Positions 1 to 64,000 of a stretch of 64,000 bases of DNA are shown here, one piece after another. This DNA comes from a virus. The notes beneath the pieces are model-generated. The model made no database searches and was not told the DNA's origin. It saw only the letters and a program-made list of their open reading frames with translations. The first letter of the stretch is position 1; each line of letters begins with the position of its first letter. Where the stretch lies: positions 62,001 through 126,000 of the IMG/VR virus record IMGVR_UViG_3300025012_000035, one strand, 5' to 3'. The position numbers and the translations under genes are program-made.

Positions 1-199
1 CTACAGAAATGATATTGAAGGCTGTATTTGTAGAATGCAAAAATCCATCAATGGCAAACCAACATTTTGCCCAAGAAATGATATTATTTATAATAAAAAA
101 GATATATTTTCTATTGATAAATATGAAGTTGTTCATGTGAAACATATGGATAAGTATGAAATATGGATGTGTGATTTTATTTATAAGAATGTGGAGTGA
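1..199 (+). CDS. C-terminal end of an unrecognised protein (partial)
   Basis: The frame open from base 2 runs 65 codons to a TGA at 197-199, so only the C-terminus is in the window. It has two Cys close together near its start (GCICRM) and a mixed basic/aromatic tail ending KNVE. The next gene begins 15 bases later behind AAAGGAG. No family recognised. Confidence 0.6.
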   Translation, partial: YRNDIEGCICRMQKSINGKPTFCPRNDIIYNKKDIFSIDKYEVVHVKHMDKYEIWMCDFIYKNVE

Positions 200-214
200 A
201 AGGAGTAATACACA

Positions 215-436
215 ATGCAAATAATTAAAGAACAAGAATACATTGAAAAATACATTATGACTAAGCAAGAATATGAAGAACAATTAAAAATAGAATTTAA
301 TAAAGGTAGAAAAGATTTTGCTAATGAATTGATAAATATGGCTAAAAATTTTCCACATCGATTAATATCATGGAAAGCATTAGATGAATTTGCATCAATG
401 TTAATAAGTAAAATAAAAGATGAAGTTCAAAAATAA
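215..436 (+). CDS. small hypothetical protein, 73 aa, charged helical
   Basis: ATG follows GAAAGGAG with good spacing. The protein is Lys/Glu rich and looks largely helical, with a central Phe/Ala/Asn-Glu-Leu segment; probably a small soluble protein. Not recognised. About 100 bases without a gene follow. Confidence 0.75.
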   Translation: MQIIKEQEYIEKYIMTKQEYEEQLKIEFNKGRKDFANELINMAKNFPHRLISWKALDEFASMLISKIKDEVQK

Positions 437-535
437 ATAAAAGATTGACTTGGTCTTGTTTTTGATATTAGCAAACACATTATTTACAACACTTTATAAA
501 AATGATAAAATAATAAAAATAGGAGGAATAAACAA

Positions 536-895
536 ATGAAAGAATTCTGGACAACAGGAATAACCGTTAAATATGCAATTGGTGCAGAAAATAAACTTCT
601 TGGTTGGGTTGCTGAATGTAAATTTTATGGTGGTTACTTTAATACTAATGGATGTATGGAAGGTACTATCAGGACTAGATATTTAGAACATACTATTACC
701 GAAGCTGTTGACTATGTTTTAGATTGTATCAGAACATTTGGAATTAAACTTTGTAGTGAGATTGAAGAAATGAAAGTAATGGAATTTGCTTTATACAGAG
801 ATGAAAATGAAAATTATTACACAGAAGAATTATTACAAATGATTGTAGACGAGGCAGAGCGTAAAGGATGGAAATATTATGTTGAAATTGAATAA
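536..895 (+). CDS. hypothetical protein, 119 aa
   Basis: ATG sits 8 bases after AGGAGG. The N-terminal half is rich in Gly, Tyr and Trp and looks like beta strands; the C-terminal half (about residues 80-119) is acidic and helical. Soluble, no metal-binding Cys pairs. Not recognised. It ends just upstream of a dyad repeat. Confidence 0.75.
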   Translation: MKEFWTTGITVKYAIGAENKLLGWVAECKFYGGYFNTNGCMEGTIRTRYLEHTITEAVDYVLDCIRTFGIKLCSEIEEMKVMEFALYRDENENYYTEELLQMIVDEAERKGWKYYVEIE

Positions 896-902
896 ATAAT
901 TA

Positions 903-949
903 ACTACATATAGTATTCAAGTGTATTTACTTATACTATATATAGTAGT
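903..949. repeat. 12+20+12 bp intergenic dyad, copy 1
   Basis: ACTACATATAGT at 903-914 faces ACTATATATAGT at 935-946, separated by 20 bases. The arms are complementary except for one C-A mismatch. Other copies lie at 12208, 25253, 53547 and 57258 with nearly the same spacing, always between genes and followed by a short leader and a ribosome binding site. It could be an RNA hairpin or a two-site operator. Confidence 0.7.
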
Positions 950-1009
950 AAAATTATGTAAAATCATAACCAAAGAGAAATTTTGTTAAAATATTTAGGA
1001 GGTTATATA

Positions 1010-1462
1010 ATGAGAGATAAAATAAGTTTAGATGTAAGATTACCATTGTTCATAAATGAAAAATACTTAGCAGAATTATTGTTGAATATAAAAAATACCA
1101 TAAACAGTGATGATATATTGTTTGAGTTAAATACTGACCATACCAATATTCTTGTTTATAAGAAGAACGGAGCAGAAATTAATATAAGCAATACTACTTT
1201 TAGTTTAGAGTATAGTATAAATAATATAAACTTAAAAAAATTTATTGATGAATTAATAAGTGAATATAGTATATTAAAAAATATGTGTAAATACTTAGAT
1301 ACATTATATGAATTTATTATTTACGCATCAAGTATTTACAAAGATGAAATTAGAAATCAATTAGTAGGATTGGGAGTTTTGTTTGAAGAAGATAATATGA
1401 AAAATGATATTGATACAAGATCATTTTTTAAAGTGCGTAGTCATGTAAAATTTTATAGTTAA
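1010..1462 (+). CDS. hypothetical protein, 150 aa
   Basis: I start at the ATG 10 bases after AGGAGG rather than at an upstream in-frame TTG, which lies before that site. The sequence alternates short strands (DKISLDVRLPLF) and helices with many Ile/Leu/Asn, and is probably a soluble alpha/beta protein. Not recognised. It lies downstream of dyad copy 1, so expression may depend on that element. Confidence 0.75.
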   Translation: MRDKISLDVRLPLFINEKYLAELLLNIKNTINSDDILFELNTDHTNILVYKKNGAEINISNTTFSLEYSINNINLKKFIDELISEYSILKNMCKYLDTLYEFIIYASSIYKDEIRNQLVGLGVLFEEDNMKNDIDTRSFFKVRSHVKFYS

Positions 1463-1474
1463 GGAAGTGAATTT

Positions 1475-1663
1475 ATGAACGAAGACTTACTACACAGATA
1501 CAGAAAAGCACTTGAAGGATTAACTGTAGGTGGATCTGAATACTATAATAATCTTGAGAGATGTGCAGAGGATATAAGACACAGGTTGAATAGTCAAGGT
1601 GAGTTAATTAAGAAATTGATTAAGGAAAGAAAAGAATTAATAAAATTAATAGGAGGAGAATGA
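1475..1663 (+). CDS. small helical protein, 62 aa
   Basis: ATG after AAGGAAGTGA, 12 bases beyond the preceding stop. Rich in Arg, Leu and Glu, likely two helices and possibly a coiled coil at residues 35-60. Its own 3' end holds the AGGAGG that serves the next gene. Not recognised. Confidence 0.7.
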   Translation: MNEDLLHRYRKALEGLTVGGSEYYNNLERCAEDIRHRLNSQGELIKKLIKERKELIKLIGGE

Positions 1664-1665
1664 TT

Positions 1666-1794
1666 ATGAAAAGAAAACTAACATTATCTGAAAGTATTGA
1701 TTTTAATATTTATATTGATAAATTAGGCATTACTAATAGAGAAATTTATCGTGCAATATTAGAAGATTATCTTGATGGATGTATAAAAATATGA
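1666..1794 (+). CDS. very small protein, 42 aa, ribbon-helix-helix-like size
   Basis: ATG follows AGGAGGAGAATGATT. The 42 residues include the run LTLSESIDFNIYIDKLGITN and then a predicted helix; size and pattern would fit a small helical or ribbon-helix-helix type DNA-binding protein, but no family can be assigned. Its TGA overlaps the ATG of the next gene (ATGA), so the two are probably translationally coupled. Confidence 0.6.
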   Translation: MKRKLTLSESIDFNIYIDKLGITNREIYRAILEDYLDGCIKI

Positions 1795-2003
1795 GTAATG
1801 AATGGATTTCCACTATTGCATTTTTATCAGTCATGTTTACTATGTCAGTAATATCATTAATTTCATTAATAATATTTAAATTAAATAAAAATATGCAATT
1901 ATGGAAAATTATATTTATTTCATTATGTTTAGGTATTCCAATTAGTTTAGTAGTGATATTTGGTTTTCTTAGAATATTATATGAATATCAATATATTAAA
2001 TGA
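1791..2003 (+). CDS. small membrane protein, 70 aa, two TM helices
   Basis: The start chosen is the ATG overlapping the previous stop (ATGA); an ATG four codons earlier is possible. Two hydrophobic stretches, about residues 7-31 and 41-63, are linked by a basic loop (KLNKN), predicting a hairpin in the membrane. Nothing identifies a function; small two-helix proteins are common in phage accessory regions. Confidence 0.7.
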   Translation: MSNEWISTIAFLSVMFTMSVISLISLIIFKLNKNMQLWKIIFISLCLGIPISLVVIFGFLRILYEYQYIK

Positions 2004-2012
2004 TTTATTAAC

Positions 2013-2041
2013 TTGACAAATGTTAAATATAATTGTATAAT
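2013..2041 (+). promoter_or_regulatory. consensus sigma-A promoter
   Basis: TTGACA at 2013-2018 and TATAAT at 2036-2041 with a 17-base spacer: a perfect consensus. It sits in the gap before the gene at 2140 and probably drives it and the candidate replication gene. Confidence 0.85.
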
Positions 2042-2139
2042 ACAGATAGAGGTGAAAGGAGGTGATGTGTATGACATAGCAAAATATTAATAAAAATAAA
2101 GTATAATACTGATTGTAATTGATTGGAGGAAAATGATAC

Positions 2140-2379
2140 ATGAATACTGATAAAATCATTGATAGTGCAACAAATAATGTTAATTTTAAGAGGAACCCAT
2201 ATTACATATATGATTTAGTACAAGTAAATTGGATGTTAGAGCAAGGATGTATACCTTTACAAATAGGAAAAGGAGAAAAAGATGATGTATTTTTAAAATT
2301 TCCAAGAACGTCTGAAGTAGAGGAAATAGTTTATAAATGGAAATTAAAAAATAAAAGATTAAGTAAATATAATTTTTGA
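2140..2379 (+). CDS. hypothetical protein, 79 aa
   Basis: ATG 8 bases after GGAGG, downstream of a consensus promoter and about 100 bases of leader. The protein has a central hydrophobic/aromatic stretch (PYYIYDLVQVNWMLEQ) and a basic C-terminus. Not recognised. A small hairpin follows its stop. Confidence 0.75.
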   Translation: MNTDKIIDSATNNVNFKRNPYYIYDLVQVNWMLEQGCIPLQIGKGEKDDVFLKFPRTSEVEEIVYKWKLKNKRLSKYNF

Positions 2380-2381
2380 AT

Positions 2382-2408
2382 AAGAGCTTATAATTAGGCT
2401 CTTTTAAG
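2382..2408 (+). terminator. weak hairpin followed by T run
   Basis: AAGAGC at 2382-2387 pairs with GCTCTT at 2398-2403 and is followed by TTAA. The stem is only 6 bp, so it may be an inefficient intrinsic terminator between the 79-aa gene and the candidate replication gene. Confidence 0.45.
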
Positions 2409-2500
2409 TGTTTGATTAGATAATTGATAATTATTATGATAATGTTGATAAAATGATAATTAAATATAACTTGATAAAGATAAGGAGAATAAAATATTTA

Positions 2501-3643
2501 ATGATAACGAATGAATTAGAAATAGGAAGTACATATAAAAGTTTAAAAGATATGTGTGATATATTAGATTATGAATATAGTAAAAGTGCAAATAGTAGAA
2601 AAGCAACATTAAAGAAAATAGAATCAGAATACAAATTAGAAAGAAAAGGTAATAGTTATACTGTACTAGAAAGATATGAAATTAAATTAGAAATACTAGA
2701 TAAAAGAAAAGAAACAAAAGGTAATAATTCATCAAGAGGTAAATATGATACATTAATGGATAATTTAATTATTGATTGGTTATATAGATTTGATGAAATA
2801 GAGATTCATATTTCTTTTAATGAAATATTTACACAGGATAAAGAAAACAAAAACGATAATATACCAATATATTCTATTGATTATAAAGATTTATTGAATA
2901 ATGGATATGAAGAATTTGCAAAAGAATTATCTATTAGAAAAGATTTAGTTAATATGTATAGAGAAAAGATGTATTTAATAACTTCAAAATGTTTTGAAAC
3001 ATCATTAGAAAGATTACATAAACAAAATATATTAAATTGTAAAAAGAATATTATGGTTAAATATTATGCAGAAGAAAATGAAATTGCAGATAAACATTTA
3101 ATTGCTGAAATTAAACAAGCAGAAAAAGAAGTATATGAAAAAATGGATATTACTTCATTTCAAAGAGTAAATCCTAATATTAATAAGAAATTTAAAAGAG
3201 GAGTATGTAAGAAACTTGCAAGATATAAAATATCATCTTATTGGAATGTTTATTCTATTAAAATATTAGATGAAGATAAACTAATGGAAATAGAAAATAT
3301 AGATGAAATTAGAATTGAATTAGTAAATAGATTTGTTAATTCTATTAGAGATAGTTTATATAATAAAAAATATGATAATATCTATGATGATGTTGCGTTA
3401 GGTAAGAAAAGAGAAAATGAAAGATATAATCCATTTAAAGACTACACAAAGGAAATGACTGAATTATCAAATATACTATTTATAGATTATGATAAAAGTG
3501 ATATAGATGTTGAAGATGAAGAATGGGATAAACAGATAGAAAGAGAAGAAAAAGAAAAGAAGAAAAAGAAAAGAAGAAAAAGAAAAGAAGAAAAAGAAAA
3601 GAAGAAAAAGAAAAGAAGAAAGAAAACAAGCAAAGTTAGCTAA
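2501..3643 (+). CDS. candidate replication initiator-like protein, 380 aa, with Lys/Arg/Glu tail
   Basis: The frame opens at 2453, but AAGGAG at 2483-2488 favours the ATG at 2501 (long 12-base spacing). The N-terminus (residues 1-60) reads like a small DNA-binding region with many Lys and Ser; the middle is helical and acidic; the last 50 residues are almost only Lys, Arg and Glu, coded by a purine repeat of GAAAAAGAAAAGAA type units (about 3540-3640). Clostridial plasmid and phage proteins with this kind of N-terminus sit near origins, and here an AT-rich block with inverted GTACC repeats follows directly. The replication role is inferred from context; no catalytic motif is visible. The purine repeat is prone to slippage, so tail length may vary between isolates. 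Confidence 0.5.
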   Translation: MITNELEIGSTYKSLKDMCDILDYEYSKSANSRKATLKKIESEYKLERKGNSYTVLERYEIKLEILDKRKETKGNNSSRGKYDTLMDNLIIDWLYRFDEIEIHISFNEIFTQDKENKNDNIPIYSIDYKDLLNNGYEEFAKELSIRKDLVNMYREKMYLITSKCFETSLERLHKQNILNCKKNIMVKYYAEENEIADKHLIAEIKQAEKEVYEKMDITSFQRVNPNINKKFKRGVCKKLARYKISSYWNVYSIKILDEDKLMEIENIDEIRIELVNRFVNSIRDSLYNKKYDNIYDDVALGKKRENERYNPFKDYTKEMTELSNILFIDYDKSDIDVEDEEWDKQIEREEKEKKKKKRRKRKEEKEKKKKKRRKKTSKVS

Positions 3644-3737
3644 GAAGAAAAATAAATAATATTTTTTCTATTAATACACTTTGTCGCTTCCTTGCGGAAT
3701 CAAGAAATAATTTTTACTAGTTTTATTATATAGTAAA

Positions 3738-3905
3738 TAAAAATGTACCATTTCTAAATAGTGTAATACATATATAAAAATAAAAAATAAAATATAAAAT
3801 GTACCAATTTAAAAAAGTATAATATATAATGTATATGGTTTTAAATTGTACTTTTTAGAAATGGTACATTTTTAAAATGGTATAGATTGGTATATTTATT
3901 TACTA
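3738..3905. other. origin-like region: nested inverted repeats with GTACC iterons
   Basis: A 455-base gap without a long gene. 3738-3758 and 3854-3874 are a perfect 21-bp inverted repeat. Inside it, GTACCAATTTAAAA at about 3801 faces TTTTAAATTGTAC at 3839 with one bulged base. Outside, TAGTAAATAAAAATGTACC (about 3731) faces GGTATATTTATTTACTA (about 3889) imperfectly. GTACC or its complement therefore recurs in both directions in very AT-rich DNA. Position after the candidate replication gene suggests an origin or its copy-control operator. Confidence 0.45.
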
Positions 3906-4098
3906 TTTAATAAGAAAAAAGTAAAAATTCCACTTCTGAAGTTGAATGTAGCGATAGCGAAATGAAACGAAGCAGATTGTATTAATAAAAATAAAATATT
4001 ATCTTGCATTCGCCATCTATCCATGTTATAATAATTAAGGATTGTAAATATAATAAAAGTGTTAATATTAAATAATAAACAACAAGGAAGTGATTAAA

Positions 4099-4155
4099 AT
4101 GATTACAATATTTACACTTATTATGTTATTCTCAATATGTGGATTAATAAAGTAA
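4099..4155 (+). CDS. possible 18-aa hydrophobic peptide
   Basis: ATG 8 bases after AAGGAAG opens an 18-codon frame of mostly Ile, Leu, Phe and Met ending GLIK. It would form one short membrane helix, like leader or type I toxin peptides, but length alone cannot prove that it is made. It lies between the origin-like region and the next gene. Confidence 0.3.
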   Translation: MITIFTLIMLFSICGLIK

Positions 4156-4210
4156 CTAATAATAAAACTAATAACCAAACAAATAAACCACAGAAAGGAG
4201 TACATTAAAT

Positions 4211-4456
4211 ATGTTCGCAACAGATCAACAAGGTTGGGATTCATTTGATTTAACTAATGACTTATCAAATCTCTCAGACAAATCTAAACAATTACTAATA
4301 GAAATCATCAATTCAGCCATGACAGGTAAGCAATTATCACAAAGAACAAAGGAAATATTGTGTTATGCGTGTTATCACAGTACATTACCTATTGATGATG
4401 AGACAATTGGAGAATGGAGAGATATAATAGTAGATGGAATGTTAGATGAAATTTAA
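4211..4456 (+). CDS. hypothetical protein, 81 aa, acidic
   Basis: ATG after GAAAGGAG. Acidic, predicted all-helical, with a CYACYH segment near residue 58 and an acidic end. Not recognised. A sigma-A type promoter follows its stop, so it ends a transcription unit or the next unit can be expressed separately. Confidence 0.7.
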   Translation: MFATDQQGWDSFDLTNDLSNLSDKSKQLLIEIINSAMTGKQLSQRTKEILCYACYHSTLPIDDETIGEWRDIIVDGMLDEI

Positions 4457-4491
4457 AAGTAAAATAATTTAAAATATTAGTAAAGTTTTTC

Positions 4492-4520
4492 TTGACTTTG
4501 ATACAGAAGTGCAATATAAT
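4492..4520 (+). promoter_or_regulatory. sigma-A promoter
   Basis: TTGACT at 4492-4497, 17-base spacer, TATAAT at 4515-4520. It is followed by the genes at 4558, 4795 and 4990, which are closely spaced and probably one operon. Confidence 0.8.
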
Positions 4521-4557
4521 TGTATTATCAAGATAAATAAATCGGAGGTAATACATA

Positions 4558-4791
4558 ATGAAAATGATTGAAGTATCTTTAGAAGAGTATATAACTTTTA
4601 AGAATTGGTATTTTAAATATGCAAAATTAACTCAGAACATTAGAAAATTAAAAATTAAAGACAAAATAGGTACACTATTTATTATAGATAAAAAATCTAA
4701 TAAGGTAGTAAGTAGTGAAAGTCATGCAAATGGGAAATCTAAGTATAGAATTGATTTAATTTGGTATGAAATGTTTGGAGGAGGTGAATGA
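4558..4791 (+). CDS. hypothetical protein, 77 aa
   Basis: ATG after CGGAGG, first gene after the promoter at 4492. Basic protein with an N-terminal amphipathic helix and a beta-rich middle (KIGTLFIIDKKSNKVV). Its 3' end carries the GGAGGAGGTG that can serve the AbrB-type gene only four bases further on. Not recognised. Confidence 0.75.
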   Translation: MKMIEVSLEEYITFKNWYFKYAKLTQNIRKLKIKDKIGTLFIIDKKSNKVVSSESHANGKSKYRIDLIWYEMFGGGE

Positions 4792-4794
4792 AAC

Positions 4795-4959
4795 ATAGAT
4801 AATAAAGTAGTAAGAAAACTTGACGATTTATGTAGGATACATATTCCAAGAGAAATAAGAGATCGAGTAGGCGTAAACAGTATAACCGAAGGTGATGCAA
4901 TGTTAATAGAAGTTAATGAATATGGTCAGATAGTATTGACTAAGATTGATATTAAATAG
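4795..4959 (+). CDS. AbrB/SpoVT-type swapped-hairpin DNA-binding protein, 54 aa, starting at ATA
   Basis: After the initiator the protein reads DNKVVRKLDDLCRIHIPREI and then GDAM.IEVNEYGQIVLTK, the pattern of AbrB/SpoVT/MraZ N-terminal domains: strand, I-P-R-E/K helix turn, G-D, strand. Such proteins bind AT-rich DNA as dimers and repress transition-state and phage genes. No in-frame ATG or GTG lies before the conserved start; a TGA is two codons upstream. The only position matching family length is ATA at 4795, about 8 bases after GGAGGTG. Either AUA is used or the start has mutated and the gene is weakly expressed. Family assignment is good; the start is uncertain. Confidence 0.75.
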   Translation: MDNKVVRKLDDLCRIHIPREIRDRVGVNSITEGDAMLIEVNEYGQIVLTKIDIK

Positions 4960-4989
4960 TAAAATATAATATGAGAGGAGATTGATAAT

Positions 4990-5433
4990 ATGAAATTTAA
5001 AGGTGATATTATCATAACAGATCCATGTTATATCACAAAAGATGATACAAAGGATTGGGAATTATCTGGATACGGTGAGAATATGGAGAAGTTAGGTATT
5101 AAAACATATCTTACAAGAAATACAATTTATGGTGATTGGTCGTGTACTACTTTTAATAGTGATACACATGAACCAATAGGACAATTTTGTGCAGATGCAG
5201 GATTAGTAAGTGTGTTCTTATTAGATGAAGTATTAAAATATAATCCTGATTTTGATTATCATCTTAATAGACATTGGACAACAACATTGATTAAAGATTT
5301 TGATGGAGAAATTAAAATTAATATTGTTGGAGTAGAATATAAAAATGAAGAAGGATATATAGAAAATAATGAAGAAGTAAGAGTGATTGGTAAAGGTAAT
5401 ATTAATTTCTATACTACTCAAACAGGATTCTAA
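4990..5433 (+). CDS. conserved phage-type hypothetical protein, 147 aa
   Basis: ATG after GAGAGGAG. The protein begins with beta strands around ITDPCYI (about residues 9-15), has YGDWSC (about 49-54) and FCADAGLVSVFLLDE (about 65-80), and ends in a beta-rich, acidic C-terminus. The ITDPCY / GDWSC / ADAGLV pattern occurs in uncharacterised proteins of Gram-positive phages and plasmids; I know of no function. It closes the operon begun at 4492, and a strongly structured stretch follows. Confidence 0.75.
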   Translation: MKFKGDIIITDPCYITKDDTKDWELSGYGENMEKLGIKTYLTRNTIYGDWSCTTFNSDTHEPIGQFCADAGLVSVFLLDEVLKYNPDFDYHLNRHWTTTLIKDFDGEIKINIVGVEYKNEEGYIENNEEVRVIGKGNINFYTTQTGF

Positions 5434-5444
5434 TCTAAATCCAA

Positions 5445-5577
5445 CCTTGACATTTATAACTTGTTATTCGGGCAAATAGTAAATAAGTTATAAATGTCAG
5501 TAATATAAACACCATTAGCATTGCTTGGTAGATTGTCACGATCTATTCCTCTGGGATTTTTACTCCCAGAGGAAACT
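5445..5577 (+). ncRNA. structured intergenic region with two strong hairpins
   Basis: GACATTTATAACTT and AAGTTATAAATGTC form a perfect 14-bp stem with a 22-base loop (about 5450-5500). Further down, CCTCTGGGA and TCCCAGAGG form a 9-bp GC-rich stem around TTTTTAC (about 5551-5575), just before CTCCTCC, which is complementary to a Shine-Dalgarno sequence. A small stem TAGAT...ATCTA lies between. It could be a cis-acting leader of the gene at 5619, a terminator/antiterminator pair or a small RNA. It matches no riboswitch I know. Confidence 0.45.
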
Positions 5578-5618
5578 CCTCCTACATATTTTAAAATTTT
5601 ATAAAAAGGAGAATAACA

Positions 5619-5888
5619 ATGAGCAGAGAATCATCTATGAATTATGCAAAACATCAAGTAGATACTTGTTTAAATGAATTCCTAGAGAAATTTGATAATA
5701 CACATAAGAAAATAACAGAAATTATTAATTCTGAATTACAACCAGCCACTAAAATTTCTACATTGCTAGTATTGCTTAAAGCAATAGATAATAGTTTAGA
5801 TGTAGGTACATTAGTAAATCTTTGTGCAAATTATGAATTTAATTATGGTTGTATGTATGACAATAAAGATAAGAAGAAGGAGGAATAA
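5619..5888 (+). CDS. helical protein, 89 aa
   Basis: ATG after AAAGGAG, downstream of the structured region. Predicted helical throughout, with an amphipathic N-terminal half and a tail ending KDKKKEE. The GGAGG at its 3' end serves the next gene four bases away. Not recognised. Confidence 0.75.
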   Translation: MSRESSMNYAKHQVDTCLNEFLEKFDNTHKKITEIINSELQPATKISTLLVLLKAIDNSLDVGTLVNLCANYEFNYGCMYDNKDKKKEE

Positions 5889-5891
5889 CAC

Positions 5892-6236
5892 ATGGGTTAT
5901 CAGGAATCATACGTTACAATCAATGGTAACATAGATGAATTAATTCCCATCATCAAAAAACTAGGTAAATCACATTTTGAATTCACAATGTCATATCCAG
6001 TATCAATTATCACATTGCAGAAAGATGTTAAAGGTAAATTAAAATTTAAAAAGGGTGATAAATTTATCTATTTTGTGGGTGAGAGAAGTGGTCAAAGAAA
6101 TATTACTGCTATGTTTGGTAAATTGACAGTTGAATTGTCAGATAACATAAATATAATATTTACTGAATATTTACCTTCTGATAGAATATTTGATGAAGAA
6201 GGATTTGCATTGGTTGATGATTTTATTTGGGATTAA
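5892..6236 (+). CDS. hypothetical protein, 114 aa, beta-rich
   Basis: ATG after GGAGG, three bases beyond the previous stop. The pattern of alternating hydrophobic residues (YVTINGNIDELIPIIKKLG, then KFIYFVGER) suggests an alpha/beta fold of about one domain. A final acidic segment ends DDFIWD. Not recognised. Confidence 0.75.
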   Translation: MGYQESYVTINGNIDELIPIIKKLGKSHFEFTMSYPVSIITLQKDVKGKLKFKKGDKFIYFVGERSGQRNITAMFGKLTVELSDNINIIFTEYLPSDRIFDEEGFALVDDFIWD

Positions 6237-6276
6237 TGGTATAATATAAAATAATCATATATAGGAGGATTACACT

Positions 6277-6447
6277 ATGAATGAAGATTATTTTACCTAT
6301 CTTGACATACTTAAAGAAAGTGGAGTAACTAACATGTTTGGTGCAGTTCCATACTTGCTAGAAGAATTCTCTGAATTATCGGCAACAGAAGCAAGAAAAT
6401 TATTAAAGAGTTGGATGGAAACATTTTCTGAAAGACATAGAGAGTAA
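6277..6447 (+). CDS. small helical protein, 56 aa
   Basis: ATG after AGGAGG. Short acidic helical protein with a Leu-rich centre and the C-terminal helix LLKSWMETFSERHRE. It may be a small adaptor or inhibitor; not recognised. Confidence 0.7.
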   Translation: MNEDYFTYLDILKESGVTNMFGAVPYLLEEFSELSATEARKLLKSWMETFSERHRE

Positions 6448-6542
6448 ATTATAGTTTATTATAAATATAAACAATATGTGGTAAGATTGATTTGTTATTA
6501 AGAATTTATTCTTATCACATATAACAGAAAGGAGTAATTAAT

Positions 6543-6761
6543 ATGACAGTAGAAAATATACCAGAAATAGAATACAAAATACAAGTAACCATGAATCCTC
6601 ATCCTTGGGATAATGCAGAAGAACCTTATTTTTGGTGCATTCTTGGATGGTATACTGATGCATGGTGTAATAGAGGATGTGGATGGTCTATAACACCAGA
6701 ACAAGCATGGATAGATGCTAATGTGTATTATAATAAATATGTTATAAAGGAGAATGAATAA
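6543..6761 (+). CDS. hypothetical protein, 72 aa, Trp- and Cys-rich
   Basis: ATG after GAAAGGAG. The 72 residues contain eight Trp, several Tyr and three Cys (WC.LGWYTDAWCNRGCGWS), and read like a compact beta protein. It ends one base before the ATG of the interrupted gene at 6763. Small W-rich proteins of this kind are frequent in phages of Firmicutes; function unknown. Confidence 0.75.
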   Translation: MTVENIPEIEYKIQVTMNPHPWDNAEEPYFWCILGWYTDAWCNRGCGWSITPEQAWIDANVYYNKYVIKENE

Positions 6762-6762
6762 T

Positions 6763-7140
6763 ATGAATAAAGAATTGAAATTCAACATAGTAACAGCAAA
6801 TGAAATTTGGTAGACAGGTAAAATATCATTTAGATTTATCTTTGATTCTAAAATGGATTATGATGACCATGCAAAGGTTAAAAATTGGGGTGTTATTTTA
6901 AAGGAAATTAGTGGATACGATAGATTAGTTAATGTATTTGAATCTAGTTCTGAAGGAGTAATATTTGGATGGGGAAATAAAGGCATGGATGAAGAATGGT
7001 TAACTGTATTATTAGAGAAACTACCATGTTGTTCCTTGTTGATGGAGAAAGAAGATGCAGAATTGTTTAAAAAATATTGTGATATTTTAGGATACGGATA
7101 TACTTATACACATTTTAATGGATATTTGAAAACTGCATAG
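6763..7140 (+). pseudogene. gene with an in-frame TAG at codon 17
   Basis: The ATG at 6763, after a GGAG-type site, is in frame with the open frame that continues to 7140, but TAG at 6811-6813 interrupts it after NEIW. Downstream of the TAG the sequence (TGKISFRFIFDSK, then GVILKEISGYDRLVNVFES) still looks like coding sequence. A single change from CAG or TGG would restore 125 residues. Initiation at the internal ATG 6853 has no good ribosome binding site. Mutation, sequencing error and stop-codon readthrough are all possible. Confidence 0.6.
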
Positions 7141-7197
7141 TTACTTTGAATAGAAATGTACATTGATCATGAAATTTAGATTAGAAAGGAGTATAAT

Positions 7198-7332
7198 ATG
7201 AAAGAATTAAAACAAACACAATTAATATTATCATTATCTAATTTTTTATTGAATGTAATATTATTGTCTTGCTTTATTATAGATTTGTTCATGTTTATAT
7301 TTAAAGATGTTATACAAGTAAAACTTCAATAG
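7198..7332 (+). CDS. small single-pass membrane protein, 44 aa
   Basis: ATG after GAAAGGAG. A polar N-terminus of about 10 residues is followed by a long hydrophobic stretch (about residues 12-36) and a short polar tail. Likely one membrane helix. Function unknown. Confidence 0.65.
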   Translation: MKELKQTQLILSLSNFLLNVILLSCFIIDLFMFIFKDVIQVKLQ

Positions 7333-7432
7333 TAATGACTTTGATAATAAGTTGCATTATACTTTTAAAGCATAGTATTGAATATTATAGAGATGTGCGT
7401 AAAATTTATAAATGTAAATAAGGAGAATTTAA

Positions 7433-7702
7433 ATGACCTATCTAGAAGCAAAAATAATCCTACTTAAAGAAAAAGAATTATATGCAGTAAATATAAACAC
7501 TCAGCACATACTAAACGCAATTGATTTAGCAATAGTAGCACTAGAAAAACAGATACCAAGTAAACCTAAAATAACAAATTGGAATCCTGCATTGTGTCCG
7601 TCTTGCAATGAAGAATTAAGTGAAAGTATAGGTGATGGATATTATCATCATTATACTAATTTAAAAGTTTGTGAATGTGGACAGAAATTAAGATGGAATT
7701 GA
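7433..7702 (+). CDS. zinc-ribbon protein, 89 aa
   Basis: ATG after AAGGAG. The N-terminal half is a helix pair; the C-terminal half has CPSC (about residues 59-62) and CECG (about 80-83), a four-Cys zinc ribbon, with several His between them. Proteins with this layout (helical part, then ribbon) are common in siphophages, with unknown roles; DNA or RNA binding is plausible. Confidence 0.8.
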   Translation: MTYLEAKIILLKEKELYAVNINTQHILNAIDLAIVALEKQIPSKPKITNWNPALCPSCNEELSESIGDGYYHHYTNLKVCECGQKLRWN

Positions 7703-7745
7703 ATATAGTATAAATTAATATTAAATTAAAGGAGGAGTCAATATT

Positions 7746-7973
7746 ATGTTAAAAGATTTTTACTATTCAGAAACATACGAACAGTCACAAGAAAATAGAA
7801 TAAGTAGAAGTTTTGAAAAAGAAACTTTAATTACTAAAGAAGTATTAATCAATGGTAAATTTGAAAAATTCTCATTTCAAGTAAATGCAGGTACTAAACA
7901 TAATGTGATTTGGGAAGATACAATTTATATTGGTACTGAGGATAATAGTAATTGCAGATATGGTAAGAAATAA
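7746..7973 (+). CDS. hypothetical protein, 75 aa
   Basis: ATG after GGAGG. Acidic and polar at the N-terminus, beta-rich in the second half (EVLINGKFEKFSFQVNAGT). Not recognised. Confidence 0.75.
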   Translation: MLKDFYYSETYEQSQENRISRSFEKETLITKEVLINGKFEKFSFQVNAGTKHNVIWEDTIYIGTEDNSNCRYGKK

Positions 7974-8025
7974 GGTATAATAGAGTATTGATAAAATAAA
8001 TTTAAAATGAAAGGAGTAATACATA

Positions 8026-8427
8026 ATGCAAATAGGAGATAAGGTTTGGTTATTTGATAGTAATAGAAGGATATATCAGGATGATAAAGGAAATGATACA
8101 ACGTCACCTTGGTTTAGAGGTAAATTTACTGAAAGATATATAATAGGTGAAACAAAAAGAAGTTGGCTTGTTGGATTTAAAGGTAATACAGTAGAAGATA
8201 GAACGAATATTAAAGTAGATAAGAAAAATCTTACTTATTCTATTACTAATAATTTTGGATTCGATAAGAAATTATATATTTCTGAAGAAGAAATTGATAA
8301 AAAATGTTGGATTAATGACAATCATAGGAAAATTATAAGATTGATTGAACAATGCAGTGATTATGATAAATTGTTAAAGATTCAAGAAATATTATCTGAA
8401 GGAGAGCAATCACAATGCGTAAAATAA
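8026..8427 (+). CDS. conserved phage-type protein, 133 aa, beta barrel-like N-terminus
   Basis: ATG after AAAGGAG. It starts IGDKVWLFDSNRRIY and continues with a conserved-looking stretch around IIGETKRSWLVGF, resembling small SH3-like phage proteins; the C-terminal third is helical. Its 3' end overlaps the next gene by 13 bases, and the AGGAG inside it serves that gene, so the pair is translationally coupled. Function unknown. Confidence 0.75.
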   Translation: MQIGDKVWLFDSNRRIYQDDKGNDTTSPWFRGKFTERYIIGETKRSWLVGFKGNTVEDRTNIKVDKKNLTYSITNNFGFDKKLYISEEEIDKKCWINDNHRKIIRLIEQCSDYDKLLKIQEILSEGEQSQCVK

Positions 8428-8729
8428 TTCCTATTATTGCAGGTTATCAATTAGATTTATCACATCATATAGATTTGTCTAAAATTAAAATTACTTCACT
8501 ATGGACTTTGTATGATGAAAAATTAATGTGGGATTCATGCAAATTTAATCCAATGACAGGTGAACCAGTTGATGCATTGGATGAATTAGTTTTAAGACAT
8601 CATGAAGGTGTATTTGCCGAAGATTATGGACATGATTGGAAGATTAGAAAGGGTAAATTAGATTATTATTCAAGAGTTATTGGGCAAGGTGATAGTATTA
8701 AAATTTTAATTGAGTATGAGGAGATATAA
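8415..8729 (+). CDS. hypothetical protein, 104 aa
   Basis: ATG overlaps the preceding gene. Mixed alpha/beta protein with HHEGVFAEDYGHDW near residue 55 and a beta-rich end. Its 3' end contains the GAGGAG of the gene that starts one base later. Not recognised. Confidence 0.75.
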   Translation: MRKIIPIIAGYQLDLSHHIDLSKIKITSLWTLYDEKLMWDSCKFNPMTGEPVDALDELVLRHHEGVFAEDYGHDWKIRKGKLDYYSRVIGQGDSIKILIEYEEI

Positions 8730-8730
8730 T

Positions 8731-8952
8731 ATGGATTATGAAAATGAGTTAATAAACATAAAAGAAATACATGAAAATACAATGTATTTAACCAATATCT
8801 TAAAAGATAATAATCATAAATATACAGAAGTTTGTTATAACTATTTATCTAAAAGTTATTGGATTATTGGTGAAGAAATAAACTGGTTTTTAGGTAATAA
8901 TAAAGAAGAATCAGAAGTAAATTTACTAGAATATCTAAATAATTGTAAATAA
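8731..8952 (+). CDS. hypothetical protein, 73 aa, helical
   Basis: I use the ATG just after the previous stop rather than an upstream TTG that precedes the GAGGAG. Acidic helical protein with Trp-rich centre (SYWIIGEEINWFLG). Last gene of the 8026-8952 group; a structured gap follows. Confidence 0.7.
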   Translation: MDYENELINIKEIHENTMYLTNILKDNNHKYTEVCYNYLSKSYWIIGEEINWFLGNNKEESEVNLLEYLNNCK

Positions 8953-8973
8953 TTAGTAAAGATAACGTAAAAA

Positions 8974-9046
8974 TACAAATCATGATAAAACTAACATTTG
9001 GTCATGATTTTGGGATTTGTAAAGTATTGATTTATAAAGGTTTAGA
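8974..9046. repeat. intergenic hairpin with TCATGATT motif and AAGG repeat
   Basis: TACAAATCATGA at 8974-8985 faces TCATGATT...TTGTA at 9002-9021 with a 7-base insertion in the right arm. Immediately after comes TATTGATTTATAAAGGTTTA, a divergent copy of the AAACCCTT-ATTTAT-AAGGGTTT repeat seen at 16112, 25371, 37441 and 52396. The 180-base gap holds no gene. Confidence 0.5.
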
Positions 9047-9132
9047 GAGTATGGATTTTATGAAATTGATGTAAATGTGATAACTTGTAAATAATATTGT
9101 AGTATATTTGTGGTAGAAAGAAGGTTAACTTA

Positions 9133-9813
9133 ATGAATTATATAGTATTAGACTTAGAATTTAATAATCCTTTTGAAATAGATAATATTACTAAAAGATT
9201 TAAAAAAGTTAAACCTAATTTAATCATGCCACAAGAAATAATTGAAATAGGTGCAGTAAAATTAGATAATAAATTTAAATTTATAGATTCATTTCAAATA
9301 TTTATTAAACCACAATTATATAAAAAGTTACATCCTAATGTTAAACGAAAAACTAAAATATCAAATAAAGATTTATATGATGCATTATATATCAATGAAT
9401 GTATAGATAGTTTTATAAAATGGATTGGAAAAGATTATATTTTATGTACTTGGAGTAGTGGGGATATATTTACATTAGAAAATAATTGTGTATTTTATAA
9501 TATAAATACTAATTGGATTGACAAATATATTGACATACAGTATATTTATTCAATTCAAAATAAAATTGATAAACAAGAAAGTTTGAAAAATGCAGTTAAA
9601 TTTTATAAAATAGAAATTAATAATAAAATGCATCGTGCATTAAATGATGCTATTTATGAATCTGAAATTATAAAATATTTAGACAAAGATATAATTAATC
9701 AAAATATAATGCGGTTAAAAGATTTTAAATGTCAATTTAAAAATGATGTAGTATATGGATTGAAGTGTGCATTAGAATTATTGAGATGGGAGGATAATAA
9801 CAAATATGAATAA
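9133..9813 (+). CDS. DEDDh-type 3'-5' exonuclease, 226 aa
   Basis: The pattern of DnaQ/RNase T exonucleases is complete: D7 and E9 in VLDLEF (ExoI), IIEIGAVKLD at about 36-45, D111 in WSSGDIF (ExoII), and H167/D172 in MHRALNDA (ExoIII). These enzymes remove nucleotides from 3' ends of DNA or RNA with two metal ions. At 226 residues it is a single catalytic domain without a polymerase or helicase, close to KapD-like and phage exonucleases; substrate cannot be told from sequence. ATG follows GAAGG. It overlaps the next gene by 8 bases, giving coupled translation. Confidence 0.9.
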   Translation: MNYIVLDLEFNNPFEIDNITKRFKKVKPNLIMPQEIIEIGAVKLDNKFKFIDSFQIFIKPQLYKKLHPNVKRKTKISNKDLYDALYINECIDSFIKWIGKDYILCTWSSGDIFTLENNCVFYNINTNWIDKYIDIQYIYSIQNKIDKQESLKNAVKFYKIEINNKMHRALNDAIYESEIIKYLDKDIINQNIMRLKDFKCQFKNDVVYGLKCALELLRWEDNNKYE

Positions 9814-10003
9814 AACATACGACATATATCAAGTCTACAGAGCACTTAAAGATTACGATAATATTAAGCAAGGTACACTATTACAAGTAGTAAGAATTGA
9901 AAGGACAACATCTATTGCATTAAGACCAGAAGGTGGAGGAACATACTATTGGATTCAAGCAAGGGAATTATTAAATGAAGAAAACTTTCAGAGAGTATTT
10001 TAG
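9806..10003 (+). CDS. small beta protein, 65 aa
   Basis: ATG lies inside the end of the exonuclease gene, after GGGAGG. Beta-rich sequence (LLQVVRIERTTSIALRPEGGGTYYWI) resembling a small SH3-like or KOW-like barrel. Coupling to the exonuclease suggests a shared role, not proven. Confidence 0.75.
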   Translation: MNKTYDIYQVYRALKDYDNIKQGTLLQVVRIERTTSIALRPEGGGTYYWIQARELLNEENFQRVF

Positions 10004-10037
10004 TATGATATAATCTTTGATAAGGAGTAGATAAACA

Positions 10038-10217
10038 ATGTCATTAAATATTAATGTGTTTTTATTTGCCTTTATAATTTTAGCGAGTATACTTGTTGGA
10101 TATTGCATTTGTATGTTATATAGTAAAAGTACAGTTATATATTCTTGTGTTGATGAAAATTCAAAATTAGAGAAAATGCTAGATAGAACAACATTGACAA
10201 TTAAAGGAGGTAAATAA
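10038..10217 (+). CDS. single-pass membrane protein, 59 aa
   Basis: ATG after AAGGAG. A hydrophobic stretch at about residues 7-30 with two Cys (GYCICMLY) is followed by a polar, charged cytoplasmic-like tail. Its 3' end carries GGAGG for the gene four bases later. Function unknown. Confidence 0.7.
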   Translation: MSLNINVFLFAFIILASILVGYCICMLYSKSTVIYSCVDENSKLEKMLDRTTLTIKGGK

Positions 10218-10220
10218 AAT

Positions 10221-10466
10221 ATGATTAAACCACACACCAATTACACAGTAGATAACGATGTTATAATGCCATATGGCAAACCTCTATATCGAGGTGATAA
10301 AATCACAGTAATAAGTATAGATGAGGCAAATGATAAAGTTAAGATAATAAAAACAGGCGATTATGATAGAGGATGGTGGACGTATTTATCTAGTTTTAAT
10401 ATGATATTTAGAAAAGTGGAATATAAAGATGACGATTTTGAAGAGTATTTTATGAGAAGGAGATAA
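10221..10466 (+). CDS. SH3-like small protein, 81 aa
   Basis: ATG after GGAGG. N-terminal YTVDNDVIMPYGKPLYRGDK followed by strands and a basic-acidic tail ending MRRR. Pattern of a small beta barrel, common in phage accessory genes. Not recognised. Confidence 0.7.
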   Translation: MIKPHTNYTVDNDVIMPYGKPLYRGDKITVISIDEANDKVKIIKTGDYDRGWWTYLSSFNMIFRKVEYKDDDFEEYFMRRR

Positions 10467-10471
10467 TTAAC

Positions 10472-10598
10472 ATGTGTAGATTGTCCTTTTGTCGGAGAAT
10501 TTATAAAGGAAAATGGTAGGAGTATTTTACCTTGTACGTATTATAAAAAAGTTTCTAATGAAAGAGTGGAAGAGGCAATTATAGTTTTGTCTGAATAG
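10472..10598 (+). pseudogene. frameshifted small Cys-rich gene
   Basis: AAGGAG precedes ATG 10472, but that frame closes after 15 codons. In the other frame 10473-10598 reads CVDCPFVGEFIKENGRS, then LPCTYYKK, ending in a helix: a 41-residue Cys-rich protein like those at 18059 and 11389, with no start codon of its own. A two-base change right after the ATG would join them. Unlike most other breaks here, it is not in a base run. Confidence 0.45.
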
Positions 10599-10652
10599 AA
10601 ATATTAATACAAAAAACTCATTTGATTCAATTTAAAAGGAGGAAATTAAATT

Positions 10653-11093
10653 ATGAATAAAACATTAAAAAATAAATTACATGAAAAAATATCCAAAAGC
10701 AAAGAAGAAATAGAACAAAATGAGAAAGTAATTAAATTAATTAACATGTATCCTGATTTAAAAATATATTCTAACAGGTGGAATAAAGAATATTTTTGTT
10801 CTAAATTAATTAATTCAATAGTTACAGATGTTGAATTTGCTAATGGATGTGGATGTTGTGCAGATGCTCCATTATATGCAAAATTTTTTACTATTATAAA
10901 TGGGATTAGATTATATGCAGATCCAGTTGAAATATGTATAGGAGAAGGTAGTTATGGTGGTTACGGATATGTTAATACTGAAACATGGAGATATAGTTTA
11001 GATTCTAATAATATAAATAAAAGTGTATTTGATAAAGTAGAAAAATATTTAGATGATAATAAATTTGAATCATATGATGAAGATGATGATTAA
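10653..11093 (+). CDS. hypothetical protein, 146 aa, with CGCCADAP motif
   Basis: ATG after AAAGGAGG. A charged N-terminal helix (residues 1-35) precedes a beta-rich domain with NGCGCCADAPLYAKF (about 67-81) and a Gly/Tyr-rich stretch (about 104-113); the last residues are acidic. The clustered Cys could bind metal. Not recognised. A promoter flanked by an inverted repeat follows. Confidence 0.75.
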   Translation: MNKTLKNKLHEKISKSKEEIEQNEKVIKLINMYPDLKIYSNRWNKEYFCSKLINSIVTDVEFANGCGCCADAPLYAKFFTIINGIRLYADPVEICIGEGSYGGYGYVNTETWRYSLDSNNINKSVFDKVEKYLDDNKFESYDEDDD

Positions 11094-11114
11094 ATTAATT
11101 TAATATACTATTAT

Positions 11115-11157
11115 AAAAACAGTTGACAGATTAAAAATATAATGTTATACTGTTTTT
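11115..11157 (+). promoter_or_regulatory. sigma-A promoter inside an inverted repeat
   Basis: TTGACA at 11123-11128 and TATACT at 11146-11151 (17-base spacer). AAAAACAGT at 11115-11123 and ACTGTTTTT at 11149-11157 are exact inverted repeats that bracket the promoter, the first covering the -35 edge and the second the -10 and start region. This looks like an operator for a dimeric repressor that blocks the promoter. It drives the gene at 11190 and followers. Confidence 0.75.
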
Positions 11158-11189
11158 AGTTTTAAATACATATGAGAGGAGAATGTTAA

Positions 11190-11423
11190 ATGTTAGAATT
11201 AAAATTTGAAGGTAAAGTAGTATGTGAAAATCTGAATCAAGGTATTTGGGTTTTAGAGAATGAAACTTCACATCTTACAGGAGATATTTTGCAAGGTATT
11301 GACGAATTGCTTTATTTGAACAAAAAGGAAATATTGAAAGATGATGAGGAAGTAGAAATAATAATTAGGATTAAAGGGAGGCAACATTATGAAAAAACAA
11401 TGTCCAGAAGAAGGGAACGATAA
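11190..11423 (+). CDS. hypothetical protein, 77 aa
   Basis: First gene after the palindromic promoter at 11115. Beta-rich N-terminus (LELKFEGKVVCENLNQGIW) and a basic end (MSRRRER). The next gene starts 34 bases before its stop, in another frame, after GGGAGG. Not recognised. Confidence 0.7.
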   Translation: MLELKFEGKVVCENLNQGIWVLENETSHLTGDILQGIDELLYLNKKEILKDDEEVEIIIRIKGRQHYEKTMSRRRER

Positions 11424-11520
11424 AATTCGTTGTATTGATTGTTCTTGTAATTTATGTATTCATAGTTGTACTGAGTGTGATATAGTAGGGTGTGAACCAA
11501 AGAAAATGATATATAAGTAG
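11389..11520 (+). CDS. Cys-rich mini-protein, 43 aa
   Basis: ATG after GGGAGG, overlapping the previous gene. Seven Cys in 43 residues (C..EEG, CIDCSCNLCIH, C..CDIVGC) suggest one or two zinc sites. The gene at 11529 begins 8 bases later. Similar Cys-rich mini-proteins occur at 17888 and 18059; function unknown. Confidence 0.65.
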   Translation: MKKQCPEEGNDKIRCIDCSCNLCIHSCTECDIVGCEPKKMIYK

Positions 11521-11528
11521 GTGATATT

Positions 11529-11948
11529 ATGGGTGAAATTGCTGAAATTGATTACGTAAAAGTTTCTCGATTAAAAGAATGGCATGATTTTGATTTTTGT
11601 TGGAATGGAATTAGTGTATCTTTAAAAGATGTAGATGAATATATGAGAAGAAAAAAGAAAGTTTATAATTTAGATTGCTGTGATGTTTATTACCTTGAAT
11701 GGAGTAAGACTAATCATCTTGAAAGAATAGCTTATTTTATAGATTATCCAGAAAAAATAACACCTATAAATTTAGATAATGAATGTTCAAGAATGAATAT
11801 ATTTCCTATCCCTATAATAGTAGATGGTAGGCATAGATTTATGGCATCAATATATAGAGAAGATGAAATTATACCTGCATATTATTGTGGTTTACTTTCA
11901 GTATTAGAGTATTTAACAGGTAAATCAGATATTAAACCAGAGTATTGA
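11529..11948 (+). CDS. ParB/Srx-like fold protein, 139 aa
   Basis: Residues 97-115 read IPIIVDGRHRFMASIYRED, the D-G-x-H-R phosphate-binding turn of the ParB/sulfiredoxin fold, followed by the expected strand (IIPAYYCG). The N-terminal part (LKEWHDFDFCW) would supply the preceding helices. ParB-fold proteins act as CTPases, nucleases or modification factors; here only the core is present and no helix-turn-helix follows, so it is not a plain partition protein. Compare the D-G-Q-H-R protein at 32998. ATG follows TAGGTG. Confidence 0.65.
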   Translation: MGEIAEIDYVKVSRLKEWHDFDFCWNGISVSLKDVDEYMRRKKKVYNLDCCDVYYLEWSKTNHLERIAYFIDYPEKITPINLDNECSRMNIFPIPIIVDGRHRFMASIYREDEIIPAYYCGLLSVLEYLTGKSDIKPEY

Positions 11949-11980
11949 GAAATAAATATAAGAAGAAGGAGAAATTTAAA

Positions 11981-12160
11981 ATGTCATTATGTGAAAAATT
12001 AAAGAATATATTAGATAATAGTGAGTGTAATAATGAAATAATTACGATAAGTTTAGAATACAATGAATTAGTTCATTTATATGCAATGGAAAAAGGTTAT
12101 AAAGAATATATGAACACTCTTGATAAAGAAATGATGTTGGCATTTGATAAATTGTATTAA
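11981..12160 (+). CDS. small helical protein, 59 aa
   Basis: I use the ATG after GAAGGAG, not the upstream in-frame ATG at 11945 that precedes that site. Two predicted helices; the stretch ITISLEYNELVHLYAMEKGYKEY resembles LTVYLKYHEAITMLSLLKGHEIY in the protein at 13726, so the two may be distant paralogues. Function unknown. Confidence 0.7.
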   Translation: MSLCEKLKNILDNSECNNEIITISLEYNELVHLYAMEKGYKEYMNTLDKEMMLAFDKLY

Positions 12161-12207
12161 TTAAAATAAAAGAGTATCAAGAATATTATTTGAAAAGTAA
12201 ATAAAAC

Positions 12208-12251
12208 ACTACATATAGTGGATAGCAATCTTATCACATACTATATGTAGT
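12208..12251. repeat. 12+20+12 bp intergenic dyad, copy 2
   Basis: ACTACATATAGT at 12208-12219 and its exact complement ACTATATGTAGT at 12240-12251, 20 bases apart. After it come CATAACCAAATAG, TTCATTCAAACTTT and AAAGGAG, a leader also seen after other copies. Confidence 0.75.
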
Positions 12252-12307
12252 TACAATTTCATAACCAAATAGACTTTTCATTCAAACTTTAAAAGGAGTG
12301 AATAAAT

Positions 12308-12511
12308 ATGAGAGTATATGATTTTAATAAAAGTAAACCTAAAAATGATAGGACAATTTTAATTCTAGTTAAGGATTATAATTGGGGTGAAGGGTGTCAA
12401 TTGAAAACAGAAATTGCCAGAATGATTAATGGTGAATGTGTTTTAAGTCCAGTAGAACTAGATATTAAAATGCCACTAGATAGAATTGTTAAATGGAGTT
12501 ATATCAATTAA
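12308..12511 (+). CDS. hypothetical protein, 67 aa
   Basis: ATG after AAAGGAG, downstream of dyad copy 2. Beta-rich: two or three strands (RTILILVKDYNWGEG, IARMINGECVL) and a final IVKWSYIN. Not recognised. Confidence 0.7.
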   Translation: MRVYDFNKSKPKNDRTILILVKDYNWGEGCQLKTEIARMINGECVLSPVELDIKMPLDRIVKWSYIN

Positions 12512-12523
12512 GGAGGATTAACT

Positions 12524-12940
12524 ATGAAATTATATTACCATCAAGATATGTTTGGAAATATTTACACCAATAAATTTGATCATCGTCACATATACACTGA
12601 TATTAATGGTAATCCTGTACACAGGACAAAAGAAACATATCCATACGCATACGATCCATATGTGGTTTGGAAAGATGATTATAACGAGAATACAGACGGT
12701 GCAACTTACTCAGATAGATTATGGCAACAAAATCCTAATAAATTTGATGAGTGTTGTCAAAAAGTATGGAATGATAAAGGACAAATTTATTAGGATTTAG
12801 ATTCAATAGGAATTGAAAAGTTTTTAAGTTTATATTTTGAAAGAGAAGTTAAGTTAACCGCAATCATGGAAAGATGTAATAGTAGTAATGGTTATCCGTA
12901 TTGGGTGTTCTTTTATAGAGATATTAAAGGAGATAAATAA
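12524..12940 (+). pseudogene. gene split by in-frame TAG, 138 codons plus stop
   Basis: ATG after AAGGAGG. The frame stops at TAG 12791-12793 after 89 codons (ending NDKGQIY) but continues directly in the same frame as DLDSIGIEKFLSLYFERE and YPYWVFFYRDI to TAA 12938. The part after TAG has no start of its own and completes a pattern I associate with uncharacterised phage proteins (WNDKGQ..., then IEKFLS, then NGYPYWVF). One change from CAG or TGG would restore it. The 3' end carries the AAGGAG of the next gene. Confidence 0.65.
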
Positions 12941-12941
12941 T

Positions 12942-13130
12942 ATGTACACAAAAGAAGAATTATTAATGTTAGCAGGTAAACTTGCTATATCATGTGAAAA
13001 AGTATTACAAAGTGATTTACTAACATTGAGTGATAAACTAATAGAAATGAGATTTGCTTTAATGGAATATGATAATGCTATTATGGAATGTGTTAGAGAA
13101 GATGAAAGGAAAAAGAATAAAAATGATTGA
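12942..13130 (+). CDS. small helical protein, 62 aa
   Basis: ATG two bases after the previous stop and 8 after AAGGAG. All-helical, with Leu/Met-rich amphipathic helices and a charged tail (REDERKKNKND). Last gene before the operator-flanked promoter at 13157. Function unknown. Confidence 0.7.
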   Translation: MYTKEELLMLAGKLAISCEKVLQSDLLTLSDKLIEMRFALMEYDNAIMECVREDERKKNKND

Positions 13131-13156
13131 ATATTCACAAATAGTAAATATAAATG

Positions 13157-13201
13157 TTGACAAATAACCTACTATAGTTTATTATATTGTTAGTAGGTTA
13201 T
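13157..13201 (+). promoter_or_regulatory. sigma-A promoter with 11-bp palindrome around the -10
   Basis: TTGACA at 13157-13162 and TATTAT at 13180-13185, spacer 17. ATAACCTACTA at 13164-13174 and TAGTAGGTTAT at 13191-13201 are exact inverted repeats flanking the -10 box. The left arm lies in the spacer and the right arm at the expected transcription start, so a bound dimer would block polymerase. It drives the gene at 13233. Confidence 0.8.
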
Positions 13202-13232
13202 TTAAATAAAAAGTTAAGGAAGTGATAAGTAA

Positions 13233-13703
13233 ATGAATATTTTTGTACTTGATTATAATCATAAGAAAAATGCAGAATACCATTGCAATTGTCATACCTA
13301 CAAAATGCTAGTGGAAACAACGCAGTTATTAAGTAATACATATTATTTTACCAATCAAAAACATCTATCTCCTTATAAGTTAACTCATAAGAATCATCCT
13401 TGTTCTGTATGGACACGTTCTTCATTATCAAATTGGTTATGGTTAAGAGATTTAGGAATTGCTTTATATGAGGAATATAAGTTTAGATACAATGATAAAG
13501 ACCATAAATCAGGAGATATTATTTTAAGTTTAGAAATACCTGATTTACCAGATGTAGGACTAACTGAGTTTGTTCAATGTATGCCTGATGAATATAAAAA
13601 TAAATGTGCTGTAAAAGCATATAGGGATTATTACATAGGTGAAAAACAACATATTTTAAAATATACGAAAAGAGAAATCCCTGATTGGTTGATTGTTAAA
13701 TAA
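13233..13703 (+). CDS. conserved phage protein of the MNIFVLD...HC...KM..E..QLL family, 156 aa
   Basis: The N-terminus has the pattern found in a protein family widespread in phages: short strand NIFVLD, then H.CNCHTYKMLVETTQLLS (about 17-35), PYKLTHKNHPCSVW (about 49-62) and a helical block with LWLRDLGIALYEEY. Some members are annotated as relatives of pyrimidine-dimer glycosylases, which I cannot confirm; the His/Glu/Trp conservation would suit an enzyme acting on nucleic acid. Start: ATG after AAGGAAG. It is the first gene behind a palindromic promoter, so it is likely regulated on its own. Confidence 0.65.
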   Translation: MNIFVLDYNHKKNAEYHCNCHTYKMLVETTQLLSNTYYFTNQKHLSPYKLTHKNHPCSVWTRSSLSNWLWLRDLGIALYEEYKFRYNDKDHKSGDIILSLEIPDLPDVGLTEFVQCMPDEYKNKCAVKAYRDYYIGEKQHILKYTKREIPDWLIVK

Positions 13704-13725
13704 AATATAAAAGGAGATTATAATA

Positions 13726-13992
13726 ATGGATAATTTAATTAATCAATTAGAAGATAAAATTAAATCAGCAGAAAATACTAATAATGTATTGACTGTTTAT
13801 TTGAAATATCATGAAGCAATAACTATGTTATCTTTACTAAAAGGACATGAAATTTATTTAGAAACTATTAAAGAATGTTTTAAGATTCAAAAAGACTTAT
13901 TAGAAACAGAAGTAACATGTGAAATGATAGCAGAACGAATAGAGAAAAGAAATTTAAAAAAGATATTAAATATGAATAAAGGAGATTATTAA
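13726..13992 (+). CDS. helical protein, 88 aa
   Basis: ATG after AAGGAG. Helical, acidic; YLKYHEAITMLSLLKGHEIY near residues 24-43 resembles the small protein at 11981. Its 3' end holds the AAGGAG of the next gene, one base away. Function unknown. Confidence 0.75.
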   Translation: MDNLINQLEDKIKSAENTNNVLTVYLKYHEAITMLSLLKGHEIYLETIKECFKIQKDLLETEVTCEMIAERIEKRNLKKILNMNKGDY

Positions 13993-13993
13993 T

Positions 13994-14185
13994 ATGATAT
14001 TTTTAGATAAGTATGATCAATGTATGAATTGCAAATTATTAAAAATGTGTCAATATAGTAGAGATTATTATATGAATAAGGGTGGTAAATACAGAGAAAT
14101 GTTAAATACAGATAATGAAGGAAACTGTTCACATGCACCATCCTCTAGGAAACAAAGTAAAGATTATGAAAAAGTAGATCGTTGA
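13994..14185 (+). CDS. Cys-containing small protein, 63 aa
   Basis: ATG after AAGGAG. MNCKLLKMCQY near the start and NCSH near residue 47 give a C..CX5C...C layout like small zinc or iron-sulphur proteins. Basic, polar C-terminus. Not recognised. Confidence 0.7.
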   Translation: MIFLDKYDQCMNCKLLKMCQYSRDYYMNKGGKYREMLNTDNEGNCSHAPSSRKQSKDYEKVDR

Positions 14186-14200
14186 AAGGAGATAATAAAC

Positions 14201-14359
14201 ATGAAGTCAGTAATATCTTGCAATAAACCAATTAAAGTAAATCTACCAATTAAATTCCGTAAGAAACTATTATATAATGTATTTAATCAAGTGTGGCCTT
14301 GGGCATTGACATTAATTATGTTCTTTGGATTAGCAGTTTTAGGATTGAGATGTTTTTAG
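14201..14359 (+). CDS. small membrane protein, 52 aa
   Basis: ATG after GAAAGGAG. A basic N-terminal half (LPIKFRKKLLYN) precedes one hydrophobic helix at about residues 33-52 ending GLRCF. Positive-inside rule would place the N-terminus in the cytoplasm. Function unknown. Confidence 0.65.
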   Translation: MKSVISCNKPIKVNLPIKFRKKLLYNVFNQVWPWALTLIMFFGLAVLGLRCF

Positions 14360-14397
14360 ATTAATTAAATAATACATAATAGAAAGGAAATAGAAAT

Positions 14398-15087
14398 ATG
14401 ATATACATAACTGGTGATTTACATGGTGGAATTGATATTAGCAAATTAAATGCAAAGAATTTTCCACAGCAAAAACTATTAGATAAAGATGATTTTGTAA
14501 TTGTCACAGGTGATTTTGGACTGGTTTTTGATAATTCAAAAGAAGAATTGTTTTGGCGTAATTGGTTATTGGAAAAGAATTTTACTACAATTTTTTGCGA
14601 TGGAAACCATGAGAATTTTAATTTGCTTAATCAATTTCCAGTCGAAGAATGGAATGGTGGGAAAGTACATTTTATTAATGATTCAGTAATTCATCTTATG
14701 CGTGGTCAAGTATTTACTATTGATGATTTGAAATTCTTTACAATGGGTGGAGCAACTTCAATAGATAAATATAGAAGAAAAAAAGGTATATCATGGTGGA
14801 AAGAAGAAATACCATCTAATAAAGAGTTTGAAGAAGCATTTAATAATCTCGATAAACATAATTGGATTGTTGACTATGTTATTTCACATACTTGCAGTAT
14901 GAGAATTATGCAAGAAAGAGGATACATTAAAGAAAATAATGCATTAAATAAATTTTTTGATATGCTTGAAGGAGATTTAGAATATAAACATTGGTATTTT
15001 GGACATTTTCATAATAGTATTGGTATAGATGAAAAACATACAATGGTTTATAACGAGATAATTGAATTGAAAGATGGTGAAATATAA
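14398..15087 (+). CDS. calcineurin-like metallophosphoesterase, 229 aa
   Basis: All signature motifs are present: GDLHG (6-10), GDFG (38-41), GNHE (69-72), a later SHT (about 164) and GHFH (about 204-207), giving the two-metal site of this superfamily. Members hydrolyse phosphoesters in nucleic acids, nucleotides or proteins. The length equals a single domain. Phage homologues are often listed as phosphatases without known substrate. ATG follows GAAAGGA. The zinc-ribbon gene and GNAT gene follow without gaps, suggesting an operon. Confidence 0.9.
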   Translation: MIYITGDLHGGIDISKLNAKNFPQQKLLDKDDFVIVTGDFGLVFDNSKEELFWRNWLLEKNFTTIFCDGNHENFNLLNQFPVEEWNGGKVHFINDSVIHLMRGQVFTIDDLKFFTMGGATSIDKYRRKKGISWWKEEIPSNKEFEEAFNNLDKHNWIVDYVISHTCSMRIMQERGYIKENNALNKFFDMLEGDLEYKHWYFGHFHNSIGIDEKHTMVYNEIIELKDGEI

Positions 15088-15089
15088 AT

Positions 15090-15227
15090 ATAAAATGTCC
15101 ACTATGCAATACAGAATTAAAATTAGTAGGAAGTAAAGAAGATGGTTATGTGCATGAGTTTTATGCATGTAGTAATGAAGATTGTGGTGAGATATTTATT
15201 TTGTTGGAAGATGGAAGGTTAGTTTAA
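15090..15227 (+). CDS. zinc-ribbon mini-protein, 45 aa, apparent ATA start
   Basis: Translation from ATA 15090 gives (I)KCPLCNTELKLVG...FYACSNEDCGEIF..., a canonical four-Cys ribbon (CxxC...CxxxxC) in which the first Cys pair normally follows Met-Lys or Met-Arg. No ATG, GTG or TTG exists in frame; TGA lies a few codons upstream. The site GGTG is weak. It fits exactly between the phosphoesterase stop and the GNAT start, which supports its being a gene. Confidence 0.6.
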   Translation: MKCPLCNTELKLVGSKEDGYVHEFYACSNEDCGEIFILLEDGRLV

Positions 15228-15230
15228 TTT

Positions 15231-15644
15231 ATGTTTAGAAAATTATCCAATTTTCAATTTCAACAATACATATCTAAATTTTGGAGCAAAAAAGAAATTA
15301 TACTATATGAAAATTCAAAACTAGGGCAAGGAATAGGATATTATAAAGACGATAAACTATTAGGTTTTACATGGTATAATACTAAAACAAGTAAGTATTG
15401 GAGATTGAAACACTTATATCCTGAGATATGGATGATTTATTTGTTAGAAGTGCATCCTGAATATAGGCTACAAGGAATAGGAAGTAGTATATTGAGTGAG
15501 ATATATAGAAGGATGCCTAAAGGTAAAGTGTTAGTTGTAGGTAGTGAGATGACGGATAAACACAGAGATTTTTATTTGAAGAATGGATTCATTGAAGATA
15601 TAAGTATGGAATGGGTTTTTATTAAAGAAAAAAATATAAGGTAA
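15231..15644 (+). CDS. GNAT N-acetyltransferase, 137 aa
   Basis: The acetyl-CoA loop is at residues 75-88 (HPEYRLQGIGSSIL; R/Q-x-x-G-x-G), preceded by strand 4 (IYLLEV) and followed by a helix, a strand (KVLVVGSEM) and the C-terminal RDFYLKNGFIED typical of GNAT folds. It transfers acetyl from CoA to an amine; the substrate is not predictable. ATG comes directly after the zinc-ribbon gene, with GGAAGG upstream. Confidence 0.88.
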   Translation: MFRKLSNFQFQQYISKFWSKKEIILYENSKLGQGIGYYKDDKLLGFTWYNTKTSKYWRLKHLYPEIWMIYLLEVHPEYRLQGIGSSILSEIYRRMPKGKVLVVGSEMTDKHRDFYLKNGFIEDISMEWVFIKEKNIR

Positions 15645-15659
15645 AAGGAGAATGATAAT

Positions 15660-15926
15660 ATGATAACTAAAACAACAGAATTTGAAGGTACTATGTATGG
15701 CAATGGTGAACAGAAAATATTTGCAATAACGAAAGATAGTTATGTAAAAATATTTAATGAGATTCCAGAAGATTATGACGAAGATTATGTTTATAAAAAT
15801 TTGTATAGTATGTATCCAGATTATTGTTATCCTGAATTAGAATCAGGTAAAATGTATAAGTTTGAGGTAACTATTAAAGCGATACCTATTAATGAGGAAA
15901 GGAGAAATAATAATGAAGATGAGTAA
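15660..15926 (+). CDS. hypothetical protein, 88 aa
   Basis: ATG after AAAGGAG. Beta strands at both ends (TEFEGTMYGNGEQKIFAITK; YKFEVTIKAIPI) with an acidic Tyr-rich centre. Overlaps the next gene by 14 bases. Not recognised. Confidence 0.75.
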   Translation: MITKTTEFEGTMYGNGEQKIFAITKDSYVKIFNEIPEDYDEDYVYKNLYSMYPDYCYPELESGKMYKFEVTIKAIPINEERRNNNEDE

Positions 15927-16095
15927 AGAGGATGCAAAATTAGCAAAAGAAATATGGAATGAGTATGAAAATTTATCACAACAAAGAAGTGATGCGTATA
16001 AAACTGTACATGATTTAGATATAAAAATTTCTATTAATCAAAATAAACTTGATGAATTGTTAAAGAAGTATGAAATAATAAAACACCAAAATTAA
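15913..16095 (+). CDS. coiled-coil small protein, 60 aa
   Basis: The ATG after AAAGGAG at 15898-15904 is chosen over an upstream in-frame ATG. The whole protein is a heptad-like helix (KLAKEIWNEYENLSQQRSDA; KISINQNKLDELLKKYE). Probably an oligomer. Function unknown. Confidence 0.7.
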   Translation: MKMSKEDAKLAKEIWNEYENLSQQRSDAYKTVHDLDIKISINQNKLDELLKKYEIIKHQN

Positions 16096-16111
16096 GAATT
16101 TGCTAAATTAT

Positions 16112-16134
16112 AAACCCTTGATTTATAAGGGTTT
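16112..16134. repeat. AAACCCTT-7-AAGGGTTT hairpin repeat
   Basis: AAACCCTT and AAGGGTTT form an exact 8-bp stem with loop GATTTAT. Related copies at 9025, 25371, 37441 and 52396 keep the loop and the right arm better than the left. It has no T run, so is unlikely to be a simple terminator. Confidence 0.65.
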
Positions 16135-16207
16135 ATAAGTACCAAAAACTGTATAAAATTGCACTTTGATCATAATAATATTTTTACAAATAATTAAAAA
16201 ATAACTC

Positions 16208-16236
16208 TTGCAATTTTCACAGATTAATAATATAAT
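16208..16236 (+). promoter_or_regulatory. sigma-A promoter
   Basis: TTGCAA at 16208-16213, 17-base spacer, TATAAT at 16231-16236. It shares the upstream AATAACTCTTGC with the promoter at 21551. It precedes the RNase H gene. Confidence 0.75.
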
Positions 16237-16266
16237 AGTACAAAGAATATGAGGAGTTGATACATA

Positions 16267-16920
16267 ATGTGTTATTATAGTATCCACAAGCACAATCAAT
16301 CAATAAGAAAAACTAGAGTTATAGGATTTTGTGAAAAGTATGATAAATATATAACTTATAAAATAGGTAATAATGCATGTTTTAATGGCAATACAATTAA
16401 TTGTGAACATTATTGTTGTGATAAATATACATCTAAAAAAGAAGTAGAGAAAAGAAATGCAGGTATAGAAAATAAAAATATTAAGAGTATTAATAAGTTA
16501 TTCTTTCTTAAAAATGAAGAATATAAAAAGATAGATATTTATGCAGATGCGTCCTTCTCAGAAAAATTAAGTCAAGGTAAATGTGGTATTTATATTAAAT
16601 TGAATAATGATATAATTTATAGTAATAGAATAGTTGTAGAAGCAAGAAATAGCCACGAAGCAGAATGCAAAGCAATTTACGAAGCACTATGTTTAATATA
16701 TGATTTTATTATGCCTCAACGTAAAAATCTTAGTAATATCAATATTTATTCAGACAGTGAATCGTTAATATTACAATGTAATGCAATTTCAAGAATTAGA
16801 GATATTAATCTGCATATGATTATTAACAGAATAGTAGAAATTAAAGATCGTTTGTGTGCCAATTTAAATTGGATACCAAGACAGTTTAATTATATTGCAG
16901 ATGCTTTGTCTCGTTGTTAG
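16267..16920 (+). CDS. RNase H-like protein with N-terminal Cys/His segment, 217 aa
   Basis: The C-terminal domain (about residues 88-217) carries the four acidic residues of type I RNase H: D94 (IYADASF), E133 (HEAECKA), D163 (IYSDSES) and D212 (NYIADALSR). It should cut RNA in RNA-DNA hybrids, for example in primer removal. The first 60 residues hold seven Cys and several His (CFNGNTINCEHYCCDKY), which suggests an extra metal-binding module rather than the usual hybrid-binding domain. ATG follows GAGGAG downstream of a promoter. The fusion order is uncommon. Confidence 0.85.
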   Translation: MCYYSIHKHNQSIRKTRVIGFCEKYDKYITYKIGNNACFNGNTINCEHYCCDKYTSKKEVEKRNAGIENKNIKSINKLFFLKNEEYKKIDIYADASFSEKLSQGKCGIYIKLNNDIIYSNRIVVEARNSHEAECKAIYEALCLIYDFIMPQRKNLSNINIYSDSESLILQCNAISRIRDINLHMIINRIVEIKDRLCANLNWIPRQFNYIADALSRC

Positions 16921-16945
16921 TAAAAATAAAAGGAGATTGATTAAA

Positions 16946-17284
16946 TTGCTTATAAACAATATAGAAGACCAACAAATGAAACAAAAACTATTAGATATTC
17001 ATTCAAACTACAAAGATGCCAAATTGTTAATTAATCTAGAAGTAGAAAACGAAGATAGAGATTTATCATTTATAACACCAGAAATGTCTATAAAAGAAAT
17101 ACATGAGATTATGATTAACTTACCAGAATTAGAATATATAACATACCATAAAGTAACAATTATTAAAGTTAGTCCTAATCCTTATTTTAGCAATATGCAT
17201 TATGTTGTATTTCCTAATAGTTATTGTGGTAGTTTGAGAAGTGATAAGTTTAGATTTGTAGATAAGGAAGGAGGAAATAAATAA
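16946..17284 (+). CDS. hypothetical protein, 112 aa, TTG start
   Basis: The frame opens upstream, but AAAGGAG at about 16929-16935 points to TTG 16946 as the start. Helical N-terminus (NIEDQQMKQKLLDIHSNY) and a beta-rich second half with an ISPEM-like helix cap (FITPEMSIKEIHE). Ends two bases before the next gene, which shares its GGAGG. Not recognised. Confidence 0.7.
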   Translation: MLINNIEDQQMKQKLLDIHSNYKDAKLLINLEVENEDRDLSFITPEMSIKEIHEIMINLPELEYITYHKVTIIKVSPNPYFSNMHYVVFPNSYCGSLRSDKFRFVDKEGGNK

Positions 17285-17286
17285 TT

Positions 17287-17505
17287 ATGAGAAATGGATT
17301 AAATATAAGTTATAAAATAAAAGATATTAATAAAGAAATTAAGCAATTGCAAAATGAAATATTAGAATGTTTGGAATATCAAAAACAAAGAGGAGAAAGA
17401 ATAAATAAAAATTGTGATTATATTCAAAATAGAGATATTAGGATATATGGATTAGAGCAACAGAAATTAATATTAAAATGGGTATTAGAGGAGGATAATA
17501 ATTAA
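17287..17505 (+). CDS. coiled-coil protein, 72 aa
   Basis: ATG after GGAGG. Long helix with heptad-like Ile/Leu spacing over most of the protein. Stop and next start overlap as TAATG, a coupling arrangement. Function unknown. Confidence 0.75.
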   Translation: MRNGLNISYKIKDINKEIKQLQNEILECLEYQKQRGERINKNCDYIQNRDIRIYGLEQQKLILKWVLEEDNN

Positions 17506-17885
17506 TGGGACACATGACAACAGTAACATTTCTTAATGATGGATTTGATCAAATTGAGGAACATCCAGAACAGTTTATTGATGCAATTAAATTAGGTATG
17601 TATGGAATTGATAAAAATATTAGAAATAATAGTGATACTCGTAGAAAAATTATTACTACTCACAGTATCGGAAATCATAGTGGTTTGATAGATGTTGCTA
17701 AATCTCATCATGCAGACGATTTTAGATTATACTTAGTTGGTAGAAATACAATGAGTACATTTGGATATGCGAATGAAATTAATGATATTGGATATAGAAA
17801 ACAATTAGTAGAAATGGCAAAGTTTATTATTAAAGATGAAGAAATGAAAATTAAAGAATTAGAGAAAAAGTTAGGAGGAAAATAA
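17505..17885 (+). CDS. conserved hypothetical protein, 126 aa
   Basis: ATG overlaps the previous stop. N-terminal strand MTTVTFLNDGFDQIEEHP is followed by a His-rich central part (TTHSIGNHSG, KSHHADDFRLYLVG) and a C-terminal coiled coil with many Glu/Lys. The His-rich middle might bind a metal or nucleic acid. A pattern seen in phage proteins, function unknown. Confidence 0.75.
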   Translation: MGHMTTVTFLNDGFDQIEEHPEQFIDAIKLGMYGIDKNIRNNSDTRRKIITTHSIGNHSGLIDVAKSHHADDFRLYLVGRNTMSTFGYANEINDIGYRKQLVEMAKFIIKDEEMKIKELEKKLGGK

Positions 17886-17887
17886 TA

Positions 17888-18043
17888 ATGGAAGGATTTG
17901 AAATTCAACAATATTGTGACGATAATATAATATTTTGTTATTATACGCAATCTAATCAAGTGTGTAATGGTGAGTGTGGATTGAAATGTCAGGTATATAA
18001 AAATTGGCTAGAATTGAATAAAAGGTATTTTAAAATATTATAG
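17888..18043 (+). CDS. Cys-rich mini-protein, 51 aa
   Basis: ATG after GGAGG, two bases after the previous stop. Five Cys (QYCDDN, IFCYY, VCNGECGLKCQ) in the layout of a small metal-binding fold. Read together with 18059 and 18196 as a run of three Cys-rich small genes. Confidence 0.65.
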   Translation: MEGFEIQQYCDDNIIFCYYTQSNQVCNGECGLKCQVYKNWLELNKRYFKIL

Positions 18044-18058
18044 AAGGATGATTCTATC

Positions 18059-18193
18059 ATGAATACAGAATATAAACCATATGATTTAGTGGATATGTAT
18101 TGTGCTTTTATTCCTTGTAATCAATGTCCAATTAAAGATAAATGTGATGAAGGGATGAAAGATAAATTAGATAGAGATACGGAGGATAATTAA
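18059..18193 (+). CDS. Cys-rich mini-protein, 44 aa
   Basis: ATG after AAGGATG. MYCAFIPCNQCPIKDKCDE gives four closely spaced Cys, and the rest is acidic. The CxxxxCxxCxxxxxC spacing resembles iron-sulphur or zinc mini-proteins of phages. It is in frame with the previous gene, separated only by its TAG. Confidence 0.65.
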   Translation: MNTEYKPYDLVDMYCAFIPCNQCPIKDKCDEGMKDKLDRDTEDN

Positions 18194-18195
18194 TT

Positions 18196-18399
18196 ATGAA
18201 AGAAGCATACATTGTTAATGGATTAGTATGCGAAGTGATACCATATGGTGAAGAAAGTAATATTATTTTTAAAACATACTCTGAATTATATATAGATTGC
18301 GGTGTTGAAATAGGTGAATACCATAAACAAGGATGTAAAATGGAGGAATGTCCTTTATGTCATAATTCAATTATGTATTGTAAATGTAAATTTGAGTAA
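18196..18399 (+). CDS. zinc-ribbon small protein, 67 aa
   Basis: ATG after GGAGG, two bases after the previous stop. Beta-rich N-terminal half, then CKMEECPLCHNSIMYCKC at the C-terminus, a six-Cys cluster likely to bind zinc. Ends the Cys-rich run; a promoter follows. Confidence 0.7.
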   Translation: MKEAYIVNGLVCEVIPYGEESNIIFKTYSELYIDCGVEIGEYHKQGCKMEECPLCHNSIMYCKCKFE

Positions 18400-18422
18400 A
18401 AAATAAATAATAAAAATAAATG

Positions 18423-18451
18423 TTGACATTATGATTACAGAATGGTAATAT
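18423..18451 (+). promoter_or_regulatory. sigma-A promoter for the 683-aa protein gene
   Basis: TTGACA at 18423-18428, 17-base spacer, TAATAT at 18446-18451, overlapping TATAAT at 18449-18454. The block AGAATGGTAATATAAT recurs at the promoter at 43996, hinting at a shared regulator. Confidence 0.75.
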
Positions 18452-18526
18452 AATTATAGTTAAGAAAAAGTTAGAGATTAAATTAACAAATTAAAAATAA
18501 AATATAAAAACAAAGGAGATTAAAAC

Positions 18527-20578
18527 ATGTCAGAATTTAAAAAATTTAAAGGTATTTTTCAAAAGAATTTTAAGGAATTAACTAAAGATGCAAGTCATTT
18601 GTTTGAAGTGGAATTAGACAAAGATGCGTTATGGGAGTTGTATTTATCTAGTTTTCCAAATAACACCAACGATATTTATAGAGTAAGAGGAGAATACGAT
18701 TGCTCATGTTGCAGACAGTTTATTAGAAATATTGGCAATATAGTAGTTATCAAAGATAATCAAGTTAAAACCATTTGGGATTTTGATGCAGAAAGTACGA
18801 CATTCCAACCTGTAGTAAACGCATTAGATACATTTGTTAAATCTCATGTTATTTCAGATGTGTATGTCATAAAGTTTAAGAAAATTGGGACAGATAAGAA
18901 TTTTGAACAATTAGCAAATGACGAGGTAATAGAATGGCAACATTTTTACTTAGATTTAGATAAGAAATTTGTTGATGTAACAAACAAGTCAGAAGGTGAA
19001 ATTAGAGGAGGATTTAGAAGTACAAGAGATGTATTCAAAGGATCATTAGATAAAATCAAGGAAGATAGTTTACTTACTGTCTTGGAGTTAATTTCATCTA
19101 ACACCCTATATAAAGGAGAAGAATGGAAATTTGCATTAACAGAATTCCTTAAATATAAGAAAGAGTATGATAAACTACAAGAAAAAGATAAAGAAAACTA
19201 TACATGGGAACAATCCGTTAAAGTTGGTGGTGTTATAGGAAGGATTAAAAATCATTCTATCGGAACATTGTTAGTAGATATTAGTGAAGGAATGGATTTA
19301 GATATCGCAGTTACTCGATATGAAAAGATTGTTTGTCCTACCAATTACAAGAGGCCAAAAGCAATTTTCACACAAAAAATGCTAGAAGAAGCAAAGAAAA
19401 CTATTGAAGAATTAGGTTATATGGATTCATTAAGTGGTAGAAGATTTGCTACTTTAGATGATATAAGTGTTAACAATATTCTATTTGTAAATAAGGATTC
19501 AGCAAAAAGAATATCTGGTGGATTAGATGTATTTGAAGAAATGTCGAAAGGCATTCCTCTTAATCCTAAGAAATTTTCTAAAGTTACAGAAATTACAATT
19601 GATGATTTTATCACAAATGTATTACCTACAACACAAGAAATAGAAGTATTTTTAGAGAATAAACATTCTGGTAATATGGTATCATTAATTGCTCCTGAGA
19701 ATAAAGATGCGAAAACAATGTTTAAATGGGATAATAACTTCTCATGGGCATATTCAGGGAATATCACAGATTCTTCTATGAAGGAAAGAGTAAAATCTGC
19801 TGGTGGTAATGTTGATGGTGTATTGAGATGTAGTATACAATGGAATATTGATAAATATGATGGAAATGATTTAGATGTACATTGTTATGAGCCTAGTGGC
19901 AATGAAATTTATTATGGAAGTAAAGTAAATAGAAATACTACAGGAGAATTAGATGTTGATATTATTCATCCAAAACTAAATGAACCTGCTGTTGAAAATA
20001 TAACTTGGACAGATAAAAGAAAAATGCAAGAAGGTGTTTATAAATTCTTTGTTCATAATTATACTAATAGAGGTGGAAGAGAAGGATTTAGTACAGAAGT
20101 AGAGTTTGATGGACAAATATTTAGTTTTGAATATAATAAAGAGTTAAAACAAGGTGAGAATGTTCAAATTGCAGAAGTTACTTTTAGCAGAGTTAATGGA
20201 TTTAGTATTAAAGAAAAATTACCTTCTAACGTATCTAGTAAAGAAATTTGGGGATTGAAAACTAATCAATTTGTACCAGTTTCAGTTGTAATGTATTCTC
20301 CCAACTATTGGAATTTGCAAAAAGGTATTGGAAATAGGCATTTTATGTTCATGTTGAAGGACTGTGTGAATTCTGAGACTCCCAACCCATTTTTCAATGA
20401 ATTTTTGAATCAAGAACTCAATCAACATAGGAAAGTATTTGAGGCACTTGCTAGTAAAATGGCAGTTAAAGACAGTGAATTGCAACTTTCAGGTTTAGGT
20501 TTCTCATCAACTAAAAGAAATGAATTAACTGTGAAAGTCAAAGGTGCAACAGAAAGAATGTTAAAAATCAAATTTTAA
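18527..20578 (+). CDS. large protein with DUF2135-like domain, 683 aa
   Basis: Largest gene of the left half. Near residue 57 it has CSCC within a beta-rich start; the middle (about 190-410) is helical; residues 447-545 read [18 protein letters not shown], then TGELDVDI, then [10 protein letters not shown], the pattern of the DUF2135/YfaP beta-sandwich, which occurs with von Willebrand-type and stress (TerD-like) proteins. The C-terminal 100 residues contain MYSPNYW and a helix. No signal peptide, so cytoplasmic. It has its own promoter and heads a unit with a coiled-coil protein and a YqeY homologue. Role unknown; a large scaffold or stress-related protein is possible. Domain call is by eye. 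Confidence 0.6.
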
Positions 20579-20611
20579 ATAAAATATAAAATAAAAGGAG
20601 ATATTATTATT

Positions 20612-21004
20612 ATGACACAGAATGTAAATATGTTCGAGGTAGCAACTAGGAATCAATTTAGGTTTCCCTATAAAGGTATGATTAGCACAGATGATTTGTG
20701 GCAATTATTACCTAAAGAATTAGATATAATTTTCAAAACTTTGAATTCTCAGTTGAAACAGGTTAAGGAAGAAAGTTTACTTGAAGTTAAATCAGCAGAA
20801 GACCAGATTCTTGATACCAAGATTAAAATTGTTAAGTATATTTTTGGTGTTAAGGTAACAGAAGAGCAATTGAGATTGAATGAGAAACAAAATAAAGAAA
20901 AGAAACAGATGTTGATGGAAATTAAGAAAAATAAACAAAATCAAGAATTGCTAAGTAAATCAGCAGAAGACATTCAAGAAATGATTGATGAATTAGAAAG
21001 ATAG
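20612..21004 (+). CDS. coiled-coil protein, 130 aa
   Basis: ATG after AAAGGAG. The N-terminal 30 residues are globular (NQFRFPYKGMISTDDLWQLL); from about residue 35 the sequence is almost continuous Lys/Glu/Leu/Gln helix. Same unit as the 683-aa protein, ended by a hairpin. A partner or tether of that protein is plausible. Confidence 0.75.
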   Translation: MTQNVNMFEVATRNQFRFPYKGMISTDDLWQLLPKELDIIFKTLNSQLKQVKEESLLEVKSAEDQILDTKIKIVKYIFGVKVTEEQLRLNEKQNKEKKQMLMEIKKNKQNQELLSKSAEDIQEMIDELER

Positions 21005-21020
21005 CATATAGTTTAAATAT

Positions 21021-21050
21021 AGGGAGTGATTGATTTAATTGCTCCCTAAA
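21021..21050 (+). terminator. hairpin after coiled-coil gene
   Basis: AGGGAG at 21021-21026 pairs with CTCCCT at 21042-21047 around a 15-base loop, followed by AAAAAC and not T. Possibly a transcription pause or a processing signal rather than a strong terminator. Confidence 0.4.
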
Positions 21051-21096
21051 AACACATAAAATTTACATAAAATACAAAATAAAAAGGAGAATATAA

Positions 21097-21534
21097 ATGT
21101 ACAATCAAATCAATGAACAAATTATATCAGCAATGAAAACAAAGGATATAAATAAATTATCTGTATTACGCATCTTAAAATCAGATATTATTACGGAAGC
21201 AAAAGAATTGAGAGTATTAGAAGATAAACTTGAACAGAATGTTATTATTGCTGTGACAGAAAAGACACTTAAAAAGTATAAAGAAGAATTATCATTTGTA
21301 AAAGATGAAGAAAAGATTGCTGAATTGAAAATTGCTATTAAATTGCTTGAATCATATTTACCAGAAAAATTAAGCATTGATGAAGTAAAAAGCATTATTA
21401 GTAATGTTGTTGAGAGTGTAGGTAATGTTGGTAATAATATTGGTGAAGCAATGAAGGTATTATCGAAGGAGTTAAAAGGCAAAGTAGATATGAAAGAAGT
21501 TAAGAAATTAGTTGATGAATATTTTAAGAAGTAA
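21097..21534 (+). CDS. yqeY: GatB/YqeY family protein, 145 aa
   Basis: Matches YqeY over its whole usual length of about 145-150 residues: N-terminal helix with MK.KD..KL.VLR.LKS.I..EAKELR, the block EEKIAELKIAIKLLESYLPEKLS, and the C-terminal helical tail domain with VDMKEVKKLVDEYF. The tail is related to the tRNA-binding end of GatB amidotransferase subunits. Cellular YqeY is of unclear function, thought to touch tRNA or translation. An extra copy on a mobile element fits the other translation-linked gene here, Pth2 at 23224. ATG follows AAAGGAG. Confidence 0.9.
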   Translation: MYNQINEQIISAMKTKDINKLSVLRILKSDIITEAKELRVLEDKLEQNVIIAVTEKTLKKYKEELSFVKDEEKIAELKIAIKLLESYLPEKLSIDEVKSIISNVVESVGNVGNNIGEAMKVLSKELKGKVDMKEVKKLVDEYFKK

Positions 21535-21550
21535 ATAATAAAAATAACTC

Positions 21551-21579
21551 TTGCTTTATTGATAGAATAGGAATATAAT
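21551..21579 (+). promoter_or_regulatory. sigma-A promoter
   Basis: TTGCTT at 21551-21556, 17-base spacer, TATAAT at 21574-21579; preceded by AATAACTC as at 16201. A TTTCATCATGATT palindrome lies further down, before the ribosome binding site. Confidence 0.7.
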
Positions 21580-21652
21580 AATGAATAAAGTAAAATAAAT
21601 AATGTTTGAATAGAACAAATCTTTCATCATGATTAAGGAGGACGTTTTTAAA

Positions 21653-21751
21653 ATGAAATTAACATTAGATAAATTTAAACAAAGACATATATTTATTAAA
21701 GAACAAAAGAAAGATAAGATTCCTGATCAATGTTCAATTGTTATTATTTGA
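21653..21751 (+). CDS. short basic peptide, 32 aa
   Basis: ATG 11 bases after GGAGG opens 32 Lys-rich codons (LDKFKQRHIFIKEQKKDK). It overlaps the next frame by 22 bases. It may be a leader peptide, or the 5' part of the next gene separated by a frameshift; no clear run explains one. Confidence 0.4.
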   Translation: MKLTLDKFKQRHIFIKEQKKDKIPDQCSIVII

Positions 21752-22035
21752 ATTTATTTAAGAAAGATAATATCTATTATTATACTTGTGGAGAAGTATT
21801 TAACCCAAATTCACAAAATTTTATATTAAAAACAAATGACAGCGATAGTAAAATTCATATTATTAAAGAAGGATGTAAATTATATGGTGTTTATTTTTCA
21901 GAATATAGTATAAATAATAAAAAATTAATTACGCATAAGAAAAATTTTAAACAAGCATTAAAATTAGCAAAATCACTTCAATTTATTTATAATTGTGGTT
22001 TTGATTGTGCAAAAGATATGTATTCTGAAAATTAA
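21730..22035 (+). CDS. hypothetical protein, 101 aa
   Basis: Open frame from the ATG at 21730, without a ribosome binding site of its own, so translation may depend on the overlapping 32-aa frame. Beta-rich N-terminus with Tyr-rich strands, a helical block KKNFKQALKLAKSLQFIY, and a last CGFDCAKD. Not recognised. Confidence 0.6.
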   Translation: MFNCYYLNLFKKDNIYYYTCGEVFNPNSQNFILKTNDSDSKIHIIKEGCKLYGVYFSEYSINNKKLITHKKNFKQALKLAKSLQFIYNCGFDCAKDMYSEN

Positions 22036-22049
22036 GGAGATATAATATA

Positions 22050-22172
22050 ATGGAAAATAAACTCAATCTATTAACTAAAAGATTAAACTATAAAAAGTTA
22101 AGTAAGAAAAAGAAAAGAAAGTATTTGCAACAAATTGATATATTAGAACGGAAGGAGATAGTTATATTATGA
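22050..22172 (+). CDS. basic mini-protein, 40 aa
   Basis: ATG 8 bases after AAGGAG. Very basic (LSKKKKRKY). Its 3' end contains the AAGGAG of the next gene and overlaps it as ATGA. May bind nucleic acid; or it may serve mainly to couple translation. Confidence 0.55.
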   Translation: MENKLNLLTKRLNYKKLSKKKKRKYLQQIDILERKEIVIL

Positions 22173-22375
22173 CACTAGAAAAAATTCTTCAAGCAATAGC
22201 AAAATATAAGACTTGTTTATATTCTTGTGCTATTGAAGATAATGAATTTGCACAGAAACATATTGATAAAATTAGGAATATGGATAATTTAAATGAACAA
22301 TATGAATATTTAAAAGGTGTTTTTGATGAATTAGAAAGAGAATTTGGGAGTAAGGAGCAAATAGAAAATGATTAG
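22169..22375 (+). CDS. helical protein, 68 aa
   Basis: ATG overlaps the previous stop (ATGA). Acidic helices with two Cys near residues 14-19. Its 3' end overlaps the next gene by 8 bases. Function unknown. Confidence 0.7.
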   Translation: MTLEKILQAIAKYKTCLYSCAIEDNEFAQKHIDKIRNMDNLNEQYEYLKGVFDELEREFGSKEQIEND

Positions 22376-22727
22376 TATTGAAAAAGCAAAACAATTAAAA
22401 TCTCTCGGATTAATTTGGAATCCTAAATTTGGAGATTGGTATAAAGCAGATTATTGGCCTACACCTATTTTATTTACGATAGATACATTAAGATTAGATA
22501 ATAAAGAGATTGAATGTGTGATAGAAAAAGTTAAGGAAAATACTTGGTTGCCTAGTTTAACTCAATTATTAGACGAAATTGAGAAATATCAATATATATT
22601 CAGTTTAGTTGGTGAAAAGTTAACTTTGTTTAAGAAATTAAATTTAGTTATGCAATTTGAATGTGATAATAGAGAAGATTCAGTTGCAGATGCGTTGATT
22701 TGGATATTAGAATGTAAGCAGGTGTAA
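22368..22727 (+). CDS. hypothetical protein, 119 aa, W-P motif
   Basis: ATG overlaps the previous gene, after AAGGAGC. Contains GLIWNPKFGDWYKADYWPTP, then helices and CDNREDSVADALIWILE near the end. The layout resembles small phage proteins with a short beta start and helical end; not assigned. Confidence 0.75.
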   Translation: MISIEKAKQLKSLGLIWNPKFGDWYKADYWPTPILFTIDTLRLDNKEIECVIEKVKENTWLPSLTQLLDEIEKYQYIFSLVGEKLTLFKKLNLVMQFECDNREDSVADALIWILECKQV

Positions 22728-22732
22728 AAATT

Positions 22733-22947
22733 ATGAAGAATAAATTAAATTTTATACTGCAAATTTATTTTTTATTGTTTATTAATTGGTGCAAGTATAT
22801 TTGTAGGTGATATGATAACCGAATCATGGAAGAAATTAGGTATTTGGTCAATATTATATTGGATTATAGGTAGTTGTTTTTTTATTTATAATGATGATTG
22901 TTGATGCATATGTTAAAAGTAAATTTTTTAAAATAAATAATAAATAA
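22733..22947 (+). pseudogene. small membrane protein gene with two homopolymer frameshifts
   Basis: The frame from ATG 22733 reads MKNKLNFILQIYFLLFI, then closes at TGA 22808. A second frame continues LIGASIFVGDMITESWKK and GIWSILYWIIGSCFFIY; a third ends MMIVDAYVKSKFFKINNK at 22947. The changes of frame fall at TTTTTT (about 22769) and TTTTTTT (about 22878). Joined, they form a two- or three-helix membrane protein of about 70 residues. Confidence 0.55.
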
Positions 22948-22970
22948 TAATATTAATTGGAGGTATAAAT

Positions 22971-23162
22971 ATTAAAGTATATAATTTTGAACAAATAAAA
23001 TATAAAAAGAATTTAAATATTCTATTAGAAGGAGTTAAACAAACTAAACAAATAGGAAATATAATATCAGAATCAATATATTTATTAGCAGATTATGTAC
23101 GTTTAATAGAAAAAGATAAAGAAATATTACAAAAAGTTAAAAATAACAAAATAAAAACATAA
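22971..23162 (+). CDS. helical protein, 63 aa, apparent ATT start
   Basis: The frame ATT-AAA-GTA... begins 7 bases after TTGGAGG and runs 63 codons to TAA: (I)KVYNFEQIKYKKNLNILLEG..., a convincing helical protein. No ATG, GTG or TTG is available before residue 38. AUU is a rare but known initiator (infC), so it may be real; a G-to-T change of ATG is the alternative. Confidence 0.55.
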   Translation: MKVYNFEQIKYKKNLNILLEGVKQTKQIGNIISESIYLLADYVRLIEKDKEILQKVKNNKIKT

Positions 23163-23223
23163 CAAAGTTTAATTTTATGATGATATTTAGGAGAAAAAAG
23201 GAGAAGGAGGAGGATAAATAATT

Positions 23224-23577
23224 ATGGGAAATGAATTAATTCAATATTTTATTGTTAACCAAGAATTGAATATGTCACCAGGTAAAATTTCTGCACAAGT
23301 GGCACATGTTGCGACTATTGTTGTATTTGAAAATTTATATAATTGTCAAAATGCTAACGAACATGTTAAATTTATGGAATGGTATAAAAATAATCAGAAG
23401 AAAATTATACTTAGATGTAAACAGAAAGATTTAGAAAAGTTAATTGCACAAGGATTTTATTATATAAGAGATAATGGATTAACTGAAATTGCTAAAGGAA
23501 GTTTAACATGTGTGAGTTTAGGTATAATGTTAAGAAATGAAGCACAGAAGTATGTTAAGAGATTGCAATTATTATAG
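23224..23577 (+). CDS. peptidyl-tRNA hydrolase 2 (Pth2) family, 117 aa
   Basis: Matches the Pth2 fold used by archaea and eukaryotes: KISAQVAHV (21-29) in the first helix, the strand KIILRCKQKDLEKLIAQG, then IRDNGLTEIAKGSLTCVSLG (the D-x-G-x-T-x-x-x-x-G-S/T-x-T-x-x-x-I/L-G signature) near residues 80-100. It would release peptides from tRNA. Length matches the family. Bacteria use the unrelated Pth1, so a phage- or plasmid-borne Pth2 is a transfer. ATG follows AGGAGG. It may help recycle tRNA during heavy expression. Confidence 0.85.
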   Translation: MGNELIQYFIVNQELNMSPGKISAQVAHVATIVVFENLYNCQNANEHVKFMEWYKNNQKKIILRCKQKDLEKLIAQGFYYIRDNGLTEIAKGSLTCVSLGIMLRNEAQKYVKRLQLL

Positions 23578-23591
23578 AAGGAGGATAAACT

Positions 23592-23786
23592 ATGGAATGG
23601 AAATGTTTAATTTGTGGTGGTGAAGTACCATACGAACCAGAGTATTGTTGTGACGGAAAAGATTGTGGATGTTATGGTATGCCTATTCATCCACCTATAT
23701 GTGGTGATAAATGTAATGAAGAATGGAATAGAAGATCGAGAGAAGTAGAAATAGAATTTTTAAAGGAGAGAAATAAATTATGTTAG
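23592..23786 (+). CDS. Cys-rich zinc protein, 64 aa
   Basis: ATG after AAGGAGG. Ten Cys: CLICGGEVP, YCCDGKDCGCYG, CGDKCNEEW. The spacing suggests a double zinc site of a small treble-clef or ribbon fold, close to small phage proteins with P.CG.KC..E. Overlaps the next gene by 7 bases. Confidence 0.7.
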   Translation: MEWKCLICGGEVPYEPEYCCDGKDCGCYGMPIHPPICGDKCNEEWNRRSREVEIEFLKERNKLC

Positions 23787-23947
23787 AGTTTGCCTTACAA
23801 CATGAAATTGTAACAATGATTATAATAATATTTGTATTATGGTTTTTTTATGATATAAATGCAATTTGGGCAAATACATTAAAAGCAAAATATTTATCAA
23901 AAGAAAATAATAAAAAGATAAAAGTTGTTCGTAAACACAAGATATAA
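23780..23947 (+). CDS. single-pass membrane protein, 55 aa
   Basis: ATG lies inside the end of the previous gene, after AAGGAGAG. A hydrophobic helix at about residues 10-25 (VTMIIIIFVLWFFYDI) and a very basic tail (NNKKIKVVRKHKI). Function unknown. Confidence 0.65.
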   Translation: MLEFALQHEIVTMIIIIFVLWFFYDINAIWANTLKAKYLSKENNKKIKVVRKHKI

Positions 23948-23979
23948 TTACATATAAATAATTTAAAGGAGAATTGTGT

Positions 23980-24177
23980 ATGAATTATATTGATGATATA
24001 ATTAATGAAATAAAAGAAGAAGAAAAACAAAGAGAAATAAAACGTAAAGAAATCATCGAAAATGGTTGCCCACATACTAATAAAATAAAACGTATTGCTA
24101 CTATATCTAAAAAAGAATTTTTAGAATGTGATATATGTTATAAGCAATTTTATTTAAATGGAGATGAAATAAAGTAA
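23980..24177 (+). CDS. small zinc-finger-like protein, 65 aa
   Basis: I take ATG 23980, 8 bases after AAAGGAG, not the GTG two codons upstream. A charged N-terminal helix (residues 1-25), then NGCPHTNKIKR and LECDICYKQF, giving C-x-H...CxxC, a small CHCC zinc ribbon. Probably nucleic acid binding. Not assigned. Confidence 0.7.
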   Translation: MNYIDDIINEIKEEEKQREIKRKEIIENGCPHTNKIKRIATISKKEFLECDICYKQFYLNGDEIK

Positions 24178-24201
24178 AATCATTAAATAGGAGAATAAAA
24201 T

Positions 24202-24516
24202 ATGGATAAATTATTTGTTGAATGTATTAATAAAAGTGAAAATGTAGAAAGTTTCTTAGTATGGAATCTAATAAATTGTATTAAAGATACTAAATATATT
24301 GAATTTACTATAGGAGAAATATATGAATTAGTATTTTGGGATACAATGTTAAGAGATTATATTATTAGTATGCCTACTATGCAATTAGTATTTATTAAGT
24401 ATGGTGATAATGTTGTCAATTTAATGATTGAATATTTAAAACAATCAAAGAAGGATTATAATTTAAGAAATGAAGAAGATAAGGAAGTATTGAAGGTTAT
24501 TTTAGATAATTTATAA
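24202..24516 (+). CDS. helical protein, 104 aa
   Basis: ATG after AGGAG. Acidic helical protein with IGEIYELVFWDTMLRDYI at about residues 32-50. Not recognised. Confidence 0.75.
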   Translation: MDKLFVECINKSENVESFLVWNLINCIKDTKYIEFTIGEIYELVFWDTMLRDYIISMPTMQLVFIKYGDNVVNLMIEYLKQSKKDYNLRNEEDKEVLKVILDNL

Positions 24517-24575
24517 ATTAATTAATATAAAAGTAATTCATTTGGTTAAAATTATAACAAAAGGAGAAAATTATA

Positions 24576-25244
24576 ATGCCATACGACAAAGATGTAAATA
24601 TTAAATTAGAAGATGTAAATAATTCAAGAAATATATGTTTTTCAATGCCAATAGATTATTTATGGAAAAGATTATCAGAAGATGATTTACTTGAAATTAC
24701 AATGAATTTAGTAAGTAGTGGATTTTTAACAAAAACACTTAAAAAGTTAATTGATGCACCTGCATTAGATAGTAGTATATTTTCATCAACAGATAAATGT
24801 ATTATTGAATTTAAAGAGGTGTTAATTAATCTAATTGATGAATTGAAAGAAAGTTATATTCAAGATTTAGAAATATCTGAGATGAAAAGATGGTGGAGTG
24901 TGGGAAGATCCATTGAAAGAATTGTAGAAATTATATTCCCTGAAAAGAAAATTAGATACTCATTTAATCCTCAAGAAGATGGATTTTATATTATTGATGA
25001 AAGTAATAGTGATAAAGTATTAAATATTAATTTAATTGACTTAACATGTAGTATTAATAATGAAAAGGTTAATGGTAAAGATGGAAGTAGTTATTTTTAT
25101 AATATTGCTAGAAAATTAGAATTAATTACTAGGGAAAGGGAAAAATATTTAGATAATTGGATTAAGGATAGAGATGAAAATAAAGAATTGAAAAATAAAA
25201 TTAAAGAGTTAGAGGATAGGTTATGTAGGTATGAAAAAATTTAA
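24576..25244 (+). CDS. hypothetical protein, 222 aa, C-terminal coiled coil
   Basis: ATG after AAAGGAG. Residues 1-110 are helical with FSMPIDYLWKRLSEDDLLEI; 110-180 alternate strands (IRYSFNPQEDGFYIIDES); about 185-222 form a coiled coil (KELKNKIKELEDRL). A multi-domain soluble protein; not recognised. It is followed by the long repeat-bearing gap 25245-25503. Confidence 0.75.
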   Translation: MPYDKDVNIKLEDVNNSRNICFSMPIDYLWKRLSEDDLLEITMNLVSSGFLTKTLKKLIDAPALDSSIFSSTDKCIIEFKEVLINLIDELKESYIQDLEISEMKRWWSVGRSIERIVEIIFPEKKIRYSFNPQEDGFYIIDESNSDKVLNINLIDLTCSINNEKVNGKDGSSYFYNIARKLELITREREKYLDNWIKDRDENKELKNKIKELEDRLCRYEKI

Positions 25245-25252
25245 TTACATAT

Positions 25253-25295
25253 ACTACATATAGTATTACAAATAATTAGTGCATACTACATATAG
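25253..25295. repeat. 12+20 bp intergenic element, copy 3 (direct arms)
   Basis: ACTACATATAGT at 25253-25264 and, 20 bases later, ACTACATATAG at 25285-25295 in the same orientation. The spacing equals the inverted copies, but the second arm is flipped. AAAATCATGATAAAAG and TTTTATTCAAACTTTT follow. Because a direct arrangement cannot form the same RNA stem, this copy favours protein-binding half-sites. Confidence 0.6.
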
Positions 25296-25370
25296 ATATA
25301 AAATCATGATAAAAGACAGATTTTATTCAAACTTTTTTCATAGGTTATAAAAATTATAAAAAAAGTGCTT

Positions 25371-25396
25371 TAAAAGCCTTATATTATAAGGGTTTG
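25371..25396. repeat. AAGGGTTT repeat copy in a long leader
   Basis: AAAAGCCTTATATTATAAGG then GTTTGC: AAGCCTT and AAGGGTTT with a weakened stem. It stands 100 bases before the gene at 25504, and a second TTTTATTCAAATTTT leader lies at about 25473. The gap 25245-25503 (259 bases) holds only these repeats. Confidence 0.5.
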
Positions 25397-25503
25397 CAAG
25401 TCATAATTTAATAAATATTGATATTTGGCAAAATTACCTTAATTTTATCATATTGTGATCAAATAGGACTTTTATTCAAATTTTATAAAGGAGTAATGTT
25501 TAT

Positions 25504-25704
25504 ATGAATATTAATAATATAGTTAAAGATATTAAATATCTAATTTTTAAACTTAATTGTGCAGAAGAAGATCAAAGTTGGAGTTTAGTTATAGATGTAA
25601 AAGTAGATTTAGAAATGTTGGTTGATAGAATTAATAAAGATAATAATAAAGATAATAATAAAAATATTAAATTAGGATTGAAATATCCAAATAATTTTTC
25701 TTAA
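25504..25704 (+). CDS. small acidic helical protein, 66 aa
   Basis: ATG after AAAGGAG. Helical; an Asp-Asn-Asn-Lys repeat (INKDNNKDNNKNIK) near residues 48-58 comes from a GATAATAATAAA-type tandem repeat and could vary in length. Function unknown. Confidence 0.7.
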   Translation: MNINNIVKDIKYLIFKLNCAEEDQSWSLVIDVKVDLEMLVDRINKDNNKDNNKNIKLGLKYPNNFS

Positions 25705-25714
25705 AGGAGAAATA

Positions 25715-25912
25715 ATGAAAATTAAATATTATTGTGGATTAAGTTTAGATTTAAATCAAGAAAGAGAGTGTGAAGGTCAAGGAGCAATAGAATTAGACGA
25801 AGATGATACAATAGAATATCAAGAAGGATTTTTTAGTATGAGATGCCCTTCTTGCAATAGAGAAATTTATCAATCAGATGATCATTTTGAAATAATTATT
25901 GAAGGAGAATAA
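25715..25912 (+). CDS. zinc-ribbon protein, 65 aa
   Basis: ATG after AAAGGAG. A first Cys pair is spread (YYCG..., ECEGQG), the second is MRCPSCNREIY at about residues 44-54. Acidic overall. A compact ribbon protein ahead of the communication region. Confidence 0.7.
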   Translation: MKIKYYCGLSLDLNQERECEGQGAIELDEDDTIEYQEGFFSMRCPSCNREIYQSDDHFEIIIEGE

Positions 25913-25918
25913 ACAAAC

Positions 25919-26341
25919 ATGACAACTAAACTACTATTAGAATTTGCATTTGTAATTTTTATATTGCAAGCGATGAAAATTAAATCATATTTTACACCAT
26001 TAGAAATAAGACAGCAAAAATATGATAATGGAAGATTCGAATTAGATAAATTATTAGGAAAAACAATGACAAATAGATTAGTTATAATATGTTCGGTAGT
26101 ATTTACTATAATTTACATATCATTTTATCTAGTCGGATTTAAACTATTTATAGGAACAAAATTAATAGTATTCCCAATATTTTTAACCATAACATCTATA
26201 TATGGATTAATTGATACTATATTGGACGTTAATAAAGATAAATTGACAGAAAATATAATGAATAGAATATCACAACCAGTAAATACTGCATATTTAATTT
26301 ACTTTGTGTGGTATGTTTTGAAGTATGATTCGGTTATTTAA
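25919..26341 (+). CDS. membrane protein, 140 aa, about four TM segments
   Basis: ATG after GAAGGAG. Hydrophobic stretches at about residues 2-20, 50-72, 78-100 and 118-136; between the first two is a polar loop (PLEIRQQKYDNGRFELDKLLG). It begins a block of membrane proteins that leads to the AgrC-like receptor, and may be functionally linked to it. Not recognised. Confidence 0.75.
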   Translation: MTTKLLLEFAFVIFILQAMKIKSYFTPLEIRQQKYDNGRFELDKLLGKTMTNRLVIICSVVFTIIYISFYLVGFKLFIGTKLIVFPIFLTITSIYGLIDTILDVNKDKLTENIMNRISQPVNTAYLIYFVWYVLKYDSVI

Positions 26342-26379
26342 GGAGTATAAAAAGTAAAAATAAAAAGGAGAAAATAAAT

Positions 26380-26598
26380 ATGAACGAATATTCGTATTCA
26401 GTTACAAATAATAAACAAATTGCACCAGTGTTTGATTGTTGTCCTGTTTGTAGAGAAGAGGATGATGTATTAATTGCATATGAAAGTTGGAATTTAAATT
26501 TTTGGTGTAATATATGTGGATTTAATGGTTCTATTGAATATGTTAAACCTGAAGAATGGGAACCAAATGTTAAAGCAGTTAGTGTTCGTAGTTTTTAG
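26380..26598 (+). CDS. zinc-ribbon protein, 72 aa
   Basis: ATG after AAAGGAG. CCPVCREEDD at about residues 22-31 and FWCNICGFNGSIEY at about 47-60 form a classic ribbon (CxxC-x21-CxxC). Sits between two membrane protein genes. Function unknown. Confidence 0.75.
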   Translation: MNEYSYSVTNNKQIAPVFDCCPVCREEDDVLIAYESWNLNFWCNICGFNGSIEYVKPEEWEPNVKAVSVRSF

Positions 26599-26673
26599 TT
26601 TAGTAAATTTATAATACAAATATAAAATATAATATAAATTAAAATATACAGGAAGGAGTTATCACAACTTAAT

Positions 26674-27330
26674 ATGATTGAAACTTGGGGAATGTTATTT
26701 CTAATTATATTTATTAGAAATAAATTTATACAAAAATTAGAAAGGAATGGAGTGTATTTATGGAAACAATATAATATTAATCTTATCTTTAAGAATTGGT
26801 CATTCTATCCTCCAATTATTCTTTTAGTTTTATATTTAATTCTTGAAGTAATGATGTTAAATAATATCATATGGTTTTTAGAATATTCTACAATAATTAA
26901 ACAATTAACACTCTTAAGTTTTCTAGGTTTAGTTATTGAATATAATTTATATGATTCATATTTTGAAAAATATAAAGAAAATGGATTAAAAGCATTTTTA
27001 ACATCTCCATTTATATTTGCAATGATTAGTTTATGTATAGGATTGATTTTAAATTATATCGCAGTATTCAGCAATAATGGACATATGCCATTATTTATCT
27101 CGTTTTCATATGCAACAGGATATGCTGACATTCAAGAATTAACAAAAGATACTTTTTATATATTAGGAGACCATACGAGTAAGATGATATTTTTATGTGA
27201 TACAATAGATCTATTTGGATTTTCAAATTTATCAATAGGTGATTTATTCGTAATATTATGTATGACAACAATTCTTTATTGTTCGGTAAAGCAAACAAAT
27301 ATAAAAAATAATAATATTAAAAAAACTTAA
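26674..27330 (+). CDS. DUF5317-like membrane protein, 218 aa
   Basis: Five or six hydrophobic segments. The C-terminal third has NNGHMPLFISFSYATG, then FYILGDHTSKMIFLCDTIDL and NLSIGDLFVI, matching by eye the DUF5317 pattern (N-G-x-M-P, then a luminal loop, then I-S-I-G-D at the start of the last helix). DUF5317 proteins are common in clostridia and of unknown function. The nearest good ribosome site, GGAAGGAG, is 15 bases before the ATG, rather far. It lies just upstream of the promoter for the AgrC-like gene. Confidence 0.6.
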   Translation: MIETWGMLFLIIFIRNKFIQKLERNGVYLWKQYNINLIFKNWSFYPPIILLVLYLILEVMMLNNIIWFLEYSTIIKQLTLLSFLGLVIEYNLYDSYFEKYKENGLKAFLTSPFIFAMISLCIGLILNYIAVFSNNGHMPLFISFSYATGYADIQELTKDTFYILGDHTSKMIFLCDTIDLFGFSNLSIGDLFVILCMTTILYCSVKQTNIKNNNIKKT

Positions 27331-27349
27331 AGAAATATAAAAATAATTG

Positions 27350-27378
27350 TTGACAACTTCTTTCCACTGTAGTATTAT
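27350..27378 (+). promoter_or_regulatory. sigma-A promoter of the receptor-AgrD operon
   Basis: TTGACA at 27350-27355, 17-base spacer, TATTAT at 27373-27378, overlapping TATAAT at 27376-27381. It reads into the receptor gene, AgrD and possibly the MazF-type gene. In classical agr loci a response regulator activates this promoter; none is encoded here. Confidence 0.8.
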
Positions 27379-27422
27379 AATAGTATAAATGATACCACAT
27401 GAACAAGGAGTTGAATTTATTA

Positions 27423-28304
27423 ATGAATAGTATTTGTAGAAGATTGGAAGACATTTTAGTTTCACCTTTTACATGGGGAATTACAAGTTTTTTAATATGG
27501 TATTGGTTAGGCTATACAGACGCAATATTAGATACAATATTTACAACTATACCAGAAACGTCTTTAAATGTTATTGCAATATTAATCTTATTAAAGAAAA
27601 GAAAATTAATTGACATGTACTTCTTAAAAGAAAGTATTAATAACGTAATGATACCTACAATCCCAACATCAATAATATGCGACACACTACAATATATTTT
27701 CCATGTTGATCAATATTTAAATTTTATACTCACTGAATTCATATTATGTGCATTTGTAATTTATCTAATTATAAAAAATAATGTTCGTAAAGAAGAAATT
27801 AACATAGTAAAAATAATAACTTATGTTGTATTAGTGGATTTTACAATGATTTTTCTAATAGATGGATTTTACACACTAATTGTTACTCTAGTATTAAATA
27901 AAACAATGATAGAAATAAATAGCAATATATGGCTGACGATTACACTTTCTCTTATACCACGAATACTACAAATTCTTCTATTAATACTGTATTTATATAA
28001 GAATAGCTTCCAAGAAAAAATTAGTTATATTGATATTATTTTTAAAAATAGAGTATTGAGTTTTTCAACAATGATATTTTTTATGACAATTCTTTTTAGT
28101 GGAATTATATTTACAGGATTCTTAGCAGTAACTAATTTATTAAAACAATATGAATTATTAATGCAAATATTAACAATTGTTTTAGTTTTGATATTGCCAA
28201 GTATTTTGGTTTCATCATATATTATCTCAGTTTGCGATTTAATGAATAAGAACATTAGATTGCAAAAAGAGAAAGAAGATTTATATGGTGATGATATTAT
28301 ATAA
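27423..28304 (+). CDS. AgrC-like peptide receptor lacking the kinase domain, 293 aa
   Basis: Six to seven hydrophobic helices between residues 15 and 275, then SVCDLMNKNIRLQKEKEDLYGDDII-type ending (the last 20 residues are polar). AgrC-family receptors have this polytopic sensor followed by a linker (often ..LKKEKE..) and an HisKA/HATPase module; here the stop comes exactly at the linker and no kinase sequence follows. The next gene, 18 bases on, is AgrD, which supports the sensor role. No frameshift is needed to explain the end. ATG 27423 is preferred over an earlier ATG that lies before AAGGAG. How it signals without a kinase is unknown: partner protein, or a decoy. Identification rests on topology and neighbours. 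Confidence 0.6.
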   Translation: MNSICRRLEDILVSPFTWGITSFLIWYWLGYTDAILDTIFTTIPETSLNVIAILILLKKRKLIDMYFLKESINNVMIPTIPTSIICDTLQYIFHVDQYLNFILTEFILCAFVIYLIIKNNVRKEEINIVKIITYVVLVDFTMIFLIDGFYTLIVTLVLNKTMIEINSNIWLTITLSLIPRILQILLLILYLYKNSFQEKISYIDIIFKNRVLSFSTMIFFMTILFSGIIFTGFLAVTNLLKQYELLMQILTIVLVLILPSILVSSYIISVCDLMNKNIRLQKEKEDLYGDDII

Positions 28305-28322
28305 AGGAGGTGGAGTTTTATT

Positions 28323-28433
28323 ATGAAAAAATATGCTTATCTTGCAACTTTGATTATTGGTACAGCTAGTGCATACTCACATTTCATTTGTTCACGTTTT
28401 TTCTTTAATCAACCTAGAACACCAAAGCAGTAG
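28323..28433 (+). CDS. agrD: AgrD cyclic-lactone autoinducer precursor, 36 aa
   Basis: ATG after AAAGGAGGTGG. The peptide begins MKKYAYLATLIIGTASAY, an amphipathic leader, then has Cys 23 followed by SRFF, and ends FNQPRTPKQ. Clostridial AgrD precursors have the same plan: leader helix, Cys plus four residues that close into a thiolactone ring, and an acidic/Pro tail with Q-P-x-x-P removed by AgrB. The predicted ring is C-S-R-F-F, but the exact C-terminus needs mass spectrometry. AgrB lies 3.2 kb downstream beyond an insertion element. Short for the family (usual 40-50) but intact. Confidence 0.8.
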   Translation: MKKYAYLATLIIGTASAYSHFICSRFFFNQPRTPKQ

Positions 28434-28454
28434 TTGTAAAACTACATAGGTAAG

Positions 28455-28490
28455 GTAAGTGGAGATTTGTTTTACTCCACTTACAAAATT
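28455..28490 (+). terminator. 10-bp hairpin after agrD
   Basis: GTAAGTGGAG at 28455-28464 and CTCCACTTAC at 28475-28484 pair perfectly around a 10-base loop, followed by AAAATTAAAA. No T run is present, so it may act as an mRNA stabiliser or pause rather than as a strong terminator. Confidence 0.5.
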
Positions 28491-28567
28491 AAAATATAAT
28501 TTTTGTTCTAAGTTATTATGAAGTAACATACATATAAAATATAATAATAAATAAGGAGTTGTTATCA

Positions 28568-29437
28568 ATGTTGTTGTTAAAAAAGAAAGAAATACCTGTA
28601 ATTAGTGAAAAATTGTTGAAGGAATTGTCCTATAATACCATGAAAGCGATGGGAGATTTAAATACCACGCAATTTATTAAAGTAATGAGAATGACAGATC
28701 CAACACCAGTATTAAATATATTGAAAAAGAAAATCGTAGAATTGCCAGATAGAAATTTACTTAGAAGAATTGCGGATAATAGTAATGGTGAAGTAAGTTA
28801 TAAATTACTATATAATCTGTGTGGTTACAGTGAATCTGATCCAGAAGAAGATCGTAGTTGGATGAATTTTGTTCCAAAGCGTGGTGAAATTTATAACGTA
28901 GATTTGGGAAAATTTGGAATAGACAGTGAGCAACAGGGTAGACGGCCATTTTTGGTAGTTTCTAACAATAAAGGTAATACTTATAGTGGTATCGTGGTAG
29001 GGTTGCCGATTACAAAAATTAAAAAAGGGATGAAAAAAATACATGTTCCAATTGGTAAAGAATTTGGTTTGGAATTTGACAGTTTTGCATTATGTGAAAA
29101 TATAGATTCCATAAGTAAGAGAAGATTTTTTTATAATGGTGGGATTCCATATAAAATTACTAAATTACCTGATTTCAAGATGAAAGAAATCCAAATATCA
29201 TTAGGATTTGAACTAGGTTTCGAGGAATTATATTTTGATGAAGATAGAATATTCAAACTTATCGAACATATTCGATTGTTACAAGCTATGAATAATAAAA
29301 AATCACCAAATTTTATTGAAATCATAAATCAAAAAATGAATGAATTAATTGAATATTGTAGTATGCATGGCAAAAATCTAAAAATGGTTATGCAAGAGTA
29401 TGACAGAATTAATGGTTATGTAAGTCAGGTAGTTTAA
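28568..29437 (+). CDS. MazF/PemK-type protein with long N- and C-terminal extensions, 289 aa
   Basis: Residues 104-190 carry the MazF core: RGEIYNVDLGKFGIDSEQQG, RRPFLVVSNNKGN, VVGLPITKIKKG, then CENIDSISKRR. MazF toxins are single-strand RNA endonucleases of about 115 residues. This one has about 100 extra residues in front, whose end (LLRRIADNSNGEVSYKLLYN then LCGY) recalls the last helices of XRE-type regulators, and about 90 helical residues behind. No separate antitoxin gene is adjacent, so the N-terminus may act as built-in control. ATG 28568 follows AAGGAG; a TTG three codons upstream is less likely. Its place inside the agr module is notable. Confidence 0.75.
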   Translation: MLLLKKKEIPVISEKLLKELSYNTMKAMGDLNTTQFIKVMRMTDPTPVLNILKKKIVELPDRNLLRRIADNSNGEVSYKLLYNLCGYSESDPEEDRSWMNFVPKRGEIYNVDLGKFGIDSEQQGRRPFLVVSNNKGNTYSGIVVGLPITKIKKGMKKIHVPIGKEFGLEFDSFALCENIDSISKRRFFYNGGIPYKITKLPDFKMKEIQISLGFELGFEELYFDEDRIFKLIEHIRLLQAMNNKKSPNFIEIINQKMNELIEYCSMHGKNLKMVMQEYDRINGYVSQVV

Positions 29438-29551
29438 TGTTTAAATTAAATATAAAAATAAAAATAAAAGGAGAAAATAATAATTCATAAAAACATTGAT
29501 AAATATGTTCAAAAATGTTGCAATATACTCATATTAAAAAGAGGTGAGTAT

Positions 29552-29747
29552 ATGCCGAATTATAAACCACAAAATTTTGCTAAAATGTTAGGTGTATCTG
29601 TAAAAAACACTTCAAAGATGGGACAGAGAATGTAATTTTAAATCATTTAGAATTCCAAGTAATAGAAGATATTACACAGATGAACATTTAAAAGTATTTA
29701 ATGAAAGGAGAAAGGGAATATACTCAAAGGATTTAAAACAGAATTAA
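29552..29747 (+). pseudogene. IS607-type serine recombinase remnant (HTH only, frameshifted)
   Basis: The frame YKPQNFAKMLGVSVK matches the N-terminal MerR-like helix-turn-helix of IS607 TnpA, which continues ...TLQRWDRECNFKSFRIPSNR then RYYTDEHLKVF only if one A is dropped from the run of six As at 29602-29607. As written it stops at TAA 29633. The catalytic serine resolvase domain is missing altogether; sequence runs straight into tnpB. So it cannot move the element. Confidence 0.7.
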
Positions 29748-30898
29748 GAATAACTGAAAAGCATATTTCTAAAATTCATCAATCTATTGGAATTTGTCGT
29801 TATTTATATAATACTTATTTGGCTAAAAATAAAGAATTATATGAATTATACAAAGAAGGTAAAATAGATAAAAAACAAGCATTTATGAGTGCATATGATT
29901 TTGATAAGTATATAAATAATGAAGTAAAAATTCTTGATGAATTTAAATGGATTAATAATTGTGGTTCTAAAGCAAGAAAGAAAGCAATTATAAATGCTGA
30001 GATGGCATATAAAAGATTCTTTAAATGGCAATCTAAGTTTCCTAAATTTAAGAAAAAGAAAAATCAAGATGTAAAAATTTACTTTCCTAAAAATAATAAA
30101 ACTGATTGGACTATTGAACGTCACAGAATTAAAATACCAAGTTTAGGGTTTGTTGAATTAAAAGAAAAAGGTTATATTCCTACGAATTCAAAAGTGGTTA
30201 GTGGTACTGTTTCAATGAAAGCAGGAAGATATTATGTTTCTGTATTATGTGATATTGTAGATCGTAATAATTATTCTGATAGTAAAAATGAAGGAATTGG
30301 TGTTGATTTAGGAATTAAAGATTTAGCGATTGTTAGTAATATTGACAAACCATTTGAAAATATTAATAAAAGTATAGTGATTAGAAAATTAAAAAAGAAA
30401 CTTAATAGATTACAAAGAAAAGTATCAAGAAAATATGAAACGAACAAAGATGGTAAGAAGTTTATTAAAACTAATAATATAATTAAATTGGAATCTCAAA
30501 TTAGAGTTATTCATCAAAAGATATCTAATATTCGTTTAAACTATATTCATAATATTACTAATACTCTAGTGAAATCCAAGCCAGAGTACATTACTATTGA
30601 AGATTTAAACGTAAGGGGCATGATGAAGAATAGGCATTTATCAAAATCAATTCAAGAACAATGTTTTTATGAATTTAGAAGACAATTAACTTATAAATGT
30701 TTATGGAATAATATTGAACTTAGAGTTGTTGATAGATTTTATCCTTCTAGTAAATTATGTTCTGAATGTGGTGGAATTAATAAAAATTTGAAACTTTCGG
30801 ATAGAGAATATATTTGTGTTGAATGTGGGGTTGTAATTGATCGTGATAAAAATTCTAGTATTAATTTAAAGAATGCTAAAGAATATAAAATTGCTTAA
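29720..30898 (+). CDS. tnpB: TnpB RNA-guided nuclease (IS607/IS605 type), 392 aa, apparent ATA start
   Basis: All features of active TnpB are present: RuvC D at about 196 (GVDLGIKDLAIV), E at about 294 (YITIEDLNVRGMM), a zinc finger CSECG...CVECG, and the last D at about 376 (DRDKNSSINL). Homology extends upstream of the first usual start (TTG 29819) through LKGFKTELRITEKHISKIHQ, to an ATA at 29720 where the family has ATG. So translation may start at AUA or the N-terminus is lost. TnpB cuts DNA guided by RNA from the element's 3' end. Its partner recombinase is dead, so it may survive by element retention or have been co-opted. Confidence 0.88.
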   Translation: MLKGFKTELRITEKHISKIHQSIGICRYLYNTYLAKNKELYELYKEGKIDKKQAFMSAYDFDKYINNEVKILDEFKWINNCGSKARKKAIINAEMAYKRFFKWQSKFPKFKKKKNQDVKIYFPKNNKTDWTIERHRIKIPSLGFVELKEKGYIPTNSKVVSGTVSMKAGRYYVSVLCDIVDRNNYSDSKNEGIGVDLGIKDLAIVSNIDKPFENINKSIVIRKLKKKLNRLQRKVSRKYETNKDGKKFIKTNNIIKLESQIRVIHQKISNIRLNYIHNITNTLVKSKPEYITIEDLNVRGMMKNRHLSKSIQEQCFYEFRRQLTYKCLWNNIELRVVDRFYPSSKLCSECGGINKNLKLSDREYICVECGVVIDRDKNSSINLKNAKEYKIA

Positions 30899-30899
30899 A

Positions 30900-31010
30900 G
30901 TAAATTATCAAATAAAAAGAAAGGTGAAATGCTACGAAGATATAATATGATAATTTACTATGTAGGGTGGGCTACATCCGAATTTACGCTTGCGGAGTGT
31001 TACATCAAAT
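30900..31010 (+). ncRNA. predicted omega-RNA region of first TnpB
   Basis: Known TnpB elements make a guide RNA from the 3' end of tnpB and the element right end. Here GTAAATTATCA (30900-30910) pairs with TGATAATTTAC (30948-30958), and then a GC-rich stretch with GTAGGGTGGGCTACATCCG and CGCTTGCGGAG follows. Scaffold and guide boundaries cannot be set without mapping the right end. Confidence 0.45.
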
Positions 31011-31064
31011 GTGAGTAGTATTAGTAATAATATAAAAACAGACACAATGAAACAAGAATTATCT

Positions 31065-31102
31065 AAAATATAGAGAATGAGTACATTTGTCTATATTTTT
31101 AG
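31065..31102 (+). terminator. intrinsic terminator-like hairpin
   Basis: AAAATATAGA at 31065-31074 and TCTATATTTT at 31090-31099 are exact complements followed by TTAG. It lies between the insertion element and the 160-aa gene and would stop read-through from tnpB. Confidence 0.6.
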
Positions 31103-31121
31103 TAGCAGATGATTGATTGAT

Positions 31122-31604
31122 ATGTTTAGTAAAAAAAACTTACTACAGCTAGAAAAATATCGTGATGAATATGCATTGGAATTTCAACCATTTGAATCAA
31201 CAAATACACTATTATTACAATTTAGTCAATACGAAACATGGATAATCGAATACTATGAAGAAAAACAAAGAAAATTAAATAAATTGTATAATGAAAAAAC
31301 AGAAACAGAAAAAACTCTTAAATCTATACCATTGGATGAAAAAAGAGTAAGAAAAAGATTAACATCTAAAATAAATAAAATTAATGAATCAATAAAAAAA
31401 TCAAGACCTTATTGTATACTTCATCAAAATAAAAAAAGAGATACTGATAAGTTTCATACACAAAGATGGGTAACGAATTTATATCATGCATTAGATTCAA
31501 TTGTCAATCATAAAGGGATTATGGTGAATCTAAATGGTTCACCAAATACATACAATAAAAATAAAATAAATAATATAGAAAGGAGAAATAATGTTAATTG
31601 TTAA
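31122..31604 (+). CDS. charged helical protein coupled to AgrB, 160 aa
   Basis: The frame opens at TTG 31113; ATG 31122 is more usual, but neither has a clear ribosome binding site, so the true 5' end may have been removed by the upstream insertion. Basic, helical, with coiled-coil potential (about residues 45-95), then RPYCILHQNKKRDTDKFHT and a polar end. Its stop overlaps the AgrB start by 7 bases, so the two are translationally coupled. It could be the missing cytoplasmic partner of the kinase-less receptor; that is only an inference. Confidence 0.6.
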   Translation: MFSKKNLLQLEKYRDEYALEFQPFESTNTLLLQFSQYETWIIEYYEEKQRKLNKLYNEKTETEKTLKSIPLDEKRVRKRLTSKINKINESIKKSRPYCILHQNKKRDTDKFHTQRWVTNLYHALDSIVNHKGIMVNLNGSPNTYNKNKINNIERRNNVNC

Positions 31605-32221
31605 TCAAGAAATATATAAACTATTTAAAGACGTTTAGATATATAAAATTAATTTCCTATATTATAGCAAACTGGTTATATAATATAATTCAGGAGTCAG
31701 ATGATGAGATAGTTAAAAATATTAAAAAGTATAGAAGATATAAATATTACTTTGGAACAGAAGTAATAATAGGATATATAAATAAAGGAATACCTATTAT
31801 ATTAATTGGTTTAGTATTAAATATACTTCCGCAAATGATATTAACAATATTGTCATTTGCGGTACTCAGAAATTTTTCAGGGGGATTGCATCTTGATTCA
31901 TATACAAAGTGTTGTTACTATTCATTTATAATATTTACACTAACATCCCTCTTAGCAAAATACATACCATTCAACGACATATTAAATGTAATAACTTATA
32001 TAGCAACATTTATTACAATATTTATATACGCACCAGTAGAACATCCAAATCGTCCACTTACAGAAAAAGAAAAAGTAAAATTTAAATCAATATCCATGTT
32101 TATTTTAGGTGCATTATTTGTAATTGCTCATTATGTAGACGTTACTATTAGTAATTGTATTATGTACGGCATCCTTCTAGCAGGAATAATTACCCTACCA
32201 GTTGTAAACAAACTGAAATAA
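31598..32221 (+). CDS. agrB: AgrB-type peptide processing protease, 207 aa, TTG start
   Basis: The AgrB signature is complete: FAVLRNFSGGLH with catalytic His 98 and, seven residues later, Cys 105 (SYTKCCYY), as in the His-Cys pair of staphylococcal AgrB. Hydrophobic segments at about 55-90 and 108-205 give the expected membrane topology; length fits. AgrB cuts the C-terminal tail from AgrD and forms the thiolactone. TTG 31598 is used, 12 bases after GGAG; an ATG 7 bases earlier is in another frame. Its substrate is presumably AgrD at 28323. Confidence 0.88.
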   Translation: MLIKKYINYLKTFRYIKLISYIIANWLYNIIQESDDEIVKNIKKYRRYKYYFGTEVIIGYINKGIPIILIGLVLNILPQMILTILSFAVLRNFSGGLHLDSYTKCCYYSFIIFTLTSLLAKYIPFNDILNVITYIATFITIFIYAPVEHPNRPLTEKEKVKFKSISMFILGALFVIAHYVDVTISNCIMYGILLAGIITLPVVNKLK

Positions 32222-32323
32222 TTATTAATAAATGCAGATAATGTCGGTAGGTTAATGTTGAAATTGTTCAGAACTTTGTATAAAATAATATTAAGTAAAT
32301 AATGTTAAATAAATATTAAAAAT

Positions 32324-32431
32324 ATTAAGATAAAAAAGAACAGGTTAAAATATTAAATAAATTGCGTAATTAAATCGAGGAAAATTTTATGAAAAATATT
32401 TAAACAAAACACTTGTTCTTTTTATCTTAAT
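32324..32431. repeat. 18-19 bp inverted repeat across the SOS promoter region
   Basis: ATTAAGATAAAAAAGAACA at 32324-32342 is the complement of TGTTCTTTTTATCTTAAT at 32414-32431 except for one extra A. The right copy lies immediately upstream of the -10 of the LexA-box promoter. The 71-base spacing suggests a looped repression site or an RNA stem at the end of the agrB transcript. Confidence 0.7.
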
Positions 32432-32438
32432 ATGATAC

Positions 32439-32459
32439 TATAATACGAACAGATGTTCT
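32439..32459 (+). promoter_or_regulatory. promoter -10 with LexA (SOS) box
   Basis: TATAAT at 32439-32444 is followed at once by CGAACAGATGTTCT (32446-32459), which fits the Firmicute LexA/DinR consensus CGAAC-N4-GTTYG at all but the last base. The -35 is poor (TTGTTC or TTCTTT around 32413-32421). LexA bound here would block transcription; DNA damage would open it. It controls the gene at 32547 and perhaps those beyond. Confidence 0.8.
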
Positions 32460-32546
32460 ATATTTAATTAGTATTAATTAGTAAATAATTAGTAAATAAT
32501 TAGTTAGTATATAAATAAAAATTAAAAAACTGAGGAGGAAATTTAG

Positions 32547-32855
32547 ATGAATAGAATTTGTAGTGTTATTATTGATGGTGAAGGTAGATTTGTCCCTGGT
32601 TTGAATACGTTTTTTATTAGTAGTAATGAAGTATCCTATTGTACTTGCACAGGCAGATGTACTGGATTCACAACGTATGGGAATACTGAAATTTTAGAGA
32701 AGGATTTATCTGCCCTGAGGAAAATAAATACTAAGTATAACTTAGGTAAAAACTTTATTATGAAAACGATAAATAAAAATAGTATAAAAAGGGGAAAACT
32801 TTTAATTGAAAATATATCTTTATCTGTGATACATAATAAACTTGTAAATGCATAA
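32547..32855 (+). CDS. LexA-controlled hypothetical protein, 102 aa
   Basis: ATG after GAGGAGG, 88 bases downstream of the LexA box. N-terminus IDGEGRFVPGLNTFFI, then EVSYCTCTGRCTGFTTYGN with three Cys (residues 32-38), then a basic half (about 65-102). Its damage-responsive promoter and place before the DGQHR and MrpR-like genes suggest an antirepressor or induction factor, comparable in position to small SOS-induced phage switches. No family recognised. Confidence 0.75.
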   Translation: MNRICSVIIDGEGRFVPGLNTFFISSNEVSYCTCTGRCTGFTTYGNTEILEKDLSALRKINTKYNLGKNFIMKTINKNSIKRGKLLIENISLSVIHNKLVNA

Positions 32856-32934
32856 GATAATGGTATAATAATAGATATAGTATTGAGTCGTATAATTTAA
32901 TTTAAAAAATATAAAAATAATATGATTAAAATCA

Positions 32935-32963
32935 TTGACTCCTGGTTATAATTATAATATAAT
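32935..32963 (+). promoter_or_regulatory. sigma-A promoter of the DGQHR-MrpR pair
   Basis: TTGACT at 32935-32940, 17-base spacer, TATAAT at 32958-32963. Gives the repressor pair its own, LexA-independent transcription, as expected for dormancy maintenance. Confidence 0.75.
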
Positions 32964-32997
32964 ATTACATATGAATAACTAAAGGAGTTGATGATTT

Positions 32998-34323
32998 TTG
33001 TTAAAAGAAAAACAGATGCAATTGAAGGATAAGATTAATAAGGTAATTGAGGAATTTGGACATATGAGTGACATTAAAAAAAGCATTGGAAATGAATTTT
33101 TATCTAGAAATTTACCTATTCATAGACCAATAGCCGTAATTACTACACCTAATTATCTAAATACTCTTTCTGATTCTGACGAAGATATTAGATTTTTATT
33201 TATTTTCTCTGTTGCATTAAACAATGCTTTAAAGGGAAAAGAAATAGATGTTACACTAGATGTTCAAGAGTATTTTACACAATTAGAGTATAGACAATGG
33301 ATAGGTTATAAAGAAGAAGATGAACCAGAAATAGAGTATACTGTTGTCTTTGAGAATGTCCAACAAATTAGCGAGAGAATGTGGCAAACTACTATGACTT
33401 CTCAAAGATTTGTTGAATTGGACAAAAACAATAGATTAATTTACAATTTTTTAAACCAACGCAGTCCTGTCATTACAGTACATGGAATAAAAATGGATAT
33501 TGATAAAAAAAGTCCAATAGATATAAGTAAAAGAATGTTAGAAGGTAAACAATATCCAGATCCTATAAAATTTAATGTTTTAAGAAATTTTGAAGAAGAA
33601 GAGATAATTTATGATGCTAAAAATAGAAGGTTGACTATTAAAGGGATAATAAACTTATCAGATGGACAACACAGGAAAATTGCCACTATTCTTACGTTAG
33701 AAAAAGAACCTGAATTCATTTATACTTGGCCATTATTAATAACTCATTATACGGAAGATGAGGCAGCAGAATTTATACGTCAAATAAACTTGCAAAGAAA
33801 ATTTAAAACAGAGCAAGCAAAAGGAATGGATGCAAATAAGAAAGAAAATGTTATTGTTGATTTTATTATGAATGATAAATTTAGTAGATTCAGCAAAGTT
33901 ATAAAATTACAGAAAGATGAAATAATCAAACTTAAAAAAGGTGGACTAGTAACAAAAAACATAATTGCGGATACAATAATGGATAACTATAAATTAGATG
34001 AGGCAATAGATATAAAAGAACTTGGAGTATGGATAATAGATTTTATGGATTATTTAATGAGTTTGTATAAGAATGAATTCATCTTAGATCCTTATTCTAT
34101 TCAAGACGTATCTGTAATAAATCATATGAATATATTTTATGGGTATATTGCATTGTCTACTGAATTACAAGGGAATTCTGATTGGAAGCAATTACTTGAA
34201 AATAAAATGAAGTCTATTGATTTTAACAAAGAGAATCCTTTGTGGAAAGAAATTGGAATATTTTCTAGTAAATTAAATAAATCTATTAAAAATAAAATAT
34301 ATAAATATTTTAAGGAGGTGTAA
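32998..34323 (+). CDS. DGQHR-domain (DndB-like) protein, 441 aa, TTG start
   Basis: SDGQHRKIATIL at about residues 221-232 is the hallmark of the DGQHR/DndB family; further on NLQRKFKTEQAKGMDANKKE and a helical C-terminus fit the family, whose best-known member DndB regulates the dnd phosphorothioation genes. No dndA/C/D/E genes are present, so this is not DNA sulphur modification. DGQHR proteins also occur in phages, and I recall a gene of this kind beside yopR in SPbeta, which must be checked. TTG 32998 has AAAGGAG at 9 bases. It ends 6 bases before the MrpR-like gene, clearly one operon. Confidence 0.78.
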   Translation: MLKEKQMQLKDKINKVIEEFGHMSDIKKSIGNEFLSRNLPIHRPIAVITTPNYLNTLSDSDEDIRFLFIFSVALNNALKGKEIDVTLDVQEYFTQLEYRQWIGYKEEDEPEIEYTVVFENVQQISERMWQTTMTSQRFVELDKNNRLIYNFLNQRSPVITVHGIKMDIDKKSPIDISKRMLEGKQYPDPIKFNVLRNFEEEEIIYDAKNRRLTIKGIINLSDGQHRKIATILTLEKEPEFIYTWPLLITHYTEDEAAEFIRQINLQRKFKTEQAKGMDANKKENVIVDFIMNDKFSRFSKVIKLQKDEIIKLKKGGLVTKNIIADTIMDNYKLDEAIDIKELGVWIIDFMDYLMSLYKNEFILDPYSIQDVSVINHMNIFYGYIALSTELQGNSDWKQLLENKMKSIDFNKENPLWKEIGIFSSKLNKSIKNKIYKYFKEV

Positions 34324-34329
34324 TATAAA

Positions 34330-35325
34330 ATGTGCCATTTTGAATTTAAAGTTGATCCAGAACTTAAACATGATTATTTGAATGAGAAAGTTACTGCAAC
34401 AGGTGAATCTGATTCATTTATTCTTCGCTCTGTGGATGAATATGAAGTAGCAAAAGGAAAACCAATTTATAATATGCATCGTAATGAATTAAATGGAATG
34501 ATTGGTTTACAATTTAATAACCCTTCTGTTGGTGCTGTTACAAAAAATGTTTCTATTATTAGGACATATATTGATTTTTGTATTAATAAAAATGTTGTCA
34601 CACACAGAGAAAATAGATTAGCAACATTCACAGTAAAAGATGCTAAGAATCTTGTTAACCAACAAGTATTATTGAAAAAGTTTATTACCAGAGAGCAATT
34701 AAAGGAATATCAAAGAATTCTTTATAATGAGCAAGATAAACTAATCTTAGAATTACCGTATATAGGTGCTAGAGGTAGGACATGTGATGGTTGTACTTCC
34801 GAAGAGATTATTAACCTTAGAATGAGTGATGTAGAAGAAGAAAATAGTATGATTACCTTAACTCAGAATGATAGAAAAACTAGAGAATTAGAGGTAGAAA
34901 CATCTACTATTGAATTAATTAAAGATGCATATAATCAAAAAATTTATGTTGAAAACAATGGGGAAATGAGTAATAATTTAAGGTTATCTAAACCAAGAGA
35001 GATTACTATAAATAGAGTAGAAGATTATGTTTTATGTGTCCCTAGTTTGAAAAAGTTTCAAAAGTTTACTTCTAATTTGATAACTTCTAGAATGAGTAGG
35101 ATGCAGAAATACCTTGATAATCCATATTTGACAGTTTCAGGAATTTATATGTCAGGGATGGTTCAATTAGCAATAGATATTTACAAAGAAAAAGGTGAAG
35201 TAGATAAAGATGATTATATAGATATTTGTTTTAGATTTAACTATGGTGGAGATATACCTGAAAAGTATTGGCATATATTGAAAGCACAATTTGAACAATA
35301 CAAAAATCTTTTGGAGATAAAATAA
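34330..35325 (+). CDS. MrpR-like repressor: tyrosine recombinase fold without active site, 331 aa
   Basis: N-terminal SAM-like region (about 35-95, FNNPSVGAVTKNVSIIRTYI) and a C-terminal domain starting LPYIGARGRTCDGCTSEEI at about 142, as in tyrosine recombinases. The later R-K-H-R-H-Y residues cannot be traced: no HxxR and no nucleophile Tyr in the right place near the end. This matches the MrpR (YopR) family, the lysogeny repressor of SPbeta-type phages, 325 residues long. ATG after GGAGGTG, coupled to the DGQHR gene; a good terminator follows. Likely the master repressor of this element. Family call by pattern; search needed. Confidence 0.65.
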   Translation: MCHFEFKVDPELKHDYLNEKVTATGESDSFILRSVDEYEVAKGKPIYNMHRNELNGMIGLQFNNPSVGAVTKNVSIIRTYIDFCINKNVVTHRENRLATFTVKDAKNLVNQQVLLKKFITREQLKEYQRILYNEQDKLILELPYIGARGRTCDGCTSEEIINLRMSDVEEENSMITLTQNDRKTRELEVETSTIELIKDAYNQKIYVENNGEMSNNLRLSKPREITINRVEDYVLCVPSLKKFQKFTSNLITSRMSRMQKYLDNPYLTVSGIYMSGMVQLAIDIYKEKGEVDKDDYIDICFRFNYGGDIPEKYWHILKAQFEQYKNLLEIK

Positions 35326-35330
35326 TATAG

Positions 35331-35369
35331 AAACACTCATGTCACAATTATGGGTGTTTTTCTTTTTTA
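35331..35369 (+). terminator. intrinsic terminator
   Basis: AAACACTCAT (35331-35340) pairs with ATGGGTGTTT (35350-35359), one G-U pair, followed by TTCTTTTTT. It ends the DGQHR-MrpR operon. Confidence 0.85.
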
Positions 35370-35447
35370 TTTCGACAGATTGTGAATATAATTATTAATA
35401 TTTGCACACACTATATTTAATTTATATATAGAAGGGTGGTGCTATAA

Positions 35448-35687
35448 ATGAAATTTAAGAAAATATTAAAAAGAAAAGTGTATCCAACTTGGGTTAGTAC
35501 AACGAGAATAAAAGGATATAAAGTATATGTTTTTTACATGCCTAATATGGGATATTACCATTTTCAAATAGATTTTGATAGTAATATTATATACATATCG
35601 TTAAATAATAATGTTAAGTTTGATAATTTTGAAGAGTGTTGCATATCTGCTGAAAAGTGGATTAAAAATATATGTTACTATAAATAA
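35448..35687 (+). CDS. hypothetical protein, 79 aa
   Basis: ATG after GAAGGGTGG. Basic N-terminus, then strands (YKVYVFYMPNMGYYHFQIDF) and a C-terminal helix with two Cys (ECCISAEKWI). Not recognised. First gene after the MrpR terminator. Confidence 0.7.
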   Translation: MKFKKILKRKVYPTWVSTTRIKGYKVYVFYMPNMGYYHFQIDFDSNIIYISLNNNVKFDNFEECCISAEKWIKNICYYK

Positions 35688-35848
35688 ATACGATATAGAT
35701 GTTATTTTTGTGTCGCAATTTTATAAATAATTTATAATTATTTATAATTAAATAAAAAATAATGTTAATAATTACCACAAATAAATTGTAATTATTCTTT
35801 ATCAAACCACATATAAATTATAAATATAAAAATTAAGGAGGAATTAAA

Positions 35849-36127
35849 ATGGTAGGTATTATATTTACACTTAAAATGGGGAAAGATTCTGCATATGAAT
35901 TAGCGAATATATTAAAATCTATTGATAATGAAGTTGTTTATAGTATTAGTAAATGTATTGAGAAAATAGCTGAAAATTGTGAAAGTAATGACGATGTAAG
36001 TGAGTTTAAAATTATGGTCAATAAGACTGGTGAATTTGAGGAAGAAGACACTACTTGTCCTGAGTGTGGTGAAGAAATGGAGAAAATTTATAAATGTTTT
36101 GAGTGCGGGTATTCTTATGATAAATAG
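35849..36127 (+). CDS. C-terminal zinc-ribbon protein, 92 aa
   Basis: ATG after AAGGAGG. Residues 1-65 are alpha/beta and acidic; CPECGEEMEKIYKCFECGY at the C-terminus (about 70-88) is a standard zinc ribbon. A terminator follows. Function unknown. Confidence 0.78.
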   Translation: MVGIIFTLKMGKDSAYELANILKSIDNEVVYSISKCIEKIAENCESNDDVSEFKIMVNKTGEFEEEDTTCPECGEEMEKIYKCFECGYSYDK

Positions 36128-36150
36128 ATTTTGCTGAATAGATTTTAATA

Positions 36151-36182
36151 AAATAAAGGGTGAAATTTGCCCTTTATTTTTA
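36151..36182 (+). terminator. intrinsic terminator
   Basis: AAATAAAGGG (36151-36160) pairs exactly with CCCTTTATTT (36170-36179), followed by TTT. Strong hairpin with T run. Confidence 0.88.
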
Positions 36183-36225
36183 TAATTTATATTTAGATTT
36201 ATTTGAAATATTATTCAAAAAACAG

Positions 36226-36255
36226 TTGACAATTATATTTACATTATGTTAGAAT
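36226..36255 (+). promoter_or_regulatory. sigma-A promoter
   Basis: AACAGTTGACA with TTGACA at 36226-36231, 18-base spacer, TAGAAT at 36250-36255. It reads into the gene at 36291. Confidence 0.7.
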
Positions 36256-36290
36256 AGGGATAGATTAAATACATAAAAGGAGTAGATGAA

Positions 36291-36443
36291 ATGAGTAGTG
36301 TGCATGAACAACCAGAAATGATGACACCACCTGAAGGACAATGTTGGAGAATACCTATTTTGATGAATAATCAGTGCAAAGAAAAATGTAAGTATTTTAT
36401 TAATTGTACTCATAAGAAAAAAGGAAACTACAAGAAAAGTTAA
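36291..36443 (+). CDS. Cys-containing mini-protein, 50 aa
   Basis: ATG after AAAGGAG. PPEGQCWRIPILMNN, then CKEKCKYFINC and a very basic tail (THKKKGNYKKS). Four Cys may hold a metal. Begins a unit after the promoter at 36226. Confidence 0.65.
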   Translation: MSSVHEQPEMMTPPEGQCWRIPILMNNQCKEKCKYFINCTHKKKGNYKKS

Positions 36444-36513
36444 GTAGATAGAATTGTTTCATGTGTGATATAATTAATACTATAAATAATTTAAATTTAA
36501 GGAGATTGATAAT

Positions 36514-36762
36514 ATGGTTAAAAATTTATCTTCACTTGCAAAAAGAATTCAGAATTTAACCGAGGAAGAAATTAAGAAAGCATTTGATGAGATTATGGAT
36601 TATAATAGAAAATGTACACTTCCTATGGATACGTTAGTAAGAAATATTAGAGATGAATATGCGAAAGAACTTAATAATGACACTTGGGATCTGCCATGTT
36701 TATTCACTGCCAATGAAATAACTTTTGAGATTGCAAAAAGATATTATGGTATTAAAGAATAG
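36514..36762 (+). CDS. helical protein, 82 aa
   Basis: ATG after AAGGAG. Helices with NLTEEEIKKAFDEIMDYN and a C-terminal FTANEITFEIAKRYYG that could be part of a DNA-binding fold. It stands 9 bases before the SpoIIID-like gene and may be cotranscribed. Not recognised. Confidence 0.72.
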   Translation: MVKNLSSLAKRIQNLTEEEIKKAFDEIMDYNRKCTLPMDTLVRNIRDEYAKELNNDTWDLPCLFTANEITFEIAKRYYGIKE

Positions 36763-36771
36763 GATAATATA

Positions 36772-37374
36772 ATGAAACCAGTAAACATAAAATTAATCAT
36801 AGAAGTGTGCAAACATATTGTACAGTATAATCTCTCTTATAGGAAAACAGCAATTATATTCAGAATTGATCCAATGACGATTTGTAATTATACAAAGGAA
36901 ATTGAGAATATCGATCCTGAGTTATATGAAAAAGTTAAAATATGTTTAGAAGAAAGAAGGAAAAAATCTATGCCAAATAATTTAAAAGATATTTATGAAG
37001 AAATATGTAATTATTTTATATGTGGCAACGCATTAAGGCAAACCAGTGTTAAGTTTAATTCTAATATTTGTTCTATTCATTATTTGTTTCATAATCATGT
37101 TAAAGTTAATGATCCTGAATTATATGTTATGATATTAGAAATGATAGAATTGAATAAACTTAAATCCGTCAGAATACGCAAAGGCAGAATAAGAAAAATG
37201 AATATTGAAGAAATATTAAATCTTTGTCAAAATATTGTTGATGATAAATTAAAGTTAAAAACTGCCAGTAAAAAGTTTGGATTAGATACAAAAACAATAA
37301 AAGTTTATATTAGCCATATAAAAAATATAGATTCCGAATTGTATGATGAAGTATGTAAACATTTGTGGAAATAA
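36772..37374 (+). CDS. three tandem SpoIIID-like HTH domains, 200 aa
   Basis: SpoIIID is a single 90-residue sporulation regulator with the pattern I.KYIVE..KTVR..AKEFGVS..TV.....ERLPEINP.L...V. The protein repeats that three times: VCKHIVQYNLSYRKTAIIFR then IENIDPELYEKV (about 10-60); a weaker copy ICNYFICGNALRQTSVKFNS then VNDPELYVMI (about 73-125); and LCQNIVDDKLKLKTASKKFG then IKNIDSELYDEV (about 148-195). So it could bind three adjacent sites. I know no described SpoIIID with three domains. Ribosome site is weak (AGGAT). Possible link to host sporulation or copied regulator; inference. Confidence 0.75.
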   Translation: MKPVNIKLIIEVCKHIVQYNLSYRKTAIIFRIDPMTICNYTKEIENIDPELYEKVKICLEERRKKSMPNNLKDIYEEICNYFICGNALRQTSVKFNSNICSIHYLFHNHVKVNDPELYVMILEMIELNKLKSVRIRKGRIRKMNIEEILNLCQNIVDDKLKLKTASKKFGLDTKTIKVYISHIKNIDSELYDEVCKHLWK

Positions 37375-37440
37375 AATTTAAAATTAAATGATGAAGAAAT
37401 CACTTTTGATTGTGCTTATCCATAGAATTTACAAAAAACA

Positions 37441-37463
37441 AAACCCTTGATTTATAATGGTTT
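37441..37463. repeat. AAACCCTT/GGTTTA hairpin repeat copy
   Basis: AAACCCTTGATTTATAATGG then TTTA: the same unit as at 16112 with one change in the right arm, leaving a 5-bp stem. The gap 37375-37527 holds only this repeat. Confidence 0.6.
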
Positions 37464-37527
37464 AGAGACATCAATATTTGAATGAAATTTTTATTTTATA
37501 ATGATATTTTAGGATGGTGATGAAATT

Positions 37528-37778
37528 ATGTGGTTTGTTTGGACTATGAATAATACCATTGGATGTTATAATACATTAAAAGATGCGTTATCATTAAATA
37601 ATTTACAAGAGCAAATAAAATAACTAAACAAGGGATAAGAGAATATGTAAGAATAGATTTTGATTATATAAACAAAGAAAAAATTGAATATACTATATTT
37701 ATTGCAGATGAAAAATTGCTTGAAGAAATAGAACCATTATTATTGAGAGATTTAAAGAAAGAATTAAAAGAAAAATAG
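37528..37778 (+). pseudogene. frameshifted small gene (one A missing), about 83 codons
   Basis: From ATG 37528 the frame reads MWFVWTMNNTIGCYNTLKDA then LSLNNLQEQIK and stops at TAA 37621. Adding one A to AAAA at about 37617-37620 joins it to ITKQGIREYVRIDFDYI, then KIEYTIFIADEKLLEEI..., ending at TAG 37776. Restored, it is a plausible alpha/beta protein. Single-base loss in an A run. Confidence 0.6.
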
Positions 37779-37800
37779 AAAAGGAGTTGAAGTATTATTA

Positions 37801-38034
37801 ATGAACATTAAAGAATTTGCAAAGCAGAGAAATTGGAATGATACATTATTAAATAATTTAATTTCAATTTCTGAGAATATGAAAGCAAATGATATTGCTA
37901 GTGTTGAATTAAATTATGGACAGATTAAAACTATTATTAAAGGTATGATTTTAGAAAATATTAATGTTGATTTATGTGAGAGTAACATTTTAGATGGGAT
38001 AGAATTAAGAAGGCAAGCAAGAAAAAGAGAATAA
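37801..38034 (+). CDS. helical protein, 77 aa
   Basis: ATG 12 bases after AAGGAG. Helical protein with conserved-looking FAKQRNWNDTLLNNLI and a basic tail (RRQARKRE). Not recognised. Confidence 0.7.
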   Translation: MNIKEFAKQRNWNDTLLNNLISISENMKANDIASVELNYGQIKTIIKGMILENINVDLCESNILDGIELRRQARKRE

Positions 38035-38095
38035 TAGTTAAAAATTACAAAACTTATATTTTGTCATAATATTTTAAAAAAAGGAGAAATTTAAT

Positions 38096-38299
38096 ATGTC
38101 AAAACAAACTGATAGGGATACAAGATTAGTTGGTCTTGCTATTGAACAACAATTAAAAGAAAGAAATGAAATTTTAGAAGTATTAAAGGAATTATATTAT
38201 TGTTCGTCTGATCCTTGGACTAATGAACAAGCAATAAGAAAATTAAATGCTAAATATAGTGCAGAAGAATTGCTTAAGAAATATAAAATGATAGAATAA
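38096..38299 (+). CDS. helical protein, 67 aa
   Basis: ATG after AAAGGAG. Acidic/basic helical protein with TNEQAIRKLNAKYSAEELLK near the end. Not recognised. Confidence 0.72.
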   Translation: MSKQTDRDTRLVGLAIEQQLKERNEILEVLKELYYCSSDPWTNEQAIRKLNAKYSAEELLKKYKMIE

Positions 38300-38315
38300 A
38301 AAGGAGAAAACACAA

Positions 38316-38636
38316 ATGAAAATAAAATTTAATCAACATAAAGGTAAAAGGATAAAAAGTGGTCATGTAAAATACCACAAAAAGAAAATACCATTTTACT
38401 TATATGCAATATGTGGTGACTTTGATTATTGGTGGTCTAAAGAAGATAATAAATGGGTATTTGTAGATGAAGATGGTTTTGATATGAGTAAACCTTATTC
38501 AAGTAGTAGTTGTGAAATACGTTCCATTAAATCATTTAGACGTAGATTAAAGCAATGGTTTAAATATATGCCAAAAGAAACGGAGTTTGAATTAGTGTCA
38601 AGTTTTAATAGATGTGATGTATTTGGTGCTATTTAA
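38316..38636 (+). CDS. hypothetical protein, 106 aa, basic, Trp/Tyr-rich
   Basis: ATG after AAGGAG. Basic N-terminus (HKGKRIKSGHVKYHKKK), a central CGDFDYWWSKEDNKWVFVDE, and a basic helix SFRRRLKQWFKYMPKE. Charge pattern suits a nucleic-acid-binding protein. Not recognised. Confidence 0.75.
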   Translation: MKIKFNQHKGKRIKSGHVKYHKKKIPFYLYAICGDFDYWWSKEDNKWVFVDEDGFDMSKPYSSSSCEIRSIKSFRRRLKQWFKYMPKETEFELVSSFNRCDVFGAI

Positions 38637-38664
38637 TTATTAAATATAAAGGAGATTGATAAAC

Positions 38665-38973
38665 ATGTTAAAAATCTTTTACTCTAAAAATGGTATTGCA
38701 TATCCTGATTATAAATGTGAACAATTTGTTCAAGACACCTATGATATTATGATTAATAAAAATACTAATGGAATCATAAAAACTAGCACATTTTTAATTG
38801 TTGAGGCAGCAAGAGTATTAATTTGTGAAGGAAAATTAGATTTTAATTTAGTAGAATTCTATCTTGAAAATGAATTTGTTGACAAAGCAGATAAAGATGG
38901 TAGATTTAGAAATTGGCCTAAAGGATTTTGTGATTACCATGATGATTTCTTAGATAGATTGTTAAATTTATAA
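38665..38973 (+). CDS. hypothetical protein, 102 aa; paralogue of 39306 product
   Basis: I start at ATG 38665 after AAGGAG, not at the TTG three codons upstream. MLKIFYSKNGIAYPDY, then TSTFLIVEAARVLICEGKLD, ends near WPKGFCDYHDDFLDRL. The protein at 39306 has the same order (MLTMVYSEQGNSYSDF, TSTENIILALRVLVSRSKLH, HPQGFMDWEKKFLREI), so the two are tandem duplicates separated by one membrane protein gene. Confidence 0.78.
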   Translation: MLKIFYSKNGIAYPDYKCEQFVQDTYDIMINKNTNGIIKTSTFLIVEAARVLICEGKLDFNLVEFYLENEFVDKADKDGRFRNWPKGFCDYHDDFLDRLLNL

Positions 38974-38988
38974 AGGAGAATAATTAAT

Positions 38989-39270
38989 ATGATAGATTAT
39001 GATACTTTAACAATTATATTATTTATACTATTTGTCATTATATATTTAAATAAAAAATTTAATAAATATTCTGGATTATTATTATCATCTAGTATAGGGG
39101 TAGGTTTGGGTCATGGATTATTAAAAGCAGATTTTACTATTATGAGTTATTCTATTGATATTATACTATCAATTATGATGTTAATAATATTTTGTTTTAT
39201 GAATAATGATGATACTGTAAATTTGCTTAAACATAGTATGTCTAAAATTAAATTTAGAAAAAATAAATAA
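38989..39270 (+). CDS. membrane protein, 93 aa, three TM segments
   Basis: ATG after AAGGAG. Hydrophobic segments at about residues 6-20, 28-46 and 54-73, then a polar basic tail (KHSMSKIKFRKNK). It lies between the two paralogues at 38665 and 39306. Function unknown. Confidence 0.72.
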   Translation: MIDYDTLTIILFILFVIIYLNKKFNKYSGLLLSSSIGVGLGHGLLKADFTIMSYSIDIILSIMMLIIFCFMNNDDTVNLLKHSMSKIKFRKNK

Positions 39271-39305
39271 TTAAGTATAAATTAGATTAAAGGAGATTAT
39301 TTAAT

Positions 39306-39629
39306 ATGTTAACAATGGTCTATTCAGAGCAAGGTAATTCATACTCAGATTTTAATTTACTTGAAAACGCACAATTAATTATAGATGCATATCAAAAATC
39401 AGATAATAATTTAATTATTTTGACATCTACAGAGAACATTATTCTAGCATTGCGTGTTCTAGTGTCAAGAAGTAAACTACATTATAATGAGTTATGTATT
39501 GTATTCAATGAACACACTATAACATTAAATGAGTATTGCGAATTAACAAAACATCCACAAGGATTCATGGATTGGGAGAAAAAGTTTTTAAGGGAAATTA
39601 TAAGTAAAAGGATAGGCAAAGAAGTATAA
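39306..39629 (+). CDS. hypothetical protein, 107 aa; paralogue of 38665 product
   Basis: ATG after AAGGAG. Shares order and spacing of motifs with the 38665 protein: V/IFYS..G..Y.D, TST..II.ALRVL, and P.GF.DW...FL. Divergence is high, so the duplication is old. Function unknown. Confidence 0.78.
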   Translation: MLTMVYSEQGNSYSDFNLLENAQLIIDAYQKSDNNLIILTSTENIILALRVLVSRSKLHYNELCIVFNEHTITLNEYCELTKHPQGFMDWEKKFLREIISKRIGKEV

Positions 39630-39651
39630 ATAAATTATAGGAGGAATACAC

Positions 39652-39831
39652 ATGTTAAAATGGTATCCTGTGAAAGTTTATTTTCCTACTGATAGTATAT
39701 GTCTTGCCTTCACTCACGAAGATGAAATAAAAGGTGAATCTAAAGAAGATGCATTAAGAAATGCTTATATTAATTGGAAAGATGCAGAGAAAATTGAATT
39801 GTTGGATGATAAAAAGAAAGGAGATATTTAA
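39652..39831 (+). CDS. small protein, 59 aa
   Basis: ATG after AGGAGG. Begins with strands MLKWYPVKVYFPTDS, then GESKEDALRNAYINW helix and a charged tail. The fold would be a small beta-alpha unit. Its 3' end holds the AAGGAG of the next gene. Confidence 0.68.
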   Translation: MLKWYPVKVYFPTDSICLAFTHEDEIKGESKEDALRNAYINWKDAEKIELLDDKKKGDI

Positions 39832-39833
39832 AT

Positions 39834-40121
39834 ATGAAATGGAAAGATTTATCAATAACCTCTAAATGTATTCTTGAACAATGTTGGAATGCGTATACAG
39901 ATAAACCGCAAGAATTTGCAATGATGATAGATGAAAATTTTAAAAGTGTAGACGATATTTATTATTTTTCAGAAGAAGTATATAATGAAATAGTTAAGTA
40001 TCATAATGAAAAAGAGCAAGAAGGTATGGTAGTTGCTAATTGGAATTACAAAAGAGAAGGCAACAATGTAACTTTTAAAGGTGAACAAATGTATAATTTA
40101 GAAACAGGAAAGAAGTATTAG
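39834..40121 (+). CDS. hypothetical protein, 95 aa
   Basis: ATG after AAAGGAG, two bases past the previous stop. N-terminal helix with two Cys (KCILEQCWNAY), acidic middle, beta-rich end (VVANWNYKREGNNVTFKGEQ). Not recognised. Confidence 0.74.
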   Translation: MKWKDLSITSKCILEQCWNAYTDKPQEFAMMIDENFKSVDDIYYFSEEVYNEIVKYHNEKEQEGMVVANWNYKREGNNVTFKGEQMYNLETGKKY

Positions 40122-40140
40122 TTAAAAAGGAGAATAAAAT

Positions 40141-40320
40141 ATGTATGACAATAAATTAAGACCACATAATAGTAATATAAAATTAACATACACTATAAAG
40201 GAAGACCCTGAACAAAGCAAGAAAATTGCACACTTTGATAACTATGAAAACTTTGGGGAATGGATATGTAGACAATTTAGCAAGATTAATATAGTATATA
40301 TTACTGATAAGGAGTATTGA
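40141..40320 (+). CDS. small protein, 59 aa
   Basis: ATG after AAGGAG. Polar N-terminus, central strand IKLTYTIKEDPEQSKKIAHF, then FGEWICRQFSKINIVYI. Its 3' end carries the AAGGAG of the next gene. Not recognised. Confidence 0.66.
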   Translation: MYDNKLRPHNSNIKLTYTIKEDPEQSKKIAHFDNYENFGEWICRQFSKINIVYITDKEY

Positions 40321-40325
40321 TAATT

Positions 40326-40592
40326 ATGAAACAAATGCCATTAACTTTAAAAACTAAATTAAGACGATTGCAAGATGTATGTATAAAAGCTAAAATATTA
40401 GAAAGAGAAGTAAATGAAATTATAGAAAGTTATGGAGTAGACCTTGACTGTTTATGTGCGTGTAATACAGATGATATGAGTACGGAGGCATTAACACATA
40501 TATCTTATGGAGAAGGTAATGTAGAAGATAATATTAAATCCATTGAAGAAGTATTTTTGTATTATGTTAATAAAATAAATAAGAAAATATAA
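40326..40592 (+). CDS. helical protein, 88 aa
   Basis: ATG 40326, after AAGGAG, is preferred to the TTG three codons upstream. Basic helical start (PLTLKTKLRRLQDVCIKAKI), three close Cys (DLDCLCACNTDD) in the middle, helical end. Not recognised. Confidence 0.72.
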   Translation: MKQMPLTLKTKLRRLQDVCIKAKILEREVNEIIESYGVDLDCLCACNTDDMSTEALTHISYGEGNVEDNIKSIEEVFLYYVNKINKKI

Positions 40593-40607
40593 AGGAGTTT
40601 TAATAAT

Positions 40608-41216
40608 ATGGGAATGTTTGATACTTTTTATGGAGAAGTAAAATGTCCTTACTGCAATGAAATACATGAATTTAAAGAACAAACTAAATCCTATGATTGC
40701 TCAATGAGTAGTTTACTTTTAGGAGATTATATCGACAAAGGTAATTCTAATTATATTTATGATTTCAATTCATATTGTGAAAATACTAATCAGAAATTTA
40801 GAATTGGTATTGCTATTCGCAGAGGACAAATTGTAAAATATCTTGTAGAAGATGAAATCGAATCTGAAAATATTATGGACTTAGAAAATATTGAAGATGG
40901 GATAGGCAAGAGATTACGATATGAAAAAGTTTGTAGAGAAGCAAATGGTTATCCTAAAGAAGAATTAAGTTATGAGTTAAATCCTTTAGTTGATGGTTAT
41001 AAATTTATTGCGTTTGGTGTTGAATGGGAAGTTATTAAACTTTATAGACAACATGAAACATTTTTATTTAAAGATATAGAATATTTTTATGAAATTAAAT
41101 CTAAAGAACATGGATTAAGAATTATGAGATTAACAAAAAGTGTATGGAATAGTATTGAAATTGTTACTTTGGAATTAGCAAATAAATATAGAGAATTGTA
41201 TTTTGATAAGGAATAA
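40608..41216 (+). CDS. hypothetical protein, 202 aa, N-terminal CxxC
   Basis: ATG after AAAGGAG. MGMFDTFYGEVKCPYCNEIH resembles the start of small phage and bacterial proteins in which CPYC opens a zinc ribbon; a further Cys follows at about 30 and 53. The rest alternates strands and helices (residues 60-202), with YKFIAFGVEWEVIKLY near 135. Cytoplasmic, function unknown. Confidence 0.75.
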   Translation: MGMFDTFYGEVKCPYCNEIHEFKEQTKSYDCSMSSLLLGDYIDKGNSNYIYDFNSYCENTNQKFRIGIAIRRGQIVKYLVEDEIESENIMDLENIEDGIGKRLRYEKVCREANGYPKEELSYELNPLVDGYKFIAFGVEWEVIKLYRQHETFLFKDIEYFYEIKSKEHGLRIMRLTKSVWNSIEIVTLELANKYRELYFDKE

Positions 41217-41235
41217 AGGATAAGGAGAATGAATC

Positions 41236-41441
41236 ATGAACGAAAAACAAATTATTGAAAATTAGTCCATGCATTATATGTTGCAACAGAAAGAGCAGTA
41301 TCAAATGGTGATAGATTATTAGAATTAGGAAAACAAGACTTTAACAGAGGATAATTTTTAGCATTGGTTAGAAATACTATTAATGATGCAGAAAATTTTA
41401 TTGAGACACCAGAGTATATTGATTTTAAGAAGTTTAGGTAG
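41236..41441 (+). pseudogene. broken small gene: frameshift in an A run and in-frame TAA
   Basis: After AAGGAG, ATG 41236 reads MNEKQIIEN and stops at TAG 41263. Adding one A to GAAAA gives MNEKQIIEKLVHALYVATER then AVSNGDRLLELGKQDFNRG, then TAA 41352-41354, then FLALVRNTINDAENFIETPE to TAG 41439. So two lesions in a 68-codon gene, which looks like true decay rather than one error. Confidence 0.6.
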
Positions 41442-41478
41442 ATTATATAATAAAATGATTAAAAGGAGGATAAATAAT

Positions 41479-41946
41479 ATGGATATTACAATAACTAAAG
41501 AAATTAAACCTTGTCCCTTTTGTGGTGGTATTGGAGAAATTCATAATGAAGGTGATTGGGGTTCAATTTGGGTACAATGTAGAGAATGCAATGCTGAAGG
41601 ATCTTGGATTGATACTCATGATGGATATAATGAAAATGATGCGATTGATAGATGGAATAATAGAAAATGTCCAGAAACAATTATAAATGAAGAAATAGTT
41701 TGGCTTTATACGCATTGTAGAGCAATTGGAATGAAGAATCAAAGTGACTCTAAGAAAATTGAACATGATATTGCATTATTTACCATTGAATTAAAACAAA
41801 CACTTGAACAATTATTAGAAGTTATAAAACCAATGACGGAAGATATTGATTTTTATCCTAAATGTTTAAAATCATCAAATAAGAATGATAAAGATTGCCA
41901 ATTAAAAATTGCTGTTAATAATGCCAGAAAATTATTAGGCGTATAA
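41479..41946 (+). CDS. Lar-like restriction alleviation zinc protein with helical extension, 155 aa
   Basis: The ATG 8 bases after AAAGGAGG is chosen; the frame is open far upstream without a site. Residues 9-62 show the Lar pattern: KPCPFCGGIGEIHNEGDWG, then VQCRECNAEG and NENDAIDRWNNR, with four zinc Cys. Lar of the Rac prophage lessens type I restriction by promoting modification; many phage proteins share the fold. The following 90 residues are helical and unusual for Lar. Fits an element that must escape host restriction, though the function in this subfamily is not shown. Confidence 0.7.
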   Translation: MDITITKEIKPCPFCGGIGEIHNEGDWGSIWVQCRECNAEGSWIDTHDGYNENDAIDRWNNRKCPETIINEEIVWLYTHCRAIGMKNQSDSKKIEHDIALFTIELKQTLEQLLEVIKPMTEDIDFYPKCLKSSNKNDKDCQLKIAVNNARKLLGV

Positions 41947-41976
41947 TATAAATAATTATTAAGGAGGAATAATATT

Positions 41977-42156
41977 ATGTATAAAATAGGCAAAATTCTA
42001 TTAGGATGGTATGGTGGACAATACGAAGATTCAGGATTCTTTAAAACTAGAGAAGATGCAGAAAGAGGAGTATTTTGTGATGATAGATTACATGAGTTAT
42101 TTTCAGAATATGAAGGAAAGAAAATAAAAATTACTATTGAAATTGTGGAGGAGTAG
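41977..42156 (+). CDS. small protein, 59 aa
   Basis: ATG after AAGGAGG. MYKIGKILLGWYGGQYEDSG, then helix with TREDAERGVFCDDRLHELFS, ends in a strand (KIKITIEIVEE). Beta-alpha-beta size. GGAGGAG at its end serves the next gene. Confidence 0.68.
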   Translation: MYKIGKILLGWYGGQYEDSGFFKTREDAERGVFCDDRLHELFSEYEGKKIKITIEIVEE

Positions 42157-42167
42157 GAGTATATATT

Positions 42168-42410
42168 ATGAAATATGAAAAACCAAAATGTGATGATTGT
42201 AATTCAGAATTAATATATGTTAGTGAAATAACTATGGATAAAGTAAGAAAAATAAATAAAAATGGTCAAATATCTAAAAAAGAAGATTTAAGACCTTGGG
42301 CAGATAATGGTATTGAATTTTTAAGATGTCCTAATTTTGATTGTTATAATTCTTATGAAGTTGATTATGATGATAAAGATAGAATAATAAAAGGTGAAAG
42401 AATATGGTAA
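42168..42410 (+). CDS. zinc-ribbon protein, 80 aa
   Basis: ATG after GGAGGAG. CDDCNSELIYVSE at residues 8-20 and LRCPNFDCYNSYE at about 54-66 make a CxxC...CxxxxC ribbon with a long basic loop (KVRKINKNGQISKKED) between. Common type in this element. Function unknown. Confidence 0.75.
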   Translation: MKYEKPKCDDCNSELIYVSEITMDKVRKINKNGQISKKEDLRPWADNGIEFLRCPNFDCYNSYEVDYDDKDRIIKGERIW

Positions 42411-42500
42411 TATATAATTATTTCCAAACCATTATTTTATTCAAATGTTAAAATATAATAATTATGAAAGATTATGAATTTTAAATGGAGGTTGATAGGC

Positions 42501-42806
42501 ATGGAAGATATGATTAAACAAACTAAATCTACTAATAAATGTATTTGTCCGTATTGTAATGTAATGTTTTATGTTTACCCACCACCAGCACATGGTCAGG
42601 ATAAAATTATAAAATGTTCTTCATGTAAAAAAGAAATTAAAGTTACAGCTACAGTTGAATTTACGTGTCATACTATTAAAGACCAATCAAAATCTACAAA
42701 TCCTGTAGTAAAAGAAAATAAACGCAATGATTATGACTATGGAAGAGAAATGTATTTAGCAGGACATAGGGATGCTTATAGGAATTTTGCAAGAAAAATA
42801 TTTTAA
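42501..42806 (+). CDS. zinc-ribbon protein, 101 aa
   Basis: ATG 9 bases after GGAGG; the frame is open from 42474. CICPYCNVMFYVYPPP at residues 13-28 and IKCSSCKKEIKV at about 37-48 form a ribbon of the MJ0042 or transcription-factor type. A basic C-terminal part (about 70-101) ends AYRNFARKIF. May bind DNA; not assigned. Confidence 0.75.
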   Translation: MEDMIKQTKSTNKCICPYCNVMFYVYPPPAHGQDKIIKCSSCKKEIKVTATVEFTCHTIKDQSKSTNPVVKENKRNDYDYGREMYLAGHRDAYRNFARKIF

Positions 42807-42821
42807 GGAGAAAATTAAGTT

Positions 42822-43091
42822 ATGGAGATAAACGAAACACAGAAAAACCTAATTGCTATATACGGAGATAATGTATTTGAAGAAATACTTAATGAAATTA
42901 ATTATTTAAAGAAATATTCAAACATCACATTTGACCAAAAATATATAAGATTAAGTTTATCTTTTTGTGCTATGAAAGCAGAGCAAATAATTAATGGTGA
43001 AAAGAAAAAATGTAGTTTACGGTCATTAGTGAGTGAAAGTTTTGGAGAGGTTGAAATATATAGAAGTAATATTTGTGGTGGTGAATTGTAA
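42822..43091 (+). CDS. helical protein, 89 aa
   Basis: ATG after AAGGAG. Helical with DNVFEEILNEINYLKKYSN and a basic centre (GEKKKCSLRSLVSESFG). Its stop is two bases before the next ATG. Not recognised. Confidence 0.72.
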   Translation: MEINETQKNLIAIYGDNVFEEILNEINYLKKYSNITFDQKYIRLSLSFCAMKAEQIINGEKKKCSLRSLVSESFGEVEIYRSNICGGEL

Positions 43092-43093
43092 TC

Positions 43094-43321
43094 ATGAAAT
43101 ACAAAAAAGAAAAGTGTCCTAGTTGTTTTAAACATGATATTATAATGATAACTGAACCAGAAGATATGAATAAACCATGTTTTATATGTAAATCATGCAA
43201 TCATCAATTTACAGTAGGTAAGACAGGTTATGAGTATGCAGAATATGTATTAAATAGACAAGAGAATAAAAAGAAACATGAAAATTTTATATTTAAAACT
43301 TTTGAAGAATATAATAATTAA
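43094..43321 (+). CDS. zinc-ribbon protein, 75 aa
   Basis: No strong ribosome site (GGTGGTG); probably translated by coupling to the previous gene. CPSCFKHDIIMITEPED and CFICKSCNHQFTVG give five Cys in a ribbon; C-terminal helix charged. Function unknown. Confidence 0.72.
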   Translation: MKYKKEKCPSCFKHDIIMITEPEDMNKPCFICKSCNHQFTVGKTGYEYAEYVLNRQENKKKHENFIFKTFEEYNN

Positions 43322-43345
43322 AAAGATAAAGGAGAAAATTAAATC

Positions 43346-43777
43346 ATGGATGAATTTATTTATAGCATATCCGTAAGTGTAGATATGATAGGACAAAAGA
43401 TAGGATCTGAAAATATAAAATCACAGTATTTAATGAGAGTAGAAAAATACAAAATTAAGAGTGAAACTAACTTTAATTATGTTTTATATAATAGAACGCA
43501 AAGAGTTAAGAAATCAGAATATGAAATAATTAAAGAAGGATGGACGAGAAATAGTAGTAGATGTATCGGATTTATAATTTGGACAAAAGATAAAGAAAAG
43601 ATTAAAGTATATAAAGAAATGTTGATTCAGAAAATAATTGATACTATTAATATCTATAGAAATGAATTGAATATATTAGAATCGGCAATGAATGAAGAAA
43701 TTGAAGTATCTTTTAGAGATAATAGTTTAGATGAATATAAGAGATATGAAGGTAAGATTGCGGAAGATATGTTTTGA
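43346..43777 (+). CDS. hypothetical protein, 143 aa
   Basis: ATG after AAAGGAG. N-terminal half is beta-rich with basic residues (YKIKSETNFNYVLYNRTQRV), the middle has GWTRNSSRCIGFIIWTKDKE, and the last third is helical (IIDTINIYRNELNILES). Not recognised. Confidence 0.74.
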   Translation: MDEFIYSISVSVDMIGQKIGSENIKSQYLMRVEKYKIKSETNFNYVLYNRTQRVKKSEYEIIKEGWTRNSSRCIGFIIWTKDKEKIKVYKEMLIQKIIDTINIYRNELNILESAMNEEIEVSFRDNSLDEYKRYEGKIAEDMF

Positions 43778-43814
43778 TTAATATTAGTAAAGATTTAGAA
43801 AGGAGTAATCAATA

Positions 43815-44006
43815 ATGAAAGAAACTCAAATTAATTGGAAAAGTACGGACGATGAAATTAATAATATGACTATTGAACAAGCAATTGAATTACTACAAAA
43901 ACAAATTATATTAGGAGAATCTAAAGGTGAGTTTAAACCTAGAAAACACATGATTAAAGCATATAAAATAGCAGTAGATTCAATGAAAATTGTGCTTGAC
44001 AAATAA
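43815..44006 (+). CDS. helical protein, 63 aa
   Basis: ATG after GAAAGGAG. Helices with MTIEQAIELLQKQI and a basic end. Its last codons contain the -35 of the promoter at 43996. Not recognised. Confidence 0.7.
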   Translation: MKETQINWKSTDDEINNMTIEQAIELLQKQIILGESKGEFKPRKHMIKAYKIAVDSMKIVLDK

Positions 44007-44024
44007 TTAACAGAATGGTAATAT
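43996..44024 (+). promoter_or_regulatory. sigma-A promoter
   Basis: TTGACA at 43996-44001, 17-base spacer, TAATAT at 44019-44024, inside AGAATGGTAATATAAT, a block shared with the promoter at 18423. Confidence 0.75.
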
Positions 44025-44074
44025 AATAATTGTAGTAAGTAGTAAATAATAATTAATAAAAAAGGAGAATCAAA

Positions 44075-44407
44075 ATGAATACTAACAATAACAATGAATT
44101 AAAAATTAGAGCAAGTAATCGTATGAAAGAAGTAATCAGAAAACATATTAATGATCAACCAATTTGTCCAACTATTGCAATTATAAATGGTGAAAGAATT
44201 CAAGGAAAATATTTAGAAAACATTGATTTAATAGTTATGATAAATACAAATATTCATCAATATGGATTATGCAACAGAGATATTTGCAGAGTAGTTGGTG
44301 AAGTAATTGATGGAAATATTGTTGTAAAAAGATTAGAGGATAATCATGTAGGGATAGTTGAGAAAAGACAAGTAGATTTACCAATGTGGTTAGAGTATGA
44401 TTTGTAA
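44075..44407 (+). CDS. hypothetical protein, 110 aa
   Basis: ATG after AAAGGAG, first gene after the promoter at 43996. Asn-rich start, then basic helix (RASNRMKEVIRKHI), strands (GERIQGKYLENIDLIVMI), and RDICRVVGEVIDGNIVVKRL. Not recognised. Followed by a long repeat. Confidence 0.74.
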   Translation: MNTNNNNELKIRASNRMKEVIRKHINDQPICPTIAIINGERIQGKYLENIDLIVMINTNIHQYGLCNRDICRVVGEVIDGNIVVKRLEDNHVGIVEKRQVDLPMWLEYDL

Positions 44408-44423
44408 AAAATAATTATAATTA

Positions 44424-44505
44424 AAATATATTCTTCAATTGAGTAAAATCAAGAGAAGATAAAGGGTGAGATTTACACCCAATTAGAGCTAATACAATCT
44501 AATGA
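44424..44505. repeat. about 80-base intergenic repeat, copy 1
   Basis: AAATATATTCTTCAA ... AAGAAGATAAAGGGTGAGAT-like block ... TTACACC.AATTAGAG ... AATCTAAT. The same order occurs at 63330-63407. GGGTG and CACCC can pair around AGATTTA. After it a perfect TCAAACT-AAAT-AGTTTGA hairpin lies at 44507-44524 in this copy only. Confidence 0.7.
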
Positions 44506-44574
44506 ATCAAACTAAATAGTTTGAATAAATTTTGCATTTGGTTATGATATGGAAAATAAAGGGGAAAAATAATT

Positions 44575-44856
44575 ATGTTAAGCAAAGAAAGAATAGAAGA
44601 ATTATCAGGTAAAGTAGAACAAGGTAATAATGCAAAAAAATTATTAAGTGAATATGAAGGTTTGATTGAACAAAGAGAACATTTAATTAATATTAGAAAT
44701 AAATCTATTAAATGTAGAAAAATAAATATGGAAGTTTCTTATAATCATAGTATTGCATTTAATGTTAATATGAGTGATTATGCAATAAGTCAAATTAATA
44801 AAATTATAGATAATGAAATAGAATTTATTGATTCTAAGTTAAATAATTTTATTTAA
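44575..44856 (+). CDS. helical protein, 93 aa
   Basis: ATG 11 bases after AAAGGGG, a weaker site than its neighbours have. Coiled-coil-like throughout (KERIEELSGKVEQGNNAKKL; DNEIEFIDSKLNNFI). Function unknown; lies downstream of the 80-base repeat. Confidence 0.7.
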   Translation: MLSKERIEELSGKVEQGNNAKKLLSEYEGLIEQREHLINIRNKSIKCRKINMEVSYNHSIAFNVNMSDYAISQINKIIDNEIEFIDSKLNNFI

Positions 44857-44880
44857 ATAGAAAAACGAGGAGAAATTAAC

Positions 44881-45113
44881 ATGAAACTAAAAACAGAATA
44901 TAATTGCGTATGTGGTAGTAAAGAATTTTTCACAAAACAAAATACTAAAATAAACAATGCATTCAAACAGGACTTTATTGCTCTGGTTGTGGTAGATGGA
45001 TTAAATGGATGAGTAAAGAAGAAGTAAGATTATTTGAGAAATATTTAGAATTTACGAAAACAGAAAAAATAGAAGGTGATATTGAGGAAGATGAGTTTAG
45101 AGAACAATTTGAT
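44881..45113 (+). pseudogene. 5' part of a zinc-ribbon gene split by insertion; also frameshifted
   Basis: ATG after GAGGAG. The frame reads YNCVCGSKEFFTKQNTKINN then closes at TGA 45010. With one A added to AAA at 44965-44967 it reads on as TGLYCSGCGRWIKWMSKEEV, then a charged helix to REQFD at 45113, completing the CxC...CxxC ribbon. There the TnpB element begins, right after TTGAT. The 3' part is at 46471-46542. Confidence 0.75.
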
Positions 45114-45216
45114 TTTAATCGTCCTGCACACTCGTGACTTCAGTCGTGAGTTAAGGATGATATAATAAATATAAATTTAATAATATAAATATAATAAAGG
45201 AAAGGAGTGAAGTTTA

Positions 45217-46365
45217 ATTAAAGGTTTTAAATATCGTATTTACCCAACTAAAACACAACAAGAACAAATAAAAATAATGTTTAATGGAAAAAGATTTGTT
45301 TGGAATCATTTCTTAGCATTAAATAAAAAAAGATTAAAAATTAATGAAAGAATTTTAACATATTATCAAATGTCTTCACTTCTTACTCAATTTAAAAAAG
45401 AACAAGAATGGTTAAAACAATGTGAAAAATCTATATTACAAAATACATTAAAAGATCTATATAATGCATTTCAAGAATATTTTAAGAAAACTAGAGGTTT
45501 TCCAAAATTTAAATCTTACAAAAATAATCATCAATCAATTAAAATAAGTTTTACTAATAACAATATAGAAGTTTTTGAAAAAGAAATACAATATACATTA
45601 ACAAATAAATATAAGAAACAAAACTGTAAAATTAAACTTCCTAAAATTAAAAAAGTAAAATTAGCTTATTCAAGACAATATGAAGGTAGAATATTATCTG
45701 CAACAATATTACAATTACCTTCAGGAAAATATTTTGTTAGTTTATGCTGTGCCGATATAGAAAATAATAAATTTCAACAAACAAATAATAAAATAGGAAT
45801 TGATTTAGGCATTAAAGAATTTGCGATTTTTAATACTGGGGGAAAGATAGATAATCCAAAATATTATAGAAAATATGAACAAAAACTTAAAAAGAAACAA
45901 AGAAAATTATCAAGTAAACAAAAAGGTAGTAAAAATAAAAACAAGCAGAGAATTAGAATAGCAAGATTGCATGAAAAAATCTATAATACTAGATTGGATT
46001 TTCTTCATAAATTAACTACTAGACTAGTTAAAGAGAATGATATTATATGTATTGAGAATTTAAAAGTTAGTGAAATGTTACAAGATAAGAAAAATAAAAA
46101 TTTACATAAATCAATTTCTGATGCAAGTTTTTATGAATTTAAAAGACAATTACAATATAAAACATTATGTAATGATAAAATATTAAGTATTATAGATCAA
46201 TACTTTCCAAGTAGTAAACTTTGTTCTGATTGCGGTTTTAAATATAATGATTTAACATTAGATATTAGAGAATGGAAATGTAAAAAATGTGGTAGTATTC
46301 ATGATAGAGACATAAACGCTGCAATTAATATTTTAAATGAAGGATTAAGATTATTAGTGAGTTAA
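45217..46365 (+). CDS. tnpB: TnpB RNA-guided nuclease (IS605/IS1341 type), 382 aa, apparent ATT start
   Basis: Complete TnpB: RuvC D at about 196 (GIDLGIKEFAIF), E at about 280 (IICIENLKVSEML), zinc finger CSDCG...CKKCG, and last D at about 365 (DRDINAAINIL). The N-terminal homology IKGFKYRIYPTKTQQEQIKI begins at ATT 45217, 9 bases after AAGGAG, while the first ATG is 20 codons later. Known TnpB usually starts M-I-K/L-x-x-K-x-R-I/L-Y-P-T. So AUU initiation or a mutated start. The TTGAT before the left end matches the target motif of well-studied IS605 TnpB. Likely still a working nuclease. Confidence 0.9.
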   Translation: MKGFKYRIYPTKTQQEQIKIMFNGKRFVWNHFLALNKKRLKINERILTYYQMSSLLTQFKKEQEWLKQCEKSILQNTLKDLYNAFQEYFKKTRGFPKFKSYKNNHQSIKISFTNNNIEVFEKEIQYTLTNKYKKQNCKIKLPKIKKVKLAYSRQYEGRILSATILQLPSGKYFVSLCCADIENNKFQQTNNKIGIDLGIKEFAIFNTGGKIDNPKYYRKYEQKLKKKQRKLSSKQKGSKNKNKQRIRIARLHEKIYNTRLDFLHKLTTRLVKENDIICIENLKVSEMLQDKKNKNLHKSISDASFYEFKRQLQYKTLCNDKILSIIDQYFPSSKLCSDCGFKYNDLTLDIREWKCKKCGSIHDRDINAAINILNEGLRLLVS

Positions 46366-46470
46366 ACAAATATTGATGAACTGTAGGAACTACAGGGATA
46401 GCTTCTGGAGAAAGTAGGTTGCGAAATCTATGAAAGAAGAATCCTGCGACTTTAGTCGTGGGAGGTTCAA
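46366..46470 (+). ncRNA. predicted omega-RNA region of second TnpB
   Basis: By analogy, the guide RNA scaffold comes from the end of tnpB to the right end: CTGTAGGAACTACAG forms a hairpin, and CGACTTTAGTCG another just before GGGAGGTTCAA at the border. The guide would be the sequence after 46470, here ATTACTCAAGTTAGC. Confidence 0.6.
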
Positions 46471-46542
46471 ATTACTCAAGTTAGCAATAAAAATTTACTT
46501 GAAGAGTTAGCAAGAAGAATTAGAAAAGGTAGTATTAATTGA
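46471..46542 (+). pseudogene. 3' part of the zinc-ribbon gene split by the TnpB element
   Basis: 23 codons in frame with the end of the 5' fragment: ITQVSNKNLLEELARRIRKG then SIN and TGA. No start codon or ribosome site of its own. The restored protein would have about 101 residues. Confidence 0.75.
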
Positions 46543-46551
46543 GGTGAAAAT

Positions 46552-47115
46552 ATGGGATTAAGAAAAATGACAATGGGTAAATTCCATTGGAATGAAAGAT
46601 GTAAAATATGTGGTCAATACATCTTAGAAGGTGAGGAAACTTATATAGTATATCCTCCACAAAATGATAATGTATTAACATGGGGAATTGTCCATGCGAA
46701 AGAGTTAGACGATATATCTGAAGGATTATCAGAAGAAGAAAAAATGGATAAATTAAGAGGCATGAAGAAACCTAGATTTAAAGGTTTTACAGAAGAGCAG
46801 AAAAATAATGCTGAATTGTTTAAGGAATTGTGTTTTAAAAGAGGATTTAGAAAACATACATTATCAAAAAGAACTTTGAAATTTAGTAAACGTGGTACAT
46901 CATTTAAGATTACATATGACATGATTACTGAAAATATCAGTTATGATTATAGACATAAAGGATTATTCGATGGATTGTTTATAATGCAAATTATATCTGA
47001 ATTAAAACATGAATTTGAGAAATTGCAAGGGAAAGTTCCATGTAAGATAGTAACTGTAGGAAGTATTATTAATGATGCATTAGAGAAAACAAATGAATTG
47101 ATGGGAATAAAGTAG
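46552..47115 (+). CDS. hypothetical protein with N-terminal CxxC, 187 aa
   Basis: ATG after GAGGTG. CKICGQYILEGEETYIVYPP at residues 17-36 looks like a small treble-clef or ribbon motif, with His at about 48 as possible ligand. The rest has a basic centre (about 95-125, RKHTLSKRTLKFSKRG) and helices. Nucleic acid binding is plausible. Not recognised. Confidence 0.74.
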   Translation: MGLRKMTMGKFHWNERCKICGQYILEGEETYIVYPPQNDNVLTWGIVHAKELDDISEGLSEEEKMDKLRGMKKPRFKGFTEEQKNNAELFKELCFKRGFRKHTLSKRTLKFSKRGTSFKITYDMITENISYDYRHKGLFDGLFIMQIISELKHEFEKLQGKVPCKIVTVGSIINDALEKTNELMGIK

Positions 47116-47123
47116 GTGAAAAT

Positions 47124-47325
47124 ATGAATAAAGAATTACTTTATAAATCCGAAGGTGTAAATGATTGTGTTAAATGGTTAATTAAAGAAATTAAATCAAG
47201 AACAACAAAATAATTTCTATTATTCTAGTATAGATTATAATGAAAGAATTAATACTATGGTAAGAATTAAAATATCATTAGAAAAGTATGCTAAAAAGTT
47301 AAAATATCAAGCAAATGAAAGTTAA
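47124..47325 (+). pseudogene. frameshifted small gene (one extra A), about 66 codons
   Basis: From ATG 47124 (after TAGGTG): MNKELLYKSEGVNDCVKWLI then KEIKSRTTK and TAA 47211. Dropping one A from GAAATT near 47189 gives KELNQEQQNNFYYSSIDYNE then RINTMVRIKISLEKYAKKLK and TAA 47323. Again a single-base change in an A run. Confidence 0.58.
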
Positions 47326-47343
47326 TTTAAAGTAGGTGTTATT

Positions 47344-47508
47344 ATGCAATATAAAGATAAAAAAGGTTGTATATGGAATAAGGTTAAATACGATATTGAT
47401 AAAGAATGGATATGGGTAGTTAAGATTAGAGATGAAAATGGTAATAAGGTTTATAATTGGAAACCTAAAAGAATTAAATTAGAATGGTTAGAATTGATAG
47501 TAGATTAA
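47344..47508 (+). CDS. small basic beta protein, 54 aa
   Basis: ATG after AGTAGGTG. Trp- and Lys-rich (KGCIWNKVKYDIDKEWIWVV, YNWKPKRIKLEWLELIV), probably a small barrel. Not recognised. Confidence 0.66.
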   Translation: MQYKDKKGCIWNKVKYDIDKEWIWVVKIRDENGNKVYNWKPKRIKLEWLELIVD

Positions 47509-47548
47509 CAGATTAATAATATAATAAATTAAAAGGAGGATAATTAAA

Positions 47549-47761
47549 ATTTTTAGTAAACATAAATATAGCACTAAGTTTAGAAAACATCGTAGAAGTT
47601 TAACAGAAGGTATAAATGCAAGAAGTATAGAATATGAAGAAAAGCAATTGGCAAGTTTATATAGTAGTATGCAGAAACTTAAGAAACATGAAAAGTTATA
47701 TAGTTTAAATGTCGATAAAGAGACTTTGAAATTGTGCCGTAGATTAGGAATAAGTATTTAA
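47549..47761 (+). CDS. basic protein, 70 aa, apparent ATT start
   Basis: ATT 47549 follows AAAGGAGG by 8 bases; the frame continues FSKHKYSTKFRKHRRSLTEG, a very basic N-terminus, then helices and a basic end. The first in-frame ATG comes only at codon 41. As with the gene at 22971, an AUU start or a changed ATG is implied. Probably binds nucleic acid. Confidence 0.52.
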   Translation: MFSKHKYSTKFRKHRRSLTEGINARSIEYEEKQLASLYSSMQKLKKHEKLYSLNVDKETLKLCRRLGISI

Positions 47762-47783
47762 AAAAGGATGATAAATAATAATA

Positions 47784-48665
47784 ATGAACATAAAAAATAT
47801 TTTCAAAGGCAAGGTGTTAAGAAAAATATATTGTATAAGAAAAAATACATATGCAGATAAAACTACATATACAGAATTTGCAGAATATAAAATATTATGT
47901 GAATGTAAAAATGAGATTGTTTTTAAAATTGGTGAAAGGTATCATGTTGATAAATTAGATATAACTGTTACAATTGAAGATATAATTAAAGGTGAAAATG
48001 GTGAATATATTTATTACACTGATTATATAAGTATAATCGAAGATGAAAAAAGTAAACTGTCAGAAAAAGAAACAGATAAAATAATAAAAGAATATTCAGA
48101 TATAATTAAAAAAGAGGATAAAGAAAGAGAAGAAAGAATTAAACAATTAATGATTAAACCTATCAAAGAAGTAATGACAAATGGATATTATTATATTGCT
48201 AGAAGATATTTTTCTTATTGTGGTGTACAGAAACCATATTTAACACAGAGTATAATTGAAGCATTTGATTTTGGGTGTCGTCTCGATTGTATGGAACGAA
48301 AATATTTAAACGATGATATTAGATTTTTGTTAGAAACTTATAATATTGATTTTATAAAAAATAATTTTAAATATGAGAGAATATATGAAAAAGAATATAA
48401 TAATTTATGTATAGAAGAAGAAAATTATATTAAGAAAAATAAATTGCATAAATTTTATCCGTATTATATAAATAATGATGGAACATATAAAGATTTGAAT
48501 AAAAGTAAAGAATTAATACTACATGCAACAAATATTTTAGAAGGACAAGGATTTAGAATTAGTCATGGTCATAAAACAATAAAAATAACAAAAGATTCAA
48601 GTAAAAATATAAATATGTATGCATTTAATTATTTGATTAGATATTGTGGTTATTTTAAAATATAA
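47784..48665 (+). CDS. hypothetical protein, 293 aa
   Basis: ATG after AAAAGGATG. N-terminal basic, beta-rich part (residues 1-90; KIYCIRKNTYADKTTYTEFA, FKIGERYHVDKLDITVTIED), a charged coiled coil about 95-130 (KLSEKETDKIIKEYSDIIKK), and a helical, Tyr-rich C-terminal half with GCRLDCMERKYL. Two or three domains. It shows no catalytic motif I can name. Confidence 0.72.
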   Translation: MNIKNIFKGKVLRKIYCIRKNTYADKTTYTEFAEYKILCECKNEIVFKIGERYHVDKLDITVTIEDIIKGENGEYIYYTDYISIIEDEKSKLSEKETDKIIKEYSDIIKKEDKEREERIKQLMIKPIKEVMTNGYYYIARRYFSYCGVQKPYLTQSIIEAFDFGCRLDCMERKYLNDDIRFLLETYNIDFIKNNFKYERIYEKEYNNLCIEEENYIKKNKLHKFYPYYINNDGTYKDLNKSKELILHATNILEGQGFRISHGHKTIKITKDSSKNINMYAFNYLIRYCGYFKI

Positions 48666-48713
48666 TAATATAGAACATCTATTTGATCTGGAAAGCGAGG
48701 TGAAATATAAATT

Positions 48714-48905
48714 ATGAAAAAATTAGTAATCACAAATGGTAAATATTATATTGGTGAAGATAATAATGGTTATTTCAAAACAGAAAGTTTAAATGATGCA
48801 AAAGATTTTAAATGGTGTTGGTTATTTGCTAGAAAGAAAGATTTTTTAGATGGAATTAATAATCGTTTTAATAATCGTGATAATTTTAGATTTGAAAATA
48901 TGTAG
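48714..48905 (+). CDS. small protein, 63 aa
   Basis: ATG after GAGGTG. Begins KKLVITNGKYYIGEDNNGYF, a beta hairpin like the start of many small phage proteins, then SLNDAKDFKWCWLFARKKDF and an Asn/Arg-rich end. Not recognised. Confidence 0.7.
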   Translation: MKKLVITNGKYYIGEDNNGYFKTESLNDAKDFKWCWLFARKKDFLDGINNRFNNRDNFRFENM

Positions 48906-48941
48906 TTATTTTAATTAAATATAAAAGTGAGGTGAAATTTT

Positions 48942-49121
48942 ATGATTAATTGGACAAAATCAGATATGTGTATAGCAATTAGAAGTTTTGCAATGGGTAA
49001 TAAAGTACAATGTAGATTTAAAAAATCAACATGGACTTTTGATTTATCTAAAAATAATGGTTGTATTATTTTGAATCAAACAATGATTGATTTTGGTGAA
49101 TGGTATGTTGAATTTAAATAA
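48942..49121 (+). CDS. small protein, 59 aa
   Basis: ATG after GAGGTG. Basic, beta-rich (KSTWTFDLSKNNGCIILNQT), ends GEWYVEFK. One of three successive genes (48714, 48942, 49143) using the same GTGAGGTGAAA leader. Confidence 0.67.
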   Translation: MINWTKSDMCIAIRSFAMGNKVQCRFKKSTWTFDLSKNNGCIILNQTMIDFGEWYVEFK

Positions 49122-49142
49122 TTAAAAGTGAGGTGAAAATTT

Positions 49143-49289
49143 ATGTTAGAAAAATTCATTAATGATATTAAAGTTGCTCAGAGTGATGAAAATATTAAAG
49201 AAATTCTATGTAATTTTTATGCGGTAATTCAGATGGATTCTAAAGTTAGACAAGAGTTTGATAGATATTTAAATGAAGCGAATAAGTAA
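49143..49289 (+). CDS. small helical protein, 48 aa
   Basis: ATG after GTGAGGTG. Helical, acidic/basic mix with DENIKEILCNFYAVIQMDSK. Not recognised. Confidence 0.65.
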   Translation: MLEKFINDIKVAQSDENIKEILCNFYAVIQMDSKVRQEFDRYLNEANK

Positions 49290-49342
49290 TTGTATCAATA
49301 GTAAGATTCATTCAAACTTTAGAAAGGAGATAAATTTAAACC

Positions 49343-49636
49343 ATGATGACATTAGAGCAAAAACAAACATTCTATACCACAGATTTCATTAAAGATTTAC
49401 ATTGTGATATTTGCAAAAGAGAAATAACGAATGAAAAATTATTTAAATTGGAAACATCATTTGTAGAAGTAACTCACGAAGGTAAGTATCTATCTCAAGT
49501 ATTTGATGATGAGAATAATGATAAACAACATATTTGTAAAAACTGTATTCAATTGATTAGAGGTTTATCAGAAGATACAATGGAATATATAAGAGATAGA
49601 TTAGATTGGGATAAAAATGTGATAGAGGATAAATAG
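49343..49636 (+). CDS. zinc-finger protein, 97 aa
   Basis: ATG (or the next ATG) after AAAGGAG. LHCDICKREITNEKLFKLET at residues 19-38 and HICKNCIQLIRG at about 65-76 give a CxxC...CxxC finger with a long acidic insert. C-terminal helix acidic. May bind DNA or a protein partner. Confidence 0.76.
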   Translation: MMTLEQKQTFYTTDFIKDLHCDICKREITNEKLFKLETSFVEVTHEGKYLSQVFDDENNDKQHICKNCIQLIRGLSEDTMEYIRDRLDWDKNVIEDK

Positions 49637-49651
49637 AAAGGGGGCAATAAT

Positions 49652-49888
49652 ATGGATTGTGCATGTAACGCAAATAAAAGAAAACCTATTAATAAAGAAA
49701 AATATAAAATAATAGGTAAAAGCAATTTTAATTATGACAATGTTAGTGATACTTTAATTTGTGATAACTTATCTAAATATTATGGTGAAAAGATTTTAAA
49801 ATTCTTACGAGATGATATGGGTGATAATGATACATATTACCCGAAGTTAGTTGACCAAAACTATGTATTATATGAATGGAAACCATAA
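49652..49888 (+). CDS. hypothetical protein, 78 aa
   Basis: ATG after AAAGGGGG. Starts MDCACNANKRKPINKEKYKI, then strands and a C-terminal YYPKLVDQNYVLYEWKP. Not recognised. Confidence 0.7.
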   Translation: MDCACNANKRKPINKEKYKIIGKSNFNYDNVSDTLICDNLSKYYGEKILKFLRDDMGDNDTYYPKLVDQNYVLYEWKP

Positions 49889-49914
49889 AATAAAAGTAAA
49901 GGAGAAAATTAATT

Positions 49915-50142
49915 ATGAGTGAAATAGGATTTAGTTATGCAGTATTCCCATCTAATTCATTAGAAGAACAGGCAAATGAACAAGGTTATACATTAGGAGA
50001 AGATGCAGATACTTTTGAGAAAATTAGAAAGGCAATTAATATGTGTATGTTTCATGTTACTACAGAATCTCAAGTTACCGCAATGACAAAGAAATTGCAT
50101 AATAAAGTTGTTAAAAAATTAAAACTTATGAATAAGGAATAA
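49915..50142 (+). CDS. small protein, 75 aa
   Basis: ATG after AAAGGAG. FSYAVFPSNSLEEQANEQGY suggests a small acidic globular start, followed by helix (EKIRKAINMCMFHV) and a basic helix. Proteins of this pattern occur in clostridial phages; function unknown. Confidence 0.72.
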   Translation: MSEIGFSYAVFPSNSLEEQANEQGYTLGEDADTFEKIRKAINMCMFHVTTESQVTAMTKKLHNKVVKKLKLMNKE

Positions 50143-50157
50143 AGGAGAATGATTAAT

Positions 50158-50670
50158 ATGGAAAACTGTTTTATTGTAACTAATCAATCAGAATTGCATA
50201 AGGATTATTATGATTATAGAGAAAATGTAAAAATAGTAGATAATATAGTTAAAGGATTAATGGATAAATATAATATTAATACTAAATATTATTATGTTGA
50301 TAAATTTGGTTTTGCTATTGAACCTACAGAAAAAGATGTTGAATTATTTGATAAGATATTAAAAATTCCTATCGAAAATGGTATAAGATTTTTTAAAAAA
50401 TCTTCTAAAATACATAAAGAATGGATGGATTTATTAAAAACAAAAAATATTAAAGTATTAAGAAAACCTTTTGTTGGATTTTATTTTAATGGTGTACATG
50501 GTAAATTTAAAACTAGATTATTTGATGTTGATGGTGTTTTATATTGCTCTATTGAATGTGAGAATGTTGATGATATAGAATGTCCTGAAGGTATGGAGAG
50601 AATTAAAACTAGTGAGTTCTATAAGATTGTTGAAGATAATAGTGATGATAAGAATGATGCGGATAAATAA
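50158..50670 (+). CDS. hypothetical protein, 170 aa
   Basis: ATG 50158 is used; an ATG three codons upstream overlaps the AAAGGAG. Mixed alpha/beta: VTNQSELHKDYYDYRENVKI, YYYVDKFGFAIEPTEKDVEL, FVGFYFNGVHGKFKT, acidic tail. Not recognised. Confidence 0.74.
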   Translation: MENCFIVTNQSELHKDYYDYRENVKIVDNIVKGLMDKYNINTKYYYVDKFGFAIEPTEKDVELFDKILKIPIENGIRFFKKSSKIHKEWMDLLKTKNIKVLRKPFVGFYFNGVHGKFKTRLFDVDGVLYCSIECENVDDIECPEGMERIKTSEFYKIVEDNSDDKNDADK

Positions 50671-50718
50671 TATAAATATCTATAAATTTAAAATATAATA
50701 AAAAGGAGAAATGTATTT

Positions 50719-50943
50719 ATGTTTAAATTAATTAGTAAGAATAAAAAGTAGAAGCAAATTAAACCTATCAATATTAATGGTGCAGATTTTATGATGGTTA
50801 ATGTAAATTTTATAATTATTAAAGAAACGAATTCTTTTATCTTATGTTCACTAGAAAATACTAATTATGGTTTGTACGTTATGAGAAACAAATTTTATGA
50901 ATGTTTTGAATTAATTGAAGATAAAATAAAGGAGAATGATATT
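50719..50943 (+). pseudogene. small gene with in-frame TAG and lost stop, fused to next gene
   Basis: ATG 50719 lies after AAAGGAG. TAG at 50749-50751 interrupts codon 11 (SKNKK then KQIKPININGADF). The frame then runs without a stop into the next gene's ATG 50944. Dropping one A from GATAAAATAAAGGAG would create a stop just before that gene's ribosome site, so an extra A in a run probably removed it. Two lesions within 75 codons. Confidence 0.55.
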
Positions 50944-51549
50944 ATGCCACAATCACAAACTAATAATCAATTGCAGGCACATGAGAATTTACATGCGAGA
51001 CTTGGAGATACATTAATCTTATCTAATGGATTAAAGTTAAAAGTATGCAAAGATTTCTATGATGGTGATATTCAGTATTATAAAACTGTGGATATTTCAT
51101 GTAACATAAATGTAACAATTGGATATTCAGAAAATGATATTCGGAAATTCTGCATAGGTAAAAAAGTATGGGATTATGATGCAAAATTTCATGAGATTAT
51201 TGATATTGAAAGGAAACAAATTAAGAAGAGAAAAGAAAAAATAGAGCAAGGTAAGGGGAATCCTGATAAGATAATCTTCAAATATAGAATACTACCACAT
51301 CAAATTGTTTGGGAAGTTATAGATGTAAAAACAAAAGAAACTACATATGAAACAGTTGATGCAAACGAACAATCACTTAAATTAATTATTGATAATGATA
51401 GAACCACTGTAATTTTTGACGATGGTAGTAAGGGTAGTACAAAATGTCTTCCTACAGATGAATATAATATAGAAAAAGGCAAGGATATTGCTTATAAGTA
51501 CGCATTAATTGAGGTTTTAAAGAAAGAAATTGAAGAATTGGTCAAATAA
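50944..51549 (+). CDS. hypothetical protein, 201 aa
   Basis: I start at ATG 50944 after AAAGGAG although the frame is open upstream. Gln/Asn-rich N-terminus, beta-rich middle (GDTLILSNGLKLKVCKDFYD; NINVTIGYSE), basic coiled segment KQIKKRKEKIEQGKGNP, then strands and acidic helices. Cytoplasmic. Not recognised. Confidence 0.72.
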   Translation: MPQSQTNNQLQAHENLHARLGDTLILSNGLKLKVCKDFYDGDIQYYKTVDISCNINVTIGYSENDIRKFCIGKKVWDYDAKFHEIIDIERKQIKKRKEKIEQGKGNPDKIIFKYRILPHQIVWEVIDVKTKETTYETVDANEQSLKLIIDNDRTTVIFDDGSKGSTKCLPTDEYNIEKGKDIAYKYALIEVLKKEIEELVK

Positions 51550-51597
51550 AAATATAAATCTCTCATTTCATTCAAATATGTTAGGAGGTGAAATTTT

Positions 51598-51825
51598 ATG
51601 GAATATATGAATGATTTAAATCTTATTGAATACACTAAAGAGGACTTGATGGAATATGAAAATGATAATGATACATATATTCCGAAAGAATATGTAATAG
51701 AAAACTTAAATGAAATTAGAAATAGAGTTAATGCAATTAAAGAAATTTTAGAACCAATTAAAGGCATAGAGATGATTGATAATGCTAAAAAATTATTAGA
51801 ATTGTTGTCAAGAGATTTGTATTAA
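51598..51825 (+). CDS. helical protein, 75 aa
   Basis: ATG after TAGGAGGTG. Acidic, with a C-terminal amphipathic helix pair (IRNRVNAIKEILEPIKGIEM). Preceded by the TTTCATTCAAATATGTT leader. Function unknown. Confidence 0.72.
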   Translation: MEYMNDLNLIEYTKEDLMEYENDNDTYIPKEYVIENLNEIRNRVNAIKEILEPIKGIEMIDNAKKLLELLSRDLY

Positions 51826-51869
51826 AATAAAAATATAATATAATACTAAATAATTAGGAGGTAAAATTT

Positions 51870-52061
51870 ATGGTATTCATAGTTATTGCAATATTATTGA
51901 TCAATATCAGTGCTGGAGCATGGTCTGTTATTGAAATATTATCTTGGTTTGATAAATCTATTCCATTATGGGCAAGTGTTTTATCTGGATTATTTGTAGG
52001 AGAATTTAGTATTCCAGTTGCTATTGTAGGTTGGTTTTTAAAGTTGTTTGGAGTATTTTAA
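51870..52061 (+). CDS. membrane protein, 63 aa, two TM helices
   Basis: ATG after AGGAGG. Hydrophobic helices about residues 2-25 and 32-60, with only a short polar turn (FDKSIP). Size and hairpin topology resemble small phage membrane proteins, including holins, but no lysis partner is near. A promoter follows. Confidence 0.7.
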   Translation: MVFIVIAILLINISAGAWSVIEILSWFDKSIPLWASVLSGLFVGEFSIPVAIVGWFLKLFGVF

Positions 52062-52069
52062 AATAATTC

Positions 52070-52122
52070 TTGACAGAGTATAAAAATAATTGTATACTTA
52101 TTGAAGGATTATAAGTATACAA
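52070..52122 (+). promoter_or_regulatory. sigma-A promoter with 12-bp palindrome over -10
   Basis: TTGACA at 52070-52075, 17-base spacer, TATACT at 52093-52098. TTGTATACTTAT at 52090-52101 and ATAAGTATACAA at 52111-52122 are exact inverted repeats with 9 bases between; the left arm covers the -10. An operator at a promoter is the simplest reading. Confidence 0.8.
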
Positions 52123-52157
52123 TTAATAAATTAAATAGAAAGGAGTAAAAATTACAT

Positions 52158-52379
52158 ATGATCGACATGGAACATAAAGAAGAACCAAAAGTTAAAATTG
52201 ATTTTTCCTACACAGATGAATATGGTCAAGAATCAAGATTAACTAAAACTATTTTAAAAGTTGATTCTAATATTCAAACTCAATTAGAATTGTTAGTAGA
52301 AGAGTTTAAATGTTTTATGATGAGTGTTGGATTTTCACCTAAAACTGTTGAATTGATTCAAATTGTAGAGGAAGAATAG
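52158..52379 (+). CDS. small acidic protein, 73 aa
   Basis: ATG after AAAGGAG, behind the palindromic promoter. Strands (VKIDFSYTDEYGQESRLTKT) and a helix with LELLVEEFKCFMMSVGFSPK. The end resembles small phage proteins with G-F-S-P/x-x-T-V; not assigned. Confidence 0.72.
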   Translation: MIDMEHKEEPKVKIDFSYTDEYGQESRLTKTILKVDSNIQTQLELLVEEFKCFMMSVGFSPKTVELIQIVEEE

Positions 52380-52395
52380 AATATAGCAAATTTAT

Positions 52396-52418
52396 AAACA
52401 CTTGATTTACAAGGGTTT
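52396..52418. repeat. AAACACTT/AAGGGTTT repeat copy
   Basis: AAACACTTGATTTACAAGG then GTTT, one of five copies. Further down lie TTTATCATGATTTTG and an AAGG site. The gap 52380-52510 contains only these. Confidence 0.6.
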
Positions 52419-52510
52419 ATATTACCTAATAATTGAATAAAACCTTTCTTTATCATGATTTTGTAAGGAAAACTATAAAAATAATAATAAATTAAAAAGG
52501 AGATTAGATT

Positions 52511-52777
52511 ATGAAAAAATCTAAAAATGCAGTTAAAACTATTAAAGGTTATGCAATTTTTAATACAGAAGATGGAGAATATATGGATAATGATTTTAGT
52601 TGTTGCGATGAAAATAAAAATCCGTATGTTTATGATGACATTGAAGATGCACAAGAAGCGATTGAAGAAAATAGTAATAGTCCACAAGATTATGAGATTC
52701 ATAAAATTGAATATGGTATTCAAATTAAAGAAGTATATAAAAGAAAAGTATCTTACGAATTAGCAGAAAATGATTAA
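52511..52777 (+). CDS. hypothetical protein, 88 aa
   Basis: ATG after AAAGGAG. Short basic start, AIFNTEDGEYMDNDFSCCDE, then YDDIEDAQEAIEENSNSPQD (helix) and strands IHKIEYGIQIKEVYKR. The order beta hairpin-helix-beta is typical of small phage proteins. Not recognised. Confidence 0.74.
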   Translation: MKKSKNAVKTIKGYAIFNTEDGEYMDNDFSCCDENKNPYVYDDIEDAQEAIEENSNSPQDYEIHKIEYGIQIKEVYKRKVSYELAEND

Positions 52778-52827
52778 ATTGTTAATATTATAAAAATAAA
52801 TATACATAAGAAAAGGAGATTATAATT

Positions 52828-53046
52828 ATGTCATTCAAATGTCAAGTATGCGGTAAAGCACAAGATGCAGGAAGTAAACCTAATAATGTTGTTATCGAGA
52901 CACGTTATGTTACATATCGAAATAAGGATAGTGAAGGTAATGTAAAATTATCCGAAGGTACAGAGATCGTTAAGCAACTTAAAGTTTGTGAGAAATGTAA
53001 GTTAAGAGTTTATCAAATTGATACTGTTGAAAGCAAAGTAGTATAG
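52828..53046 (+). CDS. zinc-ribbon protein of common phage type, 72 aa
   Basis: ATG after AAAGGAG. FKCQVCGKAQDAGSKPNNVV at residues 3-22, then VIETRYVTYRN and LKVCEKCKLRVYQ (about 50-62). Four zinc Cys flank an R-x-V-x-Y strand, as in small ribbon proteins of Gram-positive phages. Function not known. Confidence 0.8.
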   Translation: MSFKCQVCGKAQDAGSKPNNVVIETRYVTYRNKDSEGNVKLSEGTEIVKQLKVCEKCKLRVYQIDTVESKVV

Positions 53047-53056
53047 AAAGAATATA

Positions 53057-53242
53057 ATGATTAAATGTGAAACATGCAAAAATAAAACAGAAATGTCTGA
53101 AGGAGAATTATATTGCATGAGTGAATATGGAATAGGTGAAGTATATGATTGGTGTGATGCATATAATTCTGCATTAGAATATATGAAAAGTATAAGATTT
53201 GATTTTGATAAGTGTGAAGGATATGAGAGTAATAATATTTAA
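53057..53242 (+). CDS. Cys-containing protein, 61 aa
   Basis: ATG 10 bases past the previous stop, with weak site GAAAGAA, so coupled translation is likely. IKCETCKNKTEM, YCMSEYGIG, DWCDAY and KCEGYE place five Cys along the chain, a pattern of small zinc or cluster-binding proteins. Confidence 0.68.
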   Translation: MIKCETCKNKTEMSEGELYCMSEYGIGEVYDWCDAYNSALEYMKSIRFDFDKCEGYESNNI

Positions 53243-53263
53243 AAGAAAAGGAGATAAGATAAT

Positions 53264-53515
53264 ATGTATAAAATTAAAATAGAAGATAGCAATGAACAAA
53301 AAATAGAAATACCAGAGATACCATTTATTATAACTCATTGTGAACGCAAAAGTCATTATATTGTTTCTAAAAATAGTGGAGATAAATATTTATTAACTGC
53401 TATTGATAATGGAATCACATATGATAATGATAATGATTATGTAGAAAAATTTGTTTATGATAGTTTAAATAATGGAACTTGGTTATTAAGAAAATCTAAA
53501 ATTGTAATAATATAA
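53264..53515 (+). CDS. hypothetical protein, 83 aa
   Basis: ATG after AAAGGAG. Beta-rich (QKIEIPEIPFIITHCERKSH; YIVSKNSGDKYLLTAIDNG), ends WLLRKSKIVII. Not recognised. Dyad copy 4 follows. Confidence 0.72.
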   Translation: MYKIKIEDSNEQKIEIPEIPFIITHCERKSHYIVSKNSGDKYLLTAIDNGITYDNDNDYVEKFVYDSLNNGTWLLRKSKIVII

Positions 53516-53546
53516 TAGGAGATAGTATCTAGATAGTGACATATAT

Positions 53547-53589
53547 ACTAGATATAGTATTAAATATATTTGTAATAACTATATCTAGT
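53547..53589. repeat. 12+19+12 bp intergenic dyad, copy 4 with compensating change
   Basis: ACTAGATATAGT at 53547-53558 faces ACTATATCTAGT at 53578-53589. Compared with the other copies (ACTACATATAGT / ACTATATGTAGT), a C-to-G change in the left arm is matched by G-to-C in the right, so pairing is kept. AAAATCATGTTAAAAGTC and TTTTATTCAAATATT follow. Confidence 0.75.
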
Positions 53590-53643
53590 ATTAAAATCAT
53601 GTTAAAAGTCAAATTTTATTCAAATATTAGGAAGGAGAAATTT

Positions 53644-53925
53644 ATGATTAAAGTAATTGAAACTAATCTATCTTTAGATAGTTATGATAATATTGTAGAC
53701 CATCAATCTAGAGTAATTGAAGTAGAAAGTTGGGAAAAGTTTATTAATGAAATTAAAGAATGTAAATCTATGTATAGAAATTCAATTTTAGGTTGCTTAG
53801 ATGGTTGTTCAATACCAAGAAAATCAGAAGTAAAAAATCTAAAATATGATGATTATCATTTATCATGTGATATTTATAATTACGTTGGTGTAAAATCAAA
53901 GAAATTAGTTTATAAAGGTTTGTAA
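53644..53925 (+). CDS. hypothetical protein, 93 aa
   Basis: The ATG after GGAAGGAG is chosen; the open frame before it runs through dyad copy 4 and is not a gene. Begins IKVIETNLSLDSYDNIVDHQ, then WEKFINEIKECKSMYRNSIL and a basic beta-rich end. Not recognised. Confidence 0.73.
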   Translation: MIKVIETNLSLDSYDNIVDHQSRVIEVESWEKFINEIKECKSMYRNSILGCLDGCSIPRKSEVKNLKYDDYHLSCDIYNYVGVKSKKLVYKGL

Positions 53926-53938
53926 AAAGGAGATAAAT

Positions 53939-54394
53939 ATGGAAGAAGAACAAAAATTAAATCCCAAAGATTTAAGAGTTTTAGTTGACGATTATACTGA
54001 ATCAGCAAAAACTCTAAGAAGAAAATATGATGAATTAATGAAAGAAATTAAACCTATTTATGAAGATTTACGTCAACAACAAGGTCACATATTTAATTTA
54101 CAAGATGAAGTAAGAAAATATGGTATTGTCGAAGGAAGTTTATCAATTGGATTTTTAAAAGAATGTTTAATGGAAATGAAAAATCTTGATAAGACTCCAA
54201 AATATGATAGTTATATTCCTGATAGTAAAATAAATAAAACTACTGAAAATATGAAAAATAAAAATGGCGAGTTACCACCAGATTATAGTAGTTGGATGAC
54301 ACCATCTCAAGTTGCACAAGAATTATTAGATTTAATTGAAAATAAATCATTTAAGATTTCATTTGAGCAATTATATTATAAAATGGATAGGTGA
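53939..54394 (+). CDS. coiled-coil protein, 151 aa
   Basis: ATG after AAAGGAG. Residues 5-60 form a charged coiled coil (AKTLRRKYDELMKEIKPIYE), then a linker with PPDYSSWMTPSQVAQELLDL near 115-135, which looks like a helix-turn-helix-sized block. Not recognised. Confidence 0.74.
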   Translation: MEEEQKLNPKDLRVLVDDYTESAKTLRRKYDELMKEIKPIYEDLRQQQGHIFNLQDEVRKYGIVEGSLSIGFLKECLMEMKNLDKTPKYDSYIPDSKINKTTENMKNKNGELPPDYSSWMTPSQVAQELLDLIENKSFKISFEQLYYKMDR

Positions 54395-54429
54395 AATTAT
54401 TATAATTAAAATTTAAAAGGAGAATAATT

Positions 54430-54816
54430 ATGTACTTTATTGAAAATAAAGAAGAATTAATTGGTAAAACTATTGCTTGTGTTAGTATGAATAGATTTGC
54501 AGAAAGAATTTTAATTGCAACTACTGATGGTGGTATTCTAACTGTAACACAATACTCAGATGATAATGATTCAGAAATTACCGTTTATAATAAAACAAAC
54601 ACTAAATATTATATCCTAAATTGTAAAAAAGTTAGACCTTATCTTTATGATGATTTAATTAAATATAATGTGTTTACTAAAGAAGAATATGATGAATTGA
54701 TTAATGAACATAATAAAAAGTTAAAAGAAGATGAAATAAAATTAGAAGAATATCAGAAAAAAGCAAAGTTAGAGCAATATTTAAAATTAAAACAAGAATT
54801 TGAAGGTCAAGGTTGA
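54430..54816 (+). CDS. hypothetical protein, 128 aa
   Basis: ATG after AAAGGAG. The first 75 residues are beta-rich (IGKTIACVSMNRFAERILIA, TTDGGILTVTQYS) like a small barrel, the last 50 a Lys/Glu coiled coil. The same plan is seen in phage proteins of this size. Function unknown. Confidence 0.75.
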   Translation: MYFIENKEELIGKTIACVSMNRFAERILIATTDGGILTVTQYSDDNDSEITVYNKTNTKYYILNCKKVRPYLYDDLIKYNVFTKEEYDELINEHNKKLKEDEIKLEEYQKKAKLEQYLKLKQEFEGQG

Positions 54817-54829
54817 GGAGAATATAAAC

Positions 54830-55075
54830 ATGTTATTAAAATACAGAAATAAAATATCAAATTCAATAGTTTTCGCAGGGATATACAGTGAAGGATTAGA
54901 AGACGGTTTTGATTATAAGTATAGAGATATGTACTATCTAGGAAATAAAATACCATATATTAATACACCAAAAGGTAAAGTATATGTTTATAGAGATGAT
55001 TATATTGTTATTGAAGATGATAAGAAATACACATGTAAATCAAGTAAATTTAAAATGATTTATGAATTAGTATAA
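54830..55075 (+). CDS. hypothetical protein, 81 aa
   Basis: ATG 54830 follows GAGGAG; the upstream open frame overlaps the previous gene. Basic, Tyr-rich, beta-strand pattern (GKVYVYRDDYIVIEDDKKYT). Not recognised. Confidence 0.72.
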   Translation: MLLKYRNKISNSIVFAGIYSEGLEDGFDYKYRDMYYLGNKIPYINTPKGKVYVYRDDYIVIEDDKKYTCKSSKFKMIYELV

Positions 55076-55087
55076 GAAGGAGAAAAT

Positions 55088-55294
55088 ATGATAGTTAAAA
55101 TAGGTGATAAATATTACCATTCAACAGAACAACCAATCTTATTAATACTTAGCAAAGATGAAAAATATCATATTGCTAATATGGCAGAAGATAAAAAGAA
55201 ATATTTATCTTTTCCTAGTGATTATAATATAGATAAAGCAAAGGAAATATTAGATAATGTTCCTGAATGGATATTAAGATGTGTTGATTATTAA
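55088..55294 (+). CDS. small protein, 68 aa
   Basis: ATG after GAAGGAG. IVKIGDKYYHSTEQPILLIL suggests a small barrel, then a helix and WILRCVDY at the end. Pattern of small phage proteins; unknown function. Confidence 0.72.
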   Translation: MIVKIGDKYYHSTEQPILLILSKDEKYHIANMAEDKKKYLSFPSDYNIDKAKEILDNVPEWILRCVDY

Positions 55295-55348
55295 ATTAAA
55301 GTGTAAGTAAAAATAAAATATAAAATTAAAAATGAAAAGAGAATAAAC

Positions 55349-55522
55349 ATGAAAGTAAATGATAATAGAGAAATTTATGAAGGGTTAATAAGTAATCAAC
55401 AAGTTAATAATTATGGTAATAGTAATGATTATGCAATTTCTATTGACTATGACATAATTGAAAATATATTTTGGAAATATGAAGGAAGAAGAGTTAGATT
55501 GATTATTGAGACTATAGATTAA
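55349..55522 (+). CDS. small protein, 57 aa
   Basis: ATG after AAAAGAG, a weaker site. Polar Asn-rich first half, then IENIFWKYEGRRVRLIIETI, the ending of a beta-sheet domain. Not recognised. Confidence 0.64.
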   Translation: MKVNDNREIYEGLISNQQVNNYGNSNDYAISIDYDIIENIFWKYEGRRVRLIIETID

Positions 55523-55544
55523 TAAAATAAAAGGAGTAATTATT

Positions 55545-55799
55545 ATGGATATGAAATTTGAAGAATTAAATCAAGAAGAAAGAAAAGAATATATCAATAA
55601 ACTTTATGATGATTTAAGAAATTTTATTGATGAAATGGCAGTAAAAACCAACAATGTAAATAAACTTAAATCTAATATGTCATTTGAAGAATATAGATTA
55701 TTTGTAGAAAATATTGCAAAACAATTAGGTAAAAAAGAAGAATTAGATGAAATGGTAGAGTACATTGATATTGTTAATAGTATTAAGGATAGATTGTAA
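55545..55799 (+). CDS. helical protein, 84 aa
   Basis: ATG after AAAGGAG. Acidic, all-helical (FEELNQEERKEYINKLYDDL; FEEYRLFVENIAKQLGKKEE). Probably an oligomeric or adaptor protein; not recognised. Confidence 0.73.
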   Translation: MDMKFEELNQEERKEYINKLYDDLRNFIDEMAVKTNNVNKLKSNMSFEEYRLFVENIAKQLGKKEELDEMVEYIDIVNSIKDRL

Positions 55800-55823
55800 A
55801 AACTGATAAAGGAGAATAAATAT

Positions 55824-56006
55824 ATGAAATTAATTGATAAATTGCTACAACTTAATAATGGAAATCAATTAGATGCAGAATGTGATTGTCCTTATAACTA
55901 TCATAAAGAAGAAATATCAACGGATTCATTTACTCCATATTGTGACGATGATGGTAGTGGATGCGAAAAGTGTCATAATCAAGAGTTAAAATTGGGTAAG
56001 AGTTAG
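55824..56006 (+). CDS. Cys-rich protein, 60 aa
   Basis: ATG after AAAGGAG. Seven Cys: AECDCPYNYHKEE, YCDDDGSGCEKCHNQ, with His available; a probable zinc site in the C-terminal two thirds. Function unknown. Confidence 0.68.
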   Translation: MKLIDKLLQLNNGNQLDAECDCPYNYHKEEISTDSFTPYCDDDGSGCEKCHNQELKLGKS

Positions 56007-56053
56007 AATTGAATAAAAGATAGTTTCTATAAAATATTGAAGGGAAAAATATT

Positions 56054-56200
56054 ATGTGTTTTTTTAAATCATTAAGAAAATGTTCTCATAATTGGATTTT
56101 AATTAAAAAAGAAGATGGTATGCATTATGATGGAGGGAAATACAAAGTATTAACTTATAAATGCAACAATTGTGGAGAAGAAAAAACAGAAATATGGTAA
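56054..56200 (+). CDS. zinc-ribbon mini-protein, 48 aa
   Basis: ATG after GAAGGG. MCFFKSLRKCSHNWILIKKE, then YKCNNCGEEKTEIW: C-x-H plus CxxC, the pattern C-H...C-x-x-C of short phage ribbons. Function unknown. Confidence 0.7.
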   Translation: MCFFKSLRKCSHNWILIKKEDGMHYDGGKYKVLTYKCNNCGEEKTEIW

Positions 56201-56242
56201 TAAAATGAATGATTTATCATGATGTTTAGAAAGGAGAAATAA

Positions 56243-56584
56243 ATGAGTAAACCAATTAAGTTAGTAGAAACTTATAGTTTTCATTCTGCAAAAGACAAAT
56301 TAATAACTAGAAGAATACAACATCCTGATATAGATAATTGTAAATTTGAAAAAGACATTGCATTATCAGTATTAACTGTTGTTACAGAAGATTTTAATTT
56401 AGAAGATAAAATAGATAAAATATTAGATGAAAAAGATAGTTATCAGATACGTCCAAAGGCATTATATAAATCTAAAAGAGGAATATTTTATAAAGATGAA
56501 ATAGGAAGAAGATATTTAAGCAAACAAGAAATTATTTATTTGAAAATTGATAATAAAGAATTAGGGAAGTATTTAGATGTGTGA
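56243..56584 (+). CDS. hypothetical protein, 113 aa
   Basis: ATG after AAAGGAG, preceded by TTATCATGATG. Starts with strands (IKLVETYSFHSAKDKLITRR), then acidic helices and KSKRGIFYKDEIGRRYLSKQ. Not recognised. Confidence 0.74.
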   Translation: MSKPIKLVETYSFHSAKDKLITRRIQHPDIDNCKFEKDIALSVLTVVTEDFNLEDKIDKILDEKDSYQIRPKALYKSKRGIFYKDEIGRRYLSKQEIIYLKIDNKELGKYLDV

Positions 56585-56609
56585 AATAATATTAAAAAGG
56601 AGATATATT

Positions 56610-56774
56610 ATGATTAAAAAATCATGTTATACCTGTATAAGTCATAATACAGAAAAAGAAAAGTTTCCTTGTGATAAATGCCATAATCAAAATAACTGGA
56701 ATTATAGATTTGGTGTTCAATCATTGTGTTTGGCAGGAGTAGGATTAATAATTTTTGCTATAATTGTTTTATAG
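56610..56774 (+). CDS. membrane mini-protein with Cys motif, 54 aa
   Basis: ATG 56610 after AAAGGAG; upstream frame overlaps the previous gene. SCYTCISHNTEKEKFPCDKC gives two CxxC pairs, followed by one hydrophobic helix at the C-terminus (about 36-54). A zinc knuckle tethered to the membrane. Confidence 0.68.
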   Translation: MIKKSCYTCISHNTEKEKFPCDKCHNQNNWNYRFGVQSLCLAGVGLIIFAIIVL

Positions 56775-56818
56775 TAAATTAAATAAATAATAAATATAAA
56801 AGGAGATAATATATACAT

Positions 56819-56986
56819 ATGATTAATAAAGAAAAAATGGTAACTATTACACAAAAAGAATATAACAAATTATTAGAAGATAGTAATTTCTTAGAAGCAC
56901 TTAAATGTTCAGGAGTGGATAATTGGTCTGGTTATAGTGAGGCATTTGAATTATTGGAAGAATGGAATAATGAGGACGAAGAATAA
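56819..56986 (+). CDS. small acidic protein, 55 aa
   Basis: ATG 11 bases after AAGGAG. Acidic helical protein: VTITQKEYNKLLEDSNFLEA then CSGVDNWSGYSEAFELLEEW. The V-T-I-x-x-x-E-Y-x-x-L-L start is frequent in small phage proteins; function unknown. Confidence 0.7.
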   Translation: MINKEKMVTITQKEYNKLLEDSNFLEALKCSGVDNWSGYSEAFELLEEWNNEDEE

Positions 56987-57001
56987 AGGAGAATAGATAT
57001 T

Positions 57002-57220
57002 ATGAAAGTTAAAGTATTATCTGAAGAATTTAATAAATATGGTCAAATAATAGAAGCGAAAAGATTTAAAGAATTAACAAAAAAGGAGTTAGCAGAATCA
57101 ATTGTAGACCCAAATAATTGTATATGGGAAGTTAATGATATTTTTATTCAAGATGATTATGAAAATATTTATTATTGGGATTATGTTACAAAGGATGAAA
57201 TAGAAATAGTAGAAGATTAA
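57002..57220 (+). CDS. hypothetical protein, 72 aa
   Basis: ATG after AAAGGAG. KVKVLSEEFNKYGQIIEAKR, then helix and an acidic strand ending DEIEIVED. Dyad copy 5 follows. Not recognised. Confidence 0.72.
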   Translation: MKVKVLSEEFNKYGQIIEAKRFKELTKKELAESIVDPNNCIWEVNDIFIQDDYENIYYWDYVTKDEIEIVED

Positions 57221-57257
57221 AAATAGTGTCTAATATAGACAATTATAAATTTTACAT

Positions 57258-57301
57258 ACTACATATAGTGGTTAAAACAAAATTATACTACTATATGTAG
57301 T
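57258..57301. repeat. 12+20+12 bp intergenic dyad, copy 5
   Basis: ACTACATATAGT at 57258-57269 and its exact complement ACTATATGTAGT at 57290-57301, 20 bases between. It precedes the HNH-AP2 endonuclease gene with only about 10 bases to its AAAGGAG. Confidence 0.75.
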
Positions 57302-57329
57302 AGAAATATCAAATAAAAAAGGAGTATAT

Positions 57330-57893
57330 ATGAGCAAAAGAAAATTTAATGATTATAAAATAATTGGAGATACAACTATAATATATCTTAAAAGAAAGAA
57401 TGGTGAAATATTTGAGTGTCTAATAGATACTAAGAATTTACAAAGACTAATTGATTTAGGGTATTCTTGGCATGCAGTTTGGAGAAAAGATAATCAATCT
57501 TATTATGCATCGTGTACTATTTATCAAGGTACTGAAAATGGAAAATGTAAATTACCTTATATGCATGATTATTTAATGAATATAGATATTAATAATACTA
57601 CTAATCATGTTGTAGACCATATTGAACCATTAAATACTTTAGACAATAGAGAATCAAATTTAAGAATCGTAGAAAGGCATAAAAACTCAAAAAACAGAAA
57701 GAGTAAAAATTCAAATAATACATCAGGTTATAGAAATGTATTAAAAGATAATCAAACTGGATTATGGATGGTAAGATTGCAGATTGATAAAAAAGGTAAG
57801 ACATTAGGTAAATTTTCTGATGTTCATAAGGCTGGTGAATTTGCCGAAGAAATGAGACAAAAATATTACGGGGAATTTGCAGGGAAATCATAG
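57330..57893 (+). CDS. HNH endonuclease with AP2 DNA-binding domain, 187 aa
   Basis: VVDHIEPLNTLDNRESNLRI at about residues 94-113 is an HNH motif of the type found in phage homing endonucleases (D-H-x-x-x-x-x-x-x-N-R-x-x-N-L-R), and residues 132-180 (SGYRNVLKDNQTGLWMVRLQ..., then LGKFSDVHKAGEFAEEM) form an AP2 domain that binds DNA. HNH-AP2 proteins are mobile endonucleases that copy themselves between phage genomes. It stands free between genes and has dyad copy 5 in front. Not inserted in an obvious intron. Confidence 0.9.
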   Translation: MSKRKFNDYKIIGDTTIIYLKRKNGEIFECLIDTKNLQRLIDLGYSWHAVWRKDNQSYYASCTIYQGTENGKCKLPYMHDYLMNIDINNTTNHVVDHIEPLNTLDNRESNLRIVERHKNSKNRKSKNSNNTSGYRNVLKDNQTGLWMVRLQIDKKGKTLGKFSDVHKAGEFAEEMRQKYYGEFAGKS

Positions 57894-57939
57894 AAATATC
57901 ATACATATTTATATATAAAATAAAAGGAGAAAAATAATT

Positions 57940-58296
57940 ATGAGTTATTATGAACATTATAGAGGTACTTTAACTAAAGTAGAAAGATTAGAAAATGAAT
58001 CACTAGAAGATCAATGCAAAAGATTATTAGAAGAAAAAATGTTACAAGAAGTAATTTTACCTGAATATTATGATTCATATGCAGAAATGTTAATTGATGA
58101 ATTTTATAAAGAATATTATACATATAATGGTATTTTATATTCAATGTATAGGGAATCAATTGATTCAGATGGTGATATTTTTAATGCAAATGAAGGAGAA
58201 AACGGAACGATAAATTTTGAAGTTAGATATTATAATGGTGGTTGTGGATTTAATGAAGCAATTGAAGAAGCAATAAAGAATATAAATATAAAATAG
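57940..58296 (+). CDS. hypothetical protein, 118 aa, acidic
   Basis: ATG after AAAGGAG. Acidic helices (VERLENESLEDQCKRLLEEK), Tyr-rich centre, strand INFEVRYYNGGCGFNEAIEE near the end. Not recognised. Confidence 0.74.
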   Translation: MSYYEHYRGTLTKVERLENESLEDQCKRLLEEKMLQEVILPEYYDSYAEMLIDEFYKEYYTYNGILYSMYRESIDSDGDIFNANEGENGTINFEVRYYNGGCGFNEAIEEAIKNINIK

Positions 58297-58330
58297 ATAT
58301 AATAATTATAATAAAGGAGAAAATAAAAAC

Positions 58331-58981
58331 ATGGATATTAACTTATTTTCAAAGATAGTTAAAAAATTAGACGAACAAGATTTTGAGTATTTTAAATATA
58401 CATACAATAATAAAATTTATGGTTTTAAAGAAATTGGTGATGATAGTTGGGAAGACGAAGGTAAATATCAATATAAAACTGAACAAGGACAGTTAATCGA
58501 GATGAATGATAAATATAAAGAAATACGATTATTCCGTTTTGGTGTATCACGTTCTGTTCAAAGAAATGGAAGTTATTTTACTGATTATAATTATGACTAT
58601 GAACCATATGAATTTTATGAATTAAAAGAAGTTTTAATTCCTGAAGTAATCATACCTGCACATATGGAAACTAGATGGGATAAGTTAAGTATTGATTTAG
58701 ATAGTGTGGTAGATGAAGAGGAAGAAGAGAGAATTAGATTAGAGTTAGAAAAGGAAAGGTTAGAGGAAGAAGAAATAGCAGAAAAAGAAAGATTAACTAA
58801 ATTATATCCTATGAATAATACGGATATTATTAAAATGGTTAATAAAAGTTTAAAGAAAAAGAAAATTGAGAAATTTACTTTACAAGAAATGAGAAAAGAA
58901 TATTTTGATATTGTAGTTAAGAAGAAATTAGAGAATCAGGATTGGATTGATTATCACAGAAAAATTATTTATGGTGAGTAG
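58331..58981 (+). CDS. hypothetical protein with coiled coil, 216 aa
   Basis: ATG after AAAGGAG. Residues 1-115 are mixed strands and helices (YGFKEIGDDSWEDEGKYQYK; FRFGVSRSVQRNGSYF); about 125-160 is a highly charged coiled coil (DEEEEERIRLELEKERLEEE); the C-terminus is basic. It lies just before the methyltransferase-helicase pair and may belong to that unit. Not recognised. Confidence 0.74.
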   Translation: MDINLFSKIVKKLDEQDFEYFKYTYNNKIYGFKEIGDDSWEDEGKYQYKTEQGQLIEMNDKYKEIRLFRFGVSRSVQRNGSYFTDYNYDYEPYEFYELKEVLIPEVIIPAHMETRWDKLSIDLDSVVDEEEEERIRLELEKERLEEEEIAEKERLTKLYPMNNTDIIKMVNKSLKKKKIEKFTLQEMRKEYFDIVVKKKLENQDWIDYHRKIIYGE

Positions 58982-59017
58982 TTGATAATTTAAAGTTATA
59001 GAAAGGAATGATTTATT

Positions 59018-60361
59018 ATAGGCAGTACAATTTATTCTGACCAAAAACTAATGTATTTTCCTACACAACAATATGAAACATATAGATTATTAGCAATACT
59101 AGGTGATTTGCAATTAGATTATATAAAAGAAAGATACATAAGAGAATATTCTGTAATTCCAAAAGAAGAATATAATGAATTATTTATATTATCAGCAAAT
59201 CACAATATTCCAATAAGGTTTGTCATTTTTGACAAATGGTTAAAAGAAGAAAGATATGATTTAATTAAGGAATATTTTACTATTAGATTCGGTAGTGATA
59301 GTTATAATAATAGGAAAGAAAATTTTCCTATTACAATTTGCGATCCATTTTGTGGGGAAGGAGAATTTCTAGACGTATTCAAGTCATTCATTCCGAAAGA
59401 TAAGTATAGTGGAGATATATTTTTAATTGGTAATGAATTAGAGGGAAATCGTTTCGATGTTATAAAAGATAATGATAATATTGATGAAAAACATAATAAA
59501 TCATTTGAAGAATTGAATTTAGGAAGTTCTATTTGCAGTTTAATTTTATTCAACCCTCCATACGGATCGCAAACAAACGGATTGAGAAATGTTAGATTTT
59601 ATCTTTCTATGGTTTTAGAAAAAAGTATATTATACAATCAACATAATTCAAAAGACTACAAAACAGGTTATATGGTATTTGTTATCCGTAAAGATGATTT
59701 TATTGATAGTTTAGATATAATATGTCAACATTTTGATGTATTTAAAAATGCAATTTACAAAGTAAATGCAGAAGAATATGCAAAATATAAACAATATATT
59801 TTCATTGGTAGATTAAAAAATAATCCATTTAATTTAAGCAACGTCACAGATGCAATGGATTATCAAAAACATTACAATGATATAAAAAGAATAATTGAAT
59901 CAGAACCAGAGTTTGAGTTAAATATGTACGATACATATAGAATGATGAATTATCCTTATGTATATTATGAAACAGCAAAAGAAAATAATAAATATGTTCA
60001 AGTTTCTGATAATTACATAAGTAAAAATGATAGTGTATGGAAATGGGTTAAGGATATTACTGAATTAAAGAATTTAGGAGAAGAAACATTAACTATTCCT
60101 AAACCACCAAAACCAGGAGAAATAGCAAATATTTTAGCAAGTGGAATGGTAAATGGAGATATGGATTTAGATGGAAAAGGAAAACATGTTGTTATAGGTG
60201 GAACTAAAAAAGTCGAAAGAAAAGAAGTAAATACCTATAAAGATGAGAATGGAGAAAAGATTACAGAAACTAAAACAATTAGATTAAGTTTACCTTATTT
60301 GAATATATTATGTTCAGAAAACGGAGAATTGAAGATTAAAGAGTTAGGTGGTTCAGAATAA
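59018..60361 (+). CDS. DUF6094-like N6-adenine methyltransferase-type protein, 447 aa, apparent ATA start
   Basis: TICDPFCGEGEF at about residues 106-117 is motif I (SAM binding) and LFNPPYGSQTNG at about 177-188 is motif IV (NPPY, as in N6-adenine methyltransferases); a middle NELEGNRF corresponds to motif II. The rest resembles the DUF6094 proteins found next to SF2 helicases on clostridial plasmids and integrative elements. Frame homology may start at ATA 59018, 8 bases after AAAGGAATG; the first ATG is 11 codons later (59051). It overlaps nothing, but the helicase ATG comes just after its stop. No specificity subunit is visible. Confidence 0.75.
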   Translation: MGSTIYSDQKLMYFPTQQYETYRLLAILGDLQLDYIKERYIREYSVIPKEEYNELFILSANHNIPIRFVIFDKWLKEERYDLIKEYFTIRFGSDSYNNRKENFPITICDPFCGEGEFLDVFKSFIPKDKYSGDIFLIGNELEGNRFDVIKDNDNIDEKHNKSFEELNLGSSICSLILFNPPYGSQTNGLRNVRFYLSMVLEKSILYNQHNSKDYKTGYMVFVIRKDDFIDSLDIICQHFDVFKNAIYKVNAEEYAKYKQYIFIGRLKNNPFNLSNVTDAMDYQKHYNDIKRIIESEPEFELNMYDTYRMMNYPYVYYETAKENNKYVQVSDNYISKNDSVWKWVKDITELKNLGEETLTIPKPPKPGEIANILASGMVNGDMDLDGKGKHVVIGGTKKVERKEVNTYKDENGEKITETKTIRLSLPYLNILCSENGELKIKELGGSE

Positions 60362-60362
60362 T

Positions 60363-62936
60363 ATGATTCCTTACATACAAACAGATGGCAAAAATAAAAT
60401 CAATTGTAATTCTGATTTAATTATTTTAGATGATAGTAATCCAATTTTAATTTCTTTATGTGATATAAATATTAAAAATAAAAAAATATGTGCAGATTTA
60501 ATTGCTCAATCATATAGTAATACAGTATCATTAAGAGACAGAGAAGATATTAATTTTGTTAAAGTCTTATATGGAAGAGAGAATCATTATAGATATAAGT
60601 CTGATAGAATGGAGAATAATCTTACTCACACTGTTATTTATAATACCAATATAAATCAATATTGTATCAATTGGAATAATGAAGATAAGAGTGAAATTAT
60701 TACAAAATATCTAAGAAATATACATTATTTACCTGTGACAAGTAAGATTGTAAAAATAATTATAGATAAAGATGAAATTGAACAAACAAAATATAAATAT
60801 AGTAATTATGGTTGTGTTAGTGAGTGTACTGTTTATACAAATAATCCGATGTTTACAGAATTAAAAGTATATAAAATTAATGTGACTTGGTTTAAGGAAA
60901 AGTTAAATGAATTAAAATTAGAAGGATATGAAAATGATTTTGATTGGAGTAAAATAGACGATATAGAGAGTTACATTTTCACATTTTTAAAACCGATTAA
61001 AGAAAAACTAAAGAAAAATATCAAGGTATTATTTAATCCGAATAATATTAATCAAAAAATATTTGAAGGTAAATTAAAACCATTCGATGGGCAAGTACCT
61101 GTGATTCAAGCAGGATTAGAAGTTTTAAAGAGAGATAGAGTTGTTTATTTAGCTGCACAACCTGGATTTGGTAAGTCATTATGTTCAACAAAAATGAATC
61201 ATTGTCATTTATATCAAAATAAAAAGAATTATGTTACTCTTTTAGTAGTTCCGTCTATTACGTTAACTCAATGGAAAGAAGAAATAAAAAATAGTATTAA
61301 AGATAAAGCAGATATACATATAATTAAGAAAACTACAGATTTTATTAAACTATATAATCAAACTAATTTACATTTTGATAAACCTACTTACATCCTTGTA
61401 GGTAAAGAAACTTTTAAACTTGATTCTAAAAAAGTATCAGGAGTAAACATAAAAACCAGAGAAATTAAACGAAAAAAAGAAGTAGAAAATAGTAGTTACT
61501 ATTACATTAGAAAAGAGATAAAAGAAGTCAAAGAGAAGATAGTTATTGCATGTTGTCCTGATTGTGGTGTACCATTAAGAAATGAATTAAGAAAAAAAGA
61601 AGATGTATTCTTTACAGAGAAAGATTTTCAAGGTAATCCTAAGAAAAGTAATTATAAATGTTTTAATTGTGATGCAGTTTTATGGCAAAATACATATGAT
61701 AAAACTAAGAAAAGTAGTTTAATTAGATTTATCAAAACAAAAAATATTCATTTTGATAGTGTAATTTTCGATGAGATTCATAGAAGTAACAATTCTGAGA
61801 GTCTAATCGGTTCAGCGACTAGAACATTATTTAATTTTTGTAATAAAATAATACTTGCGACCGGAACCAGTAATAATGGGTATAGTTCTTCTTTGCATAA
61901 CATATTATTAGGATTATTCTCTAATAAACTTAAAGCAAATAATGTATTAGATATTAAAGATTTTATAAAAGCATACGGAACATTAATGGCAATAAATAAG
62001 AAAAAAGATGGAGAATATCGTTATTCTGGTAGAAGTGAGATTAAAGATAGTGATTTTATTGAGTGCGAGGGCATAAACCCAATAATTTTTGTTAGATATT
62101 TAGCAGAAAACTTTATATTTGCAACATTAGATGATTTAGGTAAAGATTTACCTGATTTAAATGAGTATTATATTCCTATTAAGCAAACTGAAGAAATGGA
62201 AAGAAACGAAGATAAATTATGGAATGATATTACATCAGCAAACGCATTTAATGCAAAAATGTATGAAGTTTCAATTGTAAAACACTATGTAAATAATCCT
62301 TTTGATTGGAGTAGTATTACAATTGAAGGGAAAGATGTTACAAATATTATTCAACCAACATGTATTAGTGATACTATATTACCTAAAGAAGAAAAAGTAT
62401 TAGAAATTGTTAAACAAAATATATATGAAGATAGAAAATGTTGCATATATGTTAATTTCAATAATGGTGGAGAATATATGAATGGAGATACTATTGATAA
62501 AAGAATTGAAAAATTACTTGTTAAAAATGGAATCAGAGTATTTGTATTAAAGGCATCAGTAAAAACGATTGAAAGAAGAGAATTATTAGAGAAAAAGAAA
62601 GATGATTTTGATGTGTTAATTTGCAATCCTGTGGTTATTCAGGAGGGTGTAAATATTGTTTACATTCCAAGCTATTTAAATTTTATACCTTCATATCATG
62701 TGAATACAGTTGAACAATCTAATTTAAGAGGTTATAGAGCAGTAAGCACAGTAGAGAATAGAATTTATCATTTGTATTATGAAAATAGTTGTGAGAATAA
62801 AATTATTAAAAGACATCAAAGAAAAATGGCAGAAAGTAAAGCAATTACAGGGCAATTTAACGTGCATTTAGAGGACGATGATAGTATAAGGACAGCAAGT
62901 AAGTTTGGAAAGAAAATTAATGATGGTGTTGTTTAA
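60363..62936 (+). CDS. SF2 (DEAD/SNF2-like) helicase with zinc insert, 857 aa
   Basis: Q-V-P-V-I-Q-A-G-L near residue 244, then AAQPGFGKS (264-272, Walker A), TLLVVPSITLTQW (motif Ia), DEIHRSN (470-476, Walker B as DEIH), ATGTSNN (499-505, motif III) and a C-terminal lobe with LRGYRAVS (about 785, motif VI arginines). A four-Cys insert CCPDCG...CFNCD (397-436) sits between motifs Ia and II. The N-terminal 230 residues are unique. ATG 60363 follows the methyltransferase stop with a weak site, so the two are coupled, suggesting a joint complex as in Type III-like or DISARM-like systems; no nuclease domain is seen. Could also serve replication. Confidence 0.82.
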   Translation: MIPYIQTDGKNKINCNSDLIILDDSNPILISLCDINIKNKKICADLIAQSYSNTVSLRDREDINFVKVLYGRENHYRYKSDRMENNLTHTVIYNTNINQYCINWNNEDKSEIITKYLRNIHYLPVTSKIVKIIIDKDEIEQTKYKYSNYGCVSECTVYTNNPMFTELKVYKINVTWFKEKLNELKLEGYENDFDWSKIDDIESYIFTFLKPIKEKLKKNIKVLFNPNNINQKIFEGKLKPFDGQVPVIQAGLEVLKRDRVVYLAAQPGFGKSLCSTKMNHCHLYQNKKNYVTLLVVPSITLTQWKEEIKNSIKDKADIHIIKKTTDFIKLYNQTNLHFDKPTYILVGKETFKLDSKKVSGVNIKTREIKRKKEVENSSYYYIRKEIKEVKEKIVIACCPDCGVPLRNELRKKEDVFFTEKDFQGNPKKSNYKCFNCDAVLWQNTYDKTKKSSLIRFIKTKNIHFDSVIFDEIHRSNNSESLIGSATRTLFNFCNKIILATGTSNNGYSSSLHNILLGLFSNKLKANNVLDIKDFIKAYGTLMAINKKKDGEYRYSGRSEIKDSDFIECEGINPIIFVRYLAENFIFATLDDLGKDLPDLNEYYIPIKQTEEMERNEDKLWNDITSANAFNAKMYEVSIVKHYVNNPFDWSSITIEGKDVTNIIQPTCISDTILPKEEKVLEIVKQNIYEDRKCCIYVNFNNGGEYMNGDTIDKRIEKLLVKNGIRVFVLKASVKTIERRELLEKKKDDFDVLICNPVVIQEGVNIVYIPSYLNFIPSYHVNTVEQSNLRGYRAVSTVENRIYHLYYENSCENKIIKRHQRKMAESKAITGQFNVHLEDDDSIRTASKFGKKINDGVV

Positions 62937-62943
62937 GAAACAC

Positions 62944-63020
62944 TTGACATTGTAAATATAATAGTGTAGAATATCACTAATAGCAATACATAAGTAATTA
63001 ATTAAAGGAGTGATATTCTA
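62944..63020 (+). promoter_or_regulatory. sigma-A promoter with inverted arms at -10 and start codon
   Basis: TTGACA at 62944-62949, 17-base spacer, TAGAAT at 62967-62972. TAGAATATCACT at 62967-62978 (covering the -10) is the exact complement of AGTGATATTCTA at 63009-63020, which covers the end of the ribosome site and the A of ATG 63020. As the left arm lies mostly upstream of the expected start of transcription, this looks like two DNA operator halves rather than an mRNA hairpin. Confidence 0.7.
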
Positions 63021-63325
63021 TGCAAAACAAATTAAATAATACATCATTAGAAGAAAGATTATTAGAAATTGCAGAACCTTTATCACGTATGGCAGGAGAT
63101 AGATATTTAGATATTGCTAAGAAAAGATATGATGAAGGATTAAATTTTAAACTAAACAATCCTAGTATTAACTATGTAACAATTGCAAGAAATGGTGTAT
63201 GGTCTGCATCAGGGAATGATATTAGTGTAATGAGTTATGAGAAAATTAATTATCATACAGGTAGTAATAGTTTTTATGAAGGATTAGTAGATAGTGGGAT
63301 TGAGATTAGGGATTTGAGAGTTTAA
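63020..63325 (+). CDS. hypothetical protein, 101 aa
   Basis: ATG after AAAGGAG. Helical N-terminal half (SLEERLLEIAEPLSRMAGDR), beta-rich second half (INYVTIARNGVWSASGNDIS). Its expression is likely under the operator-like repeat at 62967/63009. Not recognised. Confidence 0.74.
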   Translation: MQNKLNNTSLEERLLEIAEPLSRMAGDRYLDIAKKRYDEGLNFKLNNPSINYVTIARNGVWSASGNDISVMSYEKINYHTGSNSFYEGLVDSGIEIRDLRV

Positions 63326-63329
63326 TGTT

Positions 63330-63407
63330 AAATATATTCTTCAAATAAATAAAATTATAAGAAGATAAAGGGTGAGATTTACACCTAATTAGAGTTAAAT
63401 CTAATAA
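63330..63407. repeat. about 80-base intergenic repeat, copy 2
   Basis: AAATATATTCTTCAA, AAGAAGATAAAGGGTGAGAT, TTACACCTAATTAGAG and AATCTAAT, in the same order as at 44424. TTTTATCATGATTTTA follows, before the promoter at 63484. Confidence 0.7.
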
Positions 63408-63483
63408 AATAAATAGAAATATTTATATAAATTGAACCTTTTATCATGATTTTATAAATAGAAGTAAAAAGTTAAAATAGCTC

Positions 63484-63512
63484 TTGACAGAGTATAAATA
63501 TAATAGTACAAT
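63484..63512 (+). promoter_or_regulatory. sigma-A promoter
   Basis: TTGACA at 63484-63489, 17-base spacer, TACAAT at 63507-63512; preceded by AAATAGCTC, similar to 16201 and 21541. Drives the secreted protein gene. Confidence 0.7.
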
Positions 63513-63573
63513 GTAAATGTCAATAGTTATTAAATAAAAAACAAAATTAAAAAAGAAAAGGAGAAAAAGAAAA

Positions 63574-64000
63574 GTGAAAAAGAAAATTTTATCGTTAATG
63601 GTGATTGTAACAGTAATTCTATCTATCCCATGTTTTGCTTTTGCAAAAAGTTTCAGTGGAGGATCAAGAAGTAGTAGTAGTTTTAAATCAAGTCCATCTA
63701 TAAGCACAACTAAAACTATTACACCTTCAACTTCTACAAAATTTAGTGGTGGAAGTTATTCTAGTAATACTAATAAAACAAATACTACTAATACTACTAA
63801 ATCTACTCCTACAACAAAAACATCTACAGGATTTACTACTGGAAAAACAAAAGTATCACCATCTATTCAAGAAAAATATGGTTCTGGTTATTCATCTTAT
63901 AATGGAAGAAAATATTATGGAAATTCAAGATATTATCCTACTTCAAATTATAGTGGTTTTAATCATGTAAGTAGTTTTTGGCCTGGATTTATGGTTGGTA
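63574..64000 (+). CDS. secreted Ser/Thr/Tyr-rich protein, N-terminal 142 residues (partial)
   Basis: GTG 63574, 7 bases after AAAGGAG, opens a frame to the window's end: (M)KKKILSLMVIVTVILSIPCF then AFAKS, a clear signal peptide with cleavage after AFA. The mature part is low complexity, rich in Ser, Thr and later Tyr/Gly (SFSGGSRSSSSF; YGSGYSSYNGRKYYG). It would be exported and may be a surface or biofilm-like protein; GGxGG-type repeats of this sort occur in clostridial exported proteins near membrane anchors. The last visible residues, SSFWPGFMVG, may start a membrane segment. Confidence 0.8.
   Translation, partial: MKKKILSLMVIVTVILSIPCFAFAKSFSGGSRSSSSFKSSPSISTTKTITPSTSTKFSGGSYSSNTNKTNTTNTTKSTPTTKTSTGFTTGKTKVSPSIQEKYGSGYSSYNGRKYYGNSRYYPTSNYSGFNHVSSFWPGFMVG

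Follow-up and report, generated by a model that had tools for sequence, protein, structure and literature searches.

Long-loop hairpins downstream of phrog_36702-family genes and a putative enlarged counterpart in a large virus record

Background

A cluster of nested inverted repeats lies downstream of a gene for a 380-aa protein in a 142,796-base (142.8-kb) virus record from IMG/VR. The initial annotation regarded this cluster as the best origin candidate in the 64-kb window analyzed here (record positions 62001-126000; GC content 24.8%, almost all genes plus-strand). Are these repeats an origin of replication, or do they have a different role that is tied to the preceding gene? A blastn search of the phage collection identifies no close relative of the record, the lone match being 318 bases long at 75%. 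A search for TraG-type ATPases returns no hits, and a search with phrog_2, presumably the terminase, is uninformative because its controls matched in unrelated genomes.

Structure of the nested repeats

The perfect 21-bp inverted repeat described in the initial annotation is present, with a left arm at 3738-3758 and a right arm at 3854-3874; at 90% complementarity, the arms reach 30 nt (3738-3767/3845-3874). Among the perfect inverted repeats in the window with arms up to 400 nt apart, it is the longest (the second longest is 17 bp), and a perfect inverted repeat of at least 21 bp appears in 1 of 200 random windows generated with a first-order Markov model. The enclosed bulged repeat (3796-3829/3839-3872, 82%, with the core at 3805-3821/3832-3848) and the third, flanking repeat (left arm 3723-3744, right arm 3892-3913, 91%) are found as well; however, GTACC is not shared by all the repeats as had been claimed, given that the flanking pair lacks this motif and the only GTACC/GGTAC sites are at 3745, 3801 and 3863. 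Outer arms (3659-3683/3973-3997, 80%) lengthen the structure to a rod-like nested hairpin of about 340 nt (3656-3997). Two left copies, 3740-3772 and 3796-3828, are repeated in direct orientation (82%) and have a single right arm as their partner; because of this competition, not all pairs can form simultaneously. Within the rod, an inner 77-nt hairpin (3796-3872; fold of -23.8 kcal/mol) consists of an 11-bp outer stem (AAAATGTACCA/TGGTACATTTT), symmetric mismatches and then an inner stem. The fold of 3640-4020 has a z of -7.2 as RNA and -7.3 as DNA, with 0 of 100 shuffles equally good in each case, and the segment 3651-3990 shows the lowest GC-corrected fold energy (z of -4.58) among 1,274 overlapping 340-nt segments.

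An Rfam search with positions 2000-5600 of the window yields no match at E up to 10, and the readings of the repeats as a tRNA or a known structured RNA were rejected. A MITE was rejected as well because the repeats are single-copy in the record: apart from their own arms and weak AT-rich matches, no second copy is detected. A relic insertion or a slipped-strand product, AT-rich, functionless and grown by repeat duplication, would fit the 14-nt tandem array in the adjacent gene tail (3538-3621) and the low-complexity AT arrays that Tandem Repeats Finder identifies inside the loop. Against this reading, which we consider very unlikely, stand the lack of a second copy in the record, the occurrence of the exact inverted-repeat pattern in none of the IMG/VR stretches and, as described below, the recurrence of a post-gene hairpin in distant relatives. 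A blastn search for close relatives of the hairpin finds none, and comparison of the hairpin DNA with 34 related records gives short AT-rich matches only (in 23 of the 34 at an E of 0.1 or lower, the best reaching 5.2e-4); we judge these to be noise.

No classic intrinsic terminator (a GC-containing stem, a loop of 3-8 nt and a T-run) is called in the interval 2300-4300 of the window. Just 3' of the repeats, a promoter-like TTGCAT-17-TATAAT (4003-4035, plus strand) is recognizable by eye; a consensus promoter scan does not return this site and reports fewer sites overall than in its shuffles.

The rep-like gene and the phrog_36702 family

The gene upstream of the repeats (2501-3643, plus strand) encodes a divergent member of phrog_36702, a family without a Pfam entry or an annotated function. 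When the ORF is read from 2453 (396 aa), the PHROG profile matches its residues 17-306 with an E of 2.4e-7; a genome search with phrog_36702 recovers the window protein with an E of 9.3e-9, and blastp aligns it to the members in loci L070 and L076 with an E of about 2e-6. Close relatives of this ORF are found neither by tblastn against phages and plasmids nor by a scan of IMG/VR peptides; it is missing from all 34 related records, 4 of which contain phrog_36702. Neither the window protein nor its relatives match a Pfam or NCBIfam family, and thus none of the curated Rep families (Rep_3 and others). None of the entries listed by literature searches describes the phrog_36702 protein family or its hairpin.

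The initial annotation called the gene rep-like on account of a DNA-binding-like protein with a Lys/Arg tail. The tail fails as evidence of DNA binding: most of it is encoded by a 14-nt tandem repeat (3538-3621, plus strand, 5.9 copies, Tandem Repeats Finder), and since 14 is not divisible by three, gain or loss of copies would be expected to shift the frame. The designation itself draws support from gene context. In the clostridial loci L111, L112 and L113, the family gene lies 3' of TubR- and TubZ-like genes, and a CHC2/Toprim primase gene follows the family gene in L112 and L114 (with no TubZ in L114 within the stretch examined). The TubZ-like protein of L081/L112 is similar to Pfam Tubulin (2e-7) and TubZ_C_3 (1.3e-5), with both matches below the curated cut-offs of Pfam. 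These neighborhoods make a rep-like gene, and a role of the family in replication or maintenance, plausible.

Structural comparisons are generic. The AlphaFold2 model of the homolog from Geobacillus virus E3 (pLDDT 81) contains winged-helix elements, and the window protein gives a weak model (pLDDT 63). For the winged-helix core of the E3 homolog, a Rep-DNA complex (8ac8_A) is a weak match among solved structures: its Z of 6.1 is tied with those of many unrelated winged helices, and the other matches are likewise generic winged helices. A Foldseek search of the PDB with this model gives nothing below E 0.001, and no PDB sequence is matched by the phrog_36702 profile. In BFVD, ten phage proteins fall below 0.001, of which eight are labeled uncharacterized, one is nameless and one is labeled thymidylate kinase.

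Family members are found in Geobacillus virus E3, next to aimR/aimP in an SPbeta-like region from Bacillus velezensis, in IMG/VR contigs, in Bacillota genomes and in Thomasclavelia phage TR-TP2. The distribution is sparse: of 391 genomes from one class, 3 carry a member, and of 397 from one family, 7 do, with the centre genome counted in both cases. A genome scan yielded 10 loci, after a first one that yielded none. The record itself encodes a second, more typical copy at 25.2-26.4 kb, followed by its own hairpin and then by roughly 1.1 kb with little or no coding sequence (to 27.6 kb). In this copy (L008, 1208-1289), no ATG, GTG or TTG precedes the conserved N-terminus; an ATT located at a normal distance after AGGAGG is a possible rare start codon. 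Separately, the otherwise intact family gene of L011 carries an in-frame TAA (3094-3096), and in Thomasclavelia phage TR-TP2 (L119, 2667-5127), 2.46 kb without annotated genes are located 1.9 kb upstream of the family gene.

A long-loop hairpin often follows phrog_36702 genes

Family genes are often followed by a stem-loop of 52-90 nt with a long interior that starts 0-22 nt past the stop codon. Using a score of at least 11.5, a loop of 20-60 nt and a distance of no more than 40 nt from the stop codon, with the score threshold fixed after a first scoring, such a hairpin is detected after 16 of 25 family genes (and thus not after the other 9) compared to 3 of 128 control genes from other genomes. 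The controls yield 1 of 53 when the downstream gap is at least 150 nt, as it is after 22 of the 25 family genes, and 8 of 107 in the record that contains the window. The Fisher p-values (8.5e-13 and 1.7e-9) overstate independence because the family members are related. The pattern was first noted in eight loci, and among those inspected later, 10 of 17 are positive. The 25 genes exclude L079 (protein identical to L015), L074 (a twin of L073), L112 (same as L081), L070 and L072 (from the genomes of L014 and L011, respectively) and L084, L085 and L109, whose ORFs are broken or cut; they include L117 and L119, which match the family only over a short N-terminal stretch and have no hairpin. This association is a new observation.

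Stems of short-loop terminators show the opposite trend, occurring after 2 of the 25 family genes compared to 21 of the 128 controls. Given that such terminators are common in the controls but rare in the family, a plain terminator fails to explain the long loop. The family hairpins are followed by a modest T-run, with 4-10 T in 12 nt, and several arms run from an A-tract at one end to a T-tract at the other, as do the arms of bidirectional terminators. None of the hairpins from the 13 loci searched matches Rfam.

Pairing in these hairpins is conserved despite the divergence of the arms. Within members, 8.6 of 9 bp are paired, compared to 3.3 of 9 when arms are swapped between members, and the 5' arms are only 37% identical. 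In L014/L070 and L071, the proteins are 80% identical and the flanks are similar but the hairpin arms differ, a pattern that fits a structural function better than binding to a specific sequence. The repeats in the window might alternatively be binding sites for the phrog_36702 protein, acting as an operator or in incompatibility-type control. Copies of ATGTACCA(T/A)TT at 3740 and 3796 on the plus strand and at 3872 on the minus strand, i.e. two direct copies and one inverted, with weaker, TGGTA-containing copies at 3878 and 3888, are compatible with such sites, and the Metabacillus homolog L077 is followed by similar GTACCATTT arms. However, the motif is not conserved across the family, TACCA and TGGTA are common in the AT-rich window (54 and 91 sites, respectively), and binding sites are typically located upstream of the gene under their control, so that this reading appears quite improbable.

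The window gene itself is scored as a miss (7.2) because the hairpin with the family architecture (3796-3872) begins 153 nt past the stop codon. This unit folds like the family hairpins, and its tie to the family accordingly rests on architecture; we infer that the two are homologous.

Is the window hairpin an origin?

The available evidence does not support the repeats as the best origin candidate. In the window, the GC skew stays above zero in each of the 64 1-kb bins and does not inflect near 3.7 kb; in the stretches of the record that were sampled, both skew and gene strand switch at 9.75-10.0 kb, about 55 kb away from the repeats (65.7 kb in record coordinates). The repeats contain no cluster of DnaA-box-like sites: 27 such sites are found in the window compared to 29.8 expected, with none in 3656-3997. 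In place of an iteron array of at least three direct repeats, the locus has two direct copies (82%) and an inverted one. Moreover, a more typical family gene with its hairpin is present at 25.2-27.6 kb of the same record. Thus, an origin at 3.7 kb is possible but unsupported, and the recurrence of such elements downstream of family genes accounts better for the hairpin. The switch is located between genes for a tyrosine recombinase and a small ribbon-helix-helix-like protein (assigned by eye), and is adjoined by three GTCATACA repeats upstream of the latter gene (L118, 4700-5290; about 9.7-10.3 kb of the record). This region is a candidate partition site or origin, although the skew switch may mirror gene orientation alone.

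A more specific version of the replication hypothesis holds that the hairpin is a cis site (an origin or a single-strand initiation site) for a plasmid-type initiator of the phrog_36702 family that reads it largely by shape. Compatible with such a site are the position of the family gene after TubR- and TubZ-like genes in L111, L112 and L113 and before a primase gene in L112 and L114, the winged-helix core of the E3 homolog with its weak, tied alignment to 8ac8_A, and the loop length and position that differ from ordinary terminators in the same genomes. The constant sign of the skew around the repeats and the location of the skew switch, the lack of an excess of DnaA-box-like sites, the absence of TubZ from the record, the lack of arm conservation among close homologs and the lack of matches to Rep families argue against it, which makes this alternative rather unlikely. 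Still broader, and improbable in our assessment, is the possibility that phages and plasmid-prophages share a replicon cassette composed of two parts, the phrog_36702 gene and its 3' hairpin, in which an undescribed initiator would act with a shape-read cis hairpin whose arms change freely while preserving pairing.

Functional interpretation and comparison with known systems

Our tentatively favored explanation, which falls somewhat short of an even chance, is that the rep-like gene carries an enlarged 3' hairpin in the form of the nested repeats, with a role that most likely resembles that of a terminator. Under this scenario, the unit 3796-3872 would correspond to the family hairpin and would have been enlarged by the second copy of the left arm and the flanking arms. 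The element would act mainly at the transcript end, where, with its long loop and roughly symmetric shape, it would serve as a terminator or 3' stabilizer and insulate the rep-like gene from the next operon.

The nearest comparisons include phrog_36702 proteins such as GP200 (E3_0200) of Geobacillus virus E3, which belong to the same protein family and have a hairpin directly past the stop codon; in alignments, the window protein is only about 20% identical, and it differs by the extra Lys/Arg tail and by a larger hairpin located 153 nt downstream. Intrinsic (rho-independent) terminators resemble the family hairpins in having a stem past the gene end and, in several relatives, A-tract/T-tract flanks, but their loops are 3-8 nt long whereas the family hairpins have an interior of 20-60 nt with inner stems, and none is called at the window locus. 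Some plasmid rep genes, namely those of Inc18-type RepE and ColE2-type, have the origin just downstream. The likeness to these systems is one of position and context, i.e. a cis element after a rep-like gene and relatives near partition and primase genes; the skew gives no support. Plasmid prophages with TubRZ, among them Clostridium phage c-st (PMC8026635), share with some phrog_36702 relatives the phage-like plasmid setting and TubRZ partition, but the record has no TubZ.

The part of these findings most worth following is the association of the phrog_36702 family with a long-loop hairpin. If it holds, temperate phages and plasmids have an unannotated protein family that brings along its own structured 3' element, which would provide a first handle on the replication or maintenance genes of large, poorly annotated phage-plasmids. 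A cis site conserved in pairing but not in sequence would also be tractable for separating terminators, RNA regulators and replication sites.

Other structured elements

Several additional structured elements were observed in the window and next to family genes. Shortly 3' of a TnpB-like gene (29819-30898), the window contains a RAGATH-18 RNA (30989-31058; Rfam RF03064, E 5e-12), and an 18-nt inverted repeat (5448-5499; 94%, with a loop of 16 nt) overlaps a promoter-like TTGACA. A Pistol ribozyme is located 3' of the E3-like family gene in L071 (3427-3498). In the SPbeta-like prophages L015 (5080-5310), L078 and L080, a second structured stretch, GGGGGATG...CATCCCCC, separates the family hairpin from a large phrog_8308 gene.
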